This document shows positions 1-64,000 of a stretch of 64,000 nt of DNA, in pieces. The DNA comes from a virus: positions 1-64,000 of the IMG/VR virus record IMGVR_UViG_3300047563_000187. The stretch is one strand, 5' to 3'. Positions within the stretch are counted from its first letter, which is position 1; each line of letters opens with the position of its first letter. A program made the translations under genes and the position numbers. The notes beneath the pieces were generated by a model. It ran no database searches. It was not told where the DNA came from and saw only the letters and a list, made by a program, of their open reading frames with translations.

Positions 1-13
1 AAATTAGATCGGG

Positions 14-33
14 ACCTGTCGGCGGGTTTTTTC
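14..33 (+). terminator. Possible terminator of an upstream unit
   Basis: A weak 4-bp hairpin (ACCT/GGGT) is followed by a run of T. The upstream gene lies outside the window. Confidence 0.3.
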
Positions 34-50
34 ATTTAGGAGTTTTGAAA

Positions 51-539
51 ATGATCCAACATACCCGCGGTAATGCAATCTCTCTGTTCCTCAAGGATAA
101 CGACCCCTGTGCCTTTGCCCATGGGGCTAACTGTCTGTGCCGTATGGAGCGGCAAACTGGTATCGCATATGAAGTGAAGATGCGACTGCCAGATCTGTGG
201 GAAGCCGATCAGGCTACTGAACCTGGTGACCGTAACAAGCTCGGCACTGCATCCTTCAAGATGTGGGAAGGTTACGATGGAGTTGTCGATCATATAGCCT
301 ACAACCTATACACGCAGTACTCCAACTTGGACGAGTCCGACATGTTCGACTACGACGCCCTTCGCTTGTGCTTCCAGCGTCTGCAGGATCACATGCTTCG
401 GTTTGACATCCCCAAGGTGTACATCCCGAAGATTGGAGCCGGCCTCGCTAAGGGTGATTGGTCTAAAATCCTTACGATAATCGAAGAAGAGACTCCCGAC
501 ATCACTGTCGTTGTAGTCGAATATGACCCGGGGGCATGA
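51..539 (+). CDS. Macrodomain (ADP-ribose binding/hydrolase) protein
   Basis: The 162-aa product is a single macrodomain. N-terminal 'AHGANCLCRMERQTGIAYEVK' region (about residues 24-44) corresponds to the family's 'VNAVNC.G.MGkGIA..fk' loop, and 'YIPKIGAGLAKGDW' (about 123-136) to the phosphate-binding 'P.IGaGlgg.dW' loop. Such proteins bind ADP-ribose and often remove it from proteins or act as ADP-ribose-1''-phosphatases (Poa1-like). The ATG at 51 is chosen over an in-frame TTG at 45 because TAGGAG lies 9 nt upstream. The two ART-like genes 4 kb downstream make an ADP-ribosylation-related role likely, but activity is inferred. Confidence 0.85.
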   Translation: MIQHTRGNAISLFLKDNDPCAFAHGANCLCRMERQTGIAYEVKMRLPDLWEADQATEPGDRNKLGTASFKMWEGYDGVVDHIAYNLYTQYSNLDESDMFDYDALRLCFQRLQDHMLRFDIPKVYIPKIGAGLAKGDWSKILTIIEEETPDITVVVVEYDPGA

Positions 540-561
540 CCCCCATTTTTTAGGTGGCTCT

Positions 562-1410
562 ATGAAGAAACAATCATCCGTCCTAGCAGTTGCAGCTGGG
601 GCACACATTGCCCAGAACGTACTGGGCTCCCGACTGGTTAAGTCAGTCGGGTTCAAACAGAATACGGCGAAGAGTTTCCTGTCAGGTGCTACAGCCCGCG
701 TAGGACGCTCTGGGACGCTCGCAGAGACCGCCAAATCGATGGGCTATGGCGTAGCAGCCCCAGAGGCTGTGATCGCTCAGAATCGTGCCTACGAGGCTGG
801 ACAGAAGGTCTACCGGAAGCTCCGTACCAACGGGGTGGATGTGAACAAGATGTCCAAACGTGATCTGGCTCTGGCACGTATGGAGCTTCGTGGTAAGCAC
901 TCCACTGTGGACTACCATCTGAAGAAGAAAGGTGTAAACAACCCGTTGATCAACACGCTTCGCTCCCAGGTAAGTCCAGGTATTCGCCAGAACATTACCA
1001 GAGAGAACACGCACTCCAGCCATCTCAAGGAAGTACTGAACAAACCTATGGGTAACAAGCTGCCTCACAGTGGTAAAGCAGTAGCGACAGCCAACGTAGC
1101 TGCAGCTGCAGTTGAGCCGGTAGCAGGAGCCTTTAACGGTGCCAAGTACGCCCTTGAGTCTAAAGCTGTTGCCAAGACGCGGTTCGGTAAGTGGGCTGAC
1201 AAGAAGTTCGTATCTGATCCTCTGAAGAACGCCTACGAGCAAGGGAGGAAGGGTATCGAGCGTAATCCGATTAAGGATGCAGCCCACAAGTATCTGGTTA
1301 ACGGAGCGGTAGGTGAAGGCATCCAGGGTGCCCACAAGGCCGGCTTGCAGGCTCGAAGTGATGCTCTTGCAGCTTCTGCACGCCAACTCAAGGCACCGAA
1401 GAAGGTATAA
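562..1410 (+). CDS. Basic Ala/Gly/Lys-rich protein, possible internal virion protein
   Basis: The 282-aa product is rich in Lys, Ala and Gly, with several hydrophobic Ala/Gly stretches (for example near residues 7-25 and 175-190) and no recognised domain. In composition it resembles the tagged basic proteins at 4.1-6.1 kb, so it may belong to the same group of DNA-binding or internal capsid proteins; this is inference. The ATG at 562 follows TAGGTGG; the upstream ATG at 523 lies inside the previous gene and has no ribosome site. Its last codons (K-V-stop) overlap a GGTATAAGTA element. Confidence 0.6.
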   Translation: MKKQSSVLAVAAGAHIAQNVLGSRLVKSVGFKQNTAKSFLSGATARVGRSGTLAETAKSMGYGVAAPEAVIAQNRAYEAGQKVYRKLRTNGVDVNKMSKRDLALARMELRGKHSTVDYHLKKKGVNNPLINTLRSQVSPGIRQNITRENTHSSHLKEVLNKPMGNKLPHSGKAVATANVAAAAVEPVAGAFNGAKYALESKAVAKTRFGKWADKKFVSDPLKNAYEQGRKGIERNPIKDAAHKYLVNGAVGEGIQGAHKAGLQARSDALAASARQLKAPKKV

Positions 1411-1413
1411 GTA
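1404..1413 (+). promoter_or_regulatory. GGTATAAGTA promoter-like element
   Basis: Exact copy of the window-wide motif. It overlaps the stop codon of the preceding gene and lies 23 nt before the next ATG. Confidence 0.55.
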
Positions 1414-1435
1414 CCACAGTAAGGGAGGCAACACT

Positions 1436-1576
1436 ATGAAACTTATCCTATTTCTATTCATTCTTGGGCTTCTCCTGGGTTACCGGGAGGATCGTAAAGT
1501 CAAAAAGCAGCAAAAGGAGTGGCGTAATGCAAAAAAGAAACCTGAGAGTAACGAACAAGAACGTCCACCTAAATAA
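1436..1576 (+). CDS. Small single-pass membrane protein
   Basis: 46-aa product: an N-terminal hydrophobic helix (about residues 2-15), then a highly charged K/E/R tail. The start follows GGGAGG at good spacing. The 3' end overlaps the next gene by 50 nt. Function unknown. Confidence 0.65.
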   Translation: MKLILFLFILGLLLGYREDRKVKKQQKEWRNAKKKPESNEQERPPK

Positions 1577-2318
1577 GCTGTTGGCAGCTGGATTGACGGC
1601 AATGATCGTTCACCCTACTGCCCCGACGGCGGAAACGTTCAAGTTCAGTTACCGGAGGTTCCGAGAGAAGACACCAGACTCAGTTACCTGGCACAATGAG
1701 GAAGATGACTGCTATGTTAGCATGGTACTTAACCCACTGCCGATCGAGCGGATGCCGGAATACATCTCACGTACAGGTAACTACCTAGGCGATAAAGATC
1801 TCATCCACTTCGTGTATGTACTGCAAGAATCCGGAGAGTACATATATGACGGGCAAGTCTTCGATGATGTTCATGAAGACGTTCTCCGTGAGGAGATGAG
1901 TAGAAACTACAAGTACAAAAGGGCATTCTTCGCAACTGACATTGCGAATCTGTCTTCTTCTAAAGGTCAATGTGCTCACTTCCTCTGCAAAGAGGTGGGT
2001 GAGATGCCTGACACTGCAGAGTTATGCAATGATGTCAGCCAAATGGAGCCTTATGATGTGGTATACATCGGGCATCGTGGCGGCGTTATGGCCTGCACTC
2101 TCACTAACTTCTTCCAAATGATCGATCTTAAAGACGTACGCAACATCGTGGCTGATGAGCCTGGTATGACGTACATCGTTGAGAACGGTCGGGAGGTTGT
2201 ACAAGAAGTAGAAGACGTAGATACACCCGGTATCATGCTCCTCTGGAATGACACGTTCTTCAATAAGGAAGACACTTGGCATCTGGAAGAGAGTATCGGT
2301 AACGAAATCTATTCATAA
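1527..2318 (+). CDS. Hypothetical protein
   Basis: 263-aa acidic protein without a family I can name. The start at 1527 has AAGGAG 8 nt upstream and gives a basic N-terminus followed by a hydrophobic stretch (LLAAGLTAMIV), which could be a signal anchor. It overlaps the 3' end of the small membrane protein gene, suggesting coupled translation. Confidence 0.6.
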   Translation: MQKRNLRVTNKNVHLNKLLAAGLTAMIVHPTAPTAETFKFSYRRFREKTPDSVTWHNEEDDCYVSMVLNPLPIERMPEYISRTGNYLGDKDLIHFVYVLQESGEYIYDGQVFDDVHEDVLREEMSRNYKYKRAFFATDIANLSSSKGQCAHFLCKEVGEMPDTAELCNDVSQMEPYDVVYIGHRGGVMACTLTNFFQMIDLKDVRNIVADEPGMTYIVENGREVVQEVEDVDTPGIMLLWNDTFFNKEDTWHLEESIGNEIYS

Positions 2319-2331
2319 TTTGGGGGAATAT

Positions 2332-3066
2332 ATGAAGCGTAATGTTTTGGTAGAGATGGCGACTAAAAATCCCGGCTGCGATATCATCTTGGTATTGACC
2401 GGTACGGATATACCCACTCCTACGCTCATCAAGGCAGCTGAAGCAGTACTGGAATCCAAAGTCCGGTCAACCTATAACGCAGGCCCTGACTCTGGTATCC
2501 GGCTCATGGCAGTGGATAAGTGCGATGGACTTGAGAGCGTTCGCAATCGCAACTTCGAATTCACCCGCACCACCAAAGGCTGGCCTCATATCCGCGTTCC
2601 TGCTGACTACATCTTGATGTATCTGTTCGACGTGAAGGATATGATCACCTTCGAGACTATGTGCAGCGACAACGTAGTCGAGATCGTGGACATGGAAACT
2701 ACCAGCCCTGACACAAAGATCATCATGTCCGGAGTGAACATGTTGCCTATATGCAGGGGTAATATGCAGGTACACAAAGTACCTGTCGAGCCAGCTAAGG
2801 ATGACAACATACCGGAGCCTCTCAAGCTTCTGTGCCGTATGGCTGTCAAATCGCTGTTCGCCATGACCAACGTCCATAACGTGCCGGCCGGGTTCTTTGA
2901 GAACCTAGCAGAATCGTTCATGCTTGGACCGCATAACGGACGCATGGACCGTTATGACATGACATTCCGGAGTAATGAGGGTAGTTCCTCTGAGGACTTC
3001 AAAGATCTGACAATCGAGCAAGTGTTCGCACTCTACGAGTTACGCAACACGACAACGATCCAGTAG
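2332..3066 (+). CDS. Hypothetical protein
   Basis: 244 aa, soluble, no motif recognised. The ATG follows GGGGGAA. It is the last gene of the first operon, with a hairpin terminator immediately after it. Confidence 0.6.
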   Translation: MKRNVLVEMATKNPGCDIILVLTGTDIPTPTLIKAAEAVLESKVRSTYNAGPDSGIRLMAVDKCDGLESVRNRNFEFTRTTKGWPHIRVPADYILMYLFDVKDMITFETMCSDNVVEIVDMETTSPDTKIIMSGVNMLPICRGNMQVHKVPVEPAKDDNIPEPLKLLCRMAVKSLFAMTNVHNVPAGFFENLAESFMLGPHNGRMDRYDMTFRSNEGSSSEDFKDLTIEQVFALYELRNTTTIQ

Positions 3067-3073
3067 ATCTAAT

Positions 3074-3102
3074 AAAAAGAGGGACTTATGTCTCTCTTTT
3101 TA
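3074..3102 (+). terminator. Rho-independent terminator
   Basis: A-rich arm AAAAAGAGGGAC pairs with GTCTCTCTTTTT across a 4-nt loop, ending in T. Closes the 0.05-3.07 kb operon. Confidence 0.85.
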
Positions 3103-3103
3103 G

Positions 3104-3132
3104 TTGCAAACCCCCAGACCCTTTGTTAGGAT
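3104..3132 (+). promoter_or_regulatory. Sigma-70-like promoter for the first tRNA cluster
   Basis: TTGCAA and TAGGAT are separated by 17 bp and end 8 nt before the first tRNA. Confidence 0.6.
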
Positions 3133-3140
3133 GAATTGAC

Positions 3141-3216
3141 CCTGGAGTAGCTCAGCAGGTAGAGCGAACGACCGATAATCGTTAGGTCACTGGTTCGAAC
3201 CCAGTCTCTAGGACCA
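3141..3216 (+). tRNA. tRNA-Ile (GAT)
   Basis: Acceptor CCTGGAG/CTCTAGG, A73 and encoded CCA. Anticodon stem AACGA/TCGTT closes a CCGATAA loop, giving anticodon GAT. Position 33 is C instead of the near-universal T, which is unusual. Confidence 0.85.
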
Positions 3217-3220
3217 AATT

Positions 3221-3296
3221 GCATGTATAGCTCAGTAGGTAGAGCGAGACGTTGCCAACGTCTAGGCCGTCGGTTCGAGACCGTCTACATGCTCCA
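3221..3296 (+). tRNA. tRNA-Gly (GCC)
   Basis: Acceptor GCATGTA/TACATGC, CCA encoded. Anticodon stem AGACG/CGTCT with loop TTGCCAA. The T-stem has one T-T mismatch. Confidence 0.9.
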
Positions 3297-3297
3297 A

Positions 3298-3372
3298 GCA
3301 TGATTAGCATAATGGTAGTGCGACTGCCTTCCAAGCAGTTAGGTGACAGTTCGAGTCTGTTATCATGCTCCA
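3298..3372 (+). tRNA. tRNA-Gly (TCC)
   Basis: Acceptor GCATGAT/ATCATGC, CCA encoded. Anticodon stem ACTGC/GCAGT with loop CTTCCAA. It starts one nucleotide after the preceding tRNA-Gly, so the transcript must be processed precisely. Confidence 0.9.
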
Positions 3373-3429
3373 ATTTCTGCCCGGCCGGGGGTTTCGCCTC
3401 CTTTACCTCGGTTGGGCTTCTACATCACT

Positions 3430-3518
3430 GGGGGATGCTCACGCTAGCGGATTCCAAATCCGTCGACGTTAAATATGCGTGTGGTCGTCGTTGGGTTCGA
3501 TTCCTACATCCTCTGCCA
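3430..3518 (+). tRNA. Aberrant tRNA-Trp-like gene (CCA anticodon)
   Basis: Acceptor GGGGGAT pairs with ATCCTCT, followed by G73 and CCA. Stem GCGGA/TCCGT closes a TTCCAAA loop, giving anticodon CCA. Only 10 nt separate acceptor and anticodon stems, so a normal D-arm is missing. The variable region is long (CGACG/CGTCG stem, 17-nt loop), as in class II tRNAs. G73 and CCA fit Trp; whether it is functional is unclear. Confidence 0.45.
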
Positions 3519-3573
3519 CTTTCCTTATCCCTCTCTTTTAGCTATGATCTCCTTAACCAAAAGGAGAATCCGC

Positions 3574-4047
3574 ATGCAAATCCAACAAGTATTCGTTGCA
3601 AACACTATCGTCAAGGAAAGCGACGAGATCGTCGATTTCACCGCTATGACTCCCGTACTGACGTACCTGGAGAAAGTCATTCCAGATGACGGCCTGATGT
3701 CGTGCGTTGTCGACTATGACGATGAAGATATCAAGTACACCGGCGTAGACGTCAATCTCGGCAGAATGAACGGGAAGTTGGTCTTCACTGTATCCAAGGA
3801 CCGTATCCTCTTGCCTCAACACGAAATCTCCTTCGTACCCTATCTGACCGAGGAAGGGGTCCCGCAGCTCATGATTTCAGTTCCGCCTGGCCGCATCGAG
3901 AAGATCGGCATGGAGGCCCTTGAGAAATACTACAATGACCACCTCGAGTTCGTACAGGTGATGCTGGGTCATTTCGCCTTGTTTGCGGACTTAAACTCTA
4001 AGAACGAACTAAAGGAGTTCATCGAGACTACACGGACATACCATTGA
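3574..4047 (+). CDS. Hypothetical protein
   Basis: 157-aa acidic soluble protein with no family recognised. The ATG at 3574 has AAGGAG 8 nt upstream; an upstream in-frame ATG at 3475 lies within the tRNA-like gene and is rejected. First gene of the operon that carries the tagged proteins. Confidence 0.65.
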   Translation: MQIQQVFVANTIVKESDEIVDFTAMTPVLTYLEKVIPDDGLMSCVVDYDDEDIKYTGVDVNLGRMNGKLVFTVSKDRILLPQHEISFVPYLTEEGVPQLMISVPPGRIEKIGMEALEKYYNDHLEFVQVMLGHFALFADLNSKNELKEFIETTRTYH

Positions 4048-4055
4048 GGTGAGAG

Positions 4056-4703
4056 ATGAGTGATCTACTAGAACTAGCGAAAGGTCTGCACAAGCAGGCC
4101 AAAGAAGAAAAGAGCGGTAAAGGTGCAGGTTGGGCAGCAGGCCTGGGTACCTATATTGCAGGTGCCAAGATGAGCAACAAGGGGAACCGCAAGCTTGTGG
4201 CTACCGGTGGTAAGAGCAAGGCCGCCCGCATACTGAGTGGTATCGGAGCTGCTACTGAATTCGGAGCTATCCCGCTCGGTATCCAAGTTAAGCGTAACAT
4301 CGAGAAGAAGGCTGTTGAGAAAAAGAAGAAAGAGCAACCTAGCATGCTACGCCCAGGTGTAGTTGCAGGTATCGCTACTGCTTCTGGTGCCACAGCAGCC
4401 AGAGCTACAGGCTCAGCCATGATGCATCGTGCTGCTAAGTCTACGGTGGCAAACTCTTACCGCCCTACTGATGTAGATCGTAAGAATGTCAAAGGCTTCT
4501 ATGAAAACGGTAAGTACGTAACCGGTAAAACCCCAGGGCTTCAAGCAGGTCGCGTCAAAGATATTGCCTCAAAGTCTAACAAACTTATGTCCAAAGGGAT
4601 GAAAGTCAGTAAGTACGGTACGGCCGCTCTTATTGCATCTCCAGTTGTTGGTGCATTAGTCGGCAAGGCTCATCGCATGATGACCGAGAAGAAGGATAAG
4701 TAA
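4056..4703 (+). CDS. Tagged basic protein, likely internal virion protein
   Basis: 215 aa, strongly basic. The N-terminus has an amphipathic 'LLELAKGLHKQA' segment (residues 4-15) nearly identical to that of the next gene ('LVDIALGLHKQA'), then a Gly/Ala hydrophobic stretch (WAAGLGTYIAGAK). A second hydrophobic stretch near the C-terminus is followed by a Lys-rich tail. No enzymatic core is recognised. The shared tag on otherwise different proteins recalls T4 capsid-targeting sequences; that role is inference. Confidence 0.6.
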   Translation: MSDLLELAKGLHKQAKEEKSGKGAGWAAGLGTYIAGAKMSNKGNRKLVATGGKSKAARILSGIGAATEFGAIPLGIQVKRNIEKKAVEKKKKEQPSMLRPGVVAGIATASGATAARATGSAMMHRAAKSTVANSYRPTDVDRKNVKGFYENGKYVTGKTPGLQAGRVKDIASKSNKLMSKGMKVSKYGTAALIASPVVGALVGKAHRMMTEKKDK

Positions 4704-4712
4704 GGAGATTCT

Positions 4713-5441
4713 ATGTCCCTAGTCGATATCGCTCTTGGCCTGCACAAGCAGGCCGAAGAGAAGAAAAAGAAGGAGCGTCATGAAGGGTTGACTGCTGGCG
4801 GGGCTATTTTGGCCTCCAGCGGTGCCCAGCAACGTCTGATGGGTTACGAAACCGTTCACCATGGTACTCCTAAGCATGAGAACGTCATGTCTATCAAGAA
4901 GCATGGCATTAAAAAGTCCCATGCTGGTACCGGTGCTGGTGCTGCTGACATGGCCGTTGGTCACGTAGATAGAGATAATCTCAAAGGTCGTGTCTTCACT
5001 ACTACCAACAAAGGCTATGCAAGTCACTACACTAAAGGCAATCTCTTTGAAGGCCCAGATATTCGCAAAGTGGTAACTGCTCACGTCCCTTATCGTGCCA
5101 AATCTCGTCTACACACCGACAAGATCATGCATGAAGCAGCTAACGGTGTCGGCGTAGGTAAGAACATGGGTCAAGCTGAACGGGCTAATGCTAAGCGTCT
5201 GCTGAAACAGACTCGTGTGTATAAGCACGGCATCAAGACTCGCTTCATCGAAGGCGGTAAAGATTACGCCGGTAAGAAGCAGTTCCTGAACGCCGGGCAT
5301 ATGCGTCGTTATCTGTCCCAAGCAGGTGGTAAGGCACGTTTCGCTACTGGTGTAGCCCAATCAGCTGTCTCAGCCGGTCTCGGTGCTCTGACTCTGCGTA
5401 ACGCTGCCAAGACACTTAAAGAGAAGAAGGAAGCTAAATGA
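4713..5441 (+). CDS. Tagged ADP-ribosyltransferase-like protein 1
   Basis: 242 aa. N-terminal tag (residues 3-14), hydrophobic segment (27-38), then features of the ART fold: H50-G51-T52 in 'TVHHGT', the following helix 'MSIKKHGI' (59-66), and 'RVFTTTNKGYASHY' (93-106), which matches the family's 'vy.T.....A..Y' motif. A Glu in 'RFIEGG' (E180) could be catalytic. ART enzymes transfer ADP-ribose from NAD+. The C-terminus repeats the hydrophobic plus Lys-rich tail of its neighbours. ATGA overlap with the next gene. Target and activity are unknown. Confidence 0.65.
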   Translation: MSLVDIALGLHKQAEEKKKKERHEGLTAGGAILASSGAQQRLMGYETVHHGTPKHENVMSIKKHGIKKSHAGTGAGAADMAVGHVDRDNLKGRVFTTTNKGYASHYTKGNLFEGPDIRKVVTAHVPYRAKSRLHTDKIMHEAANGVGVGKNMGQAERANAKRLLKQTRVYKHGIKTRFIEGGKDYAGKKQFLNAGHMRRYLSQAGGKARFATGVAQSAVSAGLGALTLRNAAKTLKEKKEAK

Positions 5442-6124
5442 ACGCTCTACTAAAGATTGCCTCTAAAAAGAGGGATGATGATAAGGTGAATAAGAAGGCC
5501 GTCGTAGCAGGCGGCCTCTTGGTCCATATGAATGCTGGCAAGGTTGCCCCGCGTGTTATCGGCTACCACAAGATGTATCACGGCACAGGTGCTCATAACG
5601 TTGAGAGCATCAAAAAGACTGGCTTAGATCCTAAGTACGGTGGCAAGACTGGCGGTGCAGCTGATCTACATGGCCTGGATTCGTTCAAGAAGAACAGTTC
5701 TGGGAAAGTCCACATGTCTCCTCATAAAATATCTGCTCGGATGATGGCTAACTTCGTTGATCTCAAGAAGGCCAATCCTAACATGGACAACACGCATGTC
5801 ATGAAGGGGGCCATGAAGGGAGCTATGACCGGGAAAGGTAACGTCTTCACTATTCACTTGTCTGAAGGGCAACACCGACGTCTGAAGAATGATCCCGATA
5901 TGGGAGGTGCCAAGACTTTCCACCAGAAGATCCGCAAGGAACAGCTTCAAGGCGGCGTCAAGGGCATGGCTTCCGTAGTCAACAAAGGTACCTTGAAGCG
6001 TCACTTCACGACCAAGCACGGTTTAAAGCGTGTGGCTCACGGTCTGGGTAACGCAGGTGCTGCCGCTTTGGGCGCCAAGATGCTCTACGATCAAGCAAAA
6101 AAGCTGAAGTCCAAGAAGGATTGA
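5438..6124 (+). CDS. Tagged ADP-ribosyltransferase-like protein 2
   Basis: 228-aa paralogue of the preceding gene. N-terminal 'ALLKIASKK', a hydrophobic segment (21-30), H48-G49-T50 in 'KMYHGT', helix 'ESIKKTGL' (56-63) and 'VHMSPHKISARMMANF' (91-106) as second ART motif. C-terminal hydrophobic stretch and Lys-rich tail as in its neighbours. Sequence outside the motifs differs strongly from paralogue 1, so substrates may differ. Start overlaps the previous stop (ATGA). Confidence 0.65.
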   Translation: MNALLKIASKKRDDDKVNKKAVVAGGLLVHMNAGKVAPRVIGYHKMYHGTGAHNVESIKKTGLDPKYGGKTGGAADLHGLDSFKKNSSGKVHMSPHKISARMMANFVDLKKANPNMDNTHVMKGAMKGAMTGKGNVFTIHLSEGQHRRLKNDPDMGGAKTFHQKIRKEQLQGGVKGMASVVNKGTLKRHFTTKHGLKRVAHGLGNAGAAALGAKMLYDQAKKLKSKKD

Positions 6125-6125
6125 T

Positions 6126-6135
6126 GGTATAAGTA
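6126..6135 (+). promoter_or_regulatory. GGTATAAGTA promoter-like element
   Basis: Exact motif copy, 22 nt before the next ATG and just after the ART-like operon. Confidence 0.6.
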
Positions 6136-6156
6136 ATGTGTCAAAGGAGATACATT

Positions 6157-6303
6157 ATGAACGACCAACCTAAAACCCCTGCTACTACTTCAGAGTCAAC
6201 TGCTAGCCAAGCTATAGAAGCCTATCGTAAAGAACACCCCATCCGCTACTATGTAGGTGGTTTCATTGGCAGCATCGTTGCCGTATTCAGAAAGAGACCT
6301 TGA
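6157..6303 (+). CDS. Small protein with C-terminal hydrophobic segment
   Basis: 48 aa: Thr/Ser-rich polar N-terminus and a C-terminal 'YYVGGFIGSIVAVF' hydrophobic segment ending in basic residues. AAGGAG lies 8 nt before the ATG. It sits between a GGTATAAGTA element and a terminator, so it may be a single-gene unit. Function unknown. Confidence 0.6.
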   Translation: MNDQPKTPATTSESTASQAIEAYRKEHPIRYYVGGFIGSIVAVFRKRP

Positions 6304-6317
6304 TGGTCTCTTTTTTA
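6291..6317 (+). terminator. Rho-independent terminator
   Basis: AAAGAGACC/GGTCTCTTTTTT hairpin with 5-nt loop; its left arm overlaps the 3' end of the 48-aa gene. Confidence 0.85.
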
Positions 6318-6358
6318 GTTGGTATGATGCTGATGTCTAATTAACCAAGGAGACATCA

Positions 6359-6586
6359 ATGGAAAACCAACATCGCAAGATCACCGGGTATCGGGAGCTG
6401 TCCGAAGCTGAAGTTGCTCTGATGAACAAGCTCAAGGAGCACGGTAACGAGATAGGCTTCATCCTTGATCAGATGGCTACCGACGCCTCTCTCGATCAAC
6501 GCTGTGTGGCAATCGCTAAGACCCAGATCCAGACTGGCATGATGTTTGCCATCCGGGCTGTTGCTCAACCTACTACCTTCTGCTAA
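6359..6586 (+). CDS. acb2: Acb2-type anti-CBASS cyclic-nucleotide sponge
   Basis: 75-aa all-helical protein that matches the Acb2 (T4 Vs.4-like) family over its full length: 'RKITGYRELSEAEVALMNK' start, central 'DQRCVAIAKTQIQTGMMFAIRAVAQPTTF' region with the conserved Q-R-x-x-A-I-A, L/I-Q-x-G-x-M and R-A-(I/V)-A-x-P elements. Family members form hexamers that sequester cyclic di- and trinucleotides made by CBASS (and related) defence cyclases, preventing effector activation. AAGGAG precedes the ATG. First gene of a short unit with two further small genes. Confidence 0.88.
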   Translation: MENQHRKITGYRELSEAEVALMNKLKEHGNEIGFILDQMATDASLDQRCVAIAKTQIQTGMMFAIRAVAQPTTFC

Positions 6587-6595
6587 GGAGTCATC

Positions 6596-6859
6596 ATGGT
6601 CATCATCACTGTAATTCCAAAATCCGTTCCCATGGACCTACTTCGTTATGATGGCCATAATGAAGCAGAACTCCAGGAGTTCACCGGGCTGGAGACAGCA
6701 AAGGCTCAATCTCAAAACGGCTCGCCCGTTGCCTTCATGTTCCATGCCGCAGGTCCTCGTCTGGCCCAAGTCGGTGAGTACGTCAACAAGTTTGGCATGA
6801 CGTACACCGAGACCACCCTTCGTAGCGGCTACCAGATCGTCGATACGGAAGACGTGTAA
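6596..6859 (+). CDS. Small phage protein, distantly PGDYG-like
   Basis: 87 aa. The beginning 'VPMDLLRYDGHNEAELQEFTG' resembles phage proteins that pair a 'D..r..G.n...i..F.g' motif with a C-terminal PGDYG-type domain; here the second part reads 'RLAQVGEYVNKFG' instead of the PGDY motif, so the match is partial. Starts 9 nt after acb2 with an AAGGAG site. Confidence 0.5.
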   Translation: MVIITVIPKSVPMDLLRYDGHNEAELQEFTGLETAKAQSQNGSPVAFMFHAAGPRLAQVGEYVNKFGMTYTETTLRSGYQIVDTEDV

Positions 6860-6887
6860 AATATCTCTGTGATATAGGAGATTTACC

Positions 6888-7193
6888 ATGGATAATGTAG
6901 AAAATCTGGTTAAAGTTGCGAGAGAGCTGAAGTCGAATGAGCGAAAGGGTACTGTAGGTACTTCTGCGTATAATGGTGCTAAATACGGTGCTCGAGCAGG
7001 GGCTGTGTTAGGGGCTATTGGCGGTCTGCATTCGATGCGAAACCCTCTAGGCGCTATGATCGGAGGTGTAGGTGGTACGATTGCGGGAGGTGTAGCAGGC
7101 GGCGTAGCTGGTGTTAACTACGGTGCGGCACGTGCTCTCTATCGTGACGCTAAAGATCTCAAATCGGTTCACCCTAACAGGCTGAAAGACTGA
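6888..7193 (+). CDS. Small tagged glycine-zipper protein
   Basis: 101 aa. An amphipathic N-terminus (VENLVKVARELK) similar in kind to the 4-6 kb tags is followed by a long Gly/Ala-rich segment (about residues 27-85, repeated GxxxG such as 'GGVGGTIAGGVAGGVAG') and a basic tail. Glycine zippers pack in membranes or oligomers. It may be another member of the tagged set; function unknown. Confidence 0.55.
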   Translation: MDNVENLVKVARELKSNERKGTVGTSAYNGAKYGARAGAVLGAIGGLHSMRNPLGAMIGGVGGTIAGGVAGGVAGVNYGAARALYRDAKDLKSVHPNRLKD

Positions 7194-7202
7194 TAAAAGT
7201 AG

Positions 7203-7232
7203 TTGACGTGCCTCCACTCGTTTTGATAGAGT
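7203..7232 (+). promoter_or_regulatory. Sigma-70-like promoter for the second tRNA cluster
   Basis: TTGACG and TAGAGT are separated by 18 bp, 55 nt before tRNA-Asn. Confidence 0.45.
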
Positions 7233-7287
7233 GTTCGTACGGTTAAACCTACCCTGTGATCGGTTCGCTGAAAGCAGGGTTTTCCCC

Positions 7288-7364
7288 GGATCAGAAGCAC
7301 ATGAGGCATGTGCGGACGCCTGTTAAGCGTATGGTAGAGGGTTCGAATCCCTCCTGGTCCGCCA
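7288..7364 (+). tRNA. tRNA-Asn (GTT)
   Basis: Acceptor GGATCAG/CTGGTCC, G73, CCA. D-stem GCAC/GTGC; anticodon loop CTGTTAA. G73 fits Asn identity. Confidence 0.85.
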
Positions 7365-7516
7365 ATTTCTATGCTCCATCAAGGTTTGCTTTGCAGGGAA
7401 GGATCCCTTCGAAGCGATATGGGTACGGTAGTGAGCTTGTTCGAACATCTCGAGTAAGTAGTGCTAGCGAGGTACCGAGACTGCGGGTTCGATTCCTGTG
7501 TGGGGCGGTTCAATTT
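7365..7516 (+). other. Inter-tRNA spacer with unresolved tRNA-like 3' half
   Basis: A T-arm-like segment (GCGGG, TTCGATT loop, CCTGT; about 7486-7502) is followed by GTGGGGC and G but no CCA. No convincing 5' half could be folded with it. It may be a degenerate tRNA or a structured spacer. Confidence 0.3.
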
Positions 7517-7592
7517 GCTGGTTTAGCTCATCTGGTAGAGCGGCTCTCTTGTAAAGAGCGGGTGGCGGGTTCGAGTCCTGCAACCAGCACCA
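7517..7592 (+). tRNA. tRNA-Thr (TGT)
   Basis: Acceptor GCTGGTT/AACCAGC, CCA. Stem GCTCT/AGAGC closes CTTGTAA. Confidence 0.92.
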
Positions 7593-7602
7593 AGATTTCA
7601 AT

Positions 7603-7678
7603 GCGTCCCTAACTCAATGGTTAGAGTGCCTGCCTCTTAAGCAGAACGTTCTGGGTTCGAGTCCCAGGGGACGTACCA
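7603..7678 (+). tRNA. tRNA-Lys (CTT)
   Basis: Acceptor GCGTCCC/GGGACGT, A73, CCA. Anticodon loop CTCTTAA closed by CTGC/GCAG. Confidence 0.88.
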
Positions 7679-7683
7679 AATAC

Positions 7684-7771
7684 GGAAGAGTGGCGAAATG
7701 GTAGCCGCGTCAGCTTGGAAAGCTGTTGTCCTTTACGGGGCATGAGGGTTCGAGTCCCTCTTCTTCCTCCA
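7684..7771 (+). tRNA. tRNA-Ser (GGA)
   Basis: Acceptor GGAAGAG/TTCTTCC, CCA; long variable arm; loop TTGGAAA gives GGA. The discriminator base is T rather than the usual G for Ser. Confidence 0.88.
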
Positions 7772-7777
7772 CTTCAG

Positions 7778-7800
7778 AAACCCGCTTCGGCGGGTTTTCC
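7778..7800 (+). terminator. Rho-independent terminator
   Basis: GAAACCCGC-TTCG-GCGGGTTTTC hairpin closing the second tRNA cluster. Confidence 0.85.
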
Positions 7801-7818
7801 TTTTTGTGGCCCTTTGGG

Positions 7819-7828
7819 GGTATAAGTA
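7819..7828 (+). promoter_or_regulatory. GGTATAAGTA promoter-like element
   Basis: Exact motif copy followed by CTCCGTAGG, 41 nt before the next gene. Confidence 0.65.
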
Positions 7829-7869
7829 CTCCGTAGGAAGGCCTACATACTAACAAAAAGGGAAATCCC

Positions 7870-8463
7870 ATGAACAAAAATACTATCAAGTTGATCTCCT
7901 CCTTCTCATTGAGCATGGTGTCCGGGGAAGACATCCCGTTCGTTCGCATGAAAGAGATCTCCATCGAAGACCTGCAAGATGATCTTGCGTGGTGCGACCT
8001 CGTGTCCCATGTAAGCGTTCCAGAATTAGCTACCATTCTGACTCACTACATCGGCCGCCCCATCGAGGTCAACCGCTCCGCCGTGCGTCTCAAGGGCAAC
8101 CGCCTGATTGTCGCCAAGGTATATGGCGGCCGACTGGAAGCCGGTATGACTCAGCTGCCTGGTGGGATGATTCTCCGCTTGGTCGAGGTGTATCTCAACA
8201 AGCCTAACCTGGTGCGATTCCCTGCTGCACAGGCCTCTGAGATGCCAGCATGGCCGGTCGAACACATTCACCCTGAAGAGCCGACCACCATAGGCATCGA
8301 CTGGGAGAATGGAGAGATCACCATCATGACGGTCTCAAAGACCCTCAACGGTGACTTTGCGGCCTTTGTACAATCCCGTACCGGTCATGAGAATGACTGC
8401 TACATCGTGGACTGCGGTGAGCAGACCTGGCAATCCGTGATCAACAAGGAGATGGAGGCATGA
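7870..8463 (+). CDS. Hypothetical protein
   Basis: 197-aa soluble acidic protein with no family recognised. Translationally coupled to the next gene by an ATGA overlap; the pair forms its own unit between a GGTATAAGTA element and a terminator. Confidence 0.65.
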   Translation: MNKNTIKLISSFSLSMVSGEDIPFVRMKEISIEDLQDDLAWCDLVSHVSVPELATILTHYIGRPIEVNRSAVRLKGNRLIVAKVYGGRLEAGMTQLPGGMILRLVEVYLNKPNLVRFPAAQASEMPAWPVEHIHPEEPTTIGIDWENGEITIMTVSKTLNGDFAAFVQSRTGHENDCYIVDCGEQTWQSVINKEMEA

Positions 8464-9005
8464 AGCAAGTACTAGCGTTCCGTCTGGAAGCCGGCGAGAC
8501 TCTATGTGGACTGCTGGAAGATTGCCGCAATATGGGGATCCACCTGAAGGCTCATACTGAGCTGCCTGGCGGATTGCATCTCTTTGAAGACCGGGAGCCT
8601 GCAGTGATCCAGCTGTCGGCCTGCGAGATCACTATGGAAGATCGCATGGCGTGGGACTTCTCGGCCCGTAATCGAGATAGCCGTCGACCCTTCTACCGGA
8701 TGCGGGGAACCGTTGATCCTCTGGTTGATATCTTCCCATTCCCGCCGATCATGAAGTTCTATGTCGAAGGGGTTGAAGTAGAGGTGTCAGTCAACTTCAT
8801 CAACAGCAAAGGTGGTGGAGACAGTCTGCAGATGCACCATAAAGGCGAGTTGATAGCCTCTACTGGTGCCACTATGGGCAAGTGGGTGCTGAGAATAGGT
8901 GGGTTCCAGGAGTACAACTCCAATCCCACCCTGGTCAAAGCAGCTATGACTGCCATCAAGTTCTTGGATGAGAAACTCTACGATGATGTAGAGGATGCAG
9001 CATAA
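8460..9005 (+). CDS. Hypothetical protein
   Basis: 181-aa soluble protein, no family recognised. Last gene of a two-gene unit; the start overlaps the upstream stop codon (ATGA). Confidence 0.65.
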   Translation: MKQVLAFRLEAGETLCGLLEDCRNMGIHLKAHTELPGGLHLFEDREPAVIQLSACEITMEDRMAWDFSARNRDSRRPFYRMRGTVDPLVDIFPFPPIMKFYVEGVEVEVSVNFINSKGGGDSLQMHHKGELIASTGATMGKWVLRIGGFQEYNSNPTLVKAAMTAIKFLDEKLYDDVEDAA

Positions 9006-9030
9006 AGAGAGGGCCTCGTGCCCTCTTTTA
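9004..9030 (+). terminator. Rho-independent terminator
   Basis: GAGGGC/GCCCTC hairpin followed by TTTT. Confidence 0.8.
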
Positions 9031-9031
9031 G

Positions 9032-9060
9032 TTGACCTGCATGTCTCGTTTAGGTATAGT
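9032..9060 (+). promoter_or_regulatory. Strong sigma-70 promoter for tRNA-Lys/Ser
   Basis: TTGACC and TATAGT separated by 17 bp, ending 9 nt before tRNA-Lys(TTT). Best host-type promoter in the window. Confidence 0.8.
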
Positions 9061-9069
9061 TCTGTTCAC

Positions 9070-9145
9070 GGGTCGCTAGCTCAATGGTAGCAGCAAGGTG
9101 CTTTTAACGCCGAGGTTCTGGGTTCGAGTCCCAGGCGTCCCACCA
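9070..9145 (+). tRNA. tRNA-Lys (TTT)
   Basis: Acceptor GGGTCGC/GCGTCCC with one T-T mismatch, A73, CCA; loop CTTTTAA. Confidence 0.85.
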
Positions 9146-9151
9146 AATTAT

Positions 9152-9247
9152 GGAAGAGTCATCCGAAATTGGTATCGGTCCAGTCTTGAAAACTGGTCAT
9201 CGGGCTAGTACCCCGTTGTGTGAGTTCGAGTCTCACGTCTTCCGCCA
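9152..9247 (+). tRNA. tRNA-Ser (TGA)
   Basis: Acceptor GGAAGAG/GTCTTCC (last pair G-G mismatch), G73, CCA; stem CCAGT/ACTGG closes CTTGAAA; long variable arm. Confidence 0.88.
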
Positions 9248-9325
9248 CTTTAGGCTAGGTCTGCTGGAGAAACGATAAGATACTCCTGTCTATAAAGGTT
9301 CCTAGTCGCCACTTGGAGATGCAAT

Positions 9326-9511
9326 ATGTCCAACGTCACCATCCGTACCTTCACCCCTTACATCAACAAACTCCGAAAGGAAGCAGAAGACCTTCGCAAT
9401 GACACCCTGGTGAGCATGGCCGAAGGTATTCGTAACGAGATCATGGCCAAGCGCCTTGATGAAATCGCCAACGACATAGAGAATCTTGCTGATGCTACAC
9501 AGTACTCATAA
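9326..9511 (+). CDS. Small helical hypothetical protein
   Basis: 61 aa, charged, predicted helical throughout. TTGGAG lies 8 nt before the ATG. No family recognised; its end overlaps the next start. Confidence 0.6.
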   Translation: MSNVTIRTFTPYINKLRKEAEDLRNDTLVSMAEGIRNEIMAKRLDEIANDIENLADATQYS

Positions 9512-9908
9512 GACCTACTGGTTGGGCCTCTATGGAGGCCTTCTTCGCGTAGGAGCTGTAGAACTACGCCTCAACGGCAATGCTATCGGCCAAGATGATT
9601 GTCCTATGGCAGACTTCCTGGATGAGATAGGCAAGAAAATCCAGTTCATCCAGGACACTGACGTCGAACTGCTGTGCTACATATGGGAGCTGCAGAAGGA
9701 ATACAAGAAGTTGAGGCTTCACCGCTTCTCCATGCTTCCTGACCAATCCTTTGAGCTCAAGCAGGCAGAACGACTCAGAGGCATCATCGAGATGCTCAAG
9801 AAAATCAGACGAGGAGATATGGCATGCTTCCTTTTGGATCAAAAAGAACCTACGGGGATTGCATCGTTACGAGATACCGTAACGGGGGCAAAGTCCACAT
9901 TCGGCTAG
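9492..9908 (+). CDS. Hypothetical protein, N-terminus related to two downstream small proteins
   Basis: 138 aa. The N-terminal 35 residues (…HKTYWLGLYGGLLRVGAVEL…) resemble the product at 9824 (…KRTYGDCIVTRY…VHIRLGAV…), which supports the ATG at 9492; an alternative start is ATG 9606 (MADFLDEIG). The rest is helical and charged. The start overlaps the preceding gene by 20 nt and has only a weak ribosome site. Confidence 0.5.
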   Translation: MLHSTHKTYWLGLYGGLLRVGAVELRLNGNAIGQDDCPMADFLDEIGKKIQFIQDTDVELLCYIWELQKEYKKLRLHRFSMLPDQSFELKQAERLRGIIEMLKKIRRGDMACFLLDQKEPTGIASLRDTVTGAKSTFG

Positions 9909-10003
9909 GAGCTGTTAACAAAGCTGTTGGCCGCCGCCTGTCCAAATCGGACAGAATCATCCACCAACTCGAGGATATCCCTCATGATGCCTTACGGATC
10001 TAA
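9824..10003 (+). CDS. Small basic paralogue ('GSKRTYG' family)
   Basis: 59 aa, basic. Begins MLPFGSKRTYG, closely matching the next gene (MMPYGSKRTLYG). GAGGAG lies 7 nt upstream of the start. It overlaps both neighbours. Function unknown. Confidence 0.6.
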   Translation: MLPFGSKRTYGDCIVTRYRNGGKVHIRLGAVNKAVGRRLSKSDRIIHQLEDIPHDALRI

Positions 10004-10121
10004 ACGTACCCTCTATGGGCTGCACAATCGCAGCGTCAAACGTGGCCGTTTCTATGGAACAGTTGAGAAGAAACACCCTCGCCAAGAGGGTAAGAAGCAG
10101 ATCAAGGAGCAGCTGGAATGA
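9984..10121 (+). CDS. Small basic paralogue ('GSKRTYG' family)
   Basis: 45 aa, very basic C-terminal half. Shares the PYGSKRT(L)YG start with the preceding gene. GAGGA precedes the ATG pair at 9984/9987. The stop overlaps the next start (ATGA). Confidence 0.55.
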   Translation: MMPYGSKRTLYGLHNRSVKRGRFYGTVEKKHPRQEGKKQIKEQLE

Positions 10122-10372
10122 TCACCGGGGTAAGTCTCTTACTCCCATGGGGTGAACAGATCGACCTGCCAGCTCCCCATAGACATCACGATCTTCTTCA
10201 CGAGTACTTCGTGAACAACGGGCAGAAAGTACCGCCAGGTACTGCCCAGGGTTTTCACGATGAGAAGTATCGCTTCTACACTCGGGAGAAGGCTCGGGAG
10301 TATGCCCTTAAGTGCGGGCAGGTCACCACTACGCAGCATTCTAAGAAGCTCTTCTCGGAGGACTTGTGGTAA
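10118..10372 (+). CDS. Conserved small phage protein (R-F-x-x-R-E…LFSEDLW type)
   Basis: 84 aa. Middle 'YRFYTREKAREYALKCGQ' and C-terminal 'KLFSEDLW' match a widespread phage family of unknown function ('RF..ReeA..iA...gQ…LfSEDL'). It begins at an ATGA overlap and ends overlapping the next gene. Confidence 0.6.
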   Translation: MITGVSLLLPWGEQIDLPAPHRHHDLLHEYFVNNGQKVPPGTAQGFHDEKYRFYTREKAREYALKCGQVTTTQHSKKLFSEDLW

Positions 10373-10731
10373 AGTGGTTCGTGCGGCTTGACCCGCCTGA
10401 GATGAGAGTACAGAACTACCCATGGGGAGTCTGGCTAAATGGATTCCGCGATAGTACCCATGAATCTAAGTGGCTTGCTGAGCAAAGGAGAGACGAGTTG
10501 AACAGACGTGAGAAGATGATCGCCAAGGCTGACCTGATTGTAGGTGCCACCTACAGAGGTCACTGCCGCAACGCCGAAAAGGCTATGTGGAACGGCAAGA
10601 AGTTCGAGTACATCCGCCATAAGTTCTCCTTCGAGTACTTGGAGACTATCTGCCATCCGGATGATGATCAGGAGTTCGACGTGTTCTATCCGTACGAGCT
10701 CCTTGAGGAGGTCCCTATGCTTACCAACTGA
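10366..10731 (+). CDS. Conserved phage protein of unknown function
   Basis: 121 aa from a GTG start; an ATG at 10402 is the alternative. The C-terminal half 'GATYRGHCRNAEKAMWNGK' and 'HPDDDQEFDVFYPYE' resembles a common phage protein type ('Y.G..RNA..A.W…F…H.eDD..fDvF.P'). The GGAGGA site is only 3 nt from the GTG, so the start is uncertain. Confidence 0.55.
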   Translation: MVKWFVRLDPPEMRVQNYPWGVWLNGFRDSTHESKWLAEQRRDELNRREKMIAKADLIVGATYRGHCRNAEKAMWNGKKFEYIRHKFSFEYLETICHPDDDQEFDVFYPYELLEEVPMLTN

Positions 10732-10749
10732 TAACCATAGGAGACTAGC

Positions 10750-10998
10750 ATGTCTAGAACTACCCGTAGAACCAAAGGCTACCAAATCGCTGCTGAATAC
10801 GATACTCGCAATATGTTCCATCGGGACATTCAATGGAGCCGCTACCATGAGGGCACCAAGCGTTATATCAAGCAGCACGGAGTAAGAAGTACGTTCCGTC
10901 AGGAGTTGCACAACGCTATTCGTGATGGTAGATTTGAGGACTTCTATCCTACTGCGGGATTGGCCCAATACCTCAAAGCGTGGAGCTGGGGGATTTAA
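10750..10998 (+). CDS. Small basic protein, tandem paralogue A
   Basis: 82 aa, Arg-rich. MSRTTRRTKG start and 'STFRQELHNAIRDGRFEDFYP' are shared with the next gene (MSRTYRRKSG, 'SSFRQELREALKTERVEDFYP'). Ribosome site 'CATAGGAGA' is also duplicated, indicating a tandem gene duplication. Function unknown. Confidence 0.65.
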   Translation: MSRTTRRTKGYQIAAEYDTRNMFHRDIQWSRYHEGTKRYIKQHGVRSTFRQELHNAIRDGRFEDFYPTAGLAQYLKAWSWGI

Positions 10999-11048
10999 CT
11001 AAGGAGGTGACATATGACTCTTCATTGACAACCATAGGAGAAAGTCAA

Positions 11049-11336
11049 ATGTCGAGAACATATCGTCGTAAAAGCGGACAGCAGTGCAGCCTGATCGGTG
11101 TTCCGGGATGGATCGATGAGACCATCGAAGAGTACAACTCCCCGTGGCTCAAGAAGTTCCACTGGGATCGCAACAAGTATACGTGCCACAACAAGATCAA
11201 AGGCTATCTGCGTTGGACTGGTAACCGTAGCTCCTTCCGTCAGGAACTGCGTGAAGCCCTGAAGACCGAGCGTGTAGAGGATTTCTATCCGCACAAGTCC
11301 ATGAACAAGTTCAAGCAGGCCAGCTGGGTCCTCTAA
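11049..11336 (+). CDS. Small basic protein, tandem paralogue B
   Basis: 95 aa. Paralogue of the preceding gene, with an extra insert in the N-terminal half (about residues 11-45). A 4-codon mini-ORF with a strong AAGGAGG site (ATG at 11012) lies in the spacer and could affect translation. The gene ends at a terminator. Confidence 0.65.
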   Translation: MSRTYRRKSGQQCSLIGVPGWIDETIEEYNSPWLKKFHWDRNKYTCHNKIKGYLRWTGNRSSFRQELREALKTERVEDFYPHKSMNKFKQASWVL

Positions 11337-11339
11337 CCT

Positions 11340-11361
11340 AAGCCCTCTTCGGAGGGCTTTA
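11340..11361 (+). terminator. Rho-independent terminator
   Basis: AAGCCCTC-TTC-GGAGGGCTTT hairpin. Confidence 0.8.
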
Positions 11362-11382
11362 TCGTAACTAAAGGAGAAGGTA

Positions 11383-12057
11383 ATGGAACTTACACTTAGC
11401 TTTAACGGAATCACCAAGACTCTGACTCCGATTGACGTCGATGGGCGTACTATGTACGACCTGAACGAGATCTGGCGTGAGTGGAATCTCTCCGTAACTG
11501 AACGCCCTGCCCAGTGGCGGAGCAAGGATCGGGCTGAGTTTTCCCGGACTGCAGATTTGCAGTCCAGAAGAAACGGACAACGAGAGCAAACTTTAGCTAC
11601 CCAGCTGGCGGTCTATGCGTACGCCATGTGGGTATCTGTTGAGTTCTACCGTGCTGTAGTGGAGTGTTTCACGGCAGTCGCTAACGGACAACTGGAACAG
11701 GCTCAAGCTATCACCGCCAGGGTCACCAAAGCAGAAGCATATGAAGTCCTCGAGACCAGTAAGCGTCCGCTTAACAAGATCCGCAGCTGGTTCGATCGTT
11801 TCGACGGCGACGTAGCTGAAGGTGTAACTGAGATCCTGGATGCCATCTCTGGCTGCCAGACCGTCACTCGTAGTCAACGCGAACGCTTCACCGCCTCTCT
11901 GACCGCTGCTGTTAATGAGTGGGAAGAAGGCCAAATCCATGGCGGTGTCCGTGGGGTTCGCCTCTCCGGCGTCATGCTGGAAGCTGAAACCGCCCGCTTG
12001 AACATCGTCAAGCGTGAACGCTACTGGGCCCGTCGGGCCGCCAGTGCTGCTAAGTAA
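11383..12057 (+). CDS. KilA-N domain-like DNA-binding protein
   Basis: 224 aa. 'YDLNEIWREWNLSVTERPAQW' followed by 'TLATQLAVYAYAMWVSVEFYRAVVECF' (about residues 25-105) has the layout of KilA-N ('…W…lA..lA.w.s.eF…v…f'), a phage DNA-binding module in antirepressors and regulators. The C-terminal half (about 110-224) is helical without a recognised domain. A single-gene unit flanked by terminators. Specific role unknown. Confidence 0.6.
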   Translation: MELTLSFNGITKTLTPIDVDGRTMYDLNEIWREWNLSVTERPAQWRSKDRAEFSRTADLQSRRNGQREQTLATQLAVYAYAMWVSVEFYRAVVECFTAVANGQLEQAQAITARVTKAEAYEVLETSKRPLNKIRSWFDRFDGDVAEGVTEILDAISGCQTVTRSQRERFTASLTAAVNEWEEGQIHGGVRGVRLSGVMLEAETARLNIVKRERYWARRAASAAK

Positions 12058-12060
12058 TAA

Positions 12061-12083
12061 GAGCCCTCTTCGGAGGGCTTTTC
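12061..12083 (+). terminator. Rho-independent terminator
   Basis: AGCCCTC-TTC-GGAGGGCTTTT hairpin. Confidence 0.8.
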
Positions 12084-12125
12084 TATTGACATAAACTACA
12101 GTAGATAACTGTAGGAGTATGTGTA

Positions 12126-12431
12126 ATGGTAGACTTCCTCATTCTTTTAGCTATCGTTGTAGCTGTTCTGCTGACGATCATGAAGGTCTTCCCGTCGCAC
12201 ACCGGAGCATCCAGATACGCTCGCAACATCCTTATCGGGCTGGATCAGCTCATCAACGCCATTCTGTTCGGCGATCCTGATGAGACTCTATCTTCCCGTA
12301 TCGGTAAGGCTGCCGAGCATGGGCACTGGTTTGCGATCATGATGAGCCGATTCCTCGACTTGTTCGAGAAGGATCACTGTAAGAAGAGTATGGAGTATGA
12401 TGAGGGTAAACGGAACCTATTCAAGGACTGA
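12126..12431 (+). CDS. Membrane-anchored conserved phage protein
   Basis: 101 aa. One N-terminal transmembrane helix (residues 3-20), then a domain with 'GLDQLINAILFGDPDETLSSRIGKA' and 'LFEKDHCKKSMEYDEG', which I associate with a prophage/phage protein family of unknown function. TAGGAG precedes the start; a TTGACA (12086) upstream lacks a clear -10. Confidence 0.6.
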   Translation: MVDFLILLAIVVAVLLTIMKVFPSHTGASRYARNILIGLDQLINAILFGDPDETLSSRIGKAAEHGHWFAIMMSRFLDLFEKDHCKKSMEYDEGKRNLFKD

Positions 12432-12573
12432 CATCGAAGAGGTGGCCAGAAGACTTGGATGGTGGGACGTCGACTACATCGACCGATTGCTTCAAGGACA
12501 GGCTTTTGATCCTGATGACATGCAGTTCGTTCTCAGAGAGCTAGAGAAAGTAAGACCAACAGGGGGCCATTAG
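12400..12573 (+). CDS. Small hypothetical protein, overlapping gene
   Basis: 57 aa, soluble and acidic, starting inside the upstream gene (32-nt overlap, ATG within ATGATG) with GGAG just upstream. Codon 58 is TAG inside the terminator's loop. Function unknown. Confidence 0.55.
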   Translation: MRVNGTYSRTDIEEVARRLGWWDVDYIDRLLQGQAFDPDDMQFVLRELEKVRPTGGH

Positions 12574-12585
12574 GCCCTCTTTTTC
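12560..12585 (+). terminator. Rho-independent terminator
   Basis: AGGGGGCC-ATTA-GGCCCTCTTTTT; its left arm is coding for the 57-aa gene. Confidence 0.85.
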
Positions 12586-12587
12586 TT

Positions 12588-12597
12588 GGTATAAGAA
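12588..12597 (+). promoter_or_regulatory. GGTATAAGAA promoter-like element (variant)
   Basis: One-base variant of GGTATAAGTA directly after a terminator and 30 nt before a gene. Confidence 0.5.
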
Positions 12598-12626
12598 ATA
12601 CAGGAAGGTCTTACTCAGGAGAAGTT

Positions 12627-13025
12627 ATGAAAGACGAATACCTTGATGTCATCAAGTACTTCAAGCAGGAGGAGAAGAACGAGGCACGCAAAGGTCTCTA
12701 CGACGATGTCACCAACCACATTCTCCACGGGACTGATATAGAGACCTTGGCGTTCGACAAAACGTTGACTCCATCAGTCCGTAACCTGGCACAACAGATG
12801 ATTCGCAGTGCATCTTGCTTGGACATCAAGCCTCGAGAGGAGAATATAAACCGCCTCTGGTTGTCCACCATCAGAGGGTTAGTATACGACGACTACTACA
12901 ACGCCTGTCGCAAGTTCATAGAGACTGGTGATGGGGAACTCTACATCGAAGAACATTGCCGATCATTCCGGCTGTTCTGGCATGCAACCATATTCTCCAA
13001 CGTATGGAGGCCTAATGATAGGTGA
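12627..13025 (+). CDS. Hypothetical protein
   Basis: 132 aa, helical, no family recognised. First of three overlapping small genes; AGGAGAAG precedes the start. Confidence 0.6.
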   Translation: MKDEYLDVIKYFKQEEKNEARKGLYDDVTNHILHGTDIETLAFDKTLTPSVRNLAQQMIRSASCLDIKPREENINRLWLSTIRGLVYDDYYNACRKFIETGDGELYIEEHCRSFRLFWHATIFSNVWRPNDR

Positions 13026-13152
13026 TGACGAAAGTTGGGGCTCTAGCTCCTACCAAGAAGACGAAGATGGGTTCGAGATAGTCGATCCTGAAGAGACACG
13101 TCCGGAAGATTCCGGATTCATCCCACCTGAAGAATTGGAAGGTATTGCATGA
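13015..13152 (+). CDS. Very acidic small protein A
   Basis: 45 aa with about 19 Asp/Glu residues and few basic ones. TGGAGG lies 5 nt upstream of the ATG. Overlaps both neighbours (11 nt, ATGA). It could mimic DNA or act as an assembly cofactor, but nothing shows this directly. Confidence 0.6.
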   Translation: MIGDDESWGSSSYQEDEDGFEIVDPEETRPEDSGFIPPEELEGIA

Positions 13153-13277
13153 ATTACGAAGAAGACGATCTCCCAGATGACGAAGAAGATGAGATTGACA
13201 CTAGCCTGCCGTACGACGAAGACGAGTACAGCGATGAAGACCAGTACGACGACGTTGTAAAGCTCATGGAAGGCTAG
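13149..13277 (+). CDS. Very acidic small protein B
   Basis: 42 aa with more than half Asp/Glu. Starts in an ATGA overlap with acidic protein A and ends just before a terminator. Function unknown. Confidence 0.6.
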   Translation: MNYEEDDLPDDEEDEIDTSLPYDEDEYSDEDQYDDVVKLMEG

Positions 13278-13288
13278 TCAGTATCTCG

Positions 13289-13313
13289 AAGAAAGCCTCT
13301 GGGCTTTCTTTTA
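13289..13313 (+). terminator. Rho-independent terminator
   Basis: AAGAAAGCC-TCT-GGGCTTTCTTTT hairpin. Confidence 0.85.
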
Positions 13314-13344
13314 GCTAATCTCAGTGTTACAATGCGAAGCAACT

Positions 13345-13430
13345 GGAAGAGTGGCAGAATGGTATTGCAGCACCCTGCTAAGGTGTAGGCCCGAAAGGGT
13401 CTGTGGGTTCGAACCCCATCTCTTCCTCCA
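13345..13430 (+). tRNA. tRNA-Ser (GCT)
   Basis: GGAAGAG acceptor, CCA encoded; loop CTGCTAA closed by CACC/GGTG; long variable arm. Confidence 0.9.
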
Positions 13431-13443
13431 ATTTAGAGGCCTT

Positions 13444-13614
13444 ATGGAATTCATCAACCCTACTGTAGAGATTGCGTACATCGATGCCCAGCTGGGCGTG
13501 TACCATCAGTACCTGACTGCCAGCGCCGGCAAGCCTGATCCTAAGGGCAAAATCGCTGAGGTCCAGGCTAAGGTAGACGAACTGAATCGTCGTAAGGCTG
13601 AACTTCAAGGTTAA
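13444..13614 (+). CDS. Small helical protein between two tRNAs
   Basis: 56 aa, helical C-terminal half (coiled-coil-like 'IAEVQAKVDELNRRKAEL'). Inserted between tRNA-Ser and tRNA-Leu with 13-nt and 1-nt spacers, so its mRNA would be released by tRNA processing. Function unknown. Confidence 0.6.
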   Translation: MEFINPTVEIAYIDAQLGVYHQYLTASAGKPDPKGKIAEVQAKVDELNRRKAELQG

Positions 13615-13615
13615 A

Positions 13616-13699
13616 GCCGGTATGGTGGAATGGCATACACAGCGTACTTAAAATGCGTCGCCTTCGGGATTGTGGGTTCGAATCCCACTACCGGTACCA
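13616..13699 (+). tRNA. tRNA-Leu (TAA)
   Basis: Acceptor GCCGGTA/TACCGGT, A73, CCA; loop CTTAAAA; variable arm with CGCC-TTCG-GGAT type hairpin. Confidence 0.9.
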
Positions 13700-13704
13700 A
13701 TCAT

Positions 13705-13714
13705 GGTATAAGTA
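13705..13714 (+). promoter_or_regulatory. GGTATAAGTA promoter-like element
   Basis: Exact motif followed by TCATGGAG. The next feature is a terminator 60 nt on, so it would make a short RNA or read into the TerB-like gene. Confidence 0.55.
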
Positions 13715-13773
13715 TCATGGAGTCGATTAAGGCTTAGTCTGACTCTTCTCAAGTGTATGAGTGTTTTCCCCGG

Positions 13774-13805
13774 GGTCCTCACGTTTCGAGGACCTTTCTT
13801 TTTGT
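13774..13805 (+). terminator. Rho-independent terminator
   Basis: GGTCCTC/GAGGACC hairpin followed by TTTCTTTTT. Confidence 0.8.
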
Positions 13806-13824
13806 CAACAAATTGGGTAATACC

Positions 13825-13834
13825 GGTATAACTA
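13825..13834 (+). promoter_or_regulatory. GGTATAACTA promoter-like element (variant)
   Basis: Variant motif followed by TGTTGTAGGG; GTCAAC lies 17 bp upstream of TATAAC. Drives the TerB-like gene. Confidence 0.6.
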
Positions 13835-13886
13835 TGTTGTAGGGAACCTACACTTTCTTTTTCGTTAATCAAATGGAGTAAACATC

Positions 13887-14342
13887 ATGGCACTTTTCGG
13901 CCTGTTCCGTAAGAAAGCATCCAAGGCAGCTGTTGAAATGGCTGAGAACATGAAGAAGATGGAGAACCGCGATCTCCTGCAGGCGTTCGTCGGCGGCGGC
14001 CTGCTGATCGCTTCTGCCAACGATCAGAAGATCTCCCCGGATGAAGTCGCTACCTTGGAGAAGATGATCAACGCCTCTCCTGCCATGAGCCACTTCGGTT
14101 CCGAAATCTCCGCCACCATCGGCCGCGTCATGGCTCAGTTCGATGCCGGCTATGCCTACGGCAAGATGCAAGTCCTGCGTGAAATCGCCGACGTCAAGTC
14201 CTCTGAAGAAGAGAAGACTGAAGTCATCGTTGGCATGATCGTCATGGCTGCCAAAGAAGATGGCATCGACGATAAAGAGCTGGCAGTGATCGACGAGATC
14301 GCTCGCAGCCTGGGCGTTCAGTACAAGCAGTACCTGCCGTAA
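13887..14342 (+). CDS. TerB-like (tellurite resistance family) protein
   Basis: 151 aa. Two related helical halves carry the TerB signature: 'LLQAFVGGGLLIASANDQKISPDEVATLEKMI' (about 30-60) and 'VIVGMIVMAAKEDGIDDKELAVIDEIARSLGV' (about 114-145), each with the acidic 'D…i...E' pattern. TerB domains are helical metal-binding adaptors of membrane-linked stress systems; in phages their role is unknown. Single-gene unit with its own promoter-like element and terminator, suggesting strong separate expression. Confidence 0.8.
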   Translation: MALFGLFRKKASKAAVEMAENMKKMENRDLLQAFVGGGLLIASANDQKISPDEVATLEKMINASPAMSHFGSEISATIGRVMAQFDAGYAYGKMQVLREIADVKSSEEEKTEVIVGMIVMAAKEDGIDDKELAVIDEIARSLGVQYKQYLP

Positions 14343-14367
14343 TCTTTACCTATCAGGTAGAGATTCT

Positions 14368-14394
14368 AAAAGGGGGCCAATGGCCCTCTTTTTA
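14368..14394 (+). terminator. Rho-independent terminator
   Basis: AAAGGGGGCC-AAT-GGCCCTCTTTTT hairpin. Confidence 0.85.
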
Positions 14395-14405
14395 GTGGAG
14401 GATAT

Positions 14406-14666
14406 ATGTCCCCTGAAGTCATAACTCCTTGGGTTCTGTTTGTAGTAACCTTGCCTGGCCTAGTGGTGCTCATAATCCTGTTCATTGCGGCTTTTCGGGC
14501 TAATACTGTCCTAAAGAGAGTCATCACAATGCAGGAATATGAGATAGGTATGGTTCGCAAAGAACTCAATGAAGCCACTGCCTTGGCGGAAACTCGCCGA
14601 GTCATCCTGATTGAAAAAGACCGGAGATTGAAAGAATGCCCACATTGTTCTGGATCGCAATCGTAG
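14406..14666 (+). CDS. Membrane protein with coiled coil (possible spanin-like)
   Basis: 86 aa: one N-terminal transmembrane helix (about 9-29) and a charged helical domain with 'CPHC' near the C-terminus. Size and layout resemble i-spanins, but the overlapping gene lacks a lipobox, so that is speculative. Overlaps the next gene by 31 nt. Confidence 0.55.
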   Translation: MSPEVITPWVLFVVTLPGLVVLIILFIAAFRANTVLKRVITMQEYEIGMVRKELNEATALAETRRVILIEKDRRLKECPHCSGSQS

Positions 14667-15241
14667 CCCTGTTGGGTATCGCCTATCTAGTGCGTGTATA
14701 CCGTATGGGCGAGCTGCAGAAGGAAATGAAGCAGATGGCTGCTATCAACAAGCAGCTTGAAGATCGCAACTACATGCTTGAGATGCAGGTGTCACACCTG
14801 AACCTCAGTATGAAAGACCAAAAGAGCACCCTGACCAAGCTCAAAGAGATGGTCGATAGACTGAGCCCTAAGCCGAAGGAGGAGAAACCTGTTGATAACC
14901 AAGGCTTTAAAGGCCCTAAGAGCAAAACTGCTCCAGTTACGCAAACGCCCACCCACCAAGCGACCAGTTCGTCACACCGGCAGGATCGGGTAGACAACAG
15001 CATCTACGTGGCAGACCCTATGTCTCCACTCAACCCGTTGAGCCCGATGTATCAGAACCAACCAACTATGCGGGACGATACCTCGGTGCACAGCAGTCAT
15101 CGTCATGATGACACTCCATCACACCGTTCTTCGGTGTGTTCCGATGATTCCTCAACAAGGAGCAGTGGATATGATTCCTCGCCAAGCTATGACTCCGGCA
15201 GCAGTTCTGATTCTGGCTCTTCTGGCGGCGGTTGCGATTAA
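14636..15241 (+). CDS. Membrane-anchored coiled-coil protein with Ser-rich tail
   Basis: 201 aa: transmembrane helix (about 2-20), coiled coil (25-75), then a disordered, Ser/Asp/His-rich region ending in a Ser/Gly cluster and 'GGGCD'. The tail resembles low-complexity C-termini common in phage and bacterial membrane proteins. Overlaps both neighbours (31 and 71 nt). Function unknown. Confidence 0.6.
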   Translation: MPTLFWIAIVALLGIAYLVRVYRMGELQKEMKQMAAINKQLEDRNYMLEMQVSHLNLSMKDQKSTLTKLKEMVDRLSPKPKEEKPVDNQGFKGPKSKTAPVTQTPTHQATSSSHRQDRVDNSIYVADPMSPLNPLSPMYQNQPTMRDDTSVHSSHRHDDTPSHRSSVCSDDSSTRSSGYDSSPSYDSGSSSDSGSSGGGCD

Positions 15242-15494
15242 CCCCGTAGTGCTGATGCTGTCCGTTCTCACGGATGCACTTTGCTCGGTGTTCGTCGTGT
15301 ACGCCCTCTTTCAGCTCAATAAGAGCTGCAAAGAGACTCACTTCACCGGATACGTGGTTATCCTGTCCTTTCTGACCATGATGACCTTTGTGTCTACACC
15401 GTTCTATCTGATGTCTGCAATGCTCGATGGATTCATGGCGATTGCCATTCTGATCGCCCTGATCCCTATCCTGCAGGACATCCGCAAAGCTTAA
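15171..15494 (+). CDS. Three-helix membrane protein
   Basis: 107 aa, three or four hydrophobic helices (about 8-45, 58-75, 80-100). ATG 15171 has AAGGAG 8 nt upstream, so the gene begins inside the Ser-rich tail of its neighbour. Could be a holin or antiholin-like protein, but no family is recognised. Confidence 0.55.
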   Translation: MIPRQAMTPAAVLILALLAAVAINPVVLMLSVLTDALCSVFVVYALFQLNKSCKETHFTGYVVILSFLTMMTFVSTPFYLMSAMLDGFMAIAILIALIPILQDIRKA

Positions 15495-15495
15495 C

Positions 15496-15523
15496 CAAAG
15501 GCCCCTAGTGGGCCTTTATTTTT
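15496..15523 (+). terminator. Rho-independent terminator
   Basis: AAAGGCCC-CTAGT-GGGCCTTT followed by ATTTTTT. Confidence 0.85.
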
Positions 15524-15534
15524 TAGGAGCATTT

Positions 15535-16212
15535 ATGGACTTCATTAAGAAGCATCCGCGGACCTACCACCATCCCCTCTCTCCCGGCAAGGGTGCGGAT
15601 GACAAGACCGCCTATAACGTTGACAGCGACTTCCATGGGTTGGAAGTGGTTGTGCTCGAGAAGATGGATGGCGAGAATACCAACATCTATCGGCACGCCT
15701 GGCACGCCCGCTCTCTGGATACTCCGACAACTTCCTGGCGAGAGCTCGTAGCACGTCGTCAGAGTGCGATAGGAGGCTTCCTGGAGCCACGGGAGTGCAT
15801 CCACTGTGAGAACGTATTGGCTCGCCACTCGATCGCTTACGATGCGTTACAGAGCGATCTGTATGCATTCAGAGTTCGCATGGGCGACTACATGTTGTCC
15901 TGGGATGATACTGTTGAGCGGATCAATGAGCTCAATGCAATGGTAATGGATTGGGAGATGCCCGAGTTCTTCATTGCCATCCCGAAGGTTCTCTACCGCG
16001 GCCCATATAGCCCTGATCTGGTGCATAAGATCCAGTTCAACCCGAACACCTCGGAGGGCTGGGTGATGAGTAACGCACATGCATTCCCTATCGGCATGTA
16101 CTCGTGCAACGTCATCAAGTACGTTCGTGAAGGGCATGTACAAACTGACGAACATTGGACCAATCAGGAGATAGTACGCAATGGAATCCAGTACCCAAGC
16201 ATTCCCTCGTAA
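15535..16212 (+). CDS. RNA ligase family protein
   Basis: 225 aa. Contains the nucleotidyltransferase motif I 'LEKMDGEN' (K at about residue 42, the expected adenylated lysine), 'LYAFRV' (motif III-like) and 'EGWVMSN' (motif IV, EGxV type). Short RNA ligases of this type (T4 Rnl2-like core) seal nicked RNA, and in phages repair tRNAs cut by host nucleases; the many phage tRNAs fit that. No polynucleotide kinase partner is seen in the window. Confidence 0.8.
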   Translation: MDFIKKHPRTYHHPLSPGKGADDKTAYNVDSDFHGLEVVVLEKMDGENTNIYRHAWHARSLDTPTTSWRELVARRQSAIGGFLEPRECIHCENVLARHSIAYDALQSDLYAFRVRMGDYMLSWDDTVERINELNAMVMDWEMPEFFIAIPKVLYRGPYSPDLVHKIQFNPNTSEGWVMSNAHAFPIGMYSCNVIKYVREGHVQTDEHWTNQEIVRNGIQYPSIPS

Positions 16213-17017
16213 GGTAATAGTCAACCCGTTGACCTCGCAGATCTTGAAGTCTCACAAAGAGACTTCCTTCGATAACTACTTCGACTGGCGGTATCGGACA
16301 CAAGAGAAGGAAAAGCTTCTGGAGATTCGGGCCATAGAGTTCCCTAAGGATGAATCCTACTTCTTGGCCGGCCCAGTGTGGTTTCAGGGCAAGACTTACG
16401 GTATGGCGTACTTCCAACATCAGGAGGATTGTAAGCCTATCGCTCAGTTAGAAGCTGAAATGATTGAGGAGTACGAGCACATCCGTAGCCTAACGTATAT
16501 GCCTCACGAGTATAAGGAGCAGTTCTACAAGTATCTGGATCCGCATGCTGACCGGGCTAACAATTGTGCCACGGAGATGTTCTATGATCCAGTGACTAAG
16601 ACCTTCTTGTCGGCGTTAGATCTTCGCTTCGACGGAGCCAGGGAGATTGATAGCAAGATTATCACTAGGGCCAAGAAGCACTCTAGAGCAGAGGCGAGGA
16701 AGAGTAAGAAGATGGGAACCTTCTGTGGTGCCTTTTGGACTACTCAGATTGCCGAAGATCGAATCCGCGATTACATCGGCAAGAAGGCAGTAGAGGCAAC
16801 TCTTGAAAAGCAACGAGAGGTAGCTCTCCAGATCAACGAGGAGAACCGTAAGGTGGCGTTCTGTAAAGAGCGGCCATATCTGCTGTACCTCCTCGGTACG
16901 GATGATGCGTCTTACACCAAGACCTTCGCGACCGAAGACGAGATGTACAAGTTTGCTGACCGCATCAAAGGGGCCAGCAGTGAGTTCGTAACCAGTCAGA
17001 TGACTTTCACTAACTAA
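16181..17017 (+). CDS. Hypothetical protein
   Basis: 278 aa, charged and soluble, no family recognised. Starts within the RNA ligase gene (32-nt overlap, CAGGAG site), implying co-translation and perhaps a shared process. Confidence 0.6.
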   Translation: MESSTQAFPRKVIVNPLTSQILKSHKETSFDNYFDWRYRTQEKEKLLEIRAIEFPKDESYFLAGPVWFQGKTYGMAYFQHQEDCKPIAQLEAEMIEEYEHIRSLTYMPHEYKEQFYKYLDPHADRANNCATEMFYDPVTKTFLSALDLRFDGAREIDSKIITRAKKHSRAEARKSKKMGTFCGAFWTTQIAEDRIRDYIGKKAVEATLEKQREVALQINEENRKVAFCKERPYLLYLLGTDDASYTKTFATEDEMYKFADRIKGASSEFVTSQMTFTN

Positions 17018-17026
17018 GGATCAGTT

Positions 17027-17641
17027 ATGAAATACGAAGTGCACGTAACCGTAGATGCAGAAGGAATCTCCATCGAGGATTTCCGAGAGGCCTGCTGGAG
17101 ACTCAAAGTCAAACCTATCGAGATCATCCTCAAGGAAGGGACTGAGATGAAGGACTTGATGACCTCAGGGACTCGGGATTTCGACGATGACAAGAAAGCC
17201 TTCGATTGGGCCAAGGAACAAGAGGAGTTCCTCAATGCTAACGGATTCAAAGTCCTGCGGGTCAAGATCGAAACCCAACCGGAACATCCGCTGGCCCCGA
17301 AGACTCGCAAGGATGAGATGCCGGAGGGCAGCTACTTCGAGACACACATCCAGATGACGCTGGTACGTCCGGAGTTCATGGACATCCTCGAGGAGTTCAT
17401 CCGTCGCAACAAGGTGCACCTGAGCCGCAATGCCTTCAAGCAACAGAAGGATGGCAAGATGGTGTACATGCTGACCTACCGTAGCACCGACTGCTATGGC
17501 AAGTTCTACAGCACCAAGTCGAAGTTCATTCTGGATTTCCTGGAGCACTTCGAAGATGTAGCGGTACTGCGGCCGGCCAACGTCGAGTTCATTCTGTTTG
17601 ACTCCAAGCAGTCTCATGATGACCGTTGGCTCCAGGTATAA
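17027..17641 (+). CDS. Conserved protein of unknown function
   Basis: 204 aa. 'KYEVHVTVD', '…LMTSGTRD', 'VKIETQPEHPLAP' and 'FETHIQMTL…HLSRNAFKQQKDGKMVYMLTYR' resemble a conserved uncharacterised bacterial/phage family with a repeated beta-rich half. The C-terminal W-L-Q-V-stop overlaps a GGTATAAGTA element. Confidence 0.6.
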   Translation: MKYEVHVTVDAEGISIEDFREACWRLKVKPIEIILKEGTEMKDLMTSGTRDFDDDKKAFDWAKEQEEFLNANGFKVLRVKIETQPEHPLAPKTRKDEMPEGSYFETHIQMTLVRPEFMDILEEFIRRNKVHLSRNAFKQQKDGKMVYMLTYRSTDCYGKFYSTKSKFILDFLEHFEDVAVLRPANVEFILFDSKQSHDDRWLQV

Positions 17642-17644
17642 GTA
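17635..17644 (+). promoter_or_regulatory. GGTATAAGTA promoter-like element
   Basis: Exact motif followed by CTTTGGAG. It contains the TAA stop of the preceding gene and lies 37 nt before the next start. Confidence 0.6.
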
Positions 17645-17680
17645 CTTTGGAGTCAATAAACCAACAACAAGGATAACCTT

Positions 17681-18016
17681 ATGTCTATTGGGACAACCCC
17701 TATTCATATGGAAGACATCGAGCTTTCTAACGCCATAATCCTCCTGGCGACCTATTCGCTGTATGGGCTACCGCATGATCAGTTCACGGACTTCATCACC
17801 ACCCCGTACGAGGATCTGGCAACACAGCGTCACTTGGTGGCCAACCTGATCACCGAGTTTCACTTAACTCAGCTGTTCTCCGATGGCAAACTGAAGACGG
17901 ATCCCAAGGACTTTGGTCGTTACGTCCTAGAATCAGCCTATCTGACCATCCGTGAGAAAATGCAAACAAGCAAACTCAAGGAGGTCATATGCCCATCTTC
18001 TCAGGGATCCTCTTGA
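17681..18016 (+). CDS. Hypothetical protein
   Basis: 111 aa, soluble, no family recognised. First gene of a chain of four overlapping small genes. Confidence 0.6.
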   Translation: MSIGTTPIHMEDIELSNAIILLATYSLYGLPHDQFTDFITTPYEDLATQRHLVANLITEFHLTQLFSDGKLKTDPKDFGRYVLESAYLTIREKMQTSKLKEVICPSSQGSS

Positions 18017-18096
18017 TAGGTCTGATTATCGTGTTGGTCAAATTCACAGGATACGCATGGAGAACAAGGAATGACGATAAACATAAGCATTGGTGA
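17989..18096 (+). CDS. Tiny single-pass membrane protein
   Basis: 35 aa: hydrophobic helix (about 3-19) and a basic tail. A strong AAGGAGG site lies 6 nt upstream of the ATG. Overlaps both neighbours by about 26-28 nt. Confidence 0.55.
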   Translation: MPIFSGILLIGLIIVLVKFTGYAWRTRNDDKHKHW

Positions 18097-18628
18097 GCGG
18101 AAGTTCGAGTACAAGACTGACTTCCTGCTGAGCGGCGAGGGTTCGGAGTCCCTCAAGGCTAAACTGAATCTTCGTCGTGAAGGTCGCGGTGAAGGAATCT
18201 GGATGTTCATTCACCCGGAAGACAAGGAGGCGTATGAAAAAGATACTCGTGATGGGGACTTTGTCCGTCTGGGTATCTTGATCAACGCAGCCTTATGCGG
18301 GATGCCCTGGGGCTCCTATGTGCCGTACAAGTTGAACGGTGATGAGCGTCCGTCGGCCATCTTCGAGAAGGTGATCGACGTCAACCAAGATCCGCAGTTC
18401 CACCCGGAAATGTGGCGTCGCATCCTCGAAGGTGCTCCATCTCAACTGATCGAAGCCTTCAACCACTGCATGGACAGCAACCGTCCAGACTATGGTAAAG
18501 ACTGGATCGAATGGGCTCAAAGCATACACGATGACGAGAAGTCTCAATCTCACCCTGAACTCATGGCCAAAATCAAGGAGACCATTGACCAATGTTCCAC
18601 CGCCTTAAACGTGCAGCAGAAGGTATAA
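18071..18628 (+). CDS. Hypothetical protein
   Basis: 185 aa, acidic and soluble, no family recognised. Ends K-V-stop inside a GGTATAACC sequence, as several genes here do. Confidence 0.6.
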   Translation: MTINISIGERKFEYKTDFLLSGEGSESLKAKLNLRREGRGEGIWMFIHPEDKEAYEKDTRDGDFVRLGILINAALCGMPWGSYVPYKLNGDERPSAIFEKVIDVNQDPQFHPEMWRRILEGAPSQLIEAFNHCMDSNRPDYGKDWIEWAQSIHDDEKSQSHPELMAKIKETIDQCSTALNVQQKV

Positions 18629-18747
18629 CCTTCCGGGCTGAAGCGGAGAAGATCCGCATACAGATCACGAATGCAAGTCTGTCAGACTCTCAGAAGCGGG
18701 AACTTAACCGCATTCTGGACGAGAAACTGGCACGCTGCACTCGTTGA
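18592..18747 (+). CDS. Small basic helical protein
   Basis: 51 aa, helical and basic. Starts inside the upstream gene with AAGGAG 10 nt before the ATG; ends at a terminator. Function unknown. Confidence 0.55.
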   Translation: MFHRLKRAAEGITFRAEAEKIRIQITNASLSDSQKRELNRILDEKLARCTR

Positions 18748-18775
18748 AAACAAGGGGGTTATCCCCCTTGTTTTT
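18748..18775 (+). terminator. Rho-independent terminator
   Basis: AAACAAGGGGG-TTAT-CCCCCTTGTTTT; perfect long stem. Confidence 0.9.
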
Positions 18776-18826
18776 TACCCACAGATGCCCTAATATGGAG
18801 ACTTCGGAAATCAAGGAGATAACATT

Positions 18827-18958
18827 ATGTGGGAAGTATTCCAACATTATCTGCAAGAAGCTCTTTGTTGGTGCGGATTCCATAACTGGTCCAACACCGA
18901 TTCTTTCCACCAGGTCTGTACGCACTGTGGCGAGATCAGAGAGAAACCGCTGGAGTGA
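18827..18958 (+). CDS. Small zinc-ribbon-like protein
   Basis: 43 aa with C-W-C-G-x-H (residues 14-19) and C-T-H-C (31-34), a possible zinc site like that of short phage DUF1660-type proteins. TCAAGGAG precedes the ATG. Its last 10 nt overlap the 5' end of tRNA-Cys. Confidence 0.55.
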   Translation: MWEVFQHYLQEALCWCGFHNWSNTDSFHQVCTHCGEIREKPLE

Positions 18959-19024
18959 GTGAAAGGTTAAGCTGCCGGATTGCAAACTCGGATTTTGTGG
19001 GTTCGAATCCCACCTCCAGCTCCA
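18949..19024 (+). tRNA. tRNA-Cys (GCA)
   Basis: Acceptor GCTGGAG/CTCCAGC, T73 (Cys identity), CCA; loop TTGCAAA. The anticodon stem's inner pair is A-C. Its 5' end is also the 3' end of the zinc-ribbon gene. Confidence 0.85.
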
Positions 19025-19033
19025 AAGAAAACT

Positions 19034-19110
19034 GTTCCCTTAGCTCAATTGGACAGAGTACCGGGCTACGAACTCGGGGGTTATAGGTTCGACTCCTATA
19101 GGGAACGCCA
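19034..19110 (+). tRNA. tRNA-Arg (ACG)
   Basis: Acceptor GTTCCCT/AGGGAAC, CCA; stem CCGGG/CTCGG; loop CTACGAA. A34 would need host deamination to inosine. Confidence 0.9.
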
Positions 19111-19125
19111 ATTTAAGAGGCCGTC

Positions 19126-19200
19126 ATGAAGAACGTAATGTTGTATCTTCTAGGCGGAACCGCAATGATTATCGCAATAGACATCATCTTCCGCCTGTAG
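19126..19200 (+). CDS. Very short membrane peptide
   Basis: 24 aa, almost entirely one hydrophobic helix. AAGAGG precedes the ATG and a terminator follows. May be translated; evidence is limited to site and composition. Confidence 0.4.
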   Translation: MKNVMLYLLGGTAMIIAIDIIFRL

Positions 19201-19230
19201 GGCCCGTGACTAACCTCTCGGGCCTTTCTC
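19199..19230 (+). terminator. Rho-independent terminator
   Basis: GGCCCG/CGGGCC hairpin followed by TTTCTC. Confidence 0.65.
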
Positions 19231-19249
19231 ATTTCTGCATACCCACTCT

Positions 19250-19259
19250 GGTATAAGAA
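19250..19259 (+). promoter_or_regulatory. GGTATAAGAA promoter-like element (variant)
   Basis: One-base variant followed by CTATGGAG, 61 nt before the next gene. Confidence 0.6.
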
Positions 19260-19319
19260 CTATGGAGTCTGAAAAGGTCCAAAACTAAAAAAATACATAC
19301 CAGTACAAGGATAACGGAA

Positions 19320-19916
19320 ATGCGTGCTGCTAACTTTGAGATGTCTAGTGTCGGTCACATACATGTGATGCGTGTGTTCCCTCAGGGAGCTGAAGTGGAA
19401 TACGTTACTCTGCTGCTCAAACCTGTGGTTGACAAGAGGAATCGGTTGCAAGGATTCTTCGAAGCAATCCTGGATATCGAGGGTCTCGATGGGATGTTCC
19501 CTAGAGTAGAGGTAGAGAACACTATGATGTTAAAAAGGGTCTTATCAGGCCTTGCAGATCGCAAAGAGATCATTGGAACTCTGCGTAAGCTGGGTATCGA
19601 AGATCCCGAAGTGATCTACAACCGCCTGCTTGAGTTGAACCTTGTGAAAGGTGCAGTACCCGTAGTCAAACCCCGCGGTCGCTACAAGGATGTAGTGGTT
19701 GAGCTGTGGGGTGATGAGACTGAAGAGCACGGTGTATACACCATCTCTTTGGAACGTCAAAAGGGTGAATACGTGATGATCGAGCGTGAAAACAATCGTG
19801 AAATCAGTCGTCGTCCGCAGCCAGGTATTACCATCGGTCGTACTGAACTGCGTGACACAGTCGCCTTGATCGAGAAGCTTGAAGGCTGCCGCCTGAAGCT
19901 CTTCGTTCAGAACTAA
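19320..19916 (+). CDS. Hypothetical protein
   Basis: 198 aa, mixed alpha/beta, no family recognised. Single-gene unit with its own promoter-like element and terminator, so probably well expressed. Confidence 0.65.
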   Translation: MRAANFEMSSVGHIHVMRVFPQGAEVEYVTLLLKPVVDKRNRLQGFFEAILDIEGLDGMFPRVEVENTMMLKRVLSGLADRKEIIGTLRKLGIEDPEVIYNRLLELNLVKGAVPVVKPRGRYKDVVVELWGDETEEHGVYTISLERQKGEYVMIERENNREISRRPQPGITIGRTELRDTVALIEKLEGCRLKLFVQN

Positions 19917-19918
19917 TC

Positions 19919-19944
19919 TAAGGGGTCTTCGGACCCCTTTTCTT
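19919..19944 (+). terminator. Rho-independent terminator
   Basis: AAGGGGTC-TTC-GGACCCCTTTTC hairpin. Confidence 0.85.
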
Positions 19945-19958
19945 ACCTAGGAGACCAA

Positions 19959-20498
19959 ATGTTTTACACAGCAATCGCTGCAGTTAGTACAGAAGGGGCT
20001 ATCGGGGCAGGCCTCGATTTGGCAGTCAAGAGCCGTGCCGATATGATTCACTTCGCAAATACCACAAAGGATGGCGTTGTGATTATGGGCTACAACACGG
20101 CTAAGAGCCTTAAGACGCCTCTGCCAGGCAGATCTAACTATGTGATTGGGTTCACGAGATCTATCAGAAGTAATCATACCTCCGATCTGGATCCTGGATT
20201 TACCCAGATATTCACCCACCCAGACTCTCTTGAGAGCATCCTCCATATGATCGCAGCTAGTCATCCAGACCAATTGCTGTTCATCATCGGAGGAGCCAAG
20301 ATGTACGAGGCGTGTGCACCCTACTGTAGTCGCCTGTATCTGACGGAAATCCCCAAGTCTAACCCGGATGCCGACGTGTTTTTCCCCAAAGAGGCGTTTT
20401 CAGGGTATAAAGAAGTTGGGAGACAAGATTTACAAGACGGTTCGGTGATCGTCGATTATGTAAATCCCCATTGCCTTTACGGTATCAGTGTAGTATAA
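19959..20498 (+). CDS. Dihydrofolate reductase
   Basis: 179 aa. 'GVVIMGYNTAKSLKTPLPGRSNYVIG' (about 47-71) and 'LLFIIGGAKMYEACAPYCSRLYLTEI' (about 107-132) are the NADPH- and folate-binding motifs of DHFR; the N-terminal 'AIAAVSTEGAIG' is the usual first strand and Met20 loop. Reduces dihydrofolate to tetrahydrofolate for thymidylate synthesis, matching the reductase genes at 31-40 kb. Length is typical. Confidence 0.9.
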   Translation: MFYTAIAAVSTEGAIGAGLDLAVKSRADMIHFANTTKDGVVIMGYNTAKSLKTPLPGRSNYVIGFTRSIRSNHTSDLDPGFTQIFTHPDSLESILHMIAASHPDQLLFIIGGAKMYEACAPYCSRLYLTEIPKSNPDADVFFPKEAFSGYKEVGRQDLQDGSVIVDYVNPHCLYGISVV

Positions 20499-20524
20499 AG
20501 TAGTTAACTACCTGGAGGCACCGA

Positions 20525-20713
20525 ATGATCCTGATCCTAGAAGTCCTAGCTAACCTGTTCGCATGCGTTTGCGGGTTCTTCCTCGACTCCGAATCGAGCT
20601 GGGATGTGGACTTTGATGCCAAACACCGTCAATCATTTAGCTCCAACCAGGTTCGACGCCCTAAACATAAGACTCCTCGCCGCCTCATCCGGGGCAGATC
20701 GGGGTTTACTTAG
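20525..20713 (+). CDS. Small membrane protein with basic tail
   Basis: 62 aa: hydrophobic N-terminus (about 1-19) and an Arg/Lys-rich C-terminus. CTGGAGG precedes the ATG; a perfect palindrome GTAGTTAACTAC lies at 20500-20511 upstream. Function unknown. Confidence 0.5.
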   Translation: MILILEVLANLFACVCGFFLDSESSWDVDFDAKHRQSFSSNQVRRPKHKTPRRLIRGRSGFT

Positions 20714-20754
20714 TGTAGGTGGTACGAGACCTGACGGTGACTAATTTCTTAAAT

Positions 20755-20778
20755 GGCCCTCTTCGGAGGGCTTTTCTA
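20755..20778 (+). terminator. Rho-independent terminator
   Basis: GCCCTC-TTC-GGAGGGC followed by TTTTC. Confidence 0.8.
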
Positions 20779-20789
20779 TTGGAGGAAGT

Positions 20790-21095
20790 ATGAGATCAGG
20801 TACCGCTGCACTCTTCATGAGTGCATCCTCGTCTGACAGTGTGTTCGAGGCCCTCTGTGCGGCTTACGCCATTCACTACGGGTCAGTCTCGTTGTATGAC
20901 CTGACAGAGCAGATCCGTGAGTTCTGGGGTGGCACTGGCCGCTACCATACTCGCATCGACAACTATCGCTGTCTCGCCAAGACCGGCCACCGCATTCGCG
21001 GGACCACCCAATACATCATCGATAATCAATGGGCCTTGAACAACCCTGTTCAAATGGACCGCTATCGTGCCATCGCAAGGGAGCTTTTCGAATGA
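20790..21095 (+). CDS. Hypothetical protein
   Basis: 101 aa, soluble, no family recognised. TTGGAGG site; ATGA overlap with the next gene. Confidence 0.6.
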   Translation: MRSGTAALFMSASSSDSVFEALCAAYAIHYGSVSLYDLTEQIREFWGGTGRYHTRIDNYRCLAKTGHRIRGTTQYIIDNQWALNNPVQMDRYRAIARELFE

Positions 21096-21892
21096 TCGAC
21101 CGTCCAACTACTATGATCCACCTGCTCAGCATGAGCCATCTGCATCGTGACCGCCTCTGGATTGCCGCTATGGCTCGCCAGACTCTCACGCAGGTAACCT
21201 CTAACCTCTGCCGTAGCATGGCGGAGCTGGGGTATGACATGTCCCTGCCTAACGGATACAACCAGCGTTTCTACAGCCTCAGTCATGCGTCTCGTCGTCA
21301 GTCGGTCAGTATGACTTGGGCTCTGGATCCTACCCGCATGGGTCAGCATCAGAACTTGTCCTGGCGGCATTTCTTTGGCCTGATCCGCGGTATGGGTAAC
21401 AGCTACGGTGCAAGCCTGTTGTGCACCCGTAACGGTAGTGCATCTTCGATCAGCTGGTCTGAAGACCCCAGCTCCAATCTGGCAGACTACTACATCACAG
21501 AAGGTCCGACAGTTCCTCCTCTGGATCTGCGTGCTGCGTACGACACTAACGTGTTCCCGAAGGTTATGGAGGTGCTGTGCATCTTCGGTTCGGTCTGTCT
21601 GGCCCAAGTTGCCATGTATGGTAATGAAGCCCGGGCCATTCCGGACTTGTCCCCGCTGCTGGATCAGCTTATCCCACTGCTGTCAGATGAAGACAAGGTC
21701 ATCTTGACCAACTTCTTGACGCACAACTCAGCGGTTCGCCTGCTGTGCCGCAGCCACATTGCCATCATGGAGGGGCGAAATGTACCTGGATCCACTACTG
21801 AAGCCGCTGTCGGAGATGCAGACGCACAAACTGCTGAAGCTACCTGTGCCGCTCAAGACGTACCAGGAACTCCTGCTGCTGATCAAGGCTGA
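21092..21892 (+). CDS. Hypothetical protein
   Basis: 266 aa, helical, with an Ala/Thr-rich C-terminal tail that may be disordered. No family recognised. The tail region (from 21780) also encodes the next gene in another frame. Confidence 0.6.
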   Translation: MIDRPTTMIHLLSMSHLHRDRLWIAAMARQTLTQVTSNLCRSMAELGYDMSLPNGYNQRFYSLSHASRRQSVSMTWALDPTRMGQHQNLSWRHFFGLIRGMGNSYGASLLCTRNGSASSISWSEDPSSNLADYYITEGPTVPPLDLRAAYDTNVFPKVMEVLCIFGSVCLAQVAMYGNEARAIPDLSPLLDQLIPLLSDEDKVILTNFLTHNSAVRLLCRSHIAIMEGRNVPGSTTEAAVGDADAQTAEATCAAQDVPGTPAADQG

Positions 21893-21962
21893 TATCAAGC
21901 GAGATTACCCGGGTCTGACCATCCTTCAAGTATTGGAGATGGACACACCTACGGAATCTTGA
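21780..21962 (+). CDS. Small overlapping gene product
   Basis: 60 aa, Leu-rich and helical. TGGAGGGG precedes the ATG at 21780. The first 113 nt lie within the upstream gene in another frame, which makes it a strongly overprinted gene if real. Confidence 0.5.
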   Translation: MYLDPLLKPLSEMQTHKLLKLPVPLKTYQELLLLIKADIKRDYPGLTILQVLEMDTPTES

Positions 21963-21995
21963 TAGGGTTGTAACAGTCGATACCGGGAGGTGCCC

Positions 21996-22208
21996 ATGGC
22001 GGACTTCGTATATGTGGTCAAGGCTGTTACCAAGAACCTTGAAGAGGATGTAATCGGACTGACTCGTAGGGGATGCCCAACTGCGGCTCCTGGCTCTCAC
22101 CACATCTGGGATGATGAGGATGAAGCCTACGACTTTATGTTGAAAGCTGAAAGGTGCTTCAGTAAAGCCGTCTACCCGATCATGTACGTGCAACCTATCC
22201 GAGTATGA
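21996..22208 (+). CDS. Small hypothetical protein
   Basis: 70 aa, no family recognised. GGGAGG lies 5 nt before the ATG at 21996. Followed by a terminator. Confidence 0.6.
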   Translation: MADFVYVVKAVTKNLEEDVIGLTRRGCPTAAPGSHHIWDDEDEAYDFMLKAERCFSKAVYPIMYVQPIRV

Positions 22209-22232
22209 CGAGGGCTCCTTCGGGAGCCCTAC
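22209..22232 (+). terminator. Rho-independent terminator
   Basis: AGGGCTCC-TTC-GGGAGCCCT hairpin; the T-tract is short. Confidence 0.6.
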
Positions 22233-22272
22233 TTCTTGCTCTTCCGTCTCCTTTTAGCTATCATTCAGTTAT

Positions 22273-22348
22273 GCCCCAGTAGTTCAGTGGATAGAGCAAC
22301 CGCCTTCTAAGCGGTGAGTCGTAGGTTCGAATCCTACCTGGGGTGCCA
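22273..22348 (+). tRNA. tRNA-Arg (TCT)
   Basis: Acceptor GCCCCAG/CTGGGGT, G73, CCA; stem ACCGC/GCGGT closes CTTCTAA. Confidence 0.92.
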
Positions 22349-22379
22349 CTCTCCTTTTCAATTTTCAGCATATAGCTCC

Positions 22380-22389
22380 GGTATAAGTA
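22380..22389 (+). promoter_or_regulatory. GGTATAAGTA promoter-like element
   Basis: Exact motif followed by CTACGTAGAGG; TTCAAT lies 19 bp upstream of TATAAG. Drives the 22.4-25.7 kb operon. Confidence 0.65.
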
Positions 22390-22445
22390 CTACGTAGAGG
22401 AGGATATACCCTCCACTTTCTATTACTCACCACCAGGAGACTATC

Positions 22446-22724
22446 ATGTCTACACTTCCGGATACCTCGAACATGGTCATGATGACCGTGAATGATCTCA
22501 TTGCCTTGCAAGAGAAAGCTGAAGACAAGCCGAAAGAATACTCCGTCGGAGATGCCATCGGCGGCATCCTCGGGGTTGCTCTGATCGGCGGAGGTCTGTA
22601 CCTCGCCTGCTCTGGTCTGAACTCCAGCATGAGCAAAGACCGCCAGTACACCAAAGACATGGAACACGAAGTTAATGATCTTCGTACCCGTCTGGAAGCC
22701 CTCAAACAAGCCACAGGTAAATAA
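22446..22724 (+). CDS. Single-pass coiled-coil membrane protein, paralogue 1
   Basis: 92 aa. Soluble N-terminus (1-32), one transmembrane segment (about 36-57), C-terminal coiled coil ending 'DLRTRLEALKQATGK'. First of four tandem genes with the same layout and C-terminal signature. Same operon as ArfA, YqeY-like and SPFH genes. Function unknown; membrane scaffold is possible. Confidence 0.65.
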   Translation: MSTLPDTSNMVMMTVNDLIALQEKAEDKPKEYSVGDAIGGILGVALIGGGLYLACSGLNSSMSKDRQYTKDMEHEVNDLRTRLEALKQATGK

Positions 22725-22726
22725 TC

Positions 22727-23008
22727 ATGGAACTGAAACTCGAGAATGACTTCCTGGCGTTGGTAAATGCTGACCGCTATCAGGAACTGAAAGAACAAGC
22801 CGCTGCCAATGAGAACGCCTCTCAGAGCGTGCTGGAAACTACCCTGCAGGTTGCCACTGGTGCGATCATCGTGGGTGCCATCGGGTACATGGGTTATGCA
22901 GTGCATGACTCCATCAAGCAATCCGAGAAGCGTTCTGAACTGCGTCGTGAAAAGAACGACCTGGCAGACCGTCTGGCAGAACTCAAGCGGAAAACCGAGA
23001 AGGAATAA
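22727..23008 (+). CDS. Single-pass coiled-coil membrane protein, paralogue 2
   Basis: 93 aa. Layout as paralogue 1: N-terminal helix, transmembrane segment (about 42-60), C-terminal 'DLADRLAELKRKTEKE'. Two nucleotides separate it from paralogue 1. Confidence 0.65.
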   Translation: MELKLENDFLALVNADRYQELKEQAAANENASQSVLETTLQVATGAIIVGAIGYMGYAVHDSIKQSEKRSELRREKNDLADRLAELKRKTEKE

Positions 23009-23011
23009 GTC

Positions 23012-23275
23012 ATGGAACTGGCTACTGGTAAGGTGATGATCTCCCAAGATCATCTGGAGATGATGCGGTTCGATGCGAGCCGCTCTGAGCGTAGTACTAC
23101 TGCGGCGGTCGTATCGACTGCCGTTATGGTTGGGGCAGCGGTGGCGGTGGGTTATGTTGTCTATTCAGATGTCAAAGACGGTCGAGATCACAGGGCCCGG
23201 ATGGAAAAAATGCACAACGAGCACGACGACCTCAAACGCCGAATCGCTGAGCTTACAAAGAAGAAGGACGCATAA
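23012..23275 (+). CDS. Single-pass coiled-coil membrane protein, paralogue 3
   Basis: 87 aa. Transmembrane segment about 30-50, then 'DLKRRIAELTKKKDA' at the C-terminus. Most divergent N-terminus of the four. Confidence 0.65.
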   Translation: MELATGKVMISQDHLEMMRFDASRSERSTTAAVVSTAVMVGAAVAVGYVVYSDVKDGRDHRARMEKMHNEHDDLKRRIAELTKKKDA

Positions 23276-23276
23276 G

Positions 23277-23567
23277 ATGGAAACTTTCGAGTACACAGGT
23301 CCCATGCGTATCATGGACAAGAGTGATCTGGAATCCATGATCACCAAGATCGACAAGATCGAAGCCTCTATGGAGCCGGGTGCAGTTGAAGTGGCCCTCA
23401 AAGGTCTGTCTGCTGCAGTAATCGTTGGTGCCGGTCTGTACTTCATGTCGAAGTCTAGCTCGGACTCAACCCCGGTTCGGGCCGCTCGTGAAGCCACTAT
23501 CGCTCGTGAGAACGAGAACCTGGCTACCCGTCTGGCTGAACTCAAGCGTAAGACAGGTAAGGAGTAG
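23277..23567 (+). CDS. Single-pass coiled-coil membrane protein, paralogue 4
   Basis: 96 aa. Transmembrane segment about 42-58, C-terminal 'NLATRLAELKRKTGKE', nearly identical to paralogue 2's end. Start at 23277 directly after the previous stop. Confidence 0.65.
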   Translation: METFEYTGPMRIMDKSDLESMITKIDKIEASMEPGAVEVALKGLSAAVIVGAGLYFMSKSSSDSTPVRAAREATIARENENLATRLAELKRKTGKE

Positions 23568-23570
23568 GCC

Positions 23571-23807
23571 ATGCTGGGACCAGCCCTGCTGTTCGGCCTG
23601 ATAATGCAGGTCAAGAAAGATCGGGCTAACGCGGCTGCCGAAGAGATCCTCAGGAACATGGAGCCTATCTATGTTCCTGAAGGAGAAGCTCCGCTGAACG
23701 AGAAAGCCCTTGAGCGGATCCAGAATCTGCTCGATAAAGTTGACACTGTGGCCCAAGGTGTGGAGAATGCCTCGGTCACAGTGAAATCTATGAAGGAAGG
23801 GCAATAA
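23571..23807 (+). CDS. Small hydrophobic-start helical protein
   Basis: 78 aa: short hydrophobic N-terminus (GPALLFGLIMQV) and a long amphipathic helix. Ends the paralogue cluster. AAGGAG precedes the start. Function unknown. Confidence 0.55.
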   Translation: MLGPALLFGLIMQVKKDRANAAAEEILRNMEPIYVPEGEAPLNEKALERIQNLLDKVDTVAQGVENASVTVKSMKEGQ

Positions 23808-23852
23808 GCTCTTCTTTTAGTCAACTTTTAGCCATTAGGGGGTATAACCATT

Positions 23853-23990
23853 ATGGGAGAACCTAGCTTTATCAAAAAGGTTGTCCGGGATCCTATGTTC
23901 CGCCACAAGGTTGAGAAGCCTGGCAAGGGCAAAGGTTCTTATCAACGTAAGCCAAAAGGAAGTAAGAATGACCCTGTACGCGAAGATTAA
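23853..23990 (+). CDS. arfA: ArfA-like alternative ribosome-rescue factor
   Basis: 45 aa. 'VVRDPMFRHKVEKPGKGKGSYQRK' (about 10-33, read as two adjoining motifs DPxFRxxVE and KGKGSYxRK) matches the functional core of E. coli ArfA ('DPLFRQRVE…KGKGSYMRK'). ArfA binds the empty mRNA channel of stalled ribosomes with its basic tail and recruits RF2. The protein ends about 12 residues after the core, without the hydrophobic C-terminus that destabilises full-length host ArfA. AGGGGG precedes the ATG; overlaps the next gene by 23 nt. Confidence 0.85.
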   Translation: MGEPSFIKKVVRDPMFRHKVEKPGKGKGSYQRKPKGSKNDPVRED

Positions 23991-24396
23991 GGCTGATTGC
24001 CTTGTGCTCCGTAAGGAACAACAGAAGGAAGAAGCAGGCGTTCTGCTTGTTGTTTTAGGTGATGCCGAGACTCGGGCTAAGCAGCTCAGTCCTGCTATGC
24101 TGGAAGCTGACGGCTCTCTTCCGGATCACGAAGTTCTGAAGATCATCAAGAAGAACATCGATGATGCCATCACCACCCTCAACGCCAAGAAGGACAACCA
24201 GAAAGCCCAGCTGACTCGTGCCCTTCTCGAGCCCTATATGCCAACCATGCTGACTGCCGAAGAGCTCCAGGACATCCTGACCTCTGCGGTAGAAGTAGAG
24301 AGCCTCGGCTCTGCAATGAAATTCCTCAAAGAGAACTATGCCGGTAAGTATGACGGCAAGATCGCTTCTGAAGTTGCCCGTAACATGTTCGCCTAA
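23968..24396 (+). CDS. YqeY/GatB-tail-like protein
   Basis: 142 aa. N-terminal 'KIKADCLVLRKEQQKEEAGVLLVVLGDAE' and C-terminal 'LTAEELQDILTSA…GSAMKFLKENYAGKYDGKIASEVAR' fit the YqeY family (helical domain related to the tail of the GatB amidotransferase subunit). The family is linked to tRNA-dependent amidation by homology only; YqeY's role is unproven. Starts within arfA, with AAAAGGA upstream. Confidence 0.75.
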   Translation: MTLYAKIKADCLVLRKEQQKEEAGVLLVVLGDAETRAKQLSPAMLEADGSLPDHEVLKIIKKNIDDAITTLNAKKDNQKAQLTRALLEPYMPTMLTAEELQDILTSAVEVESLGSAMKFLKENYAGKYDGKIASEVARNMFA

Positions 24397-24405
24397 GGAG
24401 GCAAA

Positions 24406-25728
24406 ATGAACATTAATCTCAAGAAACTGCTCGGTATTGGTGCAGCTGGTCTGCTCGGTGCTGTCATCCTCGTCTACGGTCTGTTCGGCTGGATCTACGT
24501 AGCTGGCGGTGAGTATGCCCGAATTCAGAAGCCTGATGGCTCCTATGAATGGCACGTCACCAACGGCTTCAAGGTGAAGACTCCGTTCCTGGATCGCTAC
24601 GAGATCTTCAACCAGTACAACACCATCGACATGACCGATGGCGAGAACCCTACTGCAACGATCGATCTGCCGTTGCACAAGGTTAACTTCAACGATACCT
24701 ACACCATGGATATCGGCGTAACTGCCCGCTACTCCTTGATGCCGGATCCGGAGAAGCTGGAAATCATGTACCAGGCGAACAAGACCAACAAGGCCTTGGT
24801 TGCCAGCACCATGGTGCCGAACCTGCGTAACCTGTTGAGCCAGACTGCCAACCAGTTCCGCGGTGAGGACTACCTCCAGGGTGGTCAGAACGAGTTCCAA
24901 GCTCGTCTTTACTTCCAAGCTGAGAATGGCCTGTACGTTACCGAGCGTGTTAAGCGTGAAGTGGACGTTGAATCTGGCTACTCTGCCGACGTGAACGCTT
25001 CTGCTAACGCCGAAGGTACCAAGCAGACCAAGGCTATGGCCTGGGTTGTGGACATCGTTCGCGATGATCAAGGTAAGCCGATCACTCAAGAGAGCCAGCT
25101 GGCCAAGTTCGGCGTCATGCTGGATCTGATTGAGATCAACAAGTTCATTCCGGATCCCGATCTGGAAGCCTTCATGACTCAAAAGCGTGCCAAGATCCGT
25201 GAACGTGCCGGTATCGTTGAAGACCAGCGTAACGCTCGTGAAGCTCAAGTAACTGCCCGCCTGATGGGTGAGAAAGAGCGTATCGAAGAGCGTAACAAGG
25301 CTCTGAAAGCTAAAGACCGTGCCGTTATTACCGAATCCCAGCAGGTAGCAGTTGAACAAGAACGTGCCAAGCTGGAAATCGTTAAGAAGGACAAGGAACT
25401 GAAGATCGCTCAGGCGAACGAAGGTATCCAAAAGGCCAACTACGAGGCTGCCAAGTATGAAGCTCTGGCTATCAAAGAGACCGGCTTGGCCGAAGCTCAG
25501 GTAGAAGACGCCAAGTATAAGGCTAAAGATCGTCAGCTCTACATGAAAGAGCTGGAGCTGGAAAACAACAAGCACCTGTACAATGCTCTGCCGGCCCTCA
25601 AGGTCCAGATGCCTCAGTACGTGCAGATGGGTGGCCAGAGTGGCATGAACAGCAACCTGGAAGCTATGTCCTCTCTCAAGCTGATGGAAGGCTTGGGTAT
25701 GAGTACTCCAGCGACTCCTGCCAAGTAA
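24406..25728 (+). CDS. SPFH/band-7 membrane protein
   Basis: 440 aa. N-terminal transmembrane helix (about 11-33), SPFH domain (about 34-250, beta-rich with 'YNTIDMTDGE…IGVTARYSL' like stomatin/HflK-type proteins), then a long Ala/Glu/Lys coiled coil (about 255-385) and a Gly/Met tail. Such proteins oligomerise into membrane cages or rafts; in phages a role in protecting the cell or controlling proteases (HflKC-like) is possible but unproven. AAGGAGG start; ends at a terminator. Confidence 0.85.
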   Translation: MNINLKKLLGIGAAGLLGAVILVYGLFGWIYVAGGEYARIQKPDGSYEWHVTNGFKVKTPFLDRYEIFNQYNTIDMTDGENPTATIDLPLHKVNFNDTYTMDIGVTARYSLMPDPEKLEIMYQANKTNKALVASTMVPNLRNLLSQTANQFRGEDYLQGGQNEFQARLYFQAENGLYVTERVKREVDVESGYSADVNASANAEGTKQTKAMAWVVDIVRDDQGKPITQESQLAKFGVMLDLIEINKFIPDPDLEAFMTQKRAKIRERAGIVEDQRNAREAQVTARLMGEKERIEERNKALKAKDRAVITESQQVAVEQERAKLEIVKKDKELKIAQANEGIQKANYEAAKYEALAIKETGLAEAQVEDAKYKAKDRQLYMKELELENNKHLYNALPALKVQMPQYVQMGGQSGMNSNLEAMSSLKLMEGLGMSTPATPAK

Positions 25729-25736
25729 GGCAGACT

Positions 25737-25764
25737 AAAGGCCCTCTCCGGAGGGCCTTTTCTT
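25737..25764 (+). terminator. Rho-independent terminator
   Basis: AAAGGCCCTC-TCC-GGAGGGCCTTTT hairpin, T-rich tail. Confidence 0.9.
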
Positions 25765-25781
25765 TTACCTAAGGAGTAGGT

Positions 25782-25967
25782 ATGGAGATTTTCTTAGAGG
25801 TAATCGCTCTGATGGGACTCTTGTCTGTTGCGATAATCGCCTACATAGTCGGCTTAGTGGTCGCAATGGTGACGGAGGAGCTGCTATTGGGAGGAGCTGC
25901 GTTCGTCGGAGTAGTTGTTGTTGCGTATTACTTCTGGCAATACCTCTCAACAACGGTGGCATCTTAA
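25782..25967 (+). CDS. Small two-helix membrane protein
   Basis: 61 aa, two hydrophobic helices (about 7-30, 35-53). Function unknown. Confidence 0.55.
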   Translation: MEIFLEVIALMGLLSVAIIAYIVGLVVAMVTEELLLGGAAFVGVVVVAYYFWQYLSTTVAS

Positions 25968-25968
25968 C

Positions 25969-25978
25969 GGTATAAGTA
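25969..25978 (+). promoter_or_regulatory. GGTATAAGTA promoter-like element
   Basis: Exact motif; downstream lies only a short spacer and a T-rich segment (26058-26065), so it may make a short noncoding RNA. Confidence 0.5.
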
Positions 25979-26083
25979 AGTTAGAGATGTGATAGCTGTA
26001 GATCCTGTACGACAGATTTGGGCCACTTGGCCGCCCGGCTTACGCAAATTCCCCGGGTTTTTTTACTATCGCTGAGCGATTCG

Positions 26084-26093
26084 GGTATAAGTA
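26084..26093 (+). promoter_or_regulatory. GGTATAAGTA promoter-like element
   Basis: Exact motif followed by CTATGTG. It precedes a structured leader with an 11-bp inverted repeat. Confidence 0.6.
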
Positions 26094-26125
26094 CTATGTG
26101 CCAGAGGAAGCGTATAACTCTGACA

Positions 26126-26210
26126 CTCTCGACCGCAAGAATCAGACTCCGTCTACTCTGCAGATGCCCGCCAAGCGTCAATGCAGAATCCCATCGCTAG
26201 CGGTCGAGAG
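26126..26210 (+). promoter_or_regulatory. Structured leader with perfect inverted repeat
   Basis: CTCTCGACCGC (26126-26136) is exactly complementary to GCGGTCGAGAG (26200-26210). An inner pair TCTGCA…TGCAGA is nested. The RNA from the promoter at 26084 would fold into a long-range stem just upstream of the translation starts at 26222 and 26262. Confidence 0.55.
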
Positions 26211-26221
26211 TTTCAAAAGGA

Positions 26222-26296
26222 ATGAAAAACGTGAAGAACTCGCAAATAAGGAGTCGGAATCGTGCAGGTCGCAAATCTAGGAACTATCACCGGTGA
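26222..26296 (+). CDS. Possible basic leader peptide
   Basis: 24 aa, about 40% Arg/Lys plus Asn/Ser. AAAAGGA precedes the ATG. It overlaps the first 35 nt of the next gene in another frame. Could be a leader peptide or spurious. Confidence 0.3.
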   Translation: MKNVKNSQIRSRNRAGRKSRNYHR

Positions 26297-26657
26297 AACT
26301 GCAGTATTAACCGGGTGTCTGAACCTAGAAGGCGACTTCGCCATACAGGCTGAGGATGGTGCATTCCTCAACTTCTTTCCAGTGCACTACCCGGACGGGT
26401 ATGTACGTAAGAACTGGTCCGTAGAATTTCGCACCGACGGCTGGTATTTACATACATCATGTTCGGTTTTGAATGGCAAGGTTGAGTGTCCATTTAAAGC
26501 ACAGCTCTGTATGGAGTTGGTTCGAGGCTCATTGGAATGGACAAAGGGTCTAAGGTTAATCTCAAGGATTTGCCGAGGGGATATCAGTAAGATCACAACT
26601 ACTATGAGGATGCTTCAAAATGCAGGCTTAATCACGGGTACTAATCGGGAAGAATAA
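26262..26657 (+). CDS. Hypothetical protein with C-terminal helix-turn-helix-like segment
   Basis: 131 aa from a GTG start with AAGGAG 8 nt upstream. The C-terminal 'ICRGDISKITTTMRMLQNAGLI' looks like the recognition part of a winged helix, as in small phage regulators. The N-terminal part is beta-rich. Preceded by a structured leader, so its expression may be controlled post-transcriptionally. Confidence 0.5.
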   Translation: MQVANLGTITGETAVLTGCLNLEGDFAIQAEDGAFLNFFPVHYPDGYVRKNWSVEFRTDGWYLHTSCSVLNGKVECPFKAQLCMELVRGSLEWTKGLRLISRICRGDISKITTTMRMLQNAGLITGTNREE

Positions 26658-26712
26658 CAACACCACTCATGGGGGCTCGCACAGGCCCCCATATCAATCC
26701 AAAGGAGACAGT

Positions 26713-27327
26713 ATGTCTAAAGCACTAGACCCGATTTCTTTAGCTATCGCGAAAGCCTCGTGGTGGCATGGCGAACAGAAACGCAAGTACACCAACGATG
26801 ACTACATCGTTCACCCTATTGAAGTCATGAACTTCCTAGCCTTGTTTACTCAGGACGAGGCAGTCATGGTGGCAGCCATCCTGCACGACGTAGTAGAAGA
26901 TACCCCCGCCACCGTTCAGGAAGTCGAAGCTATCTTCGGTGAGGACGTAGCCAAACTGGTATTCGGCATGTCGGAACCTGAAGTACCGGCAGGTACCAAC
27001 CGCGGGGAGCGGAAGGAAATCTACCGCCTACATCTGGAGAAGCAATGCTGGCGGACCAAGATGATCAAGTTTGGGGATATCTACTCGAACACCAAAGATA
27101 TCGCTATGCACGATCCTGACTTTGCTGTAGTCTACTTGGCCGAAATCCAGCGTACTATCAACTCGATCGATGATAACCGTATCCCGCTCCTGCTCCGCCA
27201 AATGGTCAAAGAGCAGGTCAAGCTGGCTAAGCTGTACGTTGATCAGTTCCAGGCCAACAAGAAGTTGGTCAAGAAGCTGAGCAATATCAGAACTATTACC
27301 GAAACCATCAAAGGAGAACTGCTATGA
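26713..27327 (+). CDS. HD hydrolase, SpoT/MESH1-like (candidate (p)ppGpp hydrolase)
   Basis: 204 aa. 'YIVHPIEVMNFLALF' (H at about 36), 'AAILHDVVEDT' (HD at about 58-59) and 'IFGEDVAKLVFGMSE' follow the RelA/SpoT hydrolase arrangement (HPxxVA…HDxxEDT…FG..vA.LV.G), with a later 'MIKFGDIYSNTKDI' in place of 'KLADRLHN'. Stand-alone enzymes of this size (MESH1) hydrolyse the 3'-pyrophosphate of (p)ppGpp. Substrate is inferred. ATGA overlap with the Ro gene. Confidence 0.75.
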   Translation: MSKALDPISLAIAKASWWHGEQKRKYTNDDYIVHPIEVMNFLALFTQDEAVMVAAILHDVVEDTPATVQEVEAIFGEDVAKLVFGMSEPEVPAGTNRGERKEIYRLHLEKQCWRTKMIKFGDIYSNTKDIAMHDPDFAVVYLAEIQRTINSIDDNRIPLLLRQMVKEQVKLAKLYVDQFQANKKLVKKLSNIRTITETIKGELL

Positions 27328-28913
27328 AGAACTATCTGAACAACGCTCTTGGTCGTGCCCACCTGGCTAACGTAGAAGGCGTGGACGTCAAACTTCCCGG
27401 CCAAGTACGTACTCACGGCGGTGGTTTCGCCTTCGAGATCACTCCTGAAGTGCTGCTCGAACGCTTCCTGATCCTGGGTACCACTACCTCTCAGTACGTC
27501 GGTCCAGACAAGCTGGCAGTAGACGCTCTCGGCCGTCTGATGCCGCACATCGCTCTGAACCCGGTGACCGTGGCTCGTACCGCGGTAGAAGCCGTGGAGC
27601 AGAACCGTGTGCTGTCAAAGGTACCTGCTCTTTTCGTTTACGCTACAGCTCACACTGTGGCCACCTCTGGTGAACACCGTCGTGCCATCGCTCTGATGCT
27701 GCCTCGTATCGTCAACACCTTCTCCGACCTTCAGACCCTACTGGGTTTCGTAGCGAACACTCATAACAAGGGTATCGCTACCAGCTTGGTCAAGGCATGC
27801 CGTCGCTACCTGTACAACATGCCGATCGACAAGATGATCAACCAGGCTCTGAAGTACCGTAAGCGTGCCGGCTGGGCAGTTCTGGACATGCTGCGTGTCA
27901 TCCACCCTGTGCCGAAGGATAACGACCAGAACTTCCTGTACGGTTACATCGTGGAGAACGATGAAGCCCGTGCAGAAGCTTGCCGTCGCTTCCCGATGGT
28001 AGCAGCCTTCGAAGCTGCCAAGGTGCTGGATGATCACAACCTGATCGTCAAGCTGATCAAGGACAACGGTCTGACTTGGGAGCACGTACCTACCGAGCAC
28101 CTGAACAACAAGTGGGTTTGGAAGGCTCTGCTGCCCAACCTGCCGATGACCGCTCTGATCCGTAACCTGCCGAAGATCTCTTCTGTAGGTGCGATCGATG
28201 ACACCTTGTCTCTGGACATCGTGCTGGACAAGCTGAAGCCGGAGATCGTGGCAAAGGCTAAGGTTCACCCCTTCCGTCTTTACCTGGCATGGTACGGCTA
28301 TGGCCAAGGCGGCAACCGCAACATGTCCTGGACTCCTAATCAGCGTATCCTCGCTGCTCTGGAGACCTGCCTGTATGCGGCATTCGCCAACGTAGAGGTG
28401 AAGGGTAAGGTGTGCATCGGCTCTGACATCTCAGGCTCTATGTGGTGGGATGACTCTCGCATCAACCGTACTGGTCCGTATGCAGGCGATGCAGCCGGCA
28501 TGCTGGCAGCCACCTTCAAGGCAGCTAATCCGGAAACTGACGTGTTCTACTTCTCCGGCCAGCTGGTCAAGGCGGCGTTCGACCCGATGTCTTTGAAGTC
28601 GGTCAACATCGACATGCACAAGCATCACATGGGTAGCACCAACCCAGGTTTGCTGATCTCCAAGGCCATCAAGGATAAGGTCAGATACGATGCCTTCATC
28701 GTCCTGACTGATAATGACGTGAACAGTGGTCGTCACTCCCAGCAACTGCTGGAGACCTACCGTGCCACCGTCAATCCGAAGGCCAAGCTGATCGTCGTCG
28801 GTATGACTGCGAACAACTTCTCCATCTCCAGCCCGGATGACGTCCTGTCTATGGACATCGCCGGTATGGACGCAGGGATCATGACTGCGATCGAGAAGTT
28901 CATCGCAATGTAA
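27324..28913 (+). CDS. Ro60/TROVE-domain RNA-binding protein
   Basis: 529 aa. N-terminal TROVE domain of helical repeats (about 20-350) and C-terminal von Willebrand A domain with MIDAS motif 'GSDISGSMWW' (DxSxS, about 368-377) and 'VLTDNDVN'. Ro proteins form a ring that holds ends of misfolded noncoding RNAs and Y RNAs, and in bacteria work with exoribonucleases such as PNPase. Length is typical for bacterial Rsr. A 510-nt structured noncoding transcript follows immediately, as Y RNAs follow rsr genes in bacteria. Confidence 0.9.
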   Translation: MKNYLNNALGRAHLANVEGVDVKLPGQVRTHGGGFAFEITPEVLLERFLILGTTTSQYVGPDKLAVDALGRLMPHIALNPVTVARTAVEAVEQNRVLSKVPALFVYATAHTVATSGEHRRAIALMLPRIVNTFSDLQTLLGFVANTHNKGIATSLVKACRRYLYNMPIDKMINQALKYRKRAGWAVLDMLRVIHPVPKDNDQNFLYGYIVENDEARAEACRRFPMVAAFEAAKVLDDHNLIVKLIKDNGLTWEHVPTEHLNNKWVWKALLPNLPMTALIRNLPKISSVGAIDDTLSLDIVLDKLKPEIVAKAKVHPFRLYLAWYGYGQGGNRNMSWTPNQRILAALETCLYAAFANVEVKGKVCIGSDISGSMWWDDSRINRTGPYAGDAAGMLAATFKAANPETDVFYFSGQLVKAAFDPMSLKSVNIDMHKHHMGSTNPGLLISKAIKDKVRYDAFIVLTDNDVNSGRHSQQLLETYRATVNPKAKLIVVGMTANNFSISSPDDVLSMDIAGMDAGIMTAIEKFIAM

Positions 28914-28934
28914 TTCAACATTTGGGGTATTACG

Positions 28935-28944
28935 GGTATAAATA
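28935..28944 (+). promoter_or_regulatory. GGTATAAATA promoter-like element
   Basis: Variant motif. TTCAACATTT upstream has the same spacing (11 nt to GG) as in the element at 62715. No ORF follows, so it appears to drive the noncoding RNA. Confidence 0.65.
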
Positions 28945-28949
28945 TTATG

Positions 28950-29463
28950 TGGTGAGGTATCTTACTCTTAAGTAGAGAGGAGGTAACCTCCTCACTCCGT
29001 AGTACCCCTCCGGGGCGGATCCTGGCGGATCCAACTCGGCGTTATGCTCACCAAGCGACGTACAGTATGTTCGACAAGTGTTGAACTGCAAGAGGTAACC
29101 TCTTGACTCGTTCTTCCAGGCGCCGCTCCGGGCTTCGCCCTACGCTCTGCCTGGAGTATCTATAGATTGGATCTAGCATCCGCGAGTGTACGTTAGTACC
29201 AACCACCAGAGGTAACTTTGGGAATACCAAGCGAGGAGGCTACCTCCTCATTCTGTTAAACCCGCAGTCGGCGTACAGTCCCAATCACTGTACCGCCTTC
29301 GCATGCTCTGGTTGATGCTGTGGCATCACGAGTAGTCTGTAGTATATGGACTTAGTTCCGTGGGGAGGTAACCTCCCTACTCCATTACTTCGCGTATTTG
29401 CACAGAAGTGCAAAGTACGCATGTACAGACCATAACCAAAAGAGAGTCCAACTCTCTTTTTTA
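28950..29463 (+). ncRNA. Large structured noncoding RNA downstream of the Ro gene (Y RNA-like candidate)
   Basis: No plausible ORF on the + strand between 28914 and 29477, but many strong hairpins. A repeated module GAGG-TAA-CCTC appears at 28977-28993, 29089-29105, 29206-29221 (imperfect), 29233-29249 and 29363-29377, four of them followed within a few nt by A(C/T)TC. Other stems: CCAGGC/GCCTGG (29116-29154), GTACAGT/ACTGTAC (29273-29293), TGATGC/GCATCA (29313-29328) and a 12-bp stem GCGTA-TTTGCAC/GTGCAAA-TACGC (29392-29420). It begins at a promoter-like element and ends at a terminator. Position next to the Ro gene suggests a Y RNA-like partner; the boundaries and role are inferred. Confidence 0.65.
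29438..29463 (+). terminator. Rho-independent terminator
   Basis: AAAAGAGAGT-CCA-ACTCTCTTTTTT hairpin; ends the noncoding RNA. Confidence 0.9.
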
Positions 29464-29477
29464 CTTGGAGATTAGCC

Positions 29478-30029
29478 ATGGACCTATTCCTCGGGGTTGA
29501 CCCGGGTTGGAAGAACCTCGGATGGTGCGTCTCGACAATCGATGGGGAACCTCAATTGTTCGGGACAATGAACCCTTCCGAGTATGAGTTGGGCACGGTG
29601 CCTAAGCTCATCTTAGATAGTCTCGGCAGCAAGGCGAAAAACCTGAAAGGTATTGCCATGGAGCGGTACGTCTTTTATGATGGCCGCTACAACGCTGACA
29701 GTGAGCACATCCTCATGGTTACGGGACAGTTCCAGTACATGGCTGCCTCGTTGGGGATGGAGATCAAGATGTTCCGAGCTATTGACTGGAAGACTACGCT
29801 AGCCAAGGTCTTGTTCAAGTCCAATGGCTGGCAGAATCCTTCTGATTCGTTCGACAAAGTGTTCTCAATTGCAGCTGCTAAAGAGGCAACTGGAATGGAA
29901 TTCAAAGTCGACCACGTGGCGGACGCAGGGTGCCTCGCATACCTCGCAGGACGCTACCAGAAGGCGTTGACGGCTGCTGCCCTAGGCAGTGGTCTAGGTA
30001 AGACTAAATGCTCTCAGAAACGCTCCTAG
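29478..30029 (+). CDS. RuvC-like Holliday junction resolvase
   Basis: 183 aa. 'LGVDPGWKNLGW' (D at about residue 8) is the first catalytic RNase H-fold motif of RuvC; 'GIAMERYVFYD' carries the second acid (E at about 62) and 'KVDHVADAGCLAYL' (about 145-158) the last acidic pair. RuvC-type enzymes cut branched DNA during recombination or before packaging. Length is normal for RuvC. Confidence 0.82.
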   Translation: MDLFLGVDPGWKNLGWCVSTIDGEPQLFGTMNPSEYELGTVPKLILDSLGSKAKNLKGIAMERYVFYDGRYNADSEHILMVTGQFQYMAASLGMEIKMFRAIDWKTTLAKVLFKSNGWQNPSDSFDKVFSIAAAKEATGMEFKVDHVADAGCLAYLAGRYQKALTAAALGSGLGKTKCSQKRS

Positions 30030-30058
30030 AGCGTTATACGACACACAAGGAGAATACC

Positions 30059-30484
30059 ATGCATCTTAACGAAGTTTTGAAAGAGTTCGCCCCGGCAATG
30101 GCAGCTATCGAGAAGACTACTGTAGTGGAGACCTTCTTCGCTCAGCTGGTATCTCTCGAGGGAGCCATCTCTGAAGTGTACAGTGTCCAAGGCCGCCTGG
30201 AAGAGTACTCCCGTGACCAAGTGGAGTTCTCCATCCGTTGTAGCTGTGGCTCCGATGAGCTGCTGGAAACTGAAGAGCTCAAGCAGTACTACCGCTTGAA
30301 GAAGGCCAGTTTCAGTGCCATGGGCTTCATGTACAACCAGCGTGTCAACGACGATCTGGTCGATCTGGCCTGGGAAGCATTCCAAATTGCTACCCCTCAG
30401 GCTGATCGTGCCATGTTCGACCGTGTACGTGCAGGCGACGTCGAGGCCTTGAAGGCTCTGCAAGAGCTACATAAGGCCCAGTAA
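30059..30484 (+). CDS. Hypothetical protein
   Basis: 141 aa, helical, with 'RCSCGSDE' in the middle (possible metal ligand pair). ATG 30059 follows AAGGAG; the ORF upstream in frame overlaps the ruvC-like gene. No family recognised. Confidence 0.6.
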   Translation: MHLNEVLKEFAPAMAAIEKTTVVETFFAQLVSLEGAISEVYSVQGRLEEYSRDQVEFSIRCSCGSDELLETEELKQYYRLKKASFSAMGFMYNQRVNDDLVDLAWEAFQIATPQADRAMFDRVRAGDVEALKALQELHKAQ

Positions 30485-30485
30485 T

Positions 30486-30760
30486 CGACACATTTCGGCC
30501 CCATGTGTCTGGTCATTTTGAGTCCAATCGACACATAAAATGACGATTTCATGGGGTTTTTAGCGTGTATGTGTCGGTTGTGTCGCCTGTTCCACCCCAA
30601 AATACATACCTACTTCTACGAAAAGGCACCAATGTGTCTTATCCTATATATCTCTCTATCTCTCGTAAGGAAAATATAAATAAATAAATAGAGAGGGGTG
30701 GTTGGGATATTTCAGATATGGGATGTTTTTAGAGGGTGGAACACCGACACATCGCACACA
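30486..30760. other. Noncoding iteron-like region with AT-rich centre (candidate origin or control region)
   Basis: At least seven copies of GACACA/TGTGTC in both orientations (30487, 30504, 30530, 30570, 30579, 30633, 30746). CGACACATA (30529-30537) and TATGTGTCG (30568-30576) form a perfect 9-bp inverted repeat. TGTTCCACCC (30588) is inverted at GGGTGGAACA (30734). Between these arms lies a sharply AT-rich stretch (30671-30690). No ORF is convincing here. This architecture fits a replication origin, but an operator array is possible. Confidence 0.5.
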
Positions 30761-30855
30761 TGAATCTGAAGACTGCTTTGCTTACGAGGATGTTCCAGGC
30801 ACACCATGTGCACACAGACTCATACTTGACCGCCACATGCCCAAGGAGGCATTCA

Positions 30856-31476
30856 ATGTCGTATATCGAAACCTACAGTGGAGACAAGTTCTTCGCCATC
30901 GCCGAAGACCTGGAAGGTATCAACATCGATGATATCGCCAAGGCCTTGTCTCACACTAACCGCTACAACGGTCATACTGAGCTGCCCTACTCGGTAGCTG
31001 AGCATAGCATCCACGTAGCCAGTCTGCTGCCGCCAGAGCTGCAGATGATGGGTCTGCTGCATGACGCTTCTGAAGCGTACATTGCAGACATCCCGTCTCC
31101 GTTCAAGCCGCTTATCCGTGGCTACGAGGAACTGGAAGATCACATCATGAAACGGGTATGGCGGAAGTTCGGCATTCCGCTTGAACTCGTAGAAGAGCGT
31201 TACGCGGAAGTGAAACATGCTGACCTACTGATGCTGTGTGCCGAGGCACGGAACATCAAGAAGTCGAAGGGTGAGCTGTTTAGCGACGTGTTCGAACCGT
31301 ACTTCGAAAAGGCAGAACAGGATGAACGACTGAAGGATATGCCGTATCATATCTCTCCCGCAATAGCCTGTGGTCTGTTCAAGAAGATCTTCCGCATGAT
31401 CAGCGAGGGGAAATTCCTGGAAGGCCCGTTCCTCCGTCACGAGGACATGGTTAAATTTCTGATGGTAAGAGGATAA
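30856..31476 (+). CDS. YfbR-like HD-domain 5'-deoxynucleotidase
   Basis: 206 aa. 'ELPYSVAEHSIHVASLLP' (H at about 52), 'MGLLHDASEAYIADIPSPFK' (HD at about 73-74) and 'EVKHADLLMLCAEARNI' (D at about 122) match the HD phosphohydrolase layout of YfbR/phage 5'-nucleotidases, which dephosphorylate dNMPs. It immediately precedes nrdA, fitting dNTP pool control. ATG 30856 has AAGGAGG upstream; the in-frame extension to 30736 lacks a ribosome site. Confidence 0.8.
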   Translation: MSYIETYSGDKFFAIAEDLEGINIDDIAKALSHTNRYNGHTELPYSVAEHSIHVASLLPPELQMMGLLHDASEAYIADIPSPFKPLIRGYEELEDHIMKRVWRKFGIPLELVEERYAEVKHADLLMLCAEARNIKKSKGELFSDVFEPYFEKAEQDERLKDMPYHISPAIACGLFKKIFRMISEGKFLEGPFLRHEDMVKFLMVRG

Positions 31477-31478
31477 AG

Positions 31479-33767
31479 ATGACTCAACGTGTAACCAAAC
31501 GTGATGGCTCTCTGGAGCCGGTTGATCTGGCAAAGATCAGCAAAGTACTGACCTGGGCTGCTGAAGGCCTGGACGATGTATCCGTATCCCAGGTAGAGAT
31601 GTCCTCTCACCTGCAGCTGGTAGATGGCATGTCCACCAAGGATATCCATGCAGTGCTGGTTAAGTCAGCTGCCAACCTGATCTCCGTGGACACCCCGGAC
31701 TATCAGTACATGGCTGCTCGTCTGAACCTGTACAGCCTCCGCAAGGAAGCCTACGGCGGCTACAAGCCTCCTCACCTGGCCGACCACATCCTCAAGATGG
31801 TAGAGGCTGGCAAGTATGACCGGACCATCCTGGTCGACTACAACCCGCAAGAGCTCGAAGAGCTGGCCCAGTACATCGATCATGATCGTGACTGGCTGTA
31901 CGCCTACGCTGCTACCAAGCAGCTGGAAGGCAAGTACCTCGTGAAGGATCGTCACACCGGTCAAATCCACGAGAGCCCGCAGATGATGAACATGCTGATC
32001 AGTATGTGCCTGTTCCAGCGTTACGTGTCTATCGACCGTGCTCGCCGAATGGACTACGTGAAGCGTTTCTATGATGCTCTGTCTACCTTCAAGATCTCTC
32101 TGCCGACCCCGATCATGAGCGGCGTCCGTACTCCGACCCGTCAGTTCAGCTCCTGCGTAGTAATCACTACCGGTGACAGTCTGGATTCCATCAACGAGAC
32201 CTCTGCTTCCATCGTGAAGTATGTATCTCAGCGTGCTGGTATCGGCCTGTCGGTTGCATCTATCCGTGCCCTCGGTAGCGCAATTCGTGGGGGTGAAGCC
32301 AAACACACCGGTCTGATTCCGTTCATCAAGAAGTTCCAGTCCGACGTCAAGTGCTGCTCCCAAGGCGGAGTACGTGGCGGTGCAGCTACTGTGTTCTTCC
32401 CCTGGTGGCACTACGAGTCTCCGGAGCTGATGGTTCTGAAGAACAACCGTGGTACCGAAGATAACCGTGCTCGTCACCTCGACTACGGTATCGAAGTCAA
32501 CGGCTTCATGTATCGCCGCTTGCAGGCCCGTAAGGACATCTCCCTGTTCTCTCCGTCTGACGTACCGAACCTGCTGGAAGCGTTCTACGCTGACCAAGGT
32601 GAGTTCGAGCGTCTGTACGAGATCTACGAGTCTGACCTGAGCATCCCGCGTCGCACCATGTCTGCAGTCGACTTCTGTACCTCTATCGCCTCTGAGCGTG
32701 CGAGTACTGGCCGTCTGTATGTGGCACACATGGACCATATGAACACCAACAGCCCGTTCGATCCGAATGTGGCACCTGTTCGTCAATCCAACCTGTGCCT
32801 GGAAATCGCTCTGCCGACCAAGCCTGTCGGTATGGAAGAAGAGACTGGTGAGAAAGGTGAGATCGCCCTGTGTACTCTGGGTGCGTTCAACCTGGGTGCC
32901 ATTACCGAGGAAGAACTGCCGGAGCTGTCTGACCTGCTGGTCCGCGGTCTGGATACCATCCTGGATTATCAGGATTATCCCCGCAAAGAAGCCAAGTACG
33001 CAACCATGCTGCGTCGCCCTCTGGGTATTGGCGTCATCAACTACGCCTATGACCTGGCCCGCCGCGGCCTGCGTTACACAGACCCCAAAGCTCTGGAGTA
33101 CACGCACCGCCTGTTCGAAGCCATCCAGTACAACCTGCTGTCCGCATCGGTTGACCTGGCAGTGGAGTTCGGTGCATGCCCGGCGTTCCACGAGACCACC
33201 TATGCTCAAGGCGTCCTGCCGATCGACCGCTACAAGAAGTCTGTCGATAAGCTGACTGCTCCGGTCTACTACTACGACTGGGAGAGCCTGCGTGAGCGTA
33301 TCGTGAAGCACGGTCTGCGTAACTCTACTCTGACCGCTCTGATGCCTTCCGAGACCTCCAGCCAGATCTCCAACGCCACCAACGGTATCGAGCCGCCACG
33401 TGGTCTGGTGTCTGTGAAGCAGTCCAAGGACGGCGTCATGCGTCAGGTGGTACCGGACATCAAGCGTCTGCGTCGTGCCTACGAGACTCTGTGGGAGCAG
33501 CCAAGCTGTGTGCCGTACCTGCAGCTGGTAGGTGTAATGCAGAAGTTCGTCGACCAGGCTATCTCTGCCAACACCAACTACGACCCGGTTCGTTTCCCGG
33601 AAGGTAAGGTGTCTGCAGCGACTGTTCTGCGTGACATGATGACTGCTTACAGCTATGGTGTGAAGACTCTGTACTATCACAACACTCGTGATGGTGCCGA
33701 CGATAACATGGCTGAAGTTCTGCTGGCGGAGTCCGATGACTGTGCCGGTGGTGGTTGCAAGATCTAA
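31479..33767 (+). CDS. nrdA: Class I ribonucleotide reductase, alpha subunit
   Basis: 762 aa. N-terminal ATP-cone (about 1-90), then the catalytic barrel: 'RQFSSCVVI' (first redox Cys, about 227), 'SNLCLEIALP' (about 434-443, active-site Cys), and C-terminal 'CAGGGCKI' redox Cys pair. Converts ribonucleotides to deoxyribonucleotides together with NrdB, encoded 5.5 kb downstream and separated from it by nrdD and other genes. Two nt after the nucleotidase gene; terminator follows. Confidence 0.95.
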   Translation: MTQRVTKRDGSLEPVDLAKISKVLTWAAEGLDDVSVSQVEMSSHLQLVDGMSTKDIHAVLVKSAANLISVDTPDYQYMAARLNLYSLRKEAYGGYKPPHLADHILKMVEAGKYDRTILVDYNPQELEELAQYIDHDRDWLYAYAATKQLEGKYLVKDRHTGQIHESPQMMNMLISMCLFQRYVSIDRARRMDYVKRFYDALSTFKISLPTPIMSGVRTPTRQFSSCVVITTGDSLDSINETSASIVKYVSQRAGIGLSVASIRALGSAIRGGEAKHTGLIPFIKKFQSDVKCCSQGGVRGGAATVFFPWWHYESPELMVLKNNRGTEDNRARHLDYGIEVNGFMYRRLQARKDISLFSPSDVPNLLEAFYADQGEFERLYEIYESDLSIPRRTMSAVDFCTSIASERASTGRLYVAHMDHMNTNSPFDPNVAPVRQSNLCLEIALPTKPVGMEEETGEKGEIALCTLGAFNLGAITEEELPELSDLLVRGLDTILDYQDYPRKEAKYATMLRRPLGIGVINYAYDLARRGLRYTDPKALEYTHRLFEAIQYNLLSASVDLAVEFGACPAFHETTYAQGVLPIDRYKKSVDKLTAPVYYYDWESLRERIVKHGLRNSTLTALMPSETSSQISNATNGIEPPRGLVSVKQSKDGVMRQVVPDIKRLRRAYETLWEQPSCVPYLQLVGVMQKFVDQAISANTNYDPVRFPEGKVSAATVLRDMMTAYSYGVKTLYYHNTRDGADDNMAEVLLAESDDCAGGGCKI

Positions 33768-33771
33768 CTAA

Positions 33772-33794
33772 CAGGGCCCTACGGGGCCCTTTCA
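33772..33794 (+). terminator. Rho-independent terminator
   Basis: AGGGCCC-TACG-GGGCCCT followed by TTCATTT. Confidence 0.75.
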
Positions 33795-33808
33795 TTTGGA
33801 GAAAGGAT

Positions 33809-34462
33809 ATGAAGAAGACTATTCTGGTTGCCATGATGGCTATCTCTCTGACCGGTTGCGTAGACTCTCTGCGTGATCTGGATAATAACACCCGTATGAC
33901 CAACGCTGAGCAGGGCTATATCATTGCTACTGGTAAGGCCGCGGATGCCCGGGATGCCATCACTAACGGCTATGAGTCAGGTACTGGTGCTGGCGAAGAC
34001 TTCCGCCGTATCTGGTGGGATCTGGCCTCCGCCGCTAACTCTAAGCGTAAGAACTTGCGGAACGAGGATGAGGTAAACATCAAGCCTTTCTGCGACATCC
34101 TAGAGGAAGTTCGCATGGCTGACTACCGTGTCACCACGCAGTTCCCTAAGGCTCGCACTCTGCAGAGTGTCTACCAGGAGATCACTGGTAAGACTCTGGA
34201 TGAGTCATGCGGCGTAGTACCTGCGGCCATCCCTGTGGCACGTACTGTTCAGACTGACCGTACCGGCAACGGTGAACCTGAGTTGGCCCCTGAGACCTAT
34301 GGTCTGATGATCGACGCTGCTAAGTCCTGCGAGCGTGCACGTATCTCCCTGATGTCCTATCCGTCAGGCTACGTGTTCACCAAGAAGGACTACAACAAGA
34401 TCATGAACCTGGTGAACGACTGCAAGCGATTCGAACTGGAGAGTTCAATCAACAGTAAGTGA
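33809..34462 (+). CDS. Predicted lipoprotein
   Basis: 217 aa. N-terminal signal peptide with lipobox 'SLTGC' (Cys about residue 17), so the mature protein should be lipid-anchored in the envelope. The rest is helical with no family recognised. Envelope lipoproteins of phages often block superinfection; this is a guess. GAAAGGA precedes the start. Confidence 0.7.
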   Translation: MKKTILVAMMAISLTGCVDSLRDLDNNTRMTNAEQGYIIATGKAADARDAITNGYESGTGAGEDFRRIWWDLASAANSKRKNLRNEDEVNIKPFCDILEEVRMADYRVTTQFPKARTLQSVYQEITGKTLDESCGVVPAAIPVARTVQTDRTGNGEPELAPETYGLMIDAAKSCERARISLMSYPSGYVFTKKDYNKIMNLVNDCKRFELESSINSK

Positions 34463-34466
34463 TCAT

Positions 34467-34476
34467 GGTATAAGTA
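34467..34476 (+). promoter_or_regulatory. GGTATAAGTA promoter-like element
   Basis: Exact motif followed by CTGTGTAGG; TTCAAT lies 19 bp upstream of TATAAG, the same spacing as at 22380. Confidence 0.65.
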
Positions 34477-34527
34477 CTGTGTAGGAGTCTGACCTACGAA
34501 ATCAAATAACTATACAGGAATACTGTC

Positions 34528-34677
34528 ATGCAAACTCAAGTTGTACAAATCGCTGCTAGTAAGCTGGTCCACATGTCAATCGAAGAGATCGAAGAGATCA
34601 ATGCCATGGAAGGTGTCGAAAGCATGAGCCAGCTGGTTCGCAAAGTAGAGGCTGAGCAGTATAAGCTCGATGCGTAA
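34528..34677 (+). CDS. Small acidic helical protein
   Basis: 49 aa, helical, with an EEIEEI repeat. Single-gene unit between a GGTATAAGTA element and a terminator; weak ribosome site (ACAGGAA). Function unknown. Confidence 0.55.
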   Translation: MQTQVVQIAASKLVHMSIEEIEEINAMEGVESMSQLVRKVEAEQYKLDA

Positions 34678-34683
34678 TCCAGT

Positions 34684-34712
34684 AGACCGGGGTCAACATT
34701 GATCCCGGTCAA
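34684..34712 (+). terminator. Rho-independent terminator
   Basis: GACCGGG/CCCGGTC stem with 12-nt loop, followed by a T/C-rich tail. Confidence 0.65.
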
Positions 34713-34765
34713 ATCTTCCTTTTCTTTTTTCCCTATACTTACTCCCGATTTTCCGGAGAATCCAT

Positions 34766-36622
34766 ATGTCCATGATCAGACTAACCCCCGACCAACTCAA
34801 GCAGATGGTCCAGAACTCTATTGACTATCGTCAAGCCCAGAACGCCGCCACCGGCTCCAAACTGGATGCCAACGCCAACGTATCAGTCAAGAACGTAGCG
34901 ACCGAAGAAGTGGAGCTCGTCAAAGACTTCCTCCTGCAGCTCAACCGTACTCGCGTAAGTGCTGCTATCCAGGAATTGTACGGCACTCGCGACGCCCAAC
35001 AGTACCTGGAAGACCTTGGTGATCACTTCATCTATACCCACGATGAAACCTCTATCAAACCCTACTGCACCTCGATCTCCATGTATCCGTTCGTACTGAA
35101 TGGTCTCAAGGGTCTGGGTGGAGATACCACTGCTCCTAAGCATCTGCGTACCTTCGTAGGTGGCTTCATCAACCTCCTGCATGCCATTGCCAGCCAGTTC
35201 GCTGGTGCCGTGGCCACTGTAGAATTCCTTACCTACTTCGATCACTTTGCTCGTATGGAGTATGGCCAGGGCTACTCGAATGCCTTCGACCCCAAGAGCC
35301 TCAACTATGACTCTATTCAGGCTCAAGAGATCCGCAAGGACATCTACGAGCACTTTGCCCACGTGATCTACACCATCAACCAGCCGGCTGCGAACCGCGG
35401 CTATCAGGCCATCTTCTGGAACATCACAGTATTCGACCAAGGCTACTTCGAGAGCATGTTCGAAGGCTTTGTGTTCCCCGATCTGGACCGTCCGAACTGG
35501 GCATCTACCTCTGTGCTCCAGCGTGAATTCCTGCGTTGGTTCAACAAAGAGCGTGAGCGTGCAGTCCTGACCTTCCCGGTCGTAACTGCTGCCCTGTTGA
35601 ATGATGGTACTGACTTCCGTGATCTGGATACTGCAAAGTTCCTGGCCAAGGAGATGTCTGAAGGTAACTCCTTCTTCATCTACACCTCCAAGTCCGCGGA
35701 TAGCTTGGCCTCTTGCTGCCGTCTGCGTAACGAGGTGACTGACAACGTGTTCTCCCATAGCCTGGGCGCTGGCGGTGTCATGACTGGTTCTCTGAACGTC
35801 ATCACCATCAACATGAACCGTTTGGCCCAAGCAGGTAGCCGTGAGCTCAACATTCAAGGGTTCCACGCCGCTCTGAAACGTCAGGTCCAGCAGGTACACA
35901 AGTACCAGCACGGCCACCTGAAGATCTACCAAGAATACTTGGCCCAAGGGATGCTGACCGCGTACGACGCAGGCTTCATCTCTATGGAGAAGCAGTTCCT
36001 GACCGTAGGCCTGAATGGTCTGGTAGAGGCTGCAGAGTTCTTCAACATCCGCCCTGACAACAACCCTCTGTATCGCAAGTTCGTACAAGACACTCTCAAG
36101 GTCATCTATGATGAAAACCGTGAGTTCTCCGCACGTACTGGCCTGAAGGTGAACACTGAATTCGTGCCGGCTGAGAGCCTGGGCGTCAAGAACGCCATGT
36201 GGGACCAGAAAGACGGTTTGAAGGTCATGCGGGATTGCTACAACAGCTACTTCTATCGCGTGGAAGACGAGAACCTCTCTCCTCTGGATAAGCTGAATCT
36301 GTTCGATCAGGATATGACCAAGTACCTGGACGGCGGTTCTGCCCTCCACCTCAACCTGGAAGATCTCCTGGACGAGGAACGCTGGATGGGTATGATGCGT
36401 TGTGCCATCGTGGTCGGTGTGCAGTACTTCTGCTTTAACGTGAAGTCCACTATCTGTAACGACTGTGGCTTCATCGACAAGCGTACTCGCCAGTGCTGCG
36501 AGAAGTGCGGCTCCCATGACGTCGATGGTGCCACTCGAGTGATTGGCTACTTGAAACGGGTGAGCAACTTCTCGAAAGCTCGACAGGAAGAGCATTCCAG
36601 AAGAGTCTATTCCCGGGTATAA
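34766..36622 (+). CDS. nrdD: Class III (anaerobic) ribonucleotide reductase
   Basis: 618 aa, homologous to NrdD. 'PYCTSISMYPF' and 'LASCCRLRNE' hold the active-site Cys residues; C-terminal zinc site 'CNDCG…CCEKCG' (about 560-580) precedes the glycyl radical loop 'RVIGYL' (about 589-594). The family needs the activase NrdG to form the glycyl radical; no nrdG is seen in this window. Gene ends in R-V-stop overlapping a GGTATAAGAA element. Confidence 0.88.
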   Translation: MSMIRLTPDQLKQMVQNSIDYRQAQNAATGSKLDANANVSVKNVATEEVELVKDFLLQLNRTRVSAAIQELYGTRDAQQYLEDLGDHFIYTHDETSIKPYCTSISMYPFVLNGLKGLGGDTTAPKHLRTFVGGFINLLHAIASQFAGAVATVEFLTYFDHFARMEYGQGYSNAFDPKSLNYDSIQAQEIRKDIYEHFAHVIYTINQPAANRGYQAIFWNITVFDQGYFESMFEGFVFPDLDRPNWASTSVLQREFLRWFNKERERAVLTFPVVTAALLNDGTDFRDLDTAKFLAKEMSEGNSFFIYTSKSADSLASCCRLRNEVTDNVFSHSLGAGGVMTGSLNVITINMNRLAQAGSRELNIQGFHAALKRQVQQVHKYQHGHLKIYQEYLAQGMLTAYDAGFISMEKQFLTVGLNGLVEAAEFFNIRPDNNPLYRKFVQDTLKVIYDENREFSARTGLKVNTEFVPAESLGVKNAMWDQKDGLKVMRDCYNSYFYRVEDENLSPLDKLNLFDQDMTKYLDGGSALHLNLEDLLDEERWMGMMRCAIVVGVQYFCFNVKSTICNDCGFIDKRTRQCCEKCGSHDVDGATRVIGYLKRVSNFSKARQEEHSRRVYSRV

Positions 36623-36625
36623 GAA
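36616..36625 (+). promoter_or_regulatory. GGTATAAGAA promoter-like element (variant)
   Basis: Contains the nrdD stop codon; followed by ACCTAGAGG and then a terminator, so initiation here would meet a hairpin at once. Confidence 0.4.
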
Positions 36626-36631
36626 ACCTAG

Positions 36632-36656
36632 AGGGGCCCATATCGGGCCCTTTCTT
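36632..36656 (+). terminator. Rho-independent terminator
   Basis: GGGGCCC-ATAT-CGGGCCC followed by TTTCTT. Confidence 0.75.
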
Positions 36657-36670
36657 ATTGGAGAAGAGTC

Positions 36671-36907
36671 ATGACTGACCTAGCGAGAATGATGAGCAAC
36701 CTTAACGGGTTGACCTCGGAGAGACGTCTGATTGAGAACCGGATCCTCACTGCTAACAGTGACATCCTTGCTGCTATCAAAGAGAGCGGCTTGACCAGGG
36801 TTCAATTAGAGATGATGCCTGAGTTCCGGACGTACGCCGGCTGCGTACTCATCCAGACTGCCTTCCAACCTAAACCACCAAAGGATAACTATGAGCTCGG
36901 AGCTTAA
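36671..36907 (+). CDS. Small hypothetical protein
   Basis: 78 aa, helical N-terminal part. First of five overlapping genes leading into nrdB. TTGGAG precedes the start. No family recognised. Confidence 0.6.
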   Translation: MTDLARMMSNLNGLTSERRLIENRILTANSDILAAIKESGLTRVQLEMMPEFRTYAGCVLIQTAFQPKPPKDNYELGA

Positions 36908-37391
36908 GAACTTGATATGCATTGGGGCTGCTAGTTACGAGGCTGCCCGCTCTGCTAACGTGGCCCTTGCCGGGGCCGAAGACGCTATCGAACGACTATT
37001 CCACCGAGAGGCTCTTAACGGCCAGATCTACACGCTGCTTGAATGCATGAAGGGTATGACCTACTCGTTCTGCTGCAAGCTGTTGGATAAGATGTTCTAC
37101 GACTATGGTTCAACGTGGCTGACGGAGGACATAGTAAAGGCTTTGCTGCCAGCATACACCTGGCTGGAACTGGAACCTTCGGCTACATGCCAAGATCCAA
37201 AGCCTATCCTGGAAATGCTCTACCGTATAGAGACTGGGTTTGCGGAGTATTTCGCAAGAGATGACCGTCCATATAATGAGAGATACTACCTGATTATTCA
37301 TGAAGAGGAATTCCTCGGGATAATCAATAAGGCTCAGCGTATTCGCAAACGAGAAAAACGGAAGGTGAAACGTGGCAACAGTGATCTTTAA
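36891..37391 (+). CDS. Hypothetical protein
   Basis: 166 aa, helical with several Cys and a basic C-terminus. AAAGGA site; overlaps both neighbours by 17-20 nt. No family recognised. Confidence 0.6.
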   Translation: MSSELKNLICIGAASYEAARSANVALAGAEDAIERLFHREALNGQIYTLLECMKGMTYSFCCKLLDKMFYDYGSTWLTEDIVKALLPAYTWLELEPSATCQDPKPILEMLYRIETGFAEYFARDDRPYNERYYLIIHEEEFLGIINKAQRIRKREKRKVKRGNSDL

Positions 37392-38136
37392 GCAAGCTGG
37401 GGTAGGTGTAGAGACCTACCTCAAAGATGGCATTCCGATGCTGTATGTGGACCAGATCTTCACGATGTGCAAGATGAGTCTGGACCACCTGGTGAAGTTC
37501 AATGAACGCTATGAGACTGATAACCTTTGTCCGGCCGAAGGTGACCCAGAAGATCGCGGCTACTATGTAGGGGCCCAGCTGTACGATGTACACGAGTATC
37601 TCGTCAGCCTCCGTACCAATCCCTTCCAGAGCCTGCTGCGTACCTTCCAGGCAAGCCTGTTGAAGGTGATTACGGGCTATTGGGCGAACATCGTGTATGA
37701 CTCAGACTTCGCTCCAGTTCTCACCATACGTGAGCATCGGGAGATCACTCTTGATGATGAAGCTTTCGTGGTCAACGCGGCGTTCAAGATGATTGCACTC
37801 CTGCAGGCTCATGCCGAGGAGTTCAACTACATCGATCTCGCCCGCAAGAGCATCTACAAGGCCCGCACTAAGACTGTAGGCCCAAATTTGCTCGTCAACA
37901 CACTCATGTGGTATATTCCCCGAACGTCTGGGGGTGCTGCCGTGTTGTCTCGCGTGCGGGAAATCATCTGGGCCATACAGAAAACCAATCAAACCGAAGG
38001 TTCGCTATTCGCTCTCCAATGGGCAATAGCGGACCTGATGAGCCTCGAGCCAGAGGCATACGAGGATCTGGACCTGCTCGAAGTTGAGCTGTTCACAGGA
38101 ATCCTCCTAGTACTAAGGGAGTTCACTAATGGCTAA
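37372..38136 (+). CDS. Hypothetical protein
   Basis: 254 aa from a GTG start (GGAAGG upstream). 'VETYLKDGIPMLYVDQIFTM' at the N-terminus resembles phage regulatory proteins that read a ligand or DNA through a KilA-N-like fold, but the match is too weak to name. Operon with nrdB. Confidence 0.55.
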   Translation: MATVIFKQAGVGVETYLKDGIPMLYVDQIFTMCKMSLDHLVKFNERYETDNLCPAEGDPEDRGYYVGAQLYDVHEYLVSLRTNPFQSLLRTFQASLLKVITGYWANIVYDSDFAPVLTIREHREITLDDEAFVVNAAFKMIALLQAHAEEFNYIDLARKSIYKARTKTVGPNLLVNTLMWYIPRTSGGAAVLSRVREIIWAIQKTNQTEGSLFALQWAIADLMSLEPEAYEDLDLLEVELFTGILLVLREFTNG

Positions 38137-38743
38137 CAACAAGATCCACGAGATCCACGCAAGTGCCGATAGCGTTCCGTATTGGAACGAGCGTCACGTT
38201 ACCCGTAACGCATTGGCCTTGCGGTCTCTGGAGATCGCCGATGCAGTAGTCCTGAACGAGGCGGATTTGACCAAATTGCGTGACGTCGACATGCTTCAAG
38301 AGCGTGACCTCAGCGGTATCACCAAGCCTATCTATCTGCAGTTTGACGGTAAGAAGTCCGAAGGTCGCTTCATCATCGGCCTGCTGATGTCCCTGTCGGA
38401 AACGGACGAGCGGGTAACTGTAGTTCCCTACTCGAACAACAACGATGAAGGCAAGATGTGGCCGTATGACGTGTACTTTGAGATCACCAAGGTCTGCGAG
38501 AAAGAGGCTACGGTGACTACTCACCCGTTCCACCCGGCTGCTCTGCAGGACAAGATGGATGAAGAGGCTAAGGCACACTTCACAGCACTGAGCGGGATCG
38601 CCTTAAGCTTCCTGACTTTGCTGGGTACTGGCGCCCTGACTATCGGTCCTGAGAAGGAAGACATGTCCAAACTCAACAAAAGGAGAGGAAAGGATGGTAA
38701 ACCGCCTGTTAAAGCGGACTGCCAGATCGTATGGAATAACTAA
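38129..38743 (+). CDS. Hypothetical protein
   Basis: 204 aa, soluble with one hydrophobic segment (about 152-170). No family recognised. Overlaps its neighbours by 8 and 50 nt. Confidence 0.6.
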   Translation: MANNKIHEIHASADSVPYWNERHVTRNALALRSLEIADAVVLNEADLTKLRDVDMLQERDLSGITKPIYLQFDGKKSEGRFIIGLLMSLSETDERVTVVPYSNNNDEGKMWPYDVYFEITKVCEKEATVTTHPFHPAALQDKMDEEAKAHFTALSGIALSFLTLLGTGALTIGPEKEDMSKLNKRRGKDGKPPVKADCQIVWNN

Positions 38744-39377
38744 GCGTGTTTTGGCGGTGACAGCTGTAGCCGCCATAACCATGGGCTTTAGCAGCACCCA
38801 TGAAGTAATAACTAGCTGCGAAGCATACGCTGCCTCTTACGCAGTCGTTCAGAAGAGAGCCCGGATGCATCGAATCGATGAGTCCGGTAAGAGTGAGATC
38901 TACACTCGGTTCTGGGAAGAACGAGCAAATGAGAAGAGGAAGATCCGTACCATAAATGGCAAAGTCATCTGGGATACTCCGGTATCTCGGGGGGAAAATC
39001 TAATACGGAGCGATTATGGCTATTACGTTAGAGAATATCCTGATGTACCAAGCACGGTATACACCTCGGAAGACGCTTATGGTTGGCATAATCAGATCGA
39101 TGTTGTGGTCACGGCCTGGACAATGGATGGCCTACAGTATCGACTCAGAGCTGACCAGTACCAGCAGTGTATGGCAAGCCTTCATCGGCCAACTCCTGCC
39201 TACGAGTGGTACGGAATTGTACTATCAACAGAAATAATCAAGGAGAATGAAGAGAAATGGCCTATAGCACTTTTGGCGAAAAACGTGTGGACCACACTGT
39301 ACAACCGATGTTCTTCGGTACTCCGGTTAACGTGGCTCGATACGACCGAGTCAAGTACGACGAGTTCAACGACCTGA
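38694..39377 (+). CDS. Hypothetical protein, signal-anchor N-terminus
   Basis: 227 aa: basic start, hydrophobic segment (about 18-32) and a soluble domain. The last 40 codons overlap nrdB in another frame and end in a Ser/Thr run, so the gene may have been extended by loss of an earlier stop. No family recognised. Confidence 0.5.
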   Translation: MVNRLLKRTARSYGITKRVLAVTAVAAITMGFSSTHEVITSCEAYAASYAVVQKRARMHRIDESGKSEIYTRFWEERANEKRKIRTINGKVIWDTPVSRGENLIRSDYGYYVREYPDVPSTVYTSEDAYGWHNQIDVVVTAWTMDGLQYRLRADQYQQCMASLHRPTPAYEWYGIVLSTEIIKENEEKWPIALLAKNVWTTLYNRCSSVLRLTWLDTTESSTTSSTT

Positions 39378-40366
39378 CGACTCGTCAGCTGGCGTTCTTC
39401 TGGCGTCCTGAAGAGATCGACCTGTCCATCGACCGCGTCGACTTCAACCAGCACATGCAGGAGCATGAGCGTCACATCTTCACCTCCAACCTGAAGTATC
39501 AGACCCTGCTGGACTCCGTCCAAGGTCGTGCTTTGGTTCTGGCATTGATGAAGATCACTTCGCTGCCTGAGCTGGAGAACTGGATCGAGACTTGGTCTTT
39601 CTCCGAGACCATTCACTCTCGCTCCTACAGCCACATCATCCGCAACCTAGTAGCGGATCCCGACGTTATCTTCAACGATATCGTCGAGAACAAGTACATT
39701 TCTGAGCGTGCTCGTTCGGTAACGGACCGCTACGACCGCTTCATCAAGATGGTCGATGAGTATTCCCATGCGGAAGACCTCGCGATGTTCGACCTGAAGG
39801 TCATGAAGCGTGACCTGTACCTGCTGCTGGTTGACATCAATGCCCTGGAAGCTCTTCGCTTCTATGTGAGCTTTGCGTGCTCCTTCGCCTTCGCTGAGCG
39901 TGAGCTCATGGAGGGTAACGCCAAGATCATCAAGCTGATCGCCCGGGACGAGGCCCTCCACAAGGAGGGCACCGTTACCATCCTTCGTCTTTTGCGTACC
40001 AGCGAAGACGCAGACTTCCGGGCAATCGCCAATGATCCTGAAGTTCACAAAGAGATCGATCTGATCTACGCATCGATCGTTCAGCAAGAGAGTGAATGGG
40101 CCGACTACCTGTTCAAGGACGGGGCTATGATCGGCCTGAACGCAACCATTGTGAAGCAGTACATGCAATGGATTGCGGATATCAACCTGCGTCTTATCGG
40201 TCGCCCGGCTATGTTCGGCATCAAGAGCAACCCGCTGCCCTGGATGTCCAACTACACCAACTCCTCTGATGTACAAGTTGCACCTCAGGAGACCGAACTG
40301 ACCTCTTACCGTACTGCTGACCTTGCAGCAGATACTCATGGAGCTGATCTCGATGTGGAACTCTGA
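39257..40366 (+). CDS. nrdB: Class I ribonucleotide reductase, beta subunit
   Basis: 369 aa. Metal ligands and radical Tyr are present: 'SFSETIHSRSYSHI' (Glu, Tyr and His as in E. coli NrdB E115/Y122/H118) and 'ARDEALHKEG' (Glu/His). The Tyr indicates a tyrosyl-radical class Ia-type enzyme. Partner of NrdA at 31.5 kb. AAGGAG precedes the start. Confidence 0.95.
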   Translation: MAYSTFGEKRVDHTVQPMFFGTPVNVARYDRVKYDEFNDLTTRQLAFFWRPEEIDLSIDRVDFNQHMQEHERHIFTSNLKYQTLLDSVQGRALVLALMKITSLPELENWIETWSFSETIHSRSYSHIIRNLVADPDVIFNDIVENKYISERARSVTDRYDRFIKMVDEYSHAEDLAMFDLKVMKRDLYLLLVDINALEALRFYVSFACSFAFAERELMEGNAKIIKLIARDEALHKEGTVTILRLLRTSEDADFRAIANDPEVHKEIDLIYASIVQQESEWADYLFKDGAMIGLNATIVKQYMQWIADINLRLIGRPAMFGIKSNPLPWMSNYTNSSDVQVAPQETELTSYRTADLAADTHGADLDVEL

Positions 40367-40679
40367 GTTTGAAGAGGCTGAACGTTTCGTTCGCCTCATC
40401 TCTATCCCGAAGAAGGCCGTAAGCGGTCCTGTCTTCATCGAAGTTCCGGAGGGTACCACCTTCCGGAATGAAATCCGTTGGCAGAACAATCGTCCTGTCA
40501 TCATGGCTTCCTGCCCAACCCACCGCAACATGGTCAAGCTGCGTCTGTGCGTCTATCGCATTGCTGACGTACCGGTTGGCCGTGACATCTGTGGTCCGTA
40601 CTGCCTGGGTACTTTTTACATGAACCTCGGCAAGATGGATACTTACGTGGCGTTCCTCGACGCCAACGTAGCAGAGTAA
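40353..40679 (+). CDS. Small hypothetical protein downstream of nrdB
   Basis: 108 aa, no family recognised; 'CPTHRNMVKLRLC…GRDICGPYC' gives several Cys. Starts inside nrdB (ATGGAG 9 nt upstream). Last gene before a terminator. Confidence 0.55.
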   Translation: MWNSEFEEAERFVRLISIPKKAVSGPVFIEVPEGTTFRNEIRWQNNRPVIMASCPTHRNMVKLRLCVYRIADVPVGRDICGPYCLGTFYMNLGKMDTYVAFLDANVAE

Positions 40680-40682
40680 CTT

Positions 40683-40704
40683 CAAGGGCCCTTCGGGGCC
40701 CTTT
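40683..40704 (+). terminator. Rho-independent terminator
   Basis: AAGGGCCC-TTCG-GGGCCCTTT hairpin. Confidence 0.75.
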
Positions 40705-40763
40705 GAGCATTATCTTGCTCAAAATCCTCTAGACCAAGCCGATTTTGAGCAATAAGTTGCTCA
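40702..40763 (+). promoter_or_regulatory. Mutually exclusive hairpins (attenuator or operator-like)
   Basis: Four segments can pair in turn: TTTGAGCA (40702-40709) with TGCTCAAA (40716-40723); TTGCTCAAAATC (40715-40726) with GATTTTGAGCAA (40741-40752), a perfect 12-bp repeat; and TGAGCAA (40746-40752) with TTGCTCA (40757-40763). The 2:3 pairing excludes 1:2 and 3:4. It lies just upstream of a promoter-like element at 40784, so it might instead be a DNA operator array. Confidence 0.55.
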
Positions 40764-40783
40764 TCCACATTCCCTCGTATCCA

Positions 40784-40793
40784 GGTATAAGTA
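40784..40793 (+). promoter_or_regulatory. GGTATAAGTA promoter-like element
   Basis: Exact motif followed by CCTTGGAGG, 19 nt before the next ATG. Confidence 0.6.
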
Positions 40794-40811
40794 CCTTGGA
40801 GGAACACATAT

Positions 40812-41699
40812 ATGATCGAAATAGATGAATTGGAGAACCGCTGTGCCAACGGATTGATGGCGGCAGCTGGTTGTCTTCCGATTATGACCTTGGCGTCATA
40901 TCGGGCTCAAGAGGCTATGGCCCGTCCGAAGTCTTCTGTTAGAGCAGTCTCCTGGGGTTTCATCTCATCGGTAGCCCTCGGGGCTATATGGGCTGCAACT
41001 CCTTGGGCTAAAGAAGAGCCTACGGAGAAGGATGAGGCAGAAGTTCTGAAGGCGTATCAACCACGTATCGTGATGTCCATTGCCAACGAGATCGGTGAAG
41101 ACATCAAAGAGACCGCAGACGACTATGCATACAAGATTGCCGATGAGGCAGGTAAGCGTCGTATGCGTGCAGAACGCTTTGAGAGCGTGCTGTGGGGTGA
41201 TCGCTTCAAGCGTGAACACATAGAAGCACTGCATGACTCGGAACGCAGGAAGGACCTCAAGGAGCGTCTGATGCGTATCGATCCGGTGTATGGTGAGCGT
41301 CTGTTCTCATCGTACGACGAGGCGGCGGCTCGCTACTATGATCTGCCAGAGTGGCGTTGGATGGATAACATCGATGAGAAGGAGAAGGATCGCAGTAGTG
41401 GAAGCTACTATCGTAATCCGTACCTCTCGTCAGGCAAGGAGGATACCTCACGGCCTACCTCTAAGTCAGTCTTCTCGTACCGATCTCCTACTCTTGAGAA
41501 GAAGATCGATGCATCCAAGAAGGCTGCCGATGAGCGTAAAGCCGCAGCTGCCGTCCCAACCAAACGCTACGACACTTCCCGTTGGGATTCTGACGATGAT
41601 GACGGTGAGGAGGTAGTGGTGCGGGAAACTCGTCACACTGACGTAGTAGATCGCCTCCTGGCGGGCGGCATAGACACAGACTTCGAGGATGAATCATGA
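40812..41699 (+). CDS. Hypothetical membrane-associated protein
   Basis: 295 aa: one hydrophobic segment (about 44-62), a charged helical domain and a disordered Ser/Lys/Asp-rich C-terminus. No family recognised. ATGA overlap with the next gene. Confidence 0.6.
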   Translation: MIEIDELENRCANGLMAAAGCLPIMTLASYRAQEAMARPKSSVRAVSWGFISSVALGAIWAATPWAKEEPTEKDEAEVLKAYQPRIVMSIANEIGEDIKETADDYAYKIADEAGKRRMRAERFESVLWGDRFKREHIEALHDSERRKDLKERLMRIDPVYGERLFSSYDEAAARYYDLPEWRWMDNIDEKEKDRSSGSYYRNPYLSSGKEDTSRPTSKSVFSYRSPTLEKKIDASKKAADERKAAAAVPTKRYDTSRWDSDDDDGEEVVVRETRHTDVVDRLLAGGIDTDFEDES

Positions 41700-42175
41700 G
41701 TTGGTGGGGTAACGGGTACCGTAGCGGGAGTACATATACGACCACTACTTCCAAGACCTCTCGTCGCCGTCCGAAAGATGGCGTCGACTTGGGGATCGAG
41801 GTGAATGTACGGCTTAAGCTGTACGAGCGTAGACACCTGAAGGGCCGCGGGGAGTCGGCCCTTGTGCAGTACCTCTTGCAGCATCCTAAGATAGAGGGCC
41901 TGCAAGTATCGTTCACCTGCCGCCGGGAGCAACTGCCCGAAGTGCTGGAGGCGATAGCAGAAAACAAGGAAGACATCATCAATATGAATGACTTCCAATT
42001 CGAGACATTCGGGGAGATGCTCCATGCAGTTGTGGAGAGTAACCTCGGTGTAAAACTGGATGACGACACAAAGGAAGCTTTGACAGGCAAATCCCACTCC
42101 GTACGGCCGGATAAAAGGGAGAAGCCGAAGTCAAGTGACCCTCTGTCACTCATTCGGATGAAAGGGGAGGATTGA
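41696..42175 (+). CDS. Hypothetical protein
   Basis: 159 aa, basic Ser/Thr-rich N-terminus then a helical domain. No family recognised. Its stop codon lies in the loop of a terminator. Confidence 0.6.
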   Translation: MSWWGNGYRSGSTYTTTTSKTSRRRPKDGVDLGIEVNVRLKLYERRHLKGRGESALVQYLLQHPKIEGLQVSFTCRREQLPEVLEAIAENKEDIINMNDFQFETFGEMLHAVVESNLGVKLDDDTKEALTGKSHSVRPDKREKPKSSDPLSLIRMKGED

Positions 42176-42194
42176 TCCTCCCCGCTCCTTTTTA
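42166..42194 (+). terminator. Rho-independent terminator
   Basis: GGGGAGGA-TTGA-TCCTCCCC stem, then GCTCCTTTTT. Confidence 0.75.
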
Positions 42195-42226
42195 TATACT
42201 TCCGGGTATACACAAAGGAGACGGAT

Positions 42227-42853
42227 ATGAACACAATTGTCGTAGGAATTGCAGGATTGGCCGGTGCTGGCAAGGATACCTTCGCAAACTACCTCATCGA
42301 AGAGCTGAAGAAGTACCAGGTGAGCGTCGGCACGTATGCCTTCGCAGAGCCGGTTAAGCACGTTGCAGGATATGTTTTCGGTATGACCGAGGAAGAGCTT
42401 CACACCCAGGCTGGTAAAGCTGCAGTGGCTATTCATGGCTACGGCTTGACCAACCGTGAGATTCTCCAAAAGGTTGGTACCGAGAGCTTCCGCGACGTGT
42501 TTGCCCAGCAGATCTGGATCGACTTCGCTAATCGAGTACTGAGTGAGCGGACCGAGGTCTTTACCATCATCACCGATCTCCGTTTCGAGAACGAACTGAA
42601 CTTCGTTCAAAGCAACGGCATTTCCATCCGGATCGACGCACCAAAACGGAACAAGATTACAGTGCCTGATCACCCGTCTGAACGCTTCGTGCAGAACATG
42701 CCGGTAGATGTCGTTGTTAGCAACGATGGCTCCCTGGCAGACTTGCAAGTAGCAGCGGCCGAGGTGGCACAAGTGCTGATTTTCCCTTTAGCTGAGCAGC
42801 TTCAGGGTAACATTGGAGCTAACTATGCTAGCCATTTCAAACCTGCCGTCTGA
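42227..42853 (+). CDS. Deoxynucleoside monophosphate kinase-like protein
   Basis: 208 aa. P-loop 'GIAGLAGAGKDTFANYL' (about 7-23), 'GTYAFAEPVKHVAGYVFGM' and 'LQKVGTESFRDVF…WIDFANRVL' follow the layout of phage dNMP kinases (T4 gp1/T5 type), which phosphorylate dNMPs to dNDPs. Fits the RNR, DHFR and nucleotidase genes. AAAGGAG precedes the start. Confidence 0.85.
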   Translation: MNTIVVGIAGLAGAGKDTFANYLIEELKKYQVSVGTYAFAEPVKHVAGYVFGMTEEELHTQAGKAAVAIHGYGLTNREILQKVGTESFRDVFAQQIWIDFANRVLSERTEVFTIITDLRFENELNFVQSNGISIRIDAPKRNKITVPDHPSERFVQNMPVDVVVSNDGSLADLQVAAAEVAQVLIFPLAEQLQGNIGANYASHFKPAV

Positions 42854-43520
42854 CGGTAGTGATTGGGGTCCTATGGACCCCACCTTTTCTTTTAGCCATG
42901 ACGTAAATTCCCCACTGCGAAATATCCAGTGCGGCAAGCGAGATCAGTATCCTCTAAACGAATTGGATATGGTCTACTCCCCAGAGAAACCTGAAGATAT
43001 CCATACGATGCACTTCGTCATCGATGAGATTGAAGAAGAACCTGAAGATACCGAATATGTTTTCATTGATAGTCCAGTTCTTTCGTATATTAGAGCCAAC
43101 CTTTCCCTACTCCCTAAGTGCATGGTTACGGATCCTCTCGGTGATGTTCACTATGTTTATCAATGCTACTCGTTCACGCGCCCAATCTATTACACGATTT
43201 CAGATAACATCGTGTCTATCAGCCGTAATCGCCCTGTTTATCCTTTTGGGTCTACTTGTAGCGATTTCGATGTATCTCTTCTCCTGGATCACCGTCCCCG
43301 CCTCGTAGAGGCAACCTACCTCTTAAGCTTCTCCCCTGTCGACACCATGATGATCTTTGGTGGGCGTTATGACGTCGTCGGGAAATTCTTCAAGTACGGT
43401 AAGGAATTCTGGGGAGATGTGAAGGAGCATCTGATGGATATCGTTCAGGAGCAGGAACGCCGTCGGATTGCCGAACAAAAGCTCTATAACTACACAGAAA
43501 TGCTCTTCTCCAAGGTATAA
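42825..43520 (+). CDS. Hypothetical protein
   Basis: 231 aa from ATG 42825 (TTGGAG 7 nt upstream), starting inside the kinase gene. Codons about 14-23 coincide with a perfect terminator-like hairpin (GGGGTCC/GGACCCC plus T-rich tail, 42866-42893), so the true start could be later (ATG 42969). Ends K-V-stop in a GGTATAAGTA element. No family recognised. Confidence 0.5.
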   Translation: MLAISNLPSDGSDWGPMDPTFSFSHDVNSPLRNIQCGKRDQYPLNELDMVYSPEKPEDIHTMHFVIDEIEEEPEDTEYVFIDSPVLSYIRANLSLLPKCMVTDPLGDVHYVYQCYSFTRPIYYTISDNIVSISRNRPVYPFGSTCSDFDVSLLLDHRPRLVEATYLLSFSPVDTMMIFGGRYDVVGKFFKYGKEFWGDVKEHLMDIVQEQERRRIAEQKLYNYTEMLFSKV

Positions 43521-43523
43521 GTA
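43514..43523 (+). promoter_or_regulatory. GGTATAAGTA promoter-like element
   Basis: Exact motif containing the upstream TAA stop; followed by TATTGGAGG. Confidence 0.55.
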
Positions 43524-43566
43524 TATTGGAGGTGGATAAGATGCCACCGTAACTTCGGAGAGTATG

Positions 43567-43824
43567 ATGTTTCAAGTAAGAATCCCTATGGCAGGTCGAT
43601 CTGCCAAGGATATGTTGGACTTCGCCCAAAGCAAGGCTAAGGAGCGTAAGGGATGCCTGATTATGGGCACAACGGAAGCTGGTCAGGTGCACGATGATGG
43701 TAAGCATCTTGCAAACTATCATTTTGACGCAGACCACATGGTCGTCAACGTACTCCACAAGCCCTTGTTCGTTCCCCAAGGGTTGGTAGAACGGGAATTA
43801 CACAAGTTATTTGCGGCGAGCTAA
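43567..43824 (+). CDS. Small hypothetical protein
   Basis: 85 aa, no family recognised. CGGAG lies 6 nt before ATG 43567 (the ATG at 43564 is too close). Last rightward gene before the convergence point. Confidence 0.6.
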   Translation: MFQVRIPMAGRSAKDMLDFAQSKAKERKGCLIMGTTEAGQVHDDGKHLANYHFDADHMVVNVLHKPLFVPQGLVERELHKLFAAS

Positions 43825-43845
43825 GCCCCAGAGGGGCCAAAATTT

Positions 43846-43873
43846 AAGAAGGGCACGAAGGCCCTTCTTTTAG
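43846..43873. terminator. Bidirectional terminator at convergence of early and virion regions
   Basis: AAGAAGGGC-ACGAA-GGCCCTTCTTTT reads as a hairpin with T-tract on the + strand and, with its A-rich left side, also on the - strand; the two transcription units meet here. A second small hairpin GCCCC-AGA-GGGGC precedes it at 43824. Confidence 0.8.
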
Positions 43874-44262
43874 TCTGCAATCTCGAAGTGAGGCAGGTCG
43901 TTGAAGGAGTTATCCTTCAACTCCGTGTTCTGGTTCCAGTCACCACCCCAGCGTAGCTTGATGCCCATAGTGGCAGCGATGCCTACTACGAAGCCTGCGA
44001 AGTAACGCATGCGGTTGGTGTCGTTCCAGTCGATAGGGTAAGGCAGAACGTCAGCCGCCAGGGACGGAGTCTTGTTGTGCTTACCTTGCGGATACTTCAG
44101 CTTGGACTTACCTTCAGCGAAGGCCTTGTTCTGAGCTGCTTCTCCACGGTGACCCTCGATGACGGTGCAATCAAAGTGCTTGATGACTTCGTTGAACACC
44201 TTCTGCAGGCGTGGATCACAAGTTGCTAGCTTCTCCTGCGAAGCTTTACCGAATGCTGGCAT
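43870..44262 (-). CDS. Endolysin, M15 family L-Ala-D-Glu peptidase
   Basis: 130 aa. Zinc ligands as in T5-type endopeptidase endolysins: 'GKHNKTPSLAADVLP' (H and D, about 61-75) and 'DLPHFEIAD' (H near the C-terminus). Cuts the stem peptide of peptidoglycan. Last gene of the leftward virion/lysis unit, one nucleotide after the holin. Confidence 0.88.
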   Translation of the reverse strand: MPAFGKASQEKLATCDPRLQKVFNEVIKHFDCTVIEGHRGEAAQNKAFAEGKSKLKYPQGKHNKTPSLAADVLPYPIDWNDTNRMRYFAGFVVGIAATMGIKLRWGGDWNQNTELKDNSFNDLPHFEIAD

Positions 44263-44799
44263 TTACTTTCTCCCAGTTTGCTGGGACATCATAGGGATGT
44301 CCTTCATGTCAGAAGACTTGGACGAACCGAAGTAGTAGTTCAGGATAGTTGTCCACGCCGTGCCTAGCGAACCTAAAAGGATGTTCAGCACGTTTAGCAT
44401 TGTACCCTCGACCTTCACGAAGATCAGGGTGAACAGGATACCAAAGAACCCTACTGTAACGGCCCCGGCAAGAGCACGGGGAGTCCAGTCTCGTAGTACG
44501 ATCTCGCGTTGACGAGCGTCGGAACGATCGGCGAGATACATACCAGTTTCCTTAATGCCAAGCTCCTTCATCTTGACCTTGAAGTCGTTGTCTAGCTCCT
44601 TCATCTTGGTCAGAACTGCGGGATCACCCGTCTGAACAAGCTTCTCGAGCTTAGCTTCCAACTGGTCTTGAGTATCGCCTTCTGTGTCTCCTAGGAGACT
44701 GTCAGCGAGGAACTTAGTAGCCACGCCAGCAAGAGGACCACCAAGGGCAGTCCCCAGAGCTGGAGCGACAGTTTTAACCATGTCTCTCCATTCAAACAC
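44263..44799 (-). CDS. Holin (3TM, GTA-type)
   Basis: 178 aa. N-terminal Ala/Gly segment 'TVAPALGTALGGPLAGVATKFLAD', a charged middle with 'ARQREIVLRDWTPRALAG' and two C-terminal transmembrane helices (about 113-155), matching the 3TM holin family that pairs with M15 endolysins. Directly upstream of the endolysin. Confidence 0.8.
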   Translation of the reverse strand: MFEWRDMVKTVAPALGTALGGPLAGVATKFLADSLLGDTEGDTQDQLEAKLEKLVQTGDPAVLTKMKELDNDFKVKMKELGIKETGMYLADRSDARQREIVLRDWTPRALAGAVTVGFFGILFTLIFVKVEGTMLNVLNILLGSLGTAWTTILNYYFGSSKSSDMKDIPMMSQQTGRK

Positions 44800-45157
44800 T
44801 GAATACCTCTACTACAGGCCCTCTTTGCTCAGTACTTTGATGGACAAGAGCCTTGAAGCTCTTCTTCATCGTCTCCATCGTACGCAGCAGCTGTTCCTTA
44901 CTGTCGTACGCCACCGACATCTCCGAGTGTCGAACCAGCCGAGAGCCAAAACCGGAAGCGGGTTTGTTCGGATTGTACAGAGGATACTTGCCTAGCTCGT
45001 CCAGGTAGCACAGAGTCTGGTACTCTCCTAAGGTGCCATCTTCCTTGCGTTCGTGCAGAAAGATGTCCTTGGACACTTCAGACCCGTCACCTACCCGGGC
45101 CTTCAGTGTGTACTTGCCTCTCACGAGCTCATGTGTCAGCTCAAGAGTATTAGGCAT
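44792..45157 (-). CDS. Hypothetical virion-region protein
   Basis: 121 aa; start at 45157 (MPNTLELTHEL) chosen over a further in-frame ATG inside the neighbour. Overlaps both neighbours by 8 nt. No family recognised. Confidence 0.6.
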   Translation of the reverse strand: MPNTLELTHELVRGKYTLKARVGDGSEVSKDIFLHERKEDGTLGEYQTLCYLDELGKYPLYNPNKPASGFGSRLVRHSEMSVAYDSKEQLLRTMETMKKSFKALVHQSTEQRGPVVEVFSV

Positions 45158-45647
45158 ATACGATTCTCCAAGAGAACTGCAGGGAGAAGGACTCATTTTT
45201 AGGTACGGCTCGGAATGTCTTGATGTTAAACATGTCGCCGGCCTTCTTGAACAAGCCTACTTCACTGATGTTCTGGTCGTTACCTTCATCCTGGGTCAGA
45301 GCGAACACTACGAGGATGTAATCCTGAGCGTCAGTATCCTTGGACGCCGTAATAGTGATCTTGTTGTTGTTGATGTTCAGCGGTGCGTACAGGTTGTTAC
45401 GGGTAGGATCCGGGTTGATCGGACGCTTACCTTCCGGGTCCATGGTACCGCCAGTACCCACCTTGAAGCTCGTCAGGATGTCTGGACGAGCCATTTCGTC
45501 ATACAGGAAGGATAGGTGGTGACGCTTACTCTTACGAGTGATCACGTTCTTCTCTTCGGTGAAGACGTTCTCGACGGTGCCATCAGCGAACACCTTGTCG
45601 ATAGTAAGGTAGCCAAAGGCTACCGCATTCTCTACTAAATCCATCAT
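45150..45647 (-). CDS. Probable tail/baseplate-associated protein
   Basis: 165 aa, beta-rich. 'NVITRKSKRHHLSFLYDE', 'TSFKVGTGGTMDP' and a repeated strand pattern resemble small fibre-junction or baseplate-adjacent proteins of tailed phages. Placed after the large baseplate genes. The assignment is contextual. Confidence 0.45.
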   Translation of the reverse strand: MMDLVENAVAFGYLTIDKVFADGTVENVFTEEKNVITRKSKRHHLSFLYDEMARPDILTSFKVGTGGTMDPEGKRPINPDPTRNNLYAPLNINNNKITITASKDTDAQDYILVVFALTQDEGNDQNISEVGLFKKAGDMFNIKTFRAVPKNESFSLQFSWRIVYA

Positions 45648-45651
45648 TTCG

Positions 45652-47871
45652 TTACACCTTCTTGTAAATCTTCAGCGGCTTGTCCAGGTCTCCGTACACA
45701 CCAGAACGGTTGAGGTACAGGGTATATCCGCCGTCTCTATCCACGTAGGCACCCTTCTCGTTATCTCGAGACATCAGGAAGGATGGCTCCAGATTGATCG
45801 TAGAGCGGTTCAGCAGAGCTGGGCGGTATCCGGTGAAGTCAGTAGCATCCGCTCCTCCCGCTGGGTAGCTCAGCTTGTTGTAGTCGAACTCGATTACCAA
45901 GTCGATCTCATCAGTACGAGGTACTGGGAAATAGGTCGGGCGAACCTTCACGTTACGCTCGATCACATATACCGCCCAGACGTGGCGGAAGATCTCTGCT
46001 ACGACGATGTCTACTGTGTCGCCAAATGCCTGACGTGGAGGCACGTACATCTGTAGATTATGGCGAGACAGCAGTGGGTCTAAGCCTAGTTCTGAGATCT
46101 GGAAGTCAAACACCTCTTCTAGCATAGGGTGGTTGAAGCCAGTGCCCGGCGTTGAAGCGACTTTGCTACGCATCATTACGTCGTCCCACACTAATTTTAG
46201 TGGAACGTTACGCACAACTTTCATTTTGGAGTTGTCCAGGTCGAAGGAGATGTACACCTTCTTGAACTTCTCCAAGATCTCACTGGCAGTAGCCGAGTAG
46301 AGAGGGATCAGCTGCTTCTCAAGGAAAGTCTCGCCTTTATCTGCTGGATAGCAGCTCTTAGCTGGTACATTCCACTCCATGTTGTCGAACGACTCATTGA
46401 TATCCCCACGGCGTCCACGGATGGCGGTGCTGCGAGTTCTGGAGATGACGTTGTCACCACGAGTACGGAACATAGGAGCCATGCGTGCACGATCGATGTC
46501 CTCAACAAACTGGAACTCAGGGACCCAGCCACCGATACCAGAACGGACCAGTCCATCCACGTTAACCCCAATGTCATCCGCATCAGAGTCATCGCCAAGA
46601 CGCTTCTTCACGCCCATCGGAACTTGGTAGCGGTTGTACCAGTTCTTACCGCGGTAGAACTCAGTCTGAGGATTGTTACGGATGAACAGCTCGATAGGCA
46701 AGCCTTGCCCCAGGTTGTCTTCGATGGAGACGTCCAGCAGATACGAGAAGTCCTCCTTCAGATCAACGATTTCATCGCCAACCGGAGCTTGCCATACGAA
46801 GATCGGGAAGGTGTAGCTAGGTTTCACACGGTCCACGATCTCACGGACGGTCTGGTAAGCATCCAGTGACACACCTGCTTGCTTAAAGAGAACCTGGAAG
46901 GTGTGGTTCTTCAGGTGAGAACGCATCAGGCGATCTGTTACGTTACCAGGCACAGCAGGTGGCAGCTCGGTGTTATTCAGCAGCTGCTTAGGGATAAAGC
47001 TGTTGATCCACCAATCGCCATCCTTTTGATAGTCACGTACCTCGATCCAAGAGGCCAGCTGCTGGCCGGACTGGATGATGTCTCCTACTTCGATGTCTGG
47101 GCGGAAACCATACGGGATGTCGTAGTACTGGGATGCAGTAACTACGATCCAGTGACCATTCACACGGTCTTGGATAACGGATAGCACCTTCTCAGTCTGG
47201 CGGGCGTACGGCAGACCAAGAGCCAGGTTCAGACCTTGCTCGATGTACTGGATGTTAGGCCCATGGCCATATAGGAAGTACAAACCCTTCAGGAAATCTT
47301 TGTAGCGACCGATCGCCTTCTCTGGCGTCATATCAACTAAGTAGCCATACAGCTTCTCAAGCTGACCTTCATCCACGCAGTAGTCGGTTGCCCAGATGGC
47401 GTATTCCTCAACGCCCAGCTTAGTCGGACGCTTAGGGAAAGCCAGTTCGAACAGCGGACGATACAGCAGCAGCTCACCATCGTTGATCTCGAAGTGAACA
47501 CCACGCTCCAACGTAAGGGTTGGAAGCAGAGGGCGGTTCATCAAGTACTTAACAGTAGTCACACCTTCAGGAAGACGGAAGCGAACCGATAGTCCTGGCT
47601 CTGGAGAGTCCTCTTGAGACAGACGGATCAGCTTGATCTGGGAGTTGTAGGTCTCCTGGATAGAATCCAAGGAGATGTTACCTGCAAGCTGCAAGAATCG
47701 GCTGTAGACGTCACCAAGTTGGAAGGTAGACGCCTCTAGGATCCCATCGACCAGCTCGGAATCCTCAAAGATGGACACCCAGAAGTCAGACAGACCATAC
47801 AGGTAAGTAAGGGAACTTTGGTTCCCTTCGTTTACGTTTAGGCCAAGCTTGCTGGCCGGGGAGATGAACAT
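45652..47871 (-). CDS. Baseplate/tail structural protein
   Basis: 739 aa, no named domain, but position after the J-like baseplate gene (3 nt apart) and the length suggest a wedge component or fibre-attachment protein. Mixed alpha/beta with many aromatic residues. Confidence 0.55.
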   Translation of the reverse strand: MFISPASKLGLNVNEGNQSSLTYLYGLSDFWVSIFEDSELVDGILEASTFQLGDVYSRFLQLAGNISLDSIQETYNSQIKLIRLSQEDSPEPGLSVRFRLPEGVTTVKYLMNRPLLPTLTLERGVHFEINDGELLLYRPLFELAFPKRPTKLGVEEYAIWATDYCVDEGQLEKLYGYLVDMTPEKAIGRYKDFLKGLYFLYGHGPNIQYIEQGLNLALGLPYARQTEKVLSVIQDRVNGHWIVVTASQYYDIPYGFRPDIEVGDIIQSGQQLASWIEVRDYQKDGDWWINSFIPKQLLNNTELPPAVPGNVTDRLMRSHLKNHTFQVLFKQAGVSLDAYQTVREIVDRVKPSYTFPIFVWQAPVGDEIVDLKEDFSYLLDVSIEDNLGQGLPIELFIRNNPQTEFYRGKNWYNRYQVPMGVKKRLGDDSDADDIGVNVDGLVRSGIGGWVPEFQFVEDIDRARMAPMFRTRGDNVISRTRSTAIRGRRGDINESFDNMEWNVPAKSCYPADKGETFLEKQLIPLYSATASEILEKFKKVYISFDLDNSKMKVVRNVPLKLVWDDVMMRSKVASTPGTGFNHPMLEEVFDFQISELGLDPLLSRHNLQMYVPPRQAFGDTVDIVVAEIFRHVWAVYVIERNVKVRPTYFPVPRTDEIDLVIEFDYNKLSYPAGGADATDFTGYRPALLNRSTINLEPSFLMSRDNEKGAYVDRDGGYTLYLNRSGVYGDLDKPLKIYKKV

Positions 47872-47873
47872 GC

Positions 47874-49433
47874 TTATCCTCCGTTAACTACGAAGCGGTT
47901 AAGCAGGAATTTCTGTGTGGTGGACAGGTTGAAAGTATCGTTGATAGTTCCAGAGGCCACTTCCAGGTTCTTGTTTACTGCTGCGTAGGGAATCTCGATT
48001 GGGGTTACGATACCCTTGATCCCTGCGTCATCCAGGATGGCTGTCAGCTCCGATACGTAGAAGATGCCACCACGTTTGATGCCTTCGACATACTCACGAA
48101 CAGCCTTCTCAGTTGTCACTGCATCGTACACCACAGGGCTGTGAGTACTGATGTTAACATCAAGCTGCACCGGTTCAAACCCGCGGGCCATGTAGTTAGC
48201 ACAAACGACGCGGTTTAGCTTAGCCTTCAGGTATTCCTCGATGTCGCTGATGCCCACGAAGGACTTCACGATCAAGGATGCAGTGCTGTCTTTGTGCATA
48301 TCGCCAAAGGAGATCTTCAGTTGCTGACGAGCAGACAGACCAAAGTCCTTCAGAGGGTTTACTGGCACGCCATTGTTGTAGCGAGTACCTTCAGAGATCG
48401 TTACGGACATAGGAGCATTAGCAGGCACCAAGTCGTCTACCCCATCTGGATCACCTGTTACTGGCGAGCGAGATACGTGATAGATCGGACCCTGGATGTA
48501 CACATCGCCGTGTTCATCGGTGATGTACTGCTTGACGGTCTTGGTGATTGGCGTACTGCAATACACATCGACGTGTCCACCAGACTTGTAGGTGATGTGT
48601 CCGCCCGGGGCGTCCGGATCGTTGATAGTTACCTGGTCACGGTACATCTCCTTGTCACCATGGCCAACCACGAGAATATCCCGTACATAGTCAAAGACGT
48701 CATGTAGACGAGCCTCGACAGATGGGTCGTTGATCAGGTTACGAGTAGAGATAGCCGTCGGAGCACGGGTTACCATCTCAGTGTTCTTCTCACGAGCCAC
48801 AGCTGCCTTCTCAAGGTATAAAACGGTACCTTTGATGAAGTACGGGGAGAAAATCGTGAAGTAGATCAGGTCGCCTTCCTCAAGGCTGTAGTCTTCTGAC
48901 GGAGCCTCAGAGATCAGGGACAGGTCGGCATACCACAGATCTTCCGCAGAGTCGTACTGCATGTAAGTAACGCCTGGCACCGGTGTGTTTGTCGGAGGAT
49001 CTACCGTCAGGGATGCCTGTGGGTAGAACTTACGCTCGTTATCCGTGGAGAAGTACGCTGTAGATGGGATCTGCAGGGACTGTGGACGGTTGCCCGGGAA
49101 GGCAAAGTACAGACGAGCACGCACAACGGAGTTCTCACCAGCCTTACGGGTGATGAAGAAGTTGGACAGGATCTTATCAGCCGTCTCTTCTGGCGTATCG
49201 TTGGTGATATCCTTGATGGACATCTGTTCGAAGTACACAGCGATTGCCTTGTTAACTAACGCAATAAGCGTAGCACTAGGACGGATCACCATGTCTCGCA
49301 CACCGGTACCTTGACGGAAGTCTACTTCCGGGAACTTCGATTCCAGATACTGTTGGGCGAACACTTCGGCCTGGAGGACGTCGTCACGAGTCAGCTCCAG
49401 TTCATTCATAATTCCGAAAATGTTAGACATCAT
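47874..49433 (-). CDS. Baseplate J-like wedge protein
   Basis: 519 aa. N-terminal 'VDFRQGTGVRDMVIRPSATLIALVNKAI' (about 35-63) and later 'ARLYFAF…LQIPSTAYFST' match baseplate J/gp6-type wedge proteins; the C-terminal 'PVQLDVNISTHSPVVYDAVTTEKAVREYVEGIKRGG…YVSELTAILDDAGIKGI' corresponds to the family's core fold. Builds the baseplate wedge around the hub. ATG 49433 and 49430 are both possible starts. Confidence 0.85.
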   Translation of the reverse strand: MMSNIFGIMNELELTRDDVLQAEVFAQQYLESKFPEVDFRQGTGVRDMVIRPSATLIALVNKAIAVYFEQMSIKDITNDTPEETADKILSNFFITRKAGENSVVRARLYFAFPGNRPQSLQIPSTAYFSTDNERKFYPQASLTVDPPTNTPVPGVTYMQYDSAEDLWYADLSLISEAPSEDYSLEEGDLIYFTIFSPYFIKGTVLYLEKAAVAREKNTEMVTRAPTAISTRNLINDPSVEARLHDVFDYVRDILVVGHGDKEMYRDQVTINDPDAPGGHITYKSGGHVDVYCSTPITKTVKQYITDEHGDVYIQGPIYHVSRSPVTGDPDGVDDLVPANAPMSVTISEGTRYNNGVPVNPLKDFGLSARQQLKISFGDMHKDSTASLIVKSFVGISDIEEYLKAKLNRVVCANYMARGFEPVQLDVNISTHSPVVYDAVTTEKAVREYVEGIKRGGIFYVSELTAILDDAGIKGIVTPIEIPYAAVNKNLEVASGTINDTFNLSTTQKFLLNRFVVNGG

Positions 49434-49438
49434 TTACC

Positions 49439-49939
49439 TCATGCGTTGAAGACCATACCGGTGCTAGTGAACGGGACGGAGATTGGGGCAGACTTACCGG
49501 CCTTCGTGAGAACACGTAGCTGCACGATAGTGTACTCGTCGCCCTGTCTTGCATCCAGTACCTCTACGCTATCCATTTGGGATTCAAGACTGTACTTATT
49601 GCTGTTCAGGATGTTCTTCGCTTGATCTACTGCTGACTTCACGCTGACTTCGATGGCAGATTTAGCCTCAGAGGTCGAGTAAGTCCCGACGTTCGAGTAC
49701 TGCATGAAATCCTGGAAGTCCGTGCCAAGAGAGGTGTTGATGACATCGCTGCCTCTTCTCGTAGTCAGGCACTTCAGGAAGACCTGCACGACCTTCTCAA
49801 CACCGGTGATTCTCCGAGGGGTTGCCCCTAGCGTGAATTTCAGCTTGGAGTTAGGGAACCCGTCTGGGAAGTCAAACAGCAGTAAGTCATAGCGGTCGTT
49901 CTTTCGCAGGTTCACATCGTTACGTAGACGACTTGTCAT
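49439..49939 (-). CDS. gp25-like baseplate wedge protein
   Basis: 166 aa. 'FLKCLTTRRGSDVINTSLGTDFQDFM' with following helices and C-terminal strands resembles the GPW/gp25 family, which links wedge and sheath. Lies directly upstream of the J-like gene as in other contractile phages. Confidence 0.7.
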   Translation of the reverse strand: MTSRLRNDVNLRKNDRYDLLLFDFPDGFPNSKLKFTLGATPRRITGVEKVVQVFLKCLTTRRGSDVINTSLGTDFQDFMQYSNVGTYSTSEAKSAIEVSVKSAVDQAKNILNSNKYSLESQMDSVEVLDARQGDEYTIVQLRVLTKAGKSAPISVPFTSTGMVFNA

Positions 49940-49942
49940 GGA

Positions 49943-50323
49943 TTACCTCTGTACTAGTTCTCTCCCTTGCAGCAGGTTTTTGCTAACCTGGTGGGAGTAT
50001 TTCCACTGATCACCTACTCGTCTTGCCTCAGCGGCTGCATCGGCTAGATAGCCTTTACGAGTGGTAAGGCGGAGTTCATATTCGTGCTGGAGGGACTCAA
50101 CGTCCCGATAGGCTGTCAGCATAGCCCCTTCAGATCGGCTGGCACTCGAGTCGATCCTGGATTGGATCGAACGTACAAGCGTATCTAAAAAAATACCGTT
50201 GAGATAATCTTGAGGCTCTCCTAAAGGAGAAGCGGGGTCCCCATGGAACCCCGCGACTGCATCAAGATACTTCTGAACGGCATCGTATAGCTTGCTGACC
50301 TCCGATGGAGTGTCTACTGCCAT
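49943..50323 (-). CDS. Hypothetical protein
   Basis: 126 aa, helical, no family recognised. Between the sigma-like gene and the gp25-like gene. Confidence 0.6.
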   Translation of the reverse strand: MAVDTPSEVSKLYDAVQKYLDAVAGFHGDPASPLGEPQDYLNGIFLDTLVRSIQSRIDSSASRSEGAMLTAYRDVESLQHEYELRLTTRKGYLADAAAEARRVGDQWKYSHQVSKNLLQGRELVQR

Positions 50324-50324
50324 A

Positions 50325-51065
50325 TTACCATTCTCCGTAATCCTTGATGAGCTTCTCTACCTTCTCACGCAGCTTACGAACCGCATAGTTGTATGCGTTG
50401 ATGTTCATGTTCATACGTGCTGCGGTCTGACCGGCTGGTACATCATTAGCACGATCATTGAAGAGTTCAAGCTCTTCTTTGGTCAGGTGGCTCTTGATGT
50501 AGTTTAGCTTGATGGCATCTTGATTGAAACCACTATGCTCCTTGGCATAAGTCGCACCAGATTCACTGAAATCGTTGAAGATCAGTGTGGCGAACTTGCT
50601 GGTTTCCTTCTCTGTCCACCCAAGCTTATGGGCCAGCTCTTTGTGGTTTGGCTGACGACCAAGCTCATCTTCCAGCTGGGTACGAGCGTTGTTGTACTGA
50701 CCATACAGACGCTGCTTGTCTTCCCCCATATCCGCAAAGTTCTGGTGCTGGTAGTTCAGACGCTTGGTCTTCTGCACCCAGTTGTAAGCGTGAGTGGACA
50801 GCTTAGTGCCTTTGTCCGGGCTGTACGTGTTGATTGCACGGATGGTCCAGCTAACGGCTTCACCCTTCAGGGCTGACTGCGGCAGGGAACCAGACAGAGC
50901 GTTCACTTCCTTCAAGATGATGGGTTTGAGGCTGTTAACCAGATCCCGCAAAGCTCTCTTGTCGCCGGTACTTTTCCAGCGAGTGTAGAGCTCCATATCC
51001 CGATCGCCTAGATTGGCGTTCGTTTGTGCCTGAGTTAGAGGCGGCTTGTTATCTTCATCGAACAT
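50325..51065 (-). CDS. Sigma-70 family-like RNA polymerase sigma factor
   Basis: 246 aa with the order of sigma regions 2-4. Region 2: 'RDLVNSLKPIILKEVN' then 'WTIRAINTYSPDKGTKLSTHAYNWVQKTKRL' (about 75-106; compare 'AI..fdp.kG.kFsTyA..wI'). Region 3: 'LEDELGRQPNHKELAHKLGWTEKE' (about 132-155). Region 4-like helix-turn-helix: 'PAGQTAARMNMNINAYNYAVRKLREK' (about 209-234). Probably redirects host RNA polymerase to phage promoters. Embedded among baseplate genes. Confidence 0.78.
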   Translation of the reverse strand: MFDEDNKPPLTQAQTNANLGDRDMELYTRWKSTGDKRALRDLVNSLKPIILKEVNALSGSLPQSALKGEAVSWTIRAINTYSPDKGTKLSTHAYNWVQKTKRLNYQHQNFADMGEDKQRLYGQYNNARTQLEDELGRQPNHKELAHKLGWTEKETSKFATLIFNDFSESGATYAKEHSGFNQDAIKLNYIKSHLTKEELELFNDRANDVPAGQTAARMNMNINAYNYAVRKLREKVEKLIKDYGEW

Positions 51066-51066
51066 C

Positions 51067-51345
51067 TTAAACCTCTTGTGTTAAGTTGAAACTCGTAACG
51101 ACCATGTACGTGTAGTTCATCAGATAATCTTGCATCAGTCGACTGCAACGACGAAGGACAAAGCAGTCCTTCGCATTAGATGTTTTAGACAGGTAGCCGC
51201 CGTTGTAGATTTCCTTAGGGATTGCGTAAGACCATCTACGAACGGTGTTGATGCCGGTACTTTCCAGTTCTCCTTGGGCGTCGGACGAACCGACGACCTT
51301 GGAGGTACTATCCACGTCGCTAGGAGACCATTCAGGATACACCAT
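51067..51345 (-). CDS. Hypothetical protein
   Basis: 92 aa, no family recognised. Its ATG lies only 2 nt after a GGTATAAGTA element, so a transcript from that element would be nearly leaderless; GAGG in front of the motif may instead serve as ribosome site in a read-through transcript. Confidence 0.55.
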   Translation of the reverse strand: MVYPEWSPSDVDSTSKVVGSSDAQGELESTGINTVRRWSYAIPKEIYNGGYLSKTSNAKDCFVLRRCSRLMQDYLMNYTYMVVTSFNLTQEV

Positions 51346-51347
51346 AG

Positions 51348-51357
51348 TACTTATACC
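51348..51357 (-). promoter_or_regulatory. GGTATAAGTA promoter-like element (minus strand)
   Basis: The only exact copy noticed on the minus strand, followed by CTATGG, upstream of the 92-aa gene and the sigma-like gene. Confidence 0.55.
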
Positions 51358-51360
51358 TCG

Positions 51361-54300
51361 TTATTCAGCATATGGGCCTTGACCCATCCAGATTTGACCT
51401 TCTTCAGCACGACGCTGGACAAGTCCATTACTCACCTTGCCGCCAGAGCGGTTGTACAGCTTCATGGCGACCGGGACGTTGGCCCAATCCTTGGTCCGCA
51501 AGGCTGTGTTAATGGCTCTGAACTTATCATCGCGAGAGTAGAAGTACTCACCTGCGTTGTAGCTGAATGAAATCAGAGCGGTCCTCTTGTTGTTATCCAT
51601 CTCATCCCAGTACGGGATATTACGTAAGATGGATACATTGAATCTCACGCGGTATTCCATCAATCTCACAGCTCTAGTCTGGTCAATAGCTGGGTCGCTC
51701 ATACGAACAGGGGTACCGTCTTCGTAGAAGCGGCAGCCGTACCCGATAGTAGCGTATCCAGACCCATCGTCGTAAGGATGAGGGATGAAGTCTTCCTTCG
51801 CAACCAGATACTTAAAGACTTGTGGGGGAATATCACCGCTGGATGGCTCAAAGCCTAGATCGCCCAGCTTGACCGTGTTAGTTGGCTGTCCAGCTGCAAT
51901 GACGACAGGAGTGATCTTGTCGTAGGTCAGGAACGGACTAGCCTCGATCTCACGGAAGCCTTCTGCGATACCTGTAGGTGATTCTCCACCTTCGGTCTTC
52001 TCCAGGGCAGTTAGCTTAGCACCGACCGAGATCAGCTCCCAGCCACCTGTTTGAGCCTTCTCACGGATTTGCTCCAGCTCGGTTCTTGTGTAGTTGTGCA
52101 CATACTGTACCTCTACCTTGTCACTTACGTGCCACATCGAGATATCCACGAATTTCTGTCCCTCTTCACAATAGTCGCGTTCGACTGTCGGTAAGCTGAC
52201 GATGTTGCGGGCTACCAGGTTCAAGTTACCAAGAGTGGAGTAGTACAGGTTGTAGGCTGTATCAATCCCATCTTTAGCGGCTTGATCTGTAGAGCCGACG
52301 TCCCATACGCCGCCTTTACGTGTGACCGGGGACGCTTCACCTGTGTTCAGGTCTTGAAGCATTACTGGATTTGCCGCACCAACGCCAAGTACCTCGCCGT
52401 AGAAACGGCAGGCAATCTTATAGGCGGTCATGTTGGAGAAGATGCGAGGATCTTCGTCCAGACCCAGGACTTGGGCAAGCCATGGATCAACAGCAGGGAT
52501 GAAGCAGGAGGCCAGCTCCGTGTAAGTCATGGCAGAAGCCATGCCGACAGTGGTGCTAGAGTATCCGGCAGCATCGATGCTGTGGGTTACGCTTGAGCAG
52601 AAACCGTGATAGCTATCACGTTGCGGTGACGGATCGATTACATCCATCGGGTAACCCGCGATGATATACGGGTTGAATACGCAGTTTACCTGGCCGGTAC
52701 GAGATTGGGCATGCGACATGGCATACTCCTTATCCGCAATAGCAAACCCCATACGTTGGTTGTCAGATAGACCAGATTCAGTACCCCAAGGGTTCATGCT
52801 AGCTTGTCCTTTCGGATAGGCTTTAGCATAGGCCTTTCCGTAGCTGGCAATTTCTTCCTGCTTCTCAGTTGGTAGCTTCTTAACAGAGAATCCAGCTGCT
52901 GCCTTGTCCCACTCAAACACTGTCGTAGTAGGGATTTTGACTGGAATCCCCTCCTCGCTAGTAGAAGCAGCCGGCTTATCGGACTCTGCCGGAGTATTCA
53001 GCTGCTTATGAGTATCCGCTTCGGTATTCTTGTTGCCCCGCTGGTTGTTCACGTTGTGCTTAGTGTTAAGCAGTGAGTACCACATTGGGAACTGAGAGAT
53101 CTGCGGACGGATACCCGTACCCCACTCATAGACGCCTACCTTGCTCGTGTAGGCCATCATAGTGGCGTTCAGGTTGGCAGCCTGCTTGATACGAACGCTA
53201 TGTGGAGCCAAGTACTGCAACTGCACAGGGGTGTTGCCGGCATCACCTTTCTCTAACCCCGACATGAAGACCATACGGCTTGGGATGTCGAAGTTGCTGA
53301 AGTTGATGCTGAACGAGTCGTACATGTACGGCAGGATCACGTTGCAGATTGGCGAGTAGTAGAACGGCATGTTCGGCTTCACGATCGTCTCAACGGTAGA
53401 TCCATCACCCTTGATAGCAGGACTGTTCAGGAACGCAATGCTGTAGTGGCAGAAGTTCAGGAATTCAGCTACCAGGTTGGCAAAAGACACCTTTTGGTAA
53501 GCACTCATCCACTCTTGCAGAGCTGACTGCACCATTTCTGCCATGAGAGCAGTAGCAAAACCTGCTGTCTTAGCAAACGGCGGAGAGATAATCTTCAGGA
53601 CGCCGACTGAGTTCTCCATAGAGCCCTTAGTTGGGTCGGTCACTCCGCTTAGCTGCATGCGGTCGCCTTGAATGGCTGACTCGAGGAATGGGTGGCCGGT
53701 CATCTTGATGAACATCTTCAAACCTTCTTCCACTAGAGGGATGTACATCTCCTCTGCGGCTTCAGATGAAGTAGTGCCGGTTAGGTTGTACGCATCGAAC
53801 TTGATGGTGTTCCACAGGGCTACGATAGCCCCTGGAATGCCTTGCAGCTGCTCAAATCTATCCAATGCATTGCGGGGAAGTCCATTGATATCGCCTACGG
53901 GGCCGCTACCTTGTTCCTTCTTCTCAACCCCTACTTTACCCCTCTCAATCCCCTGCATGATACGGGTAAATGCAGTCCCGCTCCCCATTAGAGAGGACTT
54001 AACAGAACCGTCTACGTTGGCACCATTAGCTGATAAGCCTTCAATGCCGAGCCCGAAGAAAGTCAAAGCAATTTCCTGCAGAATGTATAGAGGATGTACA
54101 CATTCCAATGTCACCATGGCGTTGGCACCACCCCCACCGATAGACTTGCTCTCACCGATGTTGATGGCTACGCCTGAGAAGATCTGCTTGTATGCCTCAC
54201 GAGAAGCTTGGTCTGCCTTGACGTCGCTGCTGTAGTCAGCTCCTTCCGCACTAACAGAGTCTTCCTTAGCGATATCGTAAGGGGTCTGTGCCTCATTAAA

Positions 54301-54507
54301 GTCACGGTAGAAAATGTGGACCTTCGGGTAGTAGTTCTTGCCGATTTCTACCATACCATCATAAGGAGGCAGGTAGACAGTAGCTCTAGGGAGATCCCCC
54401 ATGGCTGTAGTCACGCTGGCTGAACTAAAGGGGACCTCGATCCCCTCAATGTACACGCGAAAGTCGGTGTATAGGTGGTCGCCACCCAGTTCGTTAATTG
54501 ATCGCAC
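51361..54507 (-). CDS. Large tail/baseplate hub protein with C-terminal lysozyme domain
   Basis: 1048 aa. The C-terminus (about 895-1045) is a GH24 lysozyme: 'LVAKEDFIPHPYDDGSGYATIGYG' holds the Glu…Asp…Thr catalytic set, followed by 'RTALISFSYNAGEY' and 'VQRRAEEGQIWM'. The first ~800 residues have no enzyme motif and probably form the hub or tail tip. The lysozyme would cut peptidoglycan during DNA entry. Overlaps the next upstream gene by 14 nt. Confidence 0.8.
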   Translation of the reverse strand: MRSINELGGDHLYTDFRVYIEGIEVPFSSASVTTAMGDLPRATVYLPPYDGMVEIGKNYYPKVHIFYRDFNEAQTPYDIAKEDSVSAEGADYSSDVKADQASREAYKQIFSGVAINIGESKSIGGGGANAMVTLECVHPLYILQEIALTFFGLGIEGLSANGANVDGSVKSSLMGSGTAFTRIMQGIERGKVGVEKKEQGSGPVGDINGLPRNALDRFEQLQGIPGAIVALWNTIKFDAYNLTGTTSSEAAEEMYIPLVEEGLKMFIKMTGHPFLESAIQGDRMQLSGVTDPTKGSMENSVGVLKIISPPFAKTAGFATALMAEMVQSALQEWMSAYQKVSFANLVAEFLNFCHYSIAFLNSPAIKGDGSTVETIVKPNMPFYYSPICNVILPYMYDSFSINFSNFDIPSRMVFMSGLEKGDAGNTPVQLQYLAPHSVRIKQAANLNATMMAYTSKVGVYEWGTGIRPQISQFPMWYSLLNTKHNVNNQRGNKNTEADTHKQLNTPAESDKPAASTSEEGIPVKIPTTTVFEWDKAAAGFSVKKLPTEKQEEIASYGKAYAKAYPKGQASMNPWGTESGLSDNQRMGFAIADKEYAMSHAQSRTGQVNCVFNPYIIAGYPMDVIDPSPQRDSYHGFCSSVTHSIDAAGYSSTTVGMASAMTYTELASCFIPAVDPWLAQVLGLDEDPRIFSNMTAYKIACRFYGEVLGVGAANPVMLQDLNTGEASPVTRKGGVWDVGSTDQAAKDGIDTAYNLYYSTLGNLNLVARNIVSLPTVERDYCEEGQKFVDISMWHVSDKVEVQYVHNYTRTELEQIREKAQTGGWELISVGAKLTALEKTEGGESPTGIAEGFREIEASPFLTYDKITPVVIAAGQPTNTVKLGDLGFEPSSGDIPPQVFKYLVAKEDFIPHPYDDGSGYATIGYGCRFYEDGTPVRMSDPAIDQTRAVRLMEYRVRFNVSILRNIPYWDEMDNNKRTALISFSYNAGEYFYSRDDKFRAINTALRTKDWANVPVAMKLYNRSGGKVSNGLVQRRAEEGQIWMGQGPYAE

Positions 54508-55159
54508 TTCCGTACACTCCGTAATATGCTGTCATGATGAGGGCTCTTTCGAGCTCATCCTTCACCGTCATAGTGTAGTCTACCTCATCTGAGTTCATTT
54601 TCAGAGCACGAAGATTGCCTGCAAGCTTATCCATCGTTTGATGATCGATGATTGTGCTGTAAAGAGCAGATCTGATTGGCAGTGGAGTAGACGGAACAGA
54701 CTCGATACCCATCAGAGCTCCCGAGTAGGTGTTACCCAGGTATTCCAGGAAGGCACCTGAGTCACCTTTGAGGGTCACCACGGAGCCCACAGGAGGCACT
54801 GTGAGCGTACTCTTCTTACGAGCCATAGCTCCGGCTAGACAAGCCTTACAAACGCCTCCAGGGGCCGTACAGGTGCTTGTATCGCGTACTCTGAGCTCGT
54901 ACACACCCTGACGCCACAGGTTCTCCAGGTACGCCTGGGTGATAGGTTGTCCGTTGGCCAGGTTAATCATGCCAATTGTGTCTGTTTCTGCTTGTAACTT
55001 AAGGCCTACGAGCGTCTTGCAGTCCTCGATGACCACCTTGACCGTCGGGTAGATAACCCGACGGGCAAAGCGATAGAGGTCCATGTCTCGCTTAGGCGTT
55101 ACGTTAAAGATGTTCTCAAGGAACAGAGCGTTCGCATAAGAACGGTTACCTAAAGCCAT
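54494..55159 (-). CDS. Tail/baseplate structural protein
   Basis: 221 aa, no family recognised. Contains 'CTAPGGVCKACLAG', a Cys cluster. Assignment rests on position between tape measure and hub genes. Confidence 0.5.
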   Translation of the reverse strand: MALGNRSYANALFLENIFNVTPKRDMDLYRFARRVIYPTVKVVIEDCKTLVGLKLQAETDTIGMINLANGQPITQAYLENLWRQGVYELRVRDTSTCTAPGGVCKACLAGAMARKKSTLTVPPVGSVVTLKGDSGAFLEYLGNTYSGALMGIESVPSTPLPIRSALYSTIIDHQTMDKLAGNLRALKMNSDEVDYTMTVKDELERALIMTAYYGVYGSAIN

Positions 55160-55168
55160 TGTATCTCC

Positions 55169-56521
55169 TTAGATCTCATCTACGTCGATGACTGCACCGT
55201 CATCAGCGGTCTTGCTGGCCGCCTTCTGAGTACCCTGAGGAGTACCACGGATAGGACCAGGGTTAGCACGGCTCTTCATGCGAAGGATTGCTTCGGCATC
55301 TGCAGAGCTCACGTAGCTTCCACCAATGATTTGAGCTGAAGAATCTCCCGTGCCACCGCCAGTAATCAACAGACCGTTATCGATGAACGAGCCGATCTTA
55401 TCTGCGATAGACTCTGGGAAGTTCACCAGATCACCTGCCCAGTCCTGGAAGTAGTCAACAGTGCTCTCTGCATACTCGATCGCGTTGGTCACCGAGCTGA
55501 TTGCACCTAAGACTTCATCCACAGCACCTTCTACGGCACCTAGATACGCATCGACTTCGTATGTGAAGTTTCGTACGTAGTCTACAACACCGTTGATCTC
55601 ATCGGCAATCTGCTTGAGCGGGTCAGTGATAACCGACAGCCAGCTGGAGAAGATGTTCGCCAATTCTTCCGGAGTAATCCCCAGGAGATCTTTCAGGTCA
55701 GGCAGAGAGTCAACCAAACGAGTGTATGTACCGCCAATCCCCAAGGTAGCAGTCTTATCCACACCAGACATCGTCACGGACGTACCGTTGATCCGAGCGG
55801 TTAGGTCTGCAGACTTCTTACGTGCCTGCGATTGCGTGTAGGTTGGGATTTGATTACGGGCACTCTCGAGGAATGTCTCGTTCTGGTAATCCTTCAGCTG
55901 TCCATCTTCACCCATGAAATAGGTGTCAGTGGAGCGGAAGATGACCTTCTTCGCGATGAACGACATGGAGAATCCCACGTCAGTATCACGAGCTGCGTTC
56001 TGGTTGATCTGCAAGGCACGAATAGAACCGAAGAAGGTCGCATTAGGCGTAGAGATCTGCACCAGAGCGAAGTTCTTGGCAGCCTTCGTACCGCGGATAT
56101 GGTTGTTGTACAGGGTGACGAAGCGGACGAACTGGTCGTTGTCTAGATCGTCGATCACTAAGCCTGATAGTTGTAGATCAACCGGGTTGTGACCGTAGAA
56201 GTACACTGACTCTCGCCCACCGAAGGTGTGGAAGACCTGGTGCTTCTCGGTCATGCTGTAGCCGATATCCGATACGAGGAAGTTGATGTAGCCACTCTCG
56301 CTGAACATCTGACGAAGAGCGTTAGCTTCGTGAGAAGGTGCTCCGGCGATGATCTTGCTGATATCGTCGTTAGTCAGATCCTTCGGCAGAGTCAGACGGA
56401 TGGTACATACTTCACCACGACGGGGATTGTTACGATCAACAGCATTGTAACGCGGACGGACGGTGAACAGACGTTCACCCTCCTGATTAATCCGGCGTGT
56501 ATCGTATTTGCCTTCAGCCAT
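55169..56521 (-). CDS. Tail structural protein
   Basis: 450 aa; an N-terminal beta-rich domain with 'HNPVDLQLSGLVIDDLDNDQFVRFVTLYNNHIRG' is reminiscent of hub-proximal tail proteins, followed by a helical segment (about 260-380) and disordered tail. Assignment from context. Confidence 0.5.
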   Translation of the reverse strand: MAEGKYDTRRINQEGERLFTVRPRYNAVDRNNPRRGEVCTIRLTLPKDLTNDDISKIIAGAPSHEANALRQMFSESGYINFLVSDIGYSMTEKHQVFHTFGGRESVYFYGHNPVDLQLSGLVIDDLDNDQFVRFVTLYNNHIRGTKAAKNFALVQISTPNATFFGSIRALQINQNAARDTDVGFSMSFIAKKVIFRSTDTYFMGEDGQLKDYQNETFLESARNQIPTYTQSQARKKSADLTARINGTSVTMSGVDKTATLGIGGTYTRLVDSLPDLKDLLGITPEELANIFSSWLSVITDPLKQIADEINGVVDYVRNFTYEVDAYLGAVEGAVDEVLGAISSVTNAIEYAESTVDYFQDWAGDLVNFPESIADKIGSFIDNGLLITGGGTGDSSAQIIGGSYVSSADAEAILRMKSRANPGPIRGTPQGTQKAASKTADDGAVIDVDEI

Positions 56522-56721
56522 TACTTCTTCCCTAGCGTAGTAATACGCATCACATTACCGCCCTCGAGAATCTCTCTTTGAGCGAAGATGCCCCCGAGTT
56601 GCAGGGGCATGAAGTTGGTGCCAGTGCCGGCGTTCTGTAAGCGGATCCCCTCAATAGAGGTCTGAACCCGCTGTTTGAACATCTCGGTCGGCGTCATGTT
56701 TTTCAGCTTGACGTTACTCAT
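56521..56721 (-). CDS. Small virion-region protein
   Basis: 66 aa, basic, no family recognised. Overlaps both neighbours by 1-4 nt (tightly coupled with the tape measure gene). Confidence 0.55.
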   Translation of the reverse strand: MSNVKLKNMTPTEMFKQRVQTSIEGIRLQNAGTGTNFMPLQLGGIFAQREILEGGNVMRITTLGKK

Positions 56722-59700
56722 TTTTGGATTGTCCCTCCTAGGCCTGGGTTTTTACCCACTGAAGAAGATGCCGGTGCCACAGTACCCTTGGACAGAGTCT
56801 TATCCAACTTATCCAGTGTTGTACTGAGTTTAGACATCACTTCAGAGTCAAAATTGGAACCCTTAGAGCCGCCTTGTGGGCGGTTTTCGCGAAGCTCTTG
56901 GGTAAGATTCTCCATCGCCTTAGCTGCACGACCGATACCTTCACCGGACGAGTTGATAGCCTTAGTGGCATCAGCAAAATCCTTGATGAAGTGCAGATCC
57001 ATACCGCCTAAAGCTTTGACGTCATCGCTAATACGCTTATTGACCTCTCCCATCTGCTCTTGAGCATGGCCTTCAGCTCGAGATTTAGTTACCCAAGCCT
57101 CTAGGCCGCCATCACCTGCGACTCCATGAGTGGTGGCGGATAATCTCTCGGCTGCGATTTGCATCTTCCCATCGCCAGTTTCTAGAGCTGCTTGTACTGC
57201 AATGTCCTTCAGCACCTCCCCATCAGCTGTTTCGGTCAACTGGTCGAGGTTATATTTGAACTTCTTGCGGATAGAGCCAAGGCTCATACTGGTAATGCCT
57301 GCGGCTCCTCGCTTGAGGTTAGCGTCGAACTCTTCTGAGGAGATGCCAGACAAAGCTGCAACCTTACGGGCCTCTTCGACCTTAGTCTTCTCAGCATCCG
57401 ACAGCTTATCTAGCGAAGTACCTGATTTGATCTTGTTGGCGATAGTACCCATATCAGTACTGCCGATACGGTCAAACATCAGGTTCACAATCTCATCGCT
57501 GGAGTGATCCTTAGACATCTTGTAGGCTTCGGTTAGGATATCCCGACCGTGGCTCTCCATAGCCCCTTGGACTACAGAGTCATCCCCAGACCAGTTGTTC
57601 CAAGCGGTCCAGTTGTCATCCACTAATTTGGCCTTCAGAGCCTTATCTGTAGCTGCCTTCATAGACTTCAGATCGATGTTCTTCTCGATAGACAGCTTGG
57701 AGTTGTCTCGCAGCAAGCGAACGTATCTAGCCGCTGCTTCCCGATCAGTTTCGTCATCGAAGCGAGAGTATAGAGCACCCTTAGCCTTCTTATTGGCAGT
57801 CATCAGGGTATCTACACCCTTCTCCCAATCCTTCTCCTTGCCGGTCAGCAAGTCTTTGATGGTCTGGGCTTCTCCATATAGCTCGCTATCTTCGTCTACG
57901 TTAAGCATACGACCAATGGCGCCTAAGGTCTCATCATGACGGCCATCTAGGACCAGTCTGCTGTTACCAGAAGGCGTGATCAGGTTGAAGCCGGTTTGTA
58001 GACGCATGCGGTCGATGGTCTTCTTACCGTCAGGCCCTTCCTTGAAGGTGTAGTTCCAAGCATCACCTTCTGCCTGCAAGCCTTGAGCTCTGGCTTGAAT
58101 CAGATTCCACGCATCCTGGAAGTTAGCCTTGAAGCCAGTGATACCGGCCATCATATTGTTGGCACCGCGGTCCATGCTGCGGCCTAGTTCGCGGGTATCG
58201 GCAATCAGAGTACCTACTCCTGGCATGTTGGTAAACAGGCCAGTCATTCCGTTTTGGTTAAGCTGCTGCATCATGGTACGGGTAGCACCAGACTGAGCTG
58301 CCTCACGGGCACGTTCTTGATAAGTAGGATCTTGTACGGCCTTCCAGTTTTCCAAGGTCGCACGGATTTCTTCATCGCCAAGCCCCATGGACTTCATGAT
58401 GATAGGTAGGGAACGCTGAGGATCCTTGATGTTACCTTTCTCGTCCAGGAAGTAGTTGCCAAACTGGGACATCATCTGCTTAACAGATTTGACCTCAGCA
58501 TCGATCTTACCAGTGCTAGCCAGCTGCTCAGATAGACGAGCCTTGCCGTTCACGATCATATCACCCATCATGGCAAACGGATCTTGGGCAAACTGATTAC
58601 CGAACTTCGACATAGTCTCAACTAGGTTAGCACCCATAGGCATGCCTGCATGAAGACCCATCATGTTAGCCTGGCTGCCAGTTAACTTCAGGAACGCCTG
58701 CATGGAGTTCTGAGTTGCACCCTCTACGCCTCCCAGCATTGCCAGGTTTTCAGTAGAGATGATGCCTGCCTTGTAAGCATTAGCAAAGCCTGCATGCGTA
58801 CCGATGGCTGCCTTTTGGCCCAGAACAGGCAGAAGCCCTTGACTCTGGAACATCAGCTGACCTTGGTTACCCACGGTGTTCATCAGCTGCTCTACCGCTA
58901 CGCCGGACATAGCGGAAGATACGCCGATGCTCTGCATAGTACGACGTGCAGCAGCCGGATCAGTGATGCCAGCGGCCTTCAGGCGACCCATGTACTCAAT
59001 AGCTGTCTTCACGGAATCCGTATTGGCTACGGCCATGATCAACTTAACGGTGTCAGCCATGTTGGCCACACGCTTCTTCATATCGTCAACGTTCATGTTG
59101 CCGATATCATTCAAGAGGCCTTGCTGCATTGCGTAGTCAGCCATGATGCCCATATCTTCACGCTTGAACGCAAGATCATTGGTACCAGACTGAGTGAATG
59201 CTTCTGCCAACTTAGCTGCATGTACTGCAGAAATACCATATCCACCGCCTACAGCCCCTGCTCCGCCACCTACGAAGGTGTTAGCAGTGTTAGACAGCAT
59301 GGCGTCTTCGTTACGGCGAAGGGAGATATACGGGTCTGCTACGTATCTGTTGGCTACAGTTGCTGCTGCTTGAGCTGCTAACAGTGGAACTGCAATGCCA
59401 CCTACGGCTGAACCGATAGTTGCACCTACTGCTCCCATGCCGCCAGCAATCGCACCAGAACCAGCAAAGCCTAACCCTTTAGCACCCATGTTGATAAGGC
59501 CGCCAGCTCCACGGAAGACGTTCTTACCAAATCCTGCACCAATACGAGCACCTAGGCTTTGCTTAGCCTTAGTGGCCATTGCGGCACGAGCTGCGGCCAT
59601 ACCGGCAGTATGCCCCTTGGCCTGGAAGAAGCCTTGACGCATGTACTCGGTAGCCCCATAGAAGCCTTTAGCCAATGGGTTAGCTGAACGAACTTGGCGG

Positions 59701-60032
59701 TTGAAAACCTTGTTGGCAGCCCACCACGCAGCAAGTGGAGTACCCCACTTAGTAACACCATCTACCAAACCATCCCAGTGGGTGTCGTCAACCTGCTTAC
59801 TCAAAGCATAGCTATGAGTTAGCGGATCTGACGCGAAGGTAGTAGTGTCACGAAGAGGGAGAACCGACTCGGCGAAGGCCGCCGAGTACGGGTATTCCAT
59901 TGCATACGGGTTATATGGGTCTTGCTCGAAACTGTATGCTGGTCTGAAGTTGGACATGTATGCCGGCGTGGTGTACGCCGGGTTAATGCCGAAGCCATCA
60001 TACGTTGTGATTGGAGTTTGGAATTGATCCAT
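56718..60032 (-). CDS. Tail tape measure protein
   Basis: 1104 aa, the longest product here. Gly/Ala-rich hydrophobic segments (about 150-235), long helical stretches with heptad features, and location just after the frameshifting chaperone genes are typical of tape measures, whose length sets tail length. Pro/Tyr-rich N-terminus and low-complexity C-terminus. Confidence 0.82.
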   Translation of the reverse strand: MDQFQTPITTYDGFGINPAYTTPAYMSNFRPAYSFEQDPYNPYAMEYPYSAAFAESVLPLRDTTTFASDPLTHSYALSKQVDDTHWDGLVDGVTKWGTPLAAWWAANKVFNRQVRSANPLAKGFYGATEYMRQGFFQAKGHTAGMAAARAAMATKAKQSLGARIGAGFGKNVFRGAGGLINMGAKGLGFAGSGAIAGGMGAVGATIGSAVGGIAVPLLAAQAAATVANRYVADPYISLRRNEDAMLSNTANTFVGGGAGAVGGGYGISAVHAAKLAEAFTQSGTNDLAFKREDMGIMADYAMQQGLLNDIGNMNVDDMKKRVANMADTVKLIMAVANTDSVKTAIEYMGRLKAAGITDPAAARRTMQSIGVSSAMSGVAVEQLMNTVGNQGQLMFQSQGLLPVLGQKAAIGTHAGFANAYKAGIISTENLAMLGGVEGATQNSMQAFLKLTGSQANMMGLHAGMPMGANLVETMSKFGNQFAQDPFAMMGDMIVNGKARLSEQLASTGKIDAEVKSVKQMMSQFGNYFLDEKGNIKDPQRSLPIIMKSMGLGDEEIRATLENWKAVQDPTYQERAREAAQSGATRTMMQQLNQNGMTGLFTNMPGVGTLIADTRELGRSMDRGANNMMAGITGFKANFQDAWNLIQARAQGLQAEGDAWNYTFKEGPDGKKTIDRMRLQTGFNLITPSGNSRLVLDGRHDETLGAIGRMLNVDEDSELYGEAQTIKDLLTGKEKDWEKGVDTLMTANKKAKGALYSRFDDETDREAAARYVRLLRDNSKLSIEKNIDLKSMKAATDKALKAKLVDDNWTAWNNWSGDDSVVQGAMESHGRDILTEAYKMSKDHSSDEIVNLMFDRIGSTDMGTIANKIKSGTSLDKLSDAEKTKVEEARKVAALSGISSEEFDANLKRGAAGITSMSLGSIRKKFKYNLDQLTETADGEVLKDIAVQAALETGDGKMQIAAERLSATTHGVAGDGGLEAWVTKSRAEGHAQEQMGEVNKRISDDVKALGGMDLHFIKDFADATKAINSSGEGIGRAAKAMENLTQELRENRPQGGSKGSNFDSEVMSKLSTTLDKLDKTLSKGTVAPASSSVGKNPGLGGTIQK

Positions 60033-60400
60033 TACAGTAACCCTTCTAATCCGCTTACGGCCACACGTTCGTTGCCGTTTCCGTCTCTTTCCACATGAAC
60101 TTCAGGAGAAAGATTTCGTACCACCTGTTCGTAGTACTCCAACATCTCTTGATGTTTGTCCTGTTTCTTCTTACCGAGGTACCAGAGGTCTTCGGTATAC
60201 TGCTGCAAGAGACTACGCGAACTCTTAGGATCACCGAGGGAAGCTACCATCATAGCCGTGAGCTTCCGGGACTCTCTAAGCTTTCGCTCGGATAAGAAGG
60301 CCCGGAAGGTCGTATCCCTAATAGAGCCCATGCGTCCCGGGTTGATTCCATCTAGATAGAGCTCAACCCGGAATTTGGCCCACGGCTCTTTTAGAAATTT
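60032..60400 (-). CDS. Tail assembly chaperone, -1 frameshift extension
   Basis: This frame is open from the slippery heptamer AAATTTC (60400-60394) to 60032 with no stop. Translation by -1 slippage on A-AAT-TTC, one codon before the TAA of the upstream frame, would append about 120 residues (21 + 99) to the chaperone and yield a ~306-aa G-T-type fusion. An internal ATG (60331) lacks a good ribosome site. Overlaps the tape measure start by one base. Confidence 0.75.
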   Translation of the reverse strand, partial: KFLKEPWAKFRVELYLDGINPGRMGSIRDTTFRAFLSERKLRESRKLTAMMVASLGDPKSSRSLLQQYTEDLWYLGKKKQDKHQEMLEYYEQVVRNLSPEVHVERDGNGNERVAVSGLEGLL

Positions 60401-60951
60401 TCCTGGCCGTACTGGACAGCTGCCATGACCTTCGCATCGAACTTGCCGAGAGCGTCGGACAGGACTACTACAGTCTGGCTCGGCAGGTCAGATACGACCT
60501 TATAGCGATCCTTAACCTTCATGTCACGGTAGTCTTCACCGTTCCACTCAGCCAGGGAATACGCCAAGGTCAGCAGGCTTGATTGGTTCTGGTAAGCCAG
60601 CAGGGTCTCGAACTTCATAGCGTCGAGACGGCTGCTGATAGTCAGATCCTCTGCGGCAGAGCGAGTTTGGAATACGGCATGGTACTTACGGCCGATCTGA
60701 ACACGTTCTTCGTACTTGCCTTCGAACAGCAGAGTATCGAAGATGTTCAGCATTTCCAGCTTCTCTTCTTCAGTAGGGCCTGCCGGCTCTTCAGTCTCCG
60801 CATCCTCTTTCAGGGCAAGCTCCGCCGGCTTGTCAGCCTCTTTCTCCTTCGGCTTCGAAGGCTCTTGTTCATCAAACAGAGCGGCGGTTTGGTCTTCCTC
60901 ACCGAGTACGAAGTCGGGTTGGTCAATAAAAAGTTCTTGAGTCTCTTGCAT
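60391..60951 (-). CDS. Tail assembly chaperone
   Basis: 186 aa. Acidic disordered N-terminus (about 15-60), then a helical domain ('IFDTLLFEGKYEERVQIGRKYHAVFQTRSAAEDLTI', 'LLTLAYSLAEWNGEDY') of the kind seen in chaperones upstream of tape measure genes. The last sense codons read GAA-AAT-TTC before TAA, containing a canonical -1 slippery site. Confidence 0.75.
   Translation of the reverse strand: MQETQELFIDQPDFVLGEEDQTAALFDEQEPSKPKEKEADKPAELALKEDAETEEPAGPTEEEKLEMLNIFDTLLFEGKYEERVQIGRKYHAVFQTRSAAEDLTISSRLDAMKFETLLAYQNQSSLLTLAYSLAEWNGEDYRDMKVKDRYKVVSDLPSQTVVVLSDALGKFDAKVMAAVQYGQENF
60394..60400 (-). promoter_or_regulatory. Programmed -1 ribosomal frameshift site (AAATTTC)
   Basis: X-XXY-YYZ heptamer A-AAT-TTC in the correct zero-frame register, directly followed by the TAA stop. 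The -1 frame stays open into the downstream ORF, 23 codons before its first ATG. Confidence 0.8.
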
Positions 60952-60980
60952 AATTGCCTCACGGTATCCATTAGTTTAGG

Positions 60981-62612
60981 TCACTCAGTGTAGGTGAAAT
61001 CGCCTGTCAGGTACTGGTATCCCACGTTCCCGAACACGACCGCATGCATCCAATCGTCCGGCTCATCCGGGTGGTGACGGTACACACGTTTACCTACCAT
61101 CGTCTCCTCTTCGAAGACGCTCAGGGCATCTTTCCAGTAGCCTTCGGTCAGCTCCCAGGACGGGCACATGAAACGATCGGCACCAAGACGCCACTTCATC
61201 ATTACGTTGTCGATTGCTTGAGTACGGTCTGCAGCCAGGAATTGGCCGTTAGAGTCCCAACGCAGTCGCTTACCAGCCGACACGTACTGTACCATGATAA
61301 CCTTATCATGACCCAGTTCTTTCTGCATCAGCTGACCTTGAAGAACACCGACCCCGCGGTCGGAAGCTACCATGCTGGCGTTCCAGCGACGTGCGATTTC
61401 ACATACGCTGGCGACTTGATCAAGAATGTGGATTCCCTGCATCTTCCGAGACTCCAGCAGGTAGCACTTGCCATTATAGTCGTATCCGAGCACAACTGCG
61501 ACTGTATATGACTTCTCACTACCGGTAACCGACCAGTCCACACCAACGACAGTTGTCTGGATGGTTGGCAGGATAGCCTTGCTGACTTCATCAAGCGGCT
61601 CACCTTTAGCTAGTGCCAGGCCGGGCCATTGCTTCCAGGTATCTACGCAGCACTTCAGAGCTTCACTCATGGACAGGGACTTACCTGACAAGTCTGTAGC
61701 AAGCCCGAACACTTCGTTCGCCAGAGTAGCTGGGGTGTACAGACCGCCTTCCTGTGCGGAGATCACTTTGTCATACAGACGCGGCCAACGCTTAGGAACA
61801 CAGTTAGCACCGATAACAAGCTGCGGCAGGTGGAAACCTACGACCTTCTTGATGGTTGGTCTAGTAGATACCCAAGTACCCTTGTTCACGTCGATGAACT
61901 TACCGCACTTAACGCAAGTAGGGCCATCTGGGTGAGAGCAGATCTTAACGCATGTGTCATAGTCGCCCGGGATGTTCCAATGGTTGCAGTGAGTGCACTT
62001 CATGGCCCATTCAAGTTGGTTACTACGAAGCCAAAGCTGCTCGAGAGTGTTCGAGACTGACTTACTGGTGCCGGCCATAACTTTGAAGCCATGGTCAGAG
62101 GCGTTAAGGATTTCGAAGATTGGTGGTAGGGCATCGAAGGAGATGTCCTGTACTTCGTCTACAGTCAGAAGGTCCGCCATGATACCACGAATACGGTCCG
62201 CATCAGATTCAGTCTGAGCGTAGGACAGGTAAATCGTGGAGCCGTTGGAGAAGCTCTTTTCGTAAACGTTACGGGAAGTACCGGTGGAGCGGAAGTACTT
62301 CTTCACCAAAGGGCTGTCCATGAAGCTATCCAGATAGGCGTTCGAGAAACGCTTGGCCTGAATCTGGAATGGTGCAATGTACAGCGAGTTGAAGTACGGC
62401 AACGCAATACTCTTAGACACCAAGCGGCCACCGAGAGATACGGACTTACCGATCTGACGGCCAGCCTTGAACACCATCAACTCCGGGTCGATGTCATAGA
62501 TCGCCCGGAAGGGTTCGTACTGGTCGAATCGTAGCGGATATCCCTTCAGCTCCAGCAGGGATGCTGCTAGCTGTGAGGCCGTGGCGATACGAACGCTTTT
62601 CTGTTTAATCAT
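60981..62612 (-). CDS. terL: Terminase large subunit
   Basis: 543 aa. ATPase Walker A 'AGRQIGKS' (about 50-57) and Walker B 'LLTVDEVQDI' (about 147-156). A zinc-finger-like insert has 'CTHCNHW' and 'CVKCGKF' (about 206-238). Nuclease acidic residues in 'VVGVDWSV' (about 358-365) and 'VASDRGVG' (about 410-417), and a C-terminal Asp pair 'DEPDDWMHA'. Motor and nuclease for DNA packaging. First gene of the leftward virion unit. Confidence 0.93.
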   Translation of the reverse strand: MIKQKSVRIATASQLAASLLELKGYPLRFDQYEPFRAIYDIDPELMVFKAGRQIGKSVSLGGRLVSKSIALPYFNSLYIAPFQIQAKRFSNAYLDSFMDSPLVKKYFRSTGTSRNVYEKSFSNGSTIYLSYAQTESDADRIRGIMADLLTVDEVQDISFDALPPIFEILNASDHGFKVMAGTSKSVSNTLEQLWLRSNQLEWAMKCTHCNHWNIPGDYDTCVKICSHPDGPTCVKCGKFIDVNKGTWVSTRPTIKKVVGFHLPQLVIGANCVPKRWPRLYDKVISAQEGGLYTPATLANEVFGLATDLSGKSLSMSEALKCCVDTWKQWPGLALAKGEPLDEVSKAILPTIQTTVVGVDWSVTGSEKSYTVAVVLGYDYNGKCYLLESRKMQGIHILDQVASVCEIARRWNASMVASDRGVGVLQGQLMQKELGHDKVIMVQYVSAGKRLRWDSNGQFLAADRTQAIDNVMMKWRLGADRFMCPSWELTEGYWKDALSVFEEETMVGKRVYRHHPDEPDDWMHAVVFGNVGYQYLTGDFTYTE

Positions 62613-62792
62613 TAGGGTTCTCCTTGATTACTGATTATAGTTTAAATCCAGAGATTTCGTTATAGTCATAGCTAAAAATAGATTGGATAAAGTTTCAACA
62701 TTTTGAAAACCCCTGGTATAATAACTGTGTAGGCAAGTACGCTACGCTTACACATTTACCGAACCCAAATCATATCTTTTAGGAGAAATGCC
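62613..62792. promoter_or_regulatory. Divergent promoter region between terL and the rightward unit
   Basis: Minus strand: a TATAAT hexamer (62639-62634) and AAGGAGAA upstream of terL. Plus strand: GGTATAATAA (62715) preceded by the hairpin-forming TTTCAA-CATT-TTGAAA (62692-62707), a possible operator. AT-richer than its surroundings. Confidence 0.55.
62715..62724 (+). promoter_or_regulatory. GGTATAATAA promoter-like element
   Basis: Variant with a perfect TATAAT, followed by CTGTGTAGG. TTCAACATTT upstream at the same spacing as in the element at 28935. Confidence 0.7.
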
Positions 62793-63173
62793 ATGTCTAT
62801 TACCTCTACCGTAGTTAAGATCCAAGGCCAAGCCGATGTAACCCTGCCGCTGGTTCTGACCGCTCAGGAAGTCATCGCCCAGATGACCAGCCAGGATCTG
62901 AACGGTATGAACAACAGCACTTCCGAGTCCGGCTCCGTGCGTACCATCACCTTCACCAAGCGTACCGGTACCAAGGGCGCCGAGATCACCAGCACCGTGC
63001 TGAAGATCGAAGGCTACTCCGACGTGACCCTGCCGATGGCCCTGACCCTGGAGTCTGCTCGTGAGCAGTACCGCTCCGTGGATCTGTCCGGCTACAACGC
63101 CAACGTGACCGAAGACGGCTCTGTCCGTACTCTGTCCTTCACCAAGCGTACTGGTACCAAAGGTAACGATTAA
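62793..63173 (+). CDS. Small protein of two tandem repeats
   Basis: 126 aa made of two ~60-residue copies: both start 'ITSTV(V/L)KI(Q/E)G', continue 'DVTLP(L/M)(V/A)LT', and end 'GSVRT(I/L)(T/S)FTKRTGTKG'. GC-rich codons and a strong promoter suggest high expression. Could be a capsid decoration or DNA-associated protein, but no family is recognised. AGGAGA ribosome site; terminator follows. Confidence 0.65.
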   Translation: MSITSTVVKIQGQADVTLPLVLTAQEVIAQMTSQDLNGMNNSTSESGSVRTITFTKRTGTKGAEITSTVLKIEGYSDVTLPMALTLESAREQYRSVDLSGYNANVTEDGSVRTLSFTKRTGTKGND

Positions 63174-63197
63174 GTTACCTCTGGCCGGTGCCAAAAA

Positions 63198-63230
63198 CGG
63201 GGAGCCTTCGGGCTCCCTATTTTTTTAGTC
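63198..63230 (+). terminator. Rho-independent terminator
   Basis: GGGAGCC-TTC-GGGCTCCC followed by TATTTTTTT. Confidence 0.9.
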
Positions 63231-63247
63231 TCTGCAGAGAGGTTTCT

Positions 63248-64000
63248 ATGTACTTCTGCTATACGAAAGAGTTTGATATTAGCAGAGCAAGAGCTAACGG
63301 AGTTCCTCGGATCAGCAGCGTATCTCTGGCTACCTTCGGCAGCTGGCAGGTATCTCGCACCCCATCCCCAGAGCACTACGGATTCATCAACTCGCCATCA
63401 CTTGAAGAAGGTCTTAAAGACTTCCTCAATTATGGCTTTGAGGAACTTCGTAAGGTTGAGTTCACAGACTTAGCCGACGGGGAAGTAGAGAACTTCCAAC
63501 GGATGATTGCGATTGACATCCAGAACATCTGTAAGGAGTTCTTACAACAGTCTGATGATAGCGGTTGTTTTTCAATAATCAACGTGATTCAGACGGCACT
63601 GAACGACCTGTACGAAAAACTTGGAGTATCCAGCGGGCCATTCATCATCTCACACCCTCCGGTAACTACTGGAGCCCTGCGAGATTTGGTTCGTGGAATT
63701 ATCTCCAACGCATCTACTGGTATGCGTAAGTTCTTTCCTCCGCGTATTGCGTCGGAAACTACCATGCAGACCTGCCGTCCAATGATCAACACGCATCGCT
63801 TCGAGAGCTCAGAAGGATTTCAGCATTCCATCATCAAATCGCTGCGTCATGGCCCTACTTTGGAAGCCTTAGAATATGTCGGTGAAGATGATGTAATCTC
63901 GCTGAACGGGTTCGAAATCGATCTCGATGATACTCCGCTGACTCGCCGATATGTGCGGTTCATCCAGCATTTGGCACATAAATACTCCCCGTATCGCCTG
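63248..64000 (+). CDS. Hypothetical protein, cut by the window end
   Basis: 251 residues are visible and the frame is open to the last base. AGAGAGG precedes the ATG. Soluble, mixed alpha/beta, no family recognised. Confidence 0.65.
   Translation, partial: MYFCYTKEFDISRARANGVPRISSVSLATFGSWQVSRTPSPEHYGFINSPSLEEGLKDFLNYGFEELRKVEFTDLADGEVENFQRMIAIDIQNICKEFLQQSDDSGCFSIINVIQTALNDLYEKLGVSSGPFIISHPPVTTGALRDLVRGIISNASTGMRKFFPPRIASETTMQTCRPMINTHRFESSEGFQHSIIKSLRHGPTLEALEYVGEDDVISLNGFEIDLDDTPLTRRYVRFIQHLAHKYSPYRL

Follow-up and report, generated by a model that had tools for sequence, protein, structure and literature searches.

Ro proteins have been conserved all the way from phages to humans; their best-established RNA partners are the Y RNAs. 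The locus described here raises the question of what a phage encodes directly behind its Ro gene, where the DNA holds no plausible gene, and whether Ro makes use of it. The window, meaning the whole stretch of DNA that was analyzed, consists of the opening 64 kb (64,000 nt) of an IMG/VR virus record 175,261 bases long. Three genes frame the region of interest:

26713..27327, + strand: HD-domain phosphohydrolase gene, SpoT/MESH1-like (PF13328 HD_4, E 8.4e-15; PHROG 990, metal-dependent phosphohydrolase)
27324..28913, + strand: gene for a Ro60/Rsr protein (TROVE + vWA) of 529 aa (Pfam, PDB RO60/Rsr structures, MIDAS alignment)
29478..30029, + strand: downstream gene, named 'endonuclease' in phage Arash (52-54% identity in Arash and four IMG/VR relatives)

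The Ro open reading frame is full length, in agreement with a preliminary description of this DNA. Pfam assigns it PF25045 vWA_Ro60 (E 4.5e-31) and PF05731 TROVE (E 2.6e-22), both above the cut-offs, and by sequence it matches the solved RO60/Rsr structures in the PDB with E values of 1e-43 to 3e-48. The MIDAS residues DxSxS...T...D are kept, with D368, S370, S372, T439 and D463 invariant in an alignment of 10 phage Ro proteins that includes this one. The preceding HD gene had been described as translationally coupled to Ro, and the two do overlap by 4 nt (ATGA), but its membership in a Ro cassette was rejected because it was not found beside Ro at the other Ro loci and has homologues in Ro-less relatives. 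It is probably a neighbor that stands outside the Ro-RNA unit. The flank with the downstream gene is common to Ro-less relatives. The interval from the Ro stop (28913) to the next start (29478) comprises 564 nt (28914-29477) and holds no plausible gene; this is close to the roughly 560 nt first reported, and the longest stop-to-stop frame inside 28950-29463 has 63 codons.

This gap carries the following expression signals and product:

28934..28951, + strand: predicted phage promoter GGGTATAAATATTATGTG, T4-late-like
28950..29460, + strand: about 510 nt of structured noncoding RNA, with four domains in tandem followed by the terminator (fold z -7.7, domain descriptor, covariation)
29438..29460, + strand: intrinsic terminator AAAAGAGAGU-CCA-ACUCUCUUUUUU (10-bp stem, z -4.7, A/U-flanked, ending in a U-run)

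Both a promoter-like element and a terminator had been proposed for the gap, and both are borne out, the latter by its stem and U-run. The window contains 8 copies of the promoter motif, where 0.22 would be expected, and the 175-kb phage about 30, nearly all on the + strand; the copy at 28934-28951 is one of two perfect ones in the window, and another (168045) directly abuts a tRNA gene. The motif is not of the sigma-70 type. The T4 late promoter has the consensus TATAAATA, which GGGTATAAATATTATGTG resembles, and its spacing rule would place the predicted start near 28950. Because this element and the terminator bracket the region, the transcription unit most likely begins at about 28950, 36 nt past the Ro stop codon, and ends at about 29460, with transcription and both ends read from these signals.

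The 514 nt from 28950 to 29463 fold far more stably than their dinucleotide shuffles (z = -7.7, 0/100 shuffles). All domains follow one plan. A closing stem P1 of 7-8 bp leads into GUAU or GUAA, after which come hairpin A and then hairpin B, which carries a G-UAA/CUA-C triloop; a variable arm is next, and AUG or GAG precedes the returning strand P1'. Domain lengths range from 96 to 138 nt and inter-domain linkers are as short as 3 nt. The parts of the RNA are:

28950..29053, + strand: domain 1, with P1 UGGUGAG/CUCACCA, GUAU, hairpin A, hairpin B (28977-28993), variable arm and UUAUG (descriptor; the unconstrained minimum free energy (MFE) structure gives the domain fold)
29057..29194, + strand: domain 2, with P1 GACGUACA/UGUACGUU, GUAU, hairpin A GUUCGAC/GUUGAAC, hairpin B (29089-29105), long arm and GCGAG (descriptor; z -4.1)
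29205..29312, + strand: domain 3, with P1 ACCAGAG/CUCUGGU, GUAA, hairpin A, hairpin B with a CUA loop (29233-29249), arm and GCAUG (descriptor; z -3.9)
29313..29328, + strand: small linker hairpin UGAUGC/GCAUCA between domains 3 and 4 (base-pair probability 0.91)
29335..29430, + strand: domain 4, with P1 GUCUGUA/UACAGAC, GUAU, hairpin A, hairpin B (29360-29380), arm and GCAUG (descriptor; z -6.3)

When each domain is folded alone and unconstrained, P1 and the arms form, the exception being domain 4, in which a competing helix displaces the weak hairpin A. The MFE structure of the whole RNA favors a long-range duplex between the hairpins B of domains 1 and 3, whose arms are identical, over the local fold of domain 1. 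That MFE structure was set aside, as it is not the comparative structure. The same identity of arms would also permit pairing in trans.

The hairpins B are the elements that had drawn attention to the region. Their cores, GAGG(TAA/CTA)CCTC, lie at 28980, 29092, 29236 and 29365, with spacings of 112, 144 and 129 nt and A(C/T)TC after each, which reproduces the spacing of 112-144 nt and the trailing motif of the preliminary description. ACTC after the hairpin is not conserved in relatives. Of the five GAGG-TAA-CCTC hairpins then counted, four are real, but the fifth (29209) consists of the 5' P1 strand of domain 3, GUAA and hairpin A. The picture of a string of repeated hairpins has likewise given way to another, in which the hairpins form one arm each of four multi-branch domains.

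Relatives of the RNA were sought through Ro genes gathered from GenBank phages and IMG/VR, as well as by direct searches. A direct DNA search gave no match among 50,697 phage records, scans of IMG/VR with the Ro and RuvC-like proteins returned no close relative, and an exact double-hairpin pattern had no match. The pattern GTAT..GAGGTAACCTC...ACTC was also tried and was discarded, with 0 occurrences in IMG/VR and 10 in GTDB genomes, all lacking P1 and therefore attributed to chance. A second clade was found in IMG/VR (L118, L122, L068, L091 and L109), in which repeated GAG-UAA-CUC hairpins occupy about 430 nt directly upstream of Ro, preceded at several loci by a Y RNA array. An alignment of five RNAs of this kind folds into two tandem domains, each with P1, GUAU, hairpin A, hairpin B (UAA/CAA triloop), a variable region, AUG(A/U)G and P1'. 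The terminase of this clade is 47-48% identical to that of the present phage, and the two are therefore distant members of one phage group.

The RNA of the L118 clade gave only chance matches in Rfam, and its DNA gave none among phage records. A covariance model of its 5' parts (R2) has no match in the window; the kinship proposed between the RNAs of the two clades is therefore limited to architecture and short motifs, short of established sequence homology. This limit, together with the absence from the window RNA of the core by which Y RNAs bind Ro, counts among the points against a Ro partner.

The descriptor of the domain was written after both clades had been seen, but its later matches in G011, a genome of this clade, were prospective, since these copies had played no part in making it. 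At the Ro locus of G011, one extra domain lies on the upstream side of the Y RNA array. A tandem pair of domains is located about 46 kb away from Ro, where the two start right after the motif GGTATAAGTA and follow a gene for a PNKP-type RNA ligase (PNKP_ligase PF16542, E 5e-28). The ligase was found only in G011 and was absent from the present phage and six other relatives searched.

Co-occurrence of the RNA with Ro rests on two lineages. A DNA pattern derived from the L118-clade RNA and used without reference to Ro retrieved 8 IMG/VR contigs, and in 8/8 Ro lies within about 300 bases downstream. The closer relatives of the present phage, Salmonella phage Arash and IMG/VR genomes G002, G006 and G007 (terminase 72-74%), lack Ro, as does Vibrio phage D181, and the final descriptor finds no domain in the whole genomes of these five. 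Among about 150 other Ro loci it finds 0.

The descriptor recovers 4/4 units in the window, with all elements in order, tiling 28950-29430. Chance matches per shuffled 64 kb strand number 0.017 for the first descriptor and 0.025 for the final one. When the four hairpins B are held fixed and the spacers are shuffled, 0/4000 shuffles give at least three domains, and 2/184 comparable hairpins elsewhere fit the descriptor by chance. Owing to the shuffled-strand and shuffled-spacer counts, chance is an unlikely source of the four domains. The predicted structure is also backed by strong covariation between domains. Compensatory base changes, chosen beforehand as a test, were found between domains: across 14 domains, 96.4% of cells are paired and 15/16 pairs have changes on both sides, figures to be read with the caution that in alignments A6 and A7 the hairpin A stems were chosen for pairing, which biases the helix 2 counts, and that P1 was located by complementarity. 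For the same 14 domains the covariation score is 1.09; shuffling gives 0.26, and sliding the structure gives no more than 0.19. The shuffles and the prospective matches are cleaner evidence than the pair counts. No conserved ORF appeared in the homologues.

These results bear on whether the region might act as DNA or as a cis-regulator, either through palindromic operator or iteron sites or as a leader of the downstream gene. The sequence GAGGTAACCTC is indeed an inverted repeat at the DNA level. However, the letters of the outer stems covary instead of being conserved, the conserved flanks are strand-specific, a terminator separates the RNA from the next gene, and in the other clade the element lies upstream of Ro, all of which make a DNA or cis-regulatory role very improbable.

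Comparison with Y RNAs began from the phage Ro loci themselves. The Y RNA motif GGTTAYC...GGTTCRA occurs near Ro in 44/92 of them, often in tandem, and a covariance model of 50 phage Y RNAs (R1) recovers Y RNAs in most Ro loci. With its filters off, the model has no + strand match inside the window RNA, which agrees with the earlier judgment that this is not a known Y RNA form. The tRNA-like domain GGUUAYC...GGUUCRA is not in the window RNA, and no YrlA candidate was found in the rest of the phage, where strong R1 matches coincide with ordinary tRNAs. A comparison of 38 phage Y RNAs yields a Ro-binding core, P1-CGA.../...CC(A/U)U-P1', which the window RNA lacks as well; GUAU/GUAA and AUG/GAG stand at these places in the four domains.

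An Rfam covariance search, which the preliminary description had proposed, gave no family match: nothing reached gathering score, tRNA, tmRNA and large ornate RNAs included, and at E<=10 there was one chance IMPDH match. The suggestion of a new RNA thus agrees with both the Rfam and the Y RNA model results. A canonical YrlA-type Y RNA array was accordingly rejected; it would account for the position beside Ro, but with neither the tRNA-like domain nor the core nor a model match it is extremely improbable. By the features tested, the window RNA is a new Ro-associated phage RNA family and no Y RNA.

With YrlA and Rsr (Chen et al. 2014; PMC8394870) the unit shares a noncoding RNA adjoining Ro and modules of about 100 nt whose ends pair; at phage Ro genes several often stand in tandem. 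It differs in lacking the tRNA-like domain, in having a GUAU/AUG loop by the stem in place of CGA/CC(A/U)U, in carrying four domains per transcription unit and in its other internal hairpins. The Y RNA size range of 90-150 nt, with the 5' and 3' ends paired, fits each domain but not the whole unit of about 510 nt. It may be that four separate Y-like RNAs are cut from one precursor and each is a monovalent Ro ligand. The size and paired ends of the domains are those of bacterial Y RNAs, YrlA arrays of 2-5 copies adjoin many phage Ro genes, and G011 domains occur singly and in twos. Against such cutting stand linkers down to 3 nt and the lack of any identified internal promoter, terminator or processing site. 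Cutting of this kind, a variant of the Ro-partner reading and not exclusive of it, is judged possible, short of probable.

A 7-8 bp closing stem on a four-helix junction might also imitate tRNA, and the RNA might serve as a decoy or substrate mimic, its 7-bp stem and multi-branch junction titrating host or defense RNases. One copy has a PNKP-type RNA ligase beside it, and a competitive-inhibitor role has been proposed for tRNA-like YrlA (PMC7790460). The domains, however, contain no T-arm/T-loop or D-loop motifs and receive no tRNA call, and a decoy function is improbable.

Phages are among the carriers of the ornate large RNAs GOLLD, ROOL and OLE. These are large RNAs forming homo-oligomers (PMC12286853), and large size and a high degree of structure are what they share with the window RNA. 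The window RNA differs from them in its repeated domains and its linkage to Ro, with no Rfam match at any threshold tried. A structural phage RNA of this sort, independent of Ro and perhaps self-associating through its self-complementary hairpins B, could merely share an RNA-gene neighborhood with Ro. The tandem domains of G011 that lie by the ligase gene, the missing Ro-binding core, the homo-oligomers just mentioned and the identity between domains 1 and 3 in their hairpin B arms all speak for this. The RNA stands beside Ro in both Ro-bearing lineages, however, it is absent from the five Ro-less relatives, and the contigs of the pattern scan are Ro-linked in 8/8 cases, so that independence from Ro appears unlikely.

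Since the RNA recurs beside Ro, on either side and in two lineages, and is absent where Ro is absent, a partner of Ro is the best guess. Region 28950-29460 is accordingly interpreted as the gene of a new, four-domain family of phage noncoding RNA whose most likely function, at about even confidence, is that of a partner RNA of the adjoining Ro protein in RNA quality control or repair. The 'multi-site Ro partner' first suggested is plausible in view of four repeated modules by Ro in two lineages and their absence where Ro is absent.

Under the Ro-partner reading, the RNA would have a phage promoter and a terminator of its own, between which it would be transcribed, and would adopt a fold of four tandem multi-branch domains built alike, in which P1 and the conserved GUAU/AUG internal loop form a putative protein site. 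Through the repeated sites, one RNA might hold several Ro rings, or the RNA might be cut into four. By analogy with bacterial Y RNA-Rsr, the resulting RNP would act during infection in the quality control or repair of RNA. Ro binding, the number of Ro proteins per RNA and the role are all inferred. A separate observation that points away from a Ro partner is that one G011 locus of the RNA is about 46 kb from Ro.

A role in RNA repair or quality control is suggested because that G011 copy adjoins a PNKP-type ligase. Bacterial Ro proteins and Y RNAs have been placed in such a context (PMC7790460, PMC8394870), and rsr-yrlBA-rtcBA RNA repair operons (PMC7790460) similarly bring Ro, a small RNA and RNA ligase functions together. 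They differ from the present case in that no RtcB or RtcA was identified here and the ligase is of the PNKP type, in G011 only. The family is previously undescribed, and its members probably act as new partner RNAs in the handling of RNA by phages, because the same kind of RNA adjoins Ro in distantly related phages and a PNKP-type ligase in one genome.

A tentative extension would make it a new, modular class of 1-4 domains that acts as the platform of a phage Ro RNP and RNA-repair system, is recognized by Ro via P1-GUAU/AUG, unrelated to the Y RNA core, replaces the Y RNA here and serves the PNKP-type ligase in relatives. Use by a phage Ro of a four-domain RNA without Y RNA hallmarks, recurring at Ro and at a repair ligase, would show that Ro can use a different and polyvalent RNA. 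The locus would also offer a compact system for asking why phages carry Ro, a long-open question.

A transcribed region of comparable character has been reported in Listeria phage CKA15, where about 490 nt (26,236-26,727) with no plausible ORFs, located within 2 kb of an Rsr-like/Ro-like gene, show high transcription during infection (PMC12282133). For the transcribed regions the authors only suggest Y RNAs (PMC12282133). A Ro profile did not find Ro in the CKA15-related Listeria phage P100. Likened by description and not by sequence, the CKA15 region (PMC12282133) resembles the window RNA in its size, its absence of ORFs and its proximity to Ro.

Beside the Ro genes of IMG/VR phages, tandem arrays of two to five YrlA-type Y RNAs are common, as at the Ro loci L086, L101, L125, L118 and L068. 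In G011, a genome of the L118 clade, a two-domain copy of the new RNA has a PNKP-type RNA ligase gene (L295 4201-5625, minus strand) immediately upstream. An SPFH/Band-7 protein gene is located near Ro in the window (24406-25728), with no counterpart found in the Arash-like relatives; Rhodococcus phage Trina has a Band-7 gene as well, there placed after Ro.

Few ORFs are present at 25968-26261 of the window. This stretch carries a perfect copy of a promoter motif at 26083, together with a long hairpin, CTCTCGACCGC...GCGGTCGAGAG; its fold as a whole is no better than chance (z -0.9). The T4-late-like promoter motif, GGTATAAGTACTATGTA/G, occurs in about 30 copies in the phage, and its core, GGTATAAVTA, is also present in the Arash-like and Vibrio relatives. 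Example window positions are:

6125, 7818, 22379, 26083 and 34466, plus strand
51341, minus strand

A protein encoded elsewhere in the record (L006:14054-15898; G000 98054-99898) matches, at E 8e-13, a PHROG whose annotation is RNA polymerase beta subunit, pointing to a possible multi-subunit RNA polymerase encoded by the phage itself.

An intergenic repeat of about 260 nt is dispersed in five copies (79-88% identical) across the 175-kb phage. One lies in the window at 30502-30762, and the others in further stretches of the same record:

L005 7541-7800
L006 16026-16282, reversed
L008 18192-18449
L010 3455-3737

In the window, two T-arm-like hairpins adjoin tRNA genes:

7477-7514, GCGGG-TTCGATT-CCTGT
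9220-9236, GTGAG-TTCGAGT-CTCAC

ARAGORN makes no tRNA call at either position, and the two hairpins are candidate degenerate or unusual tRNAs.
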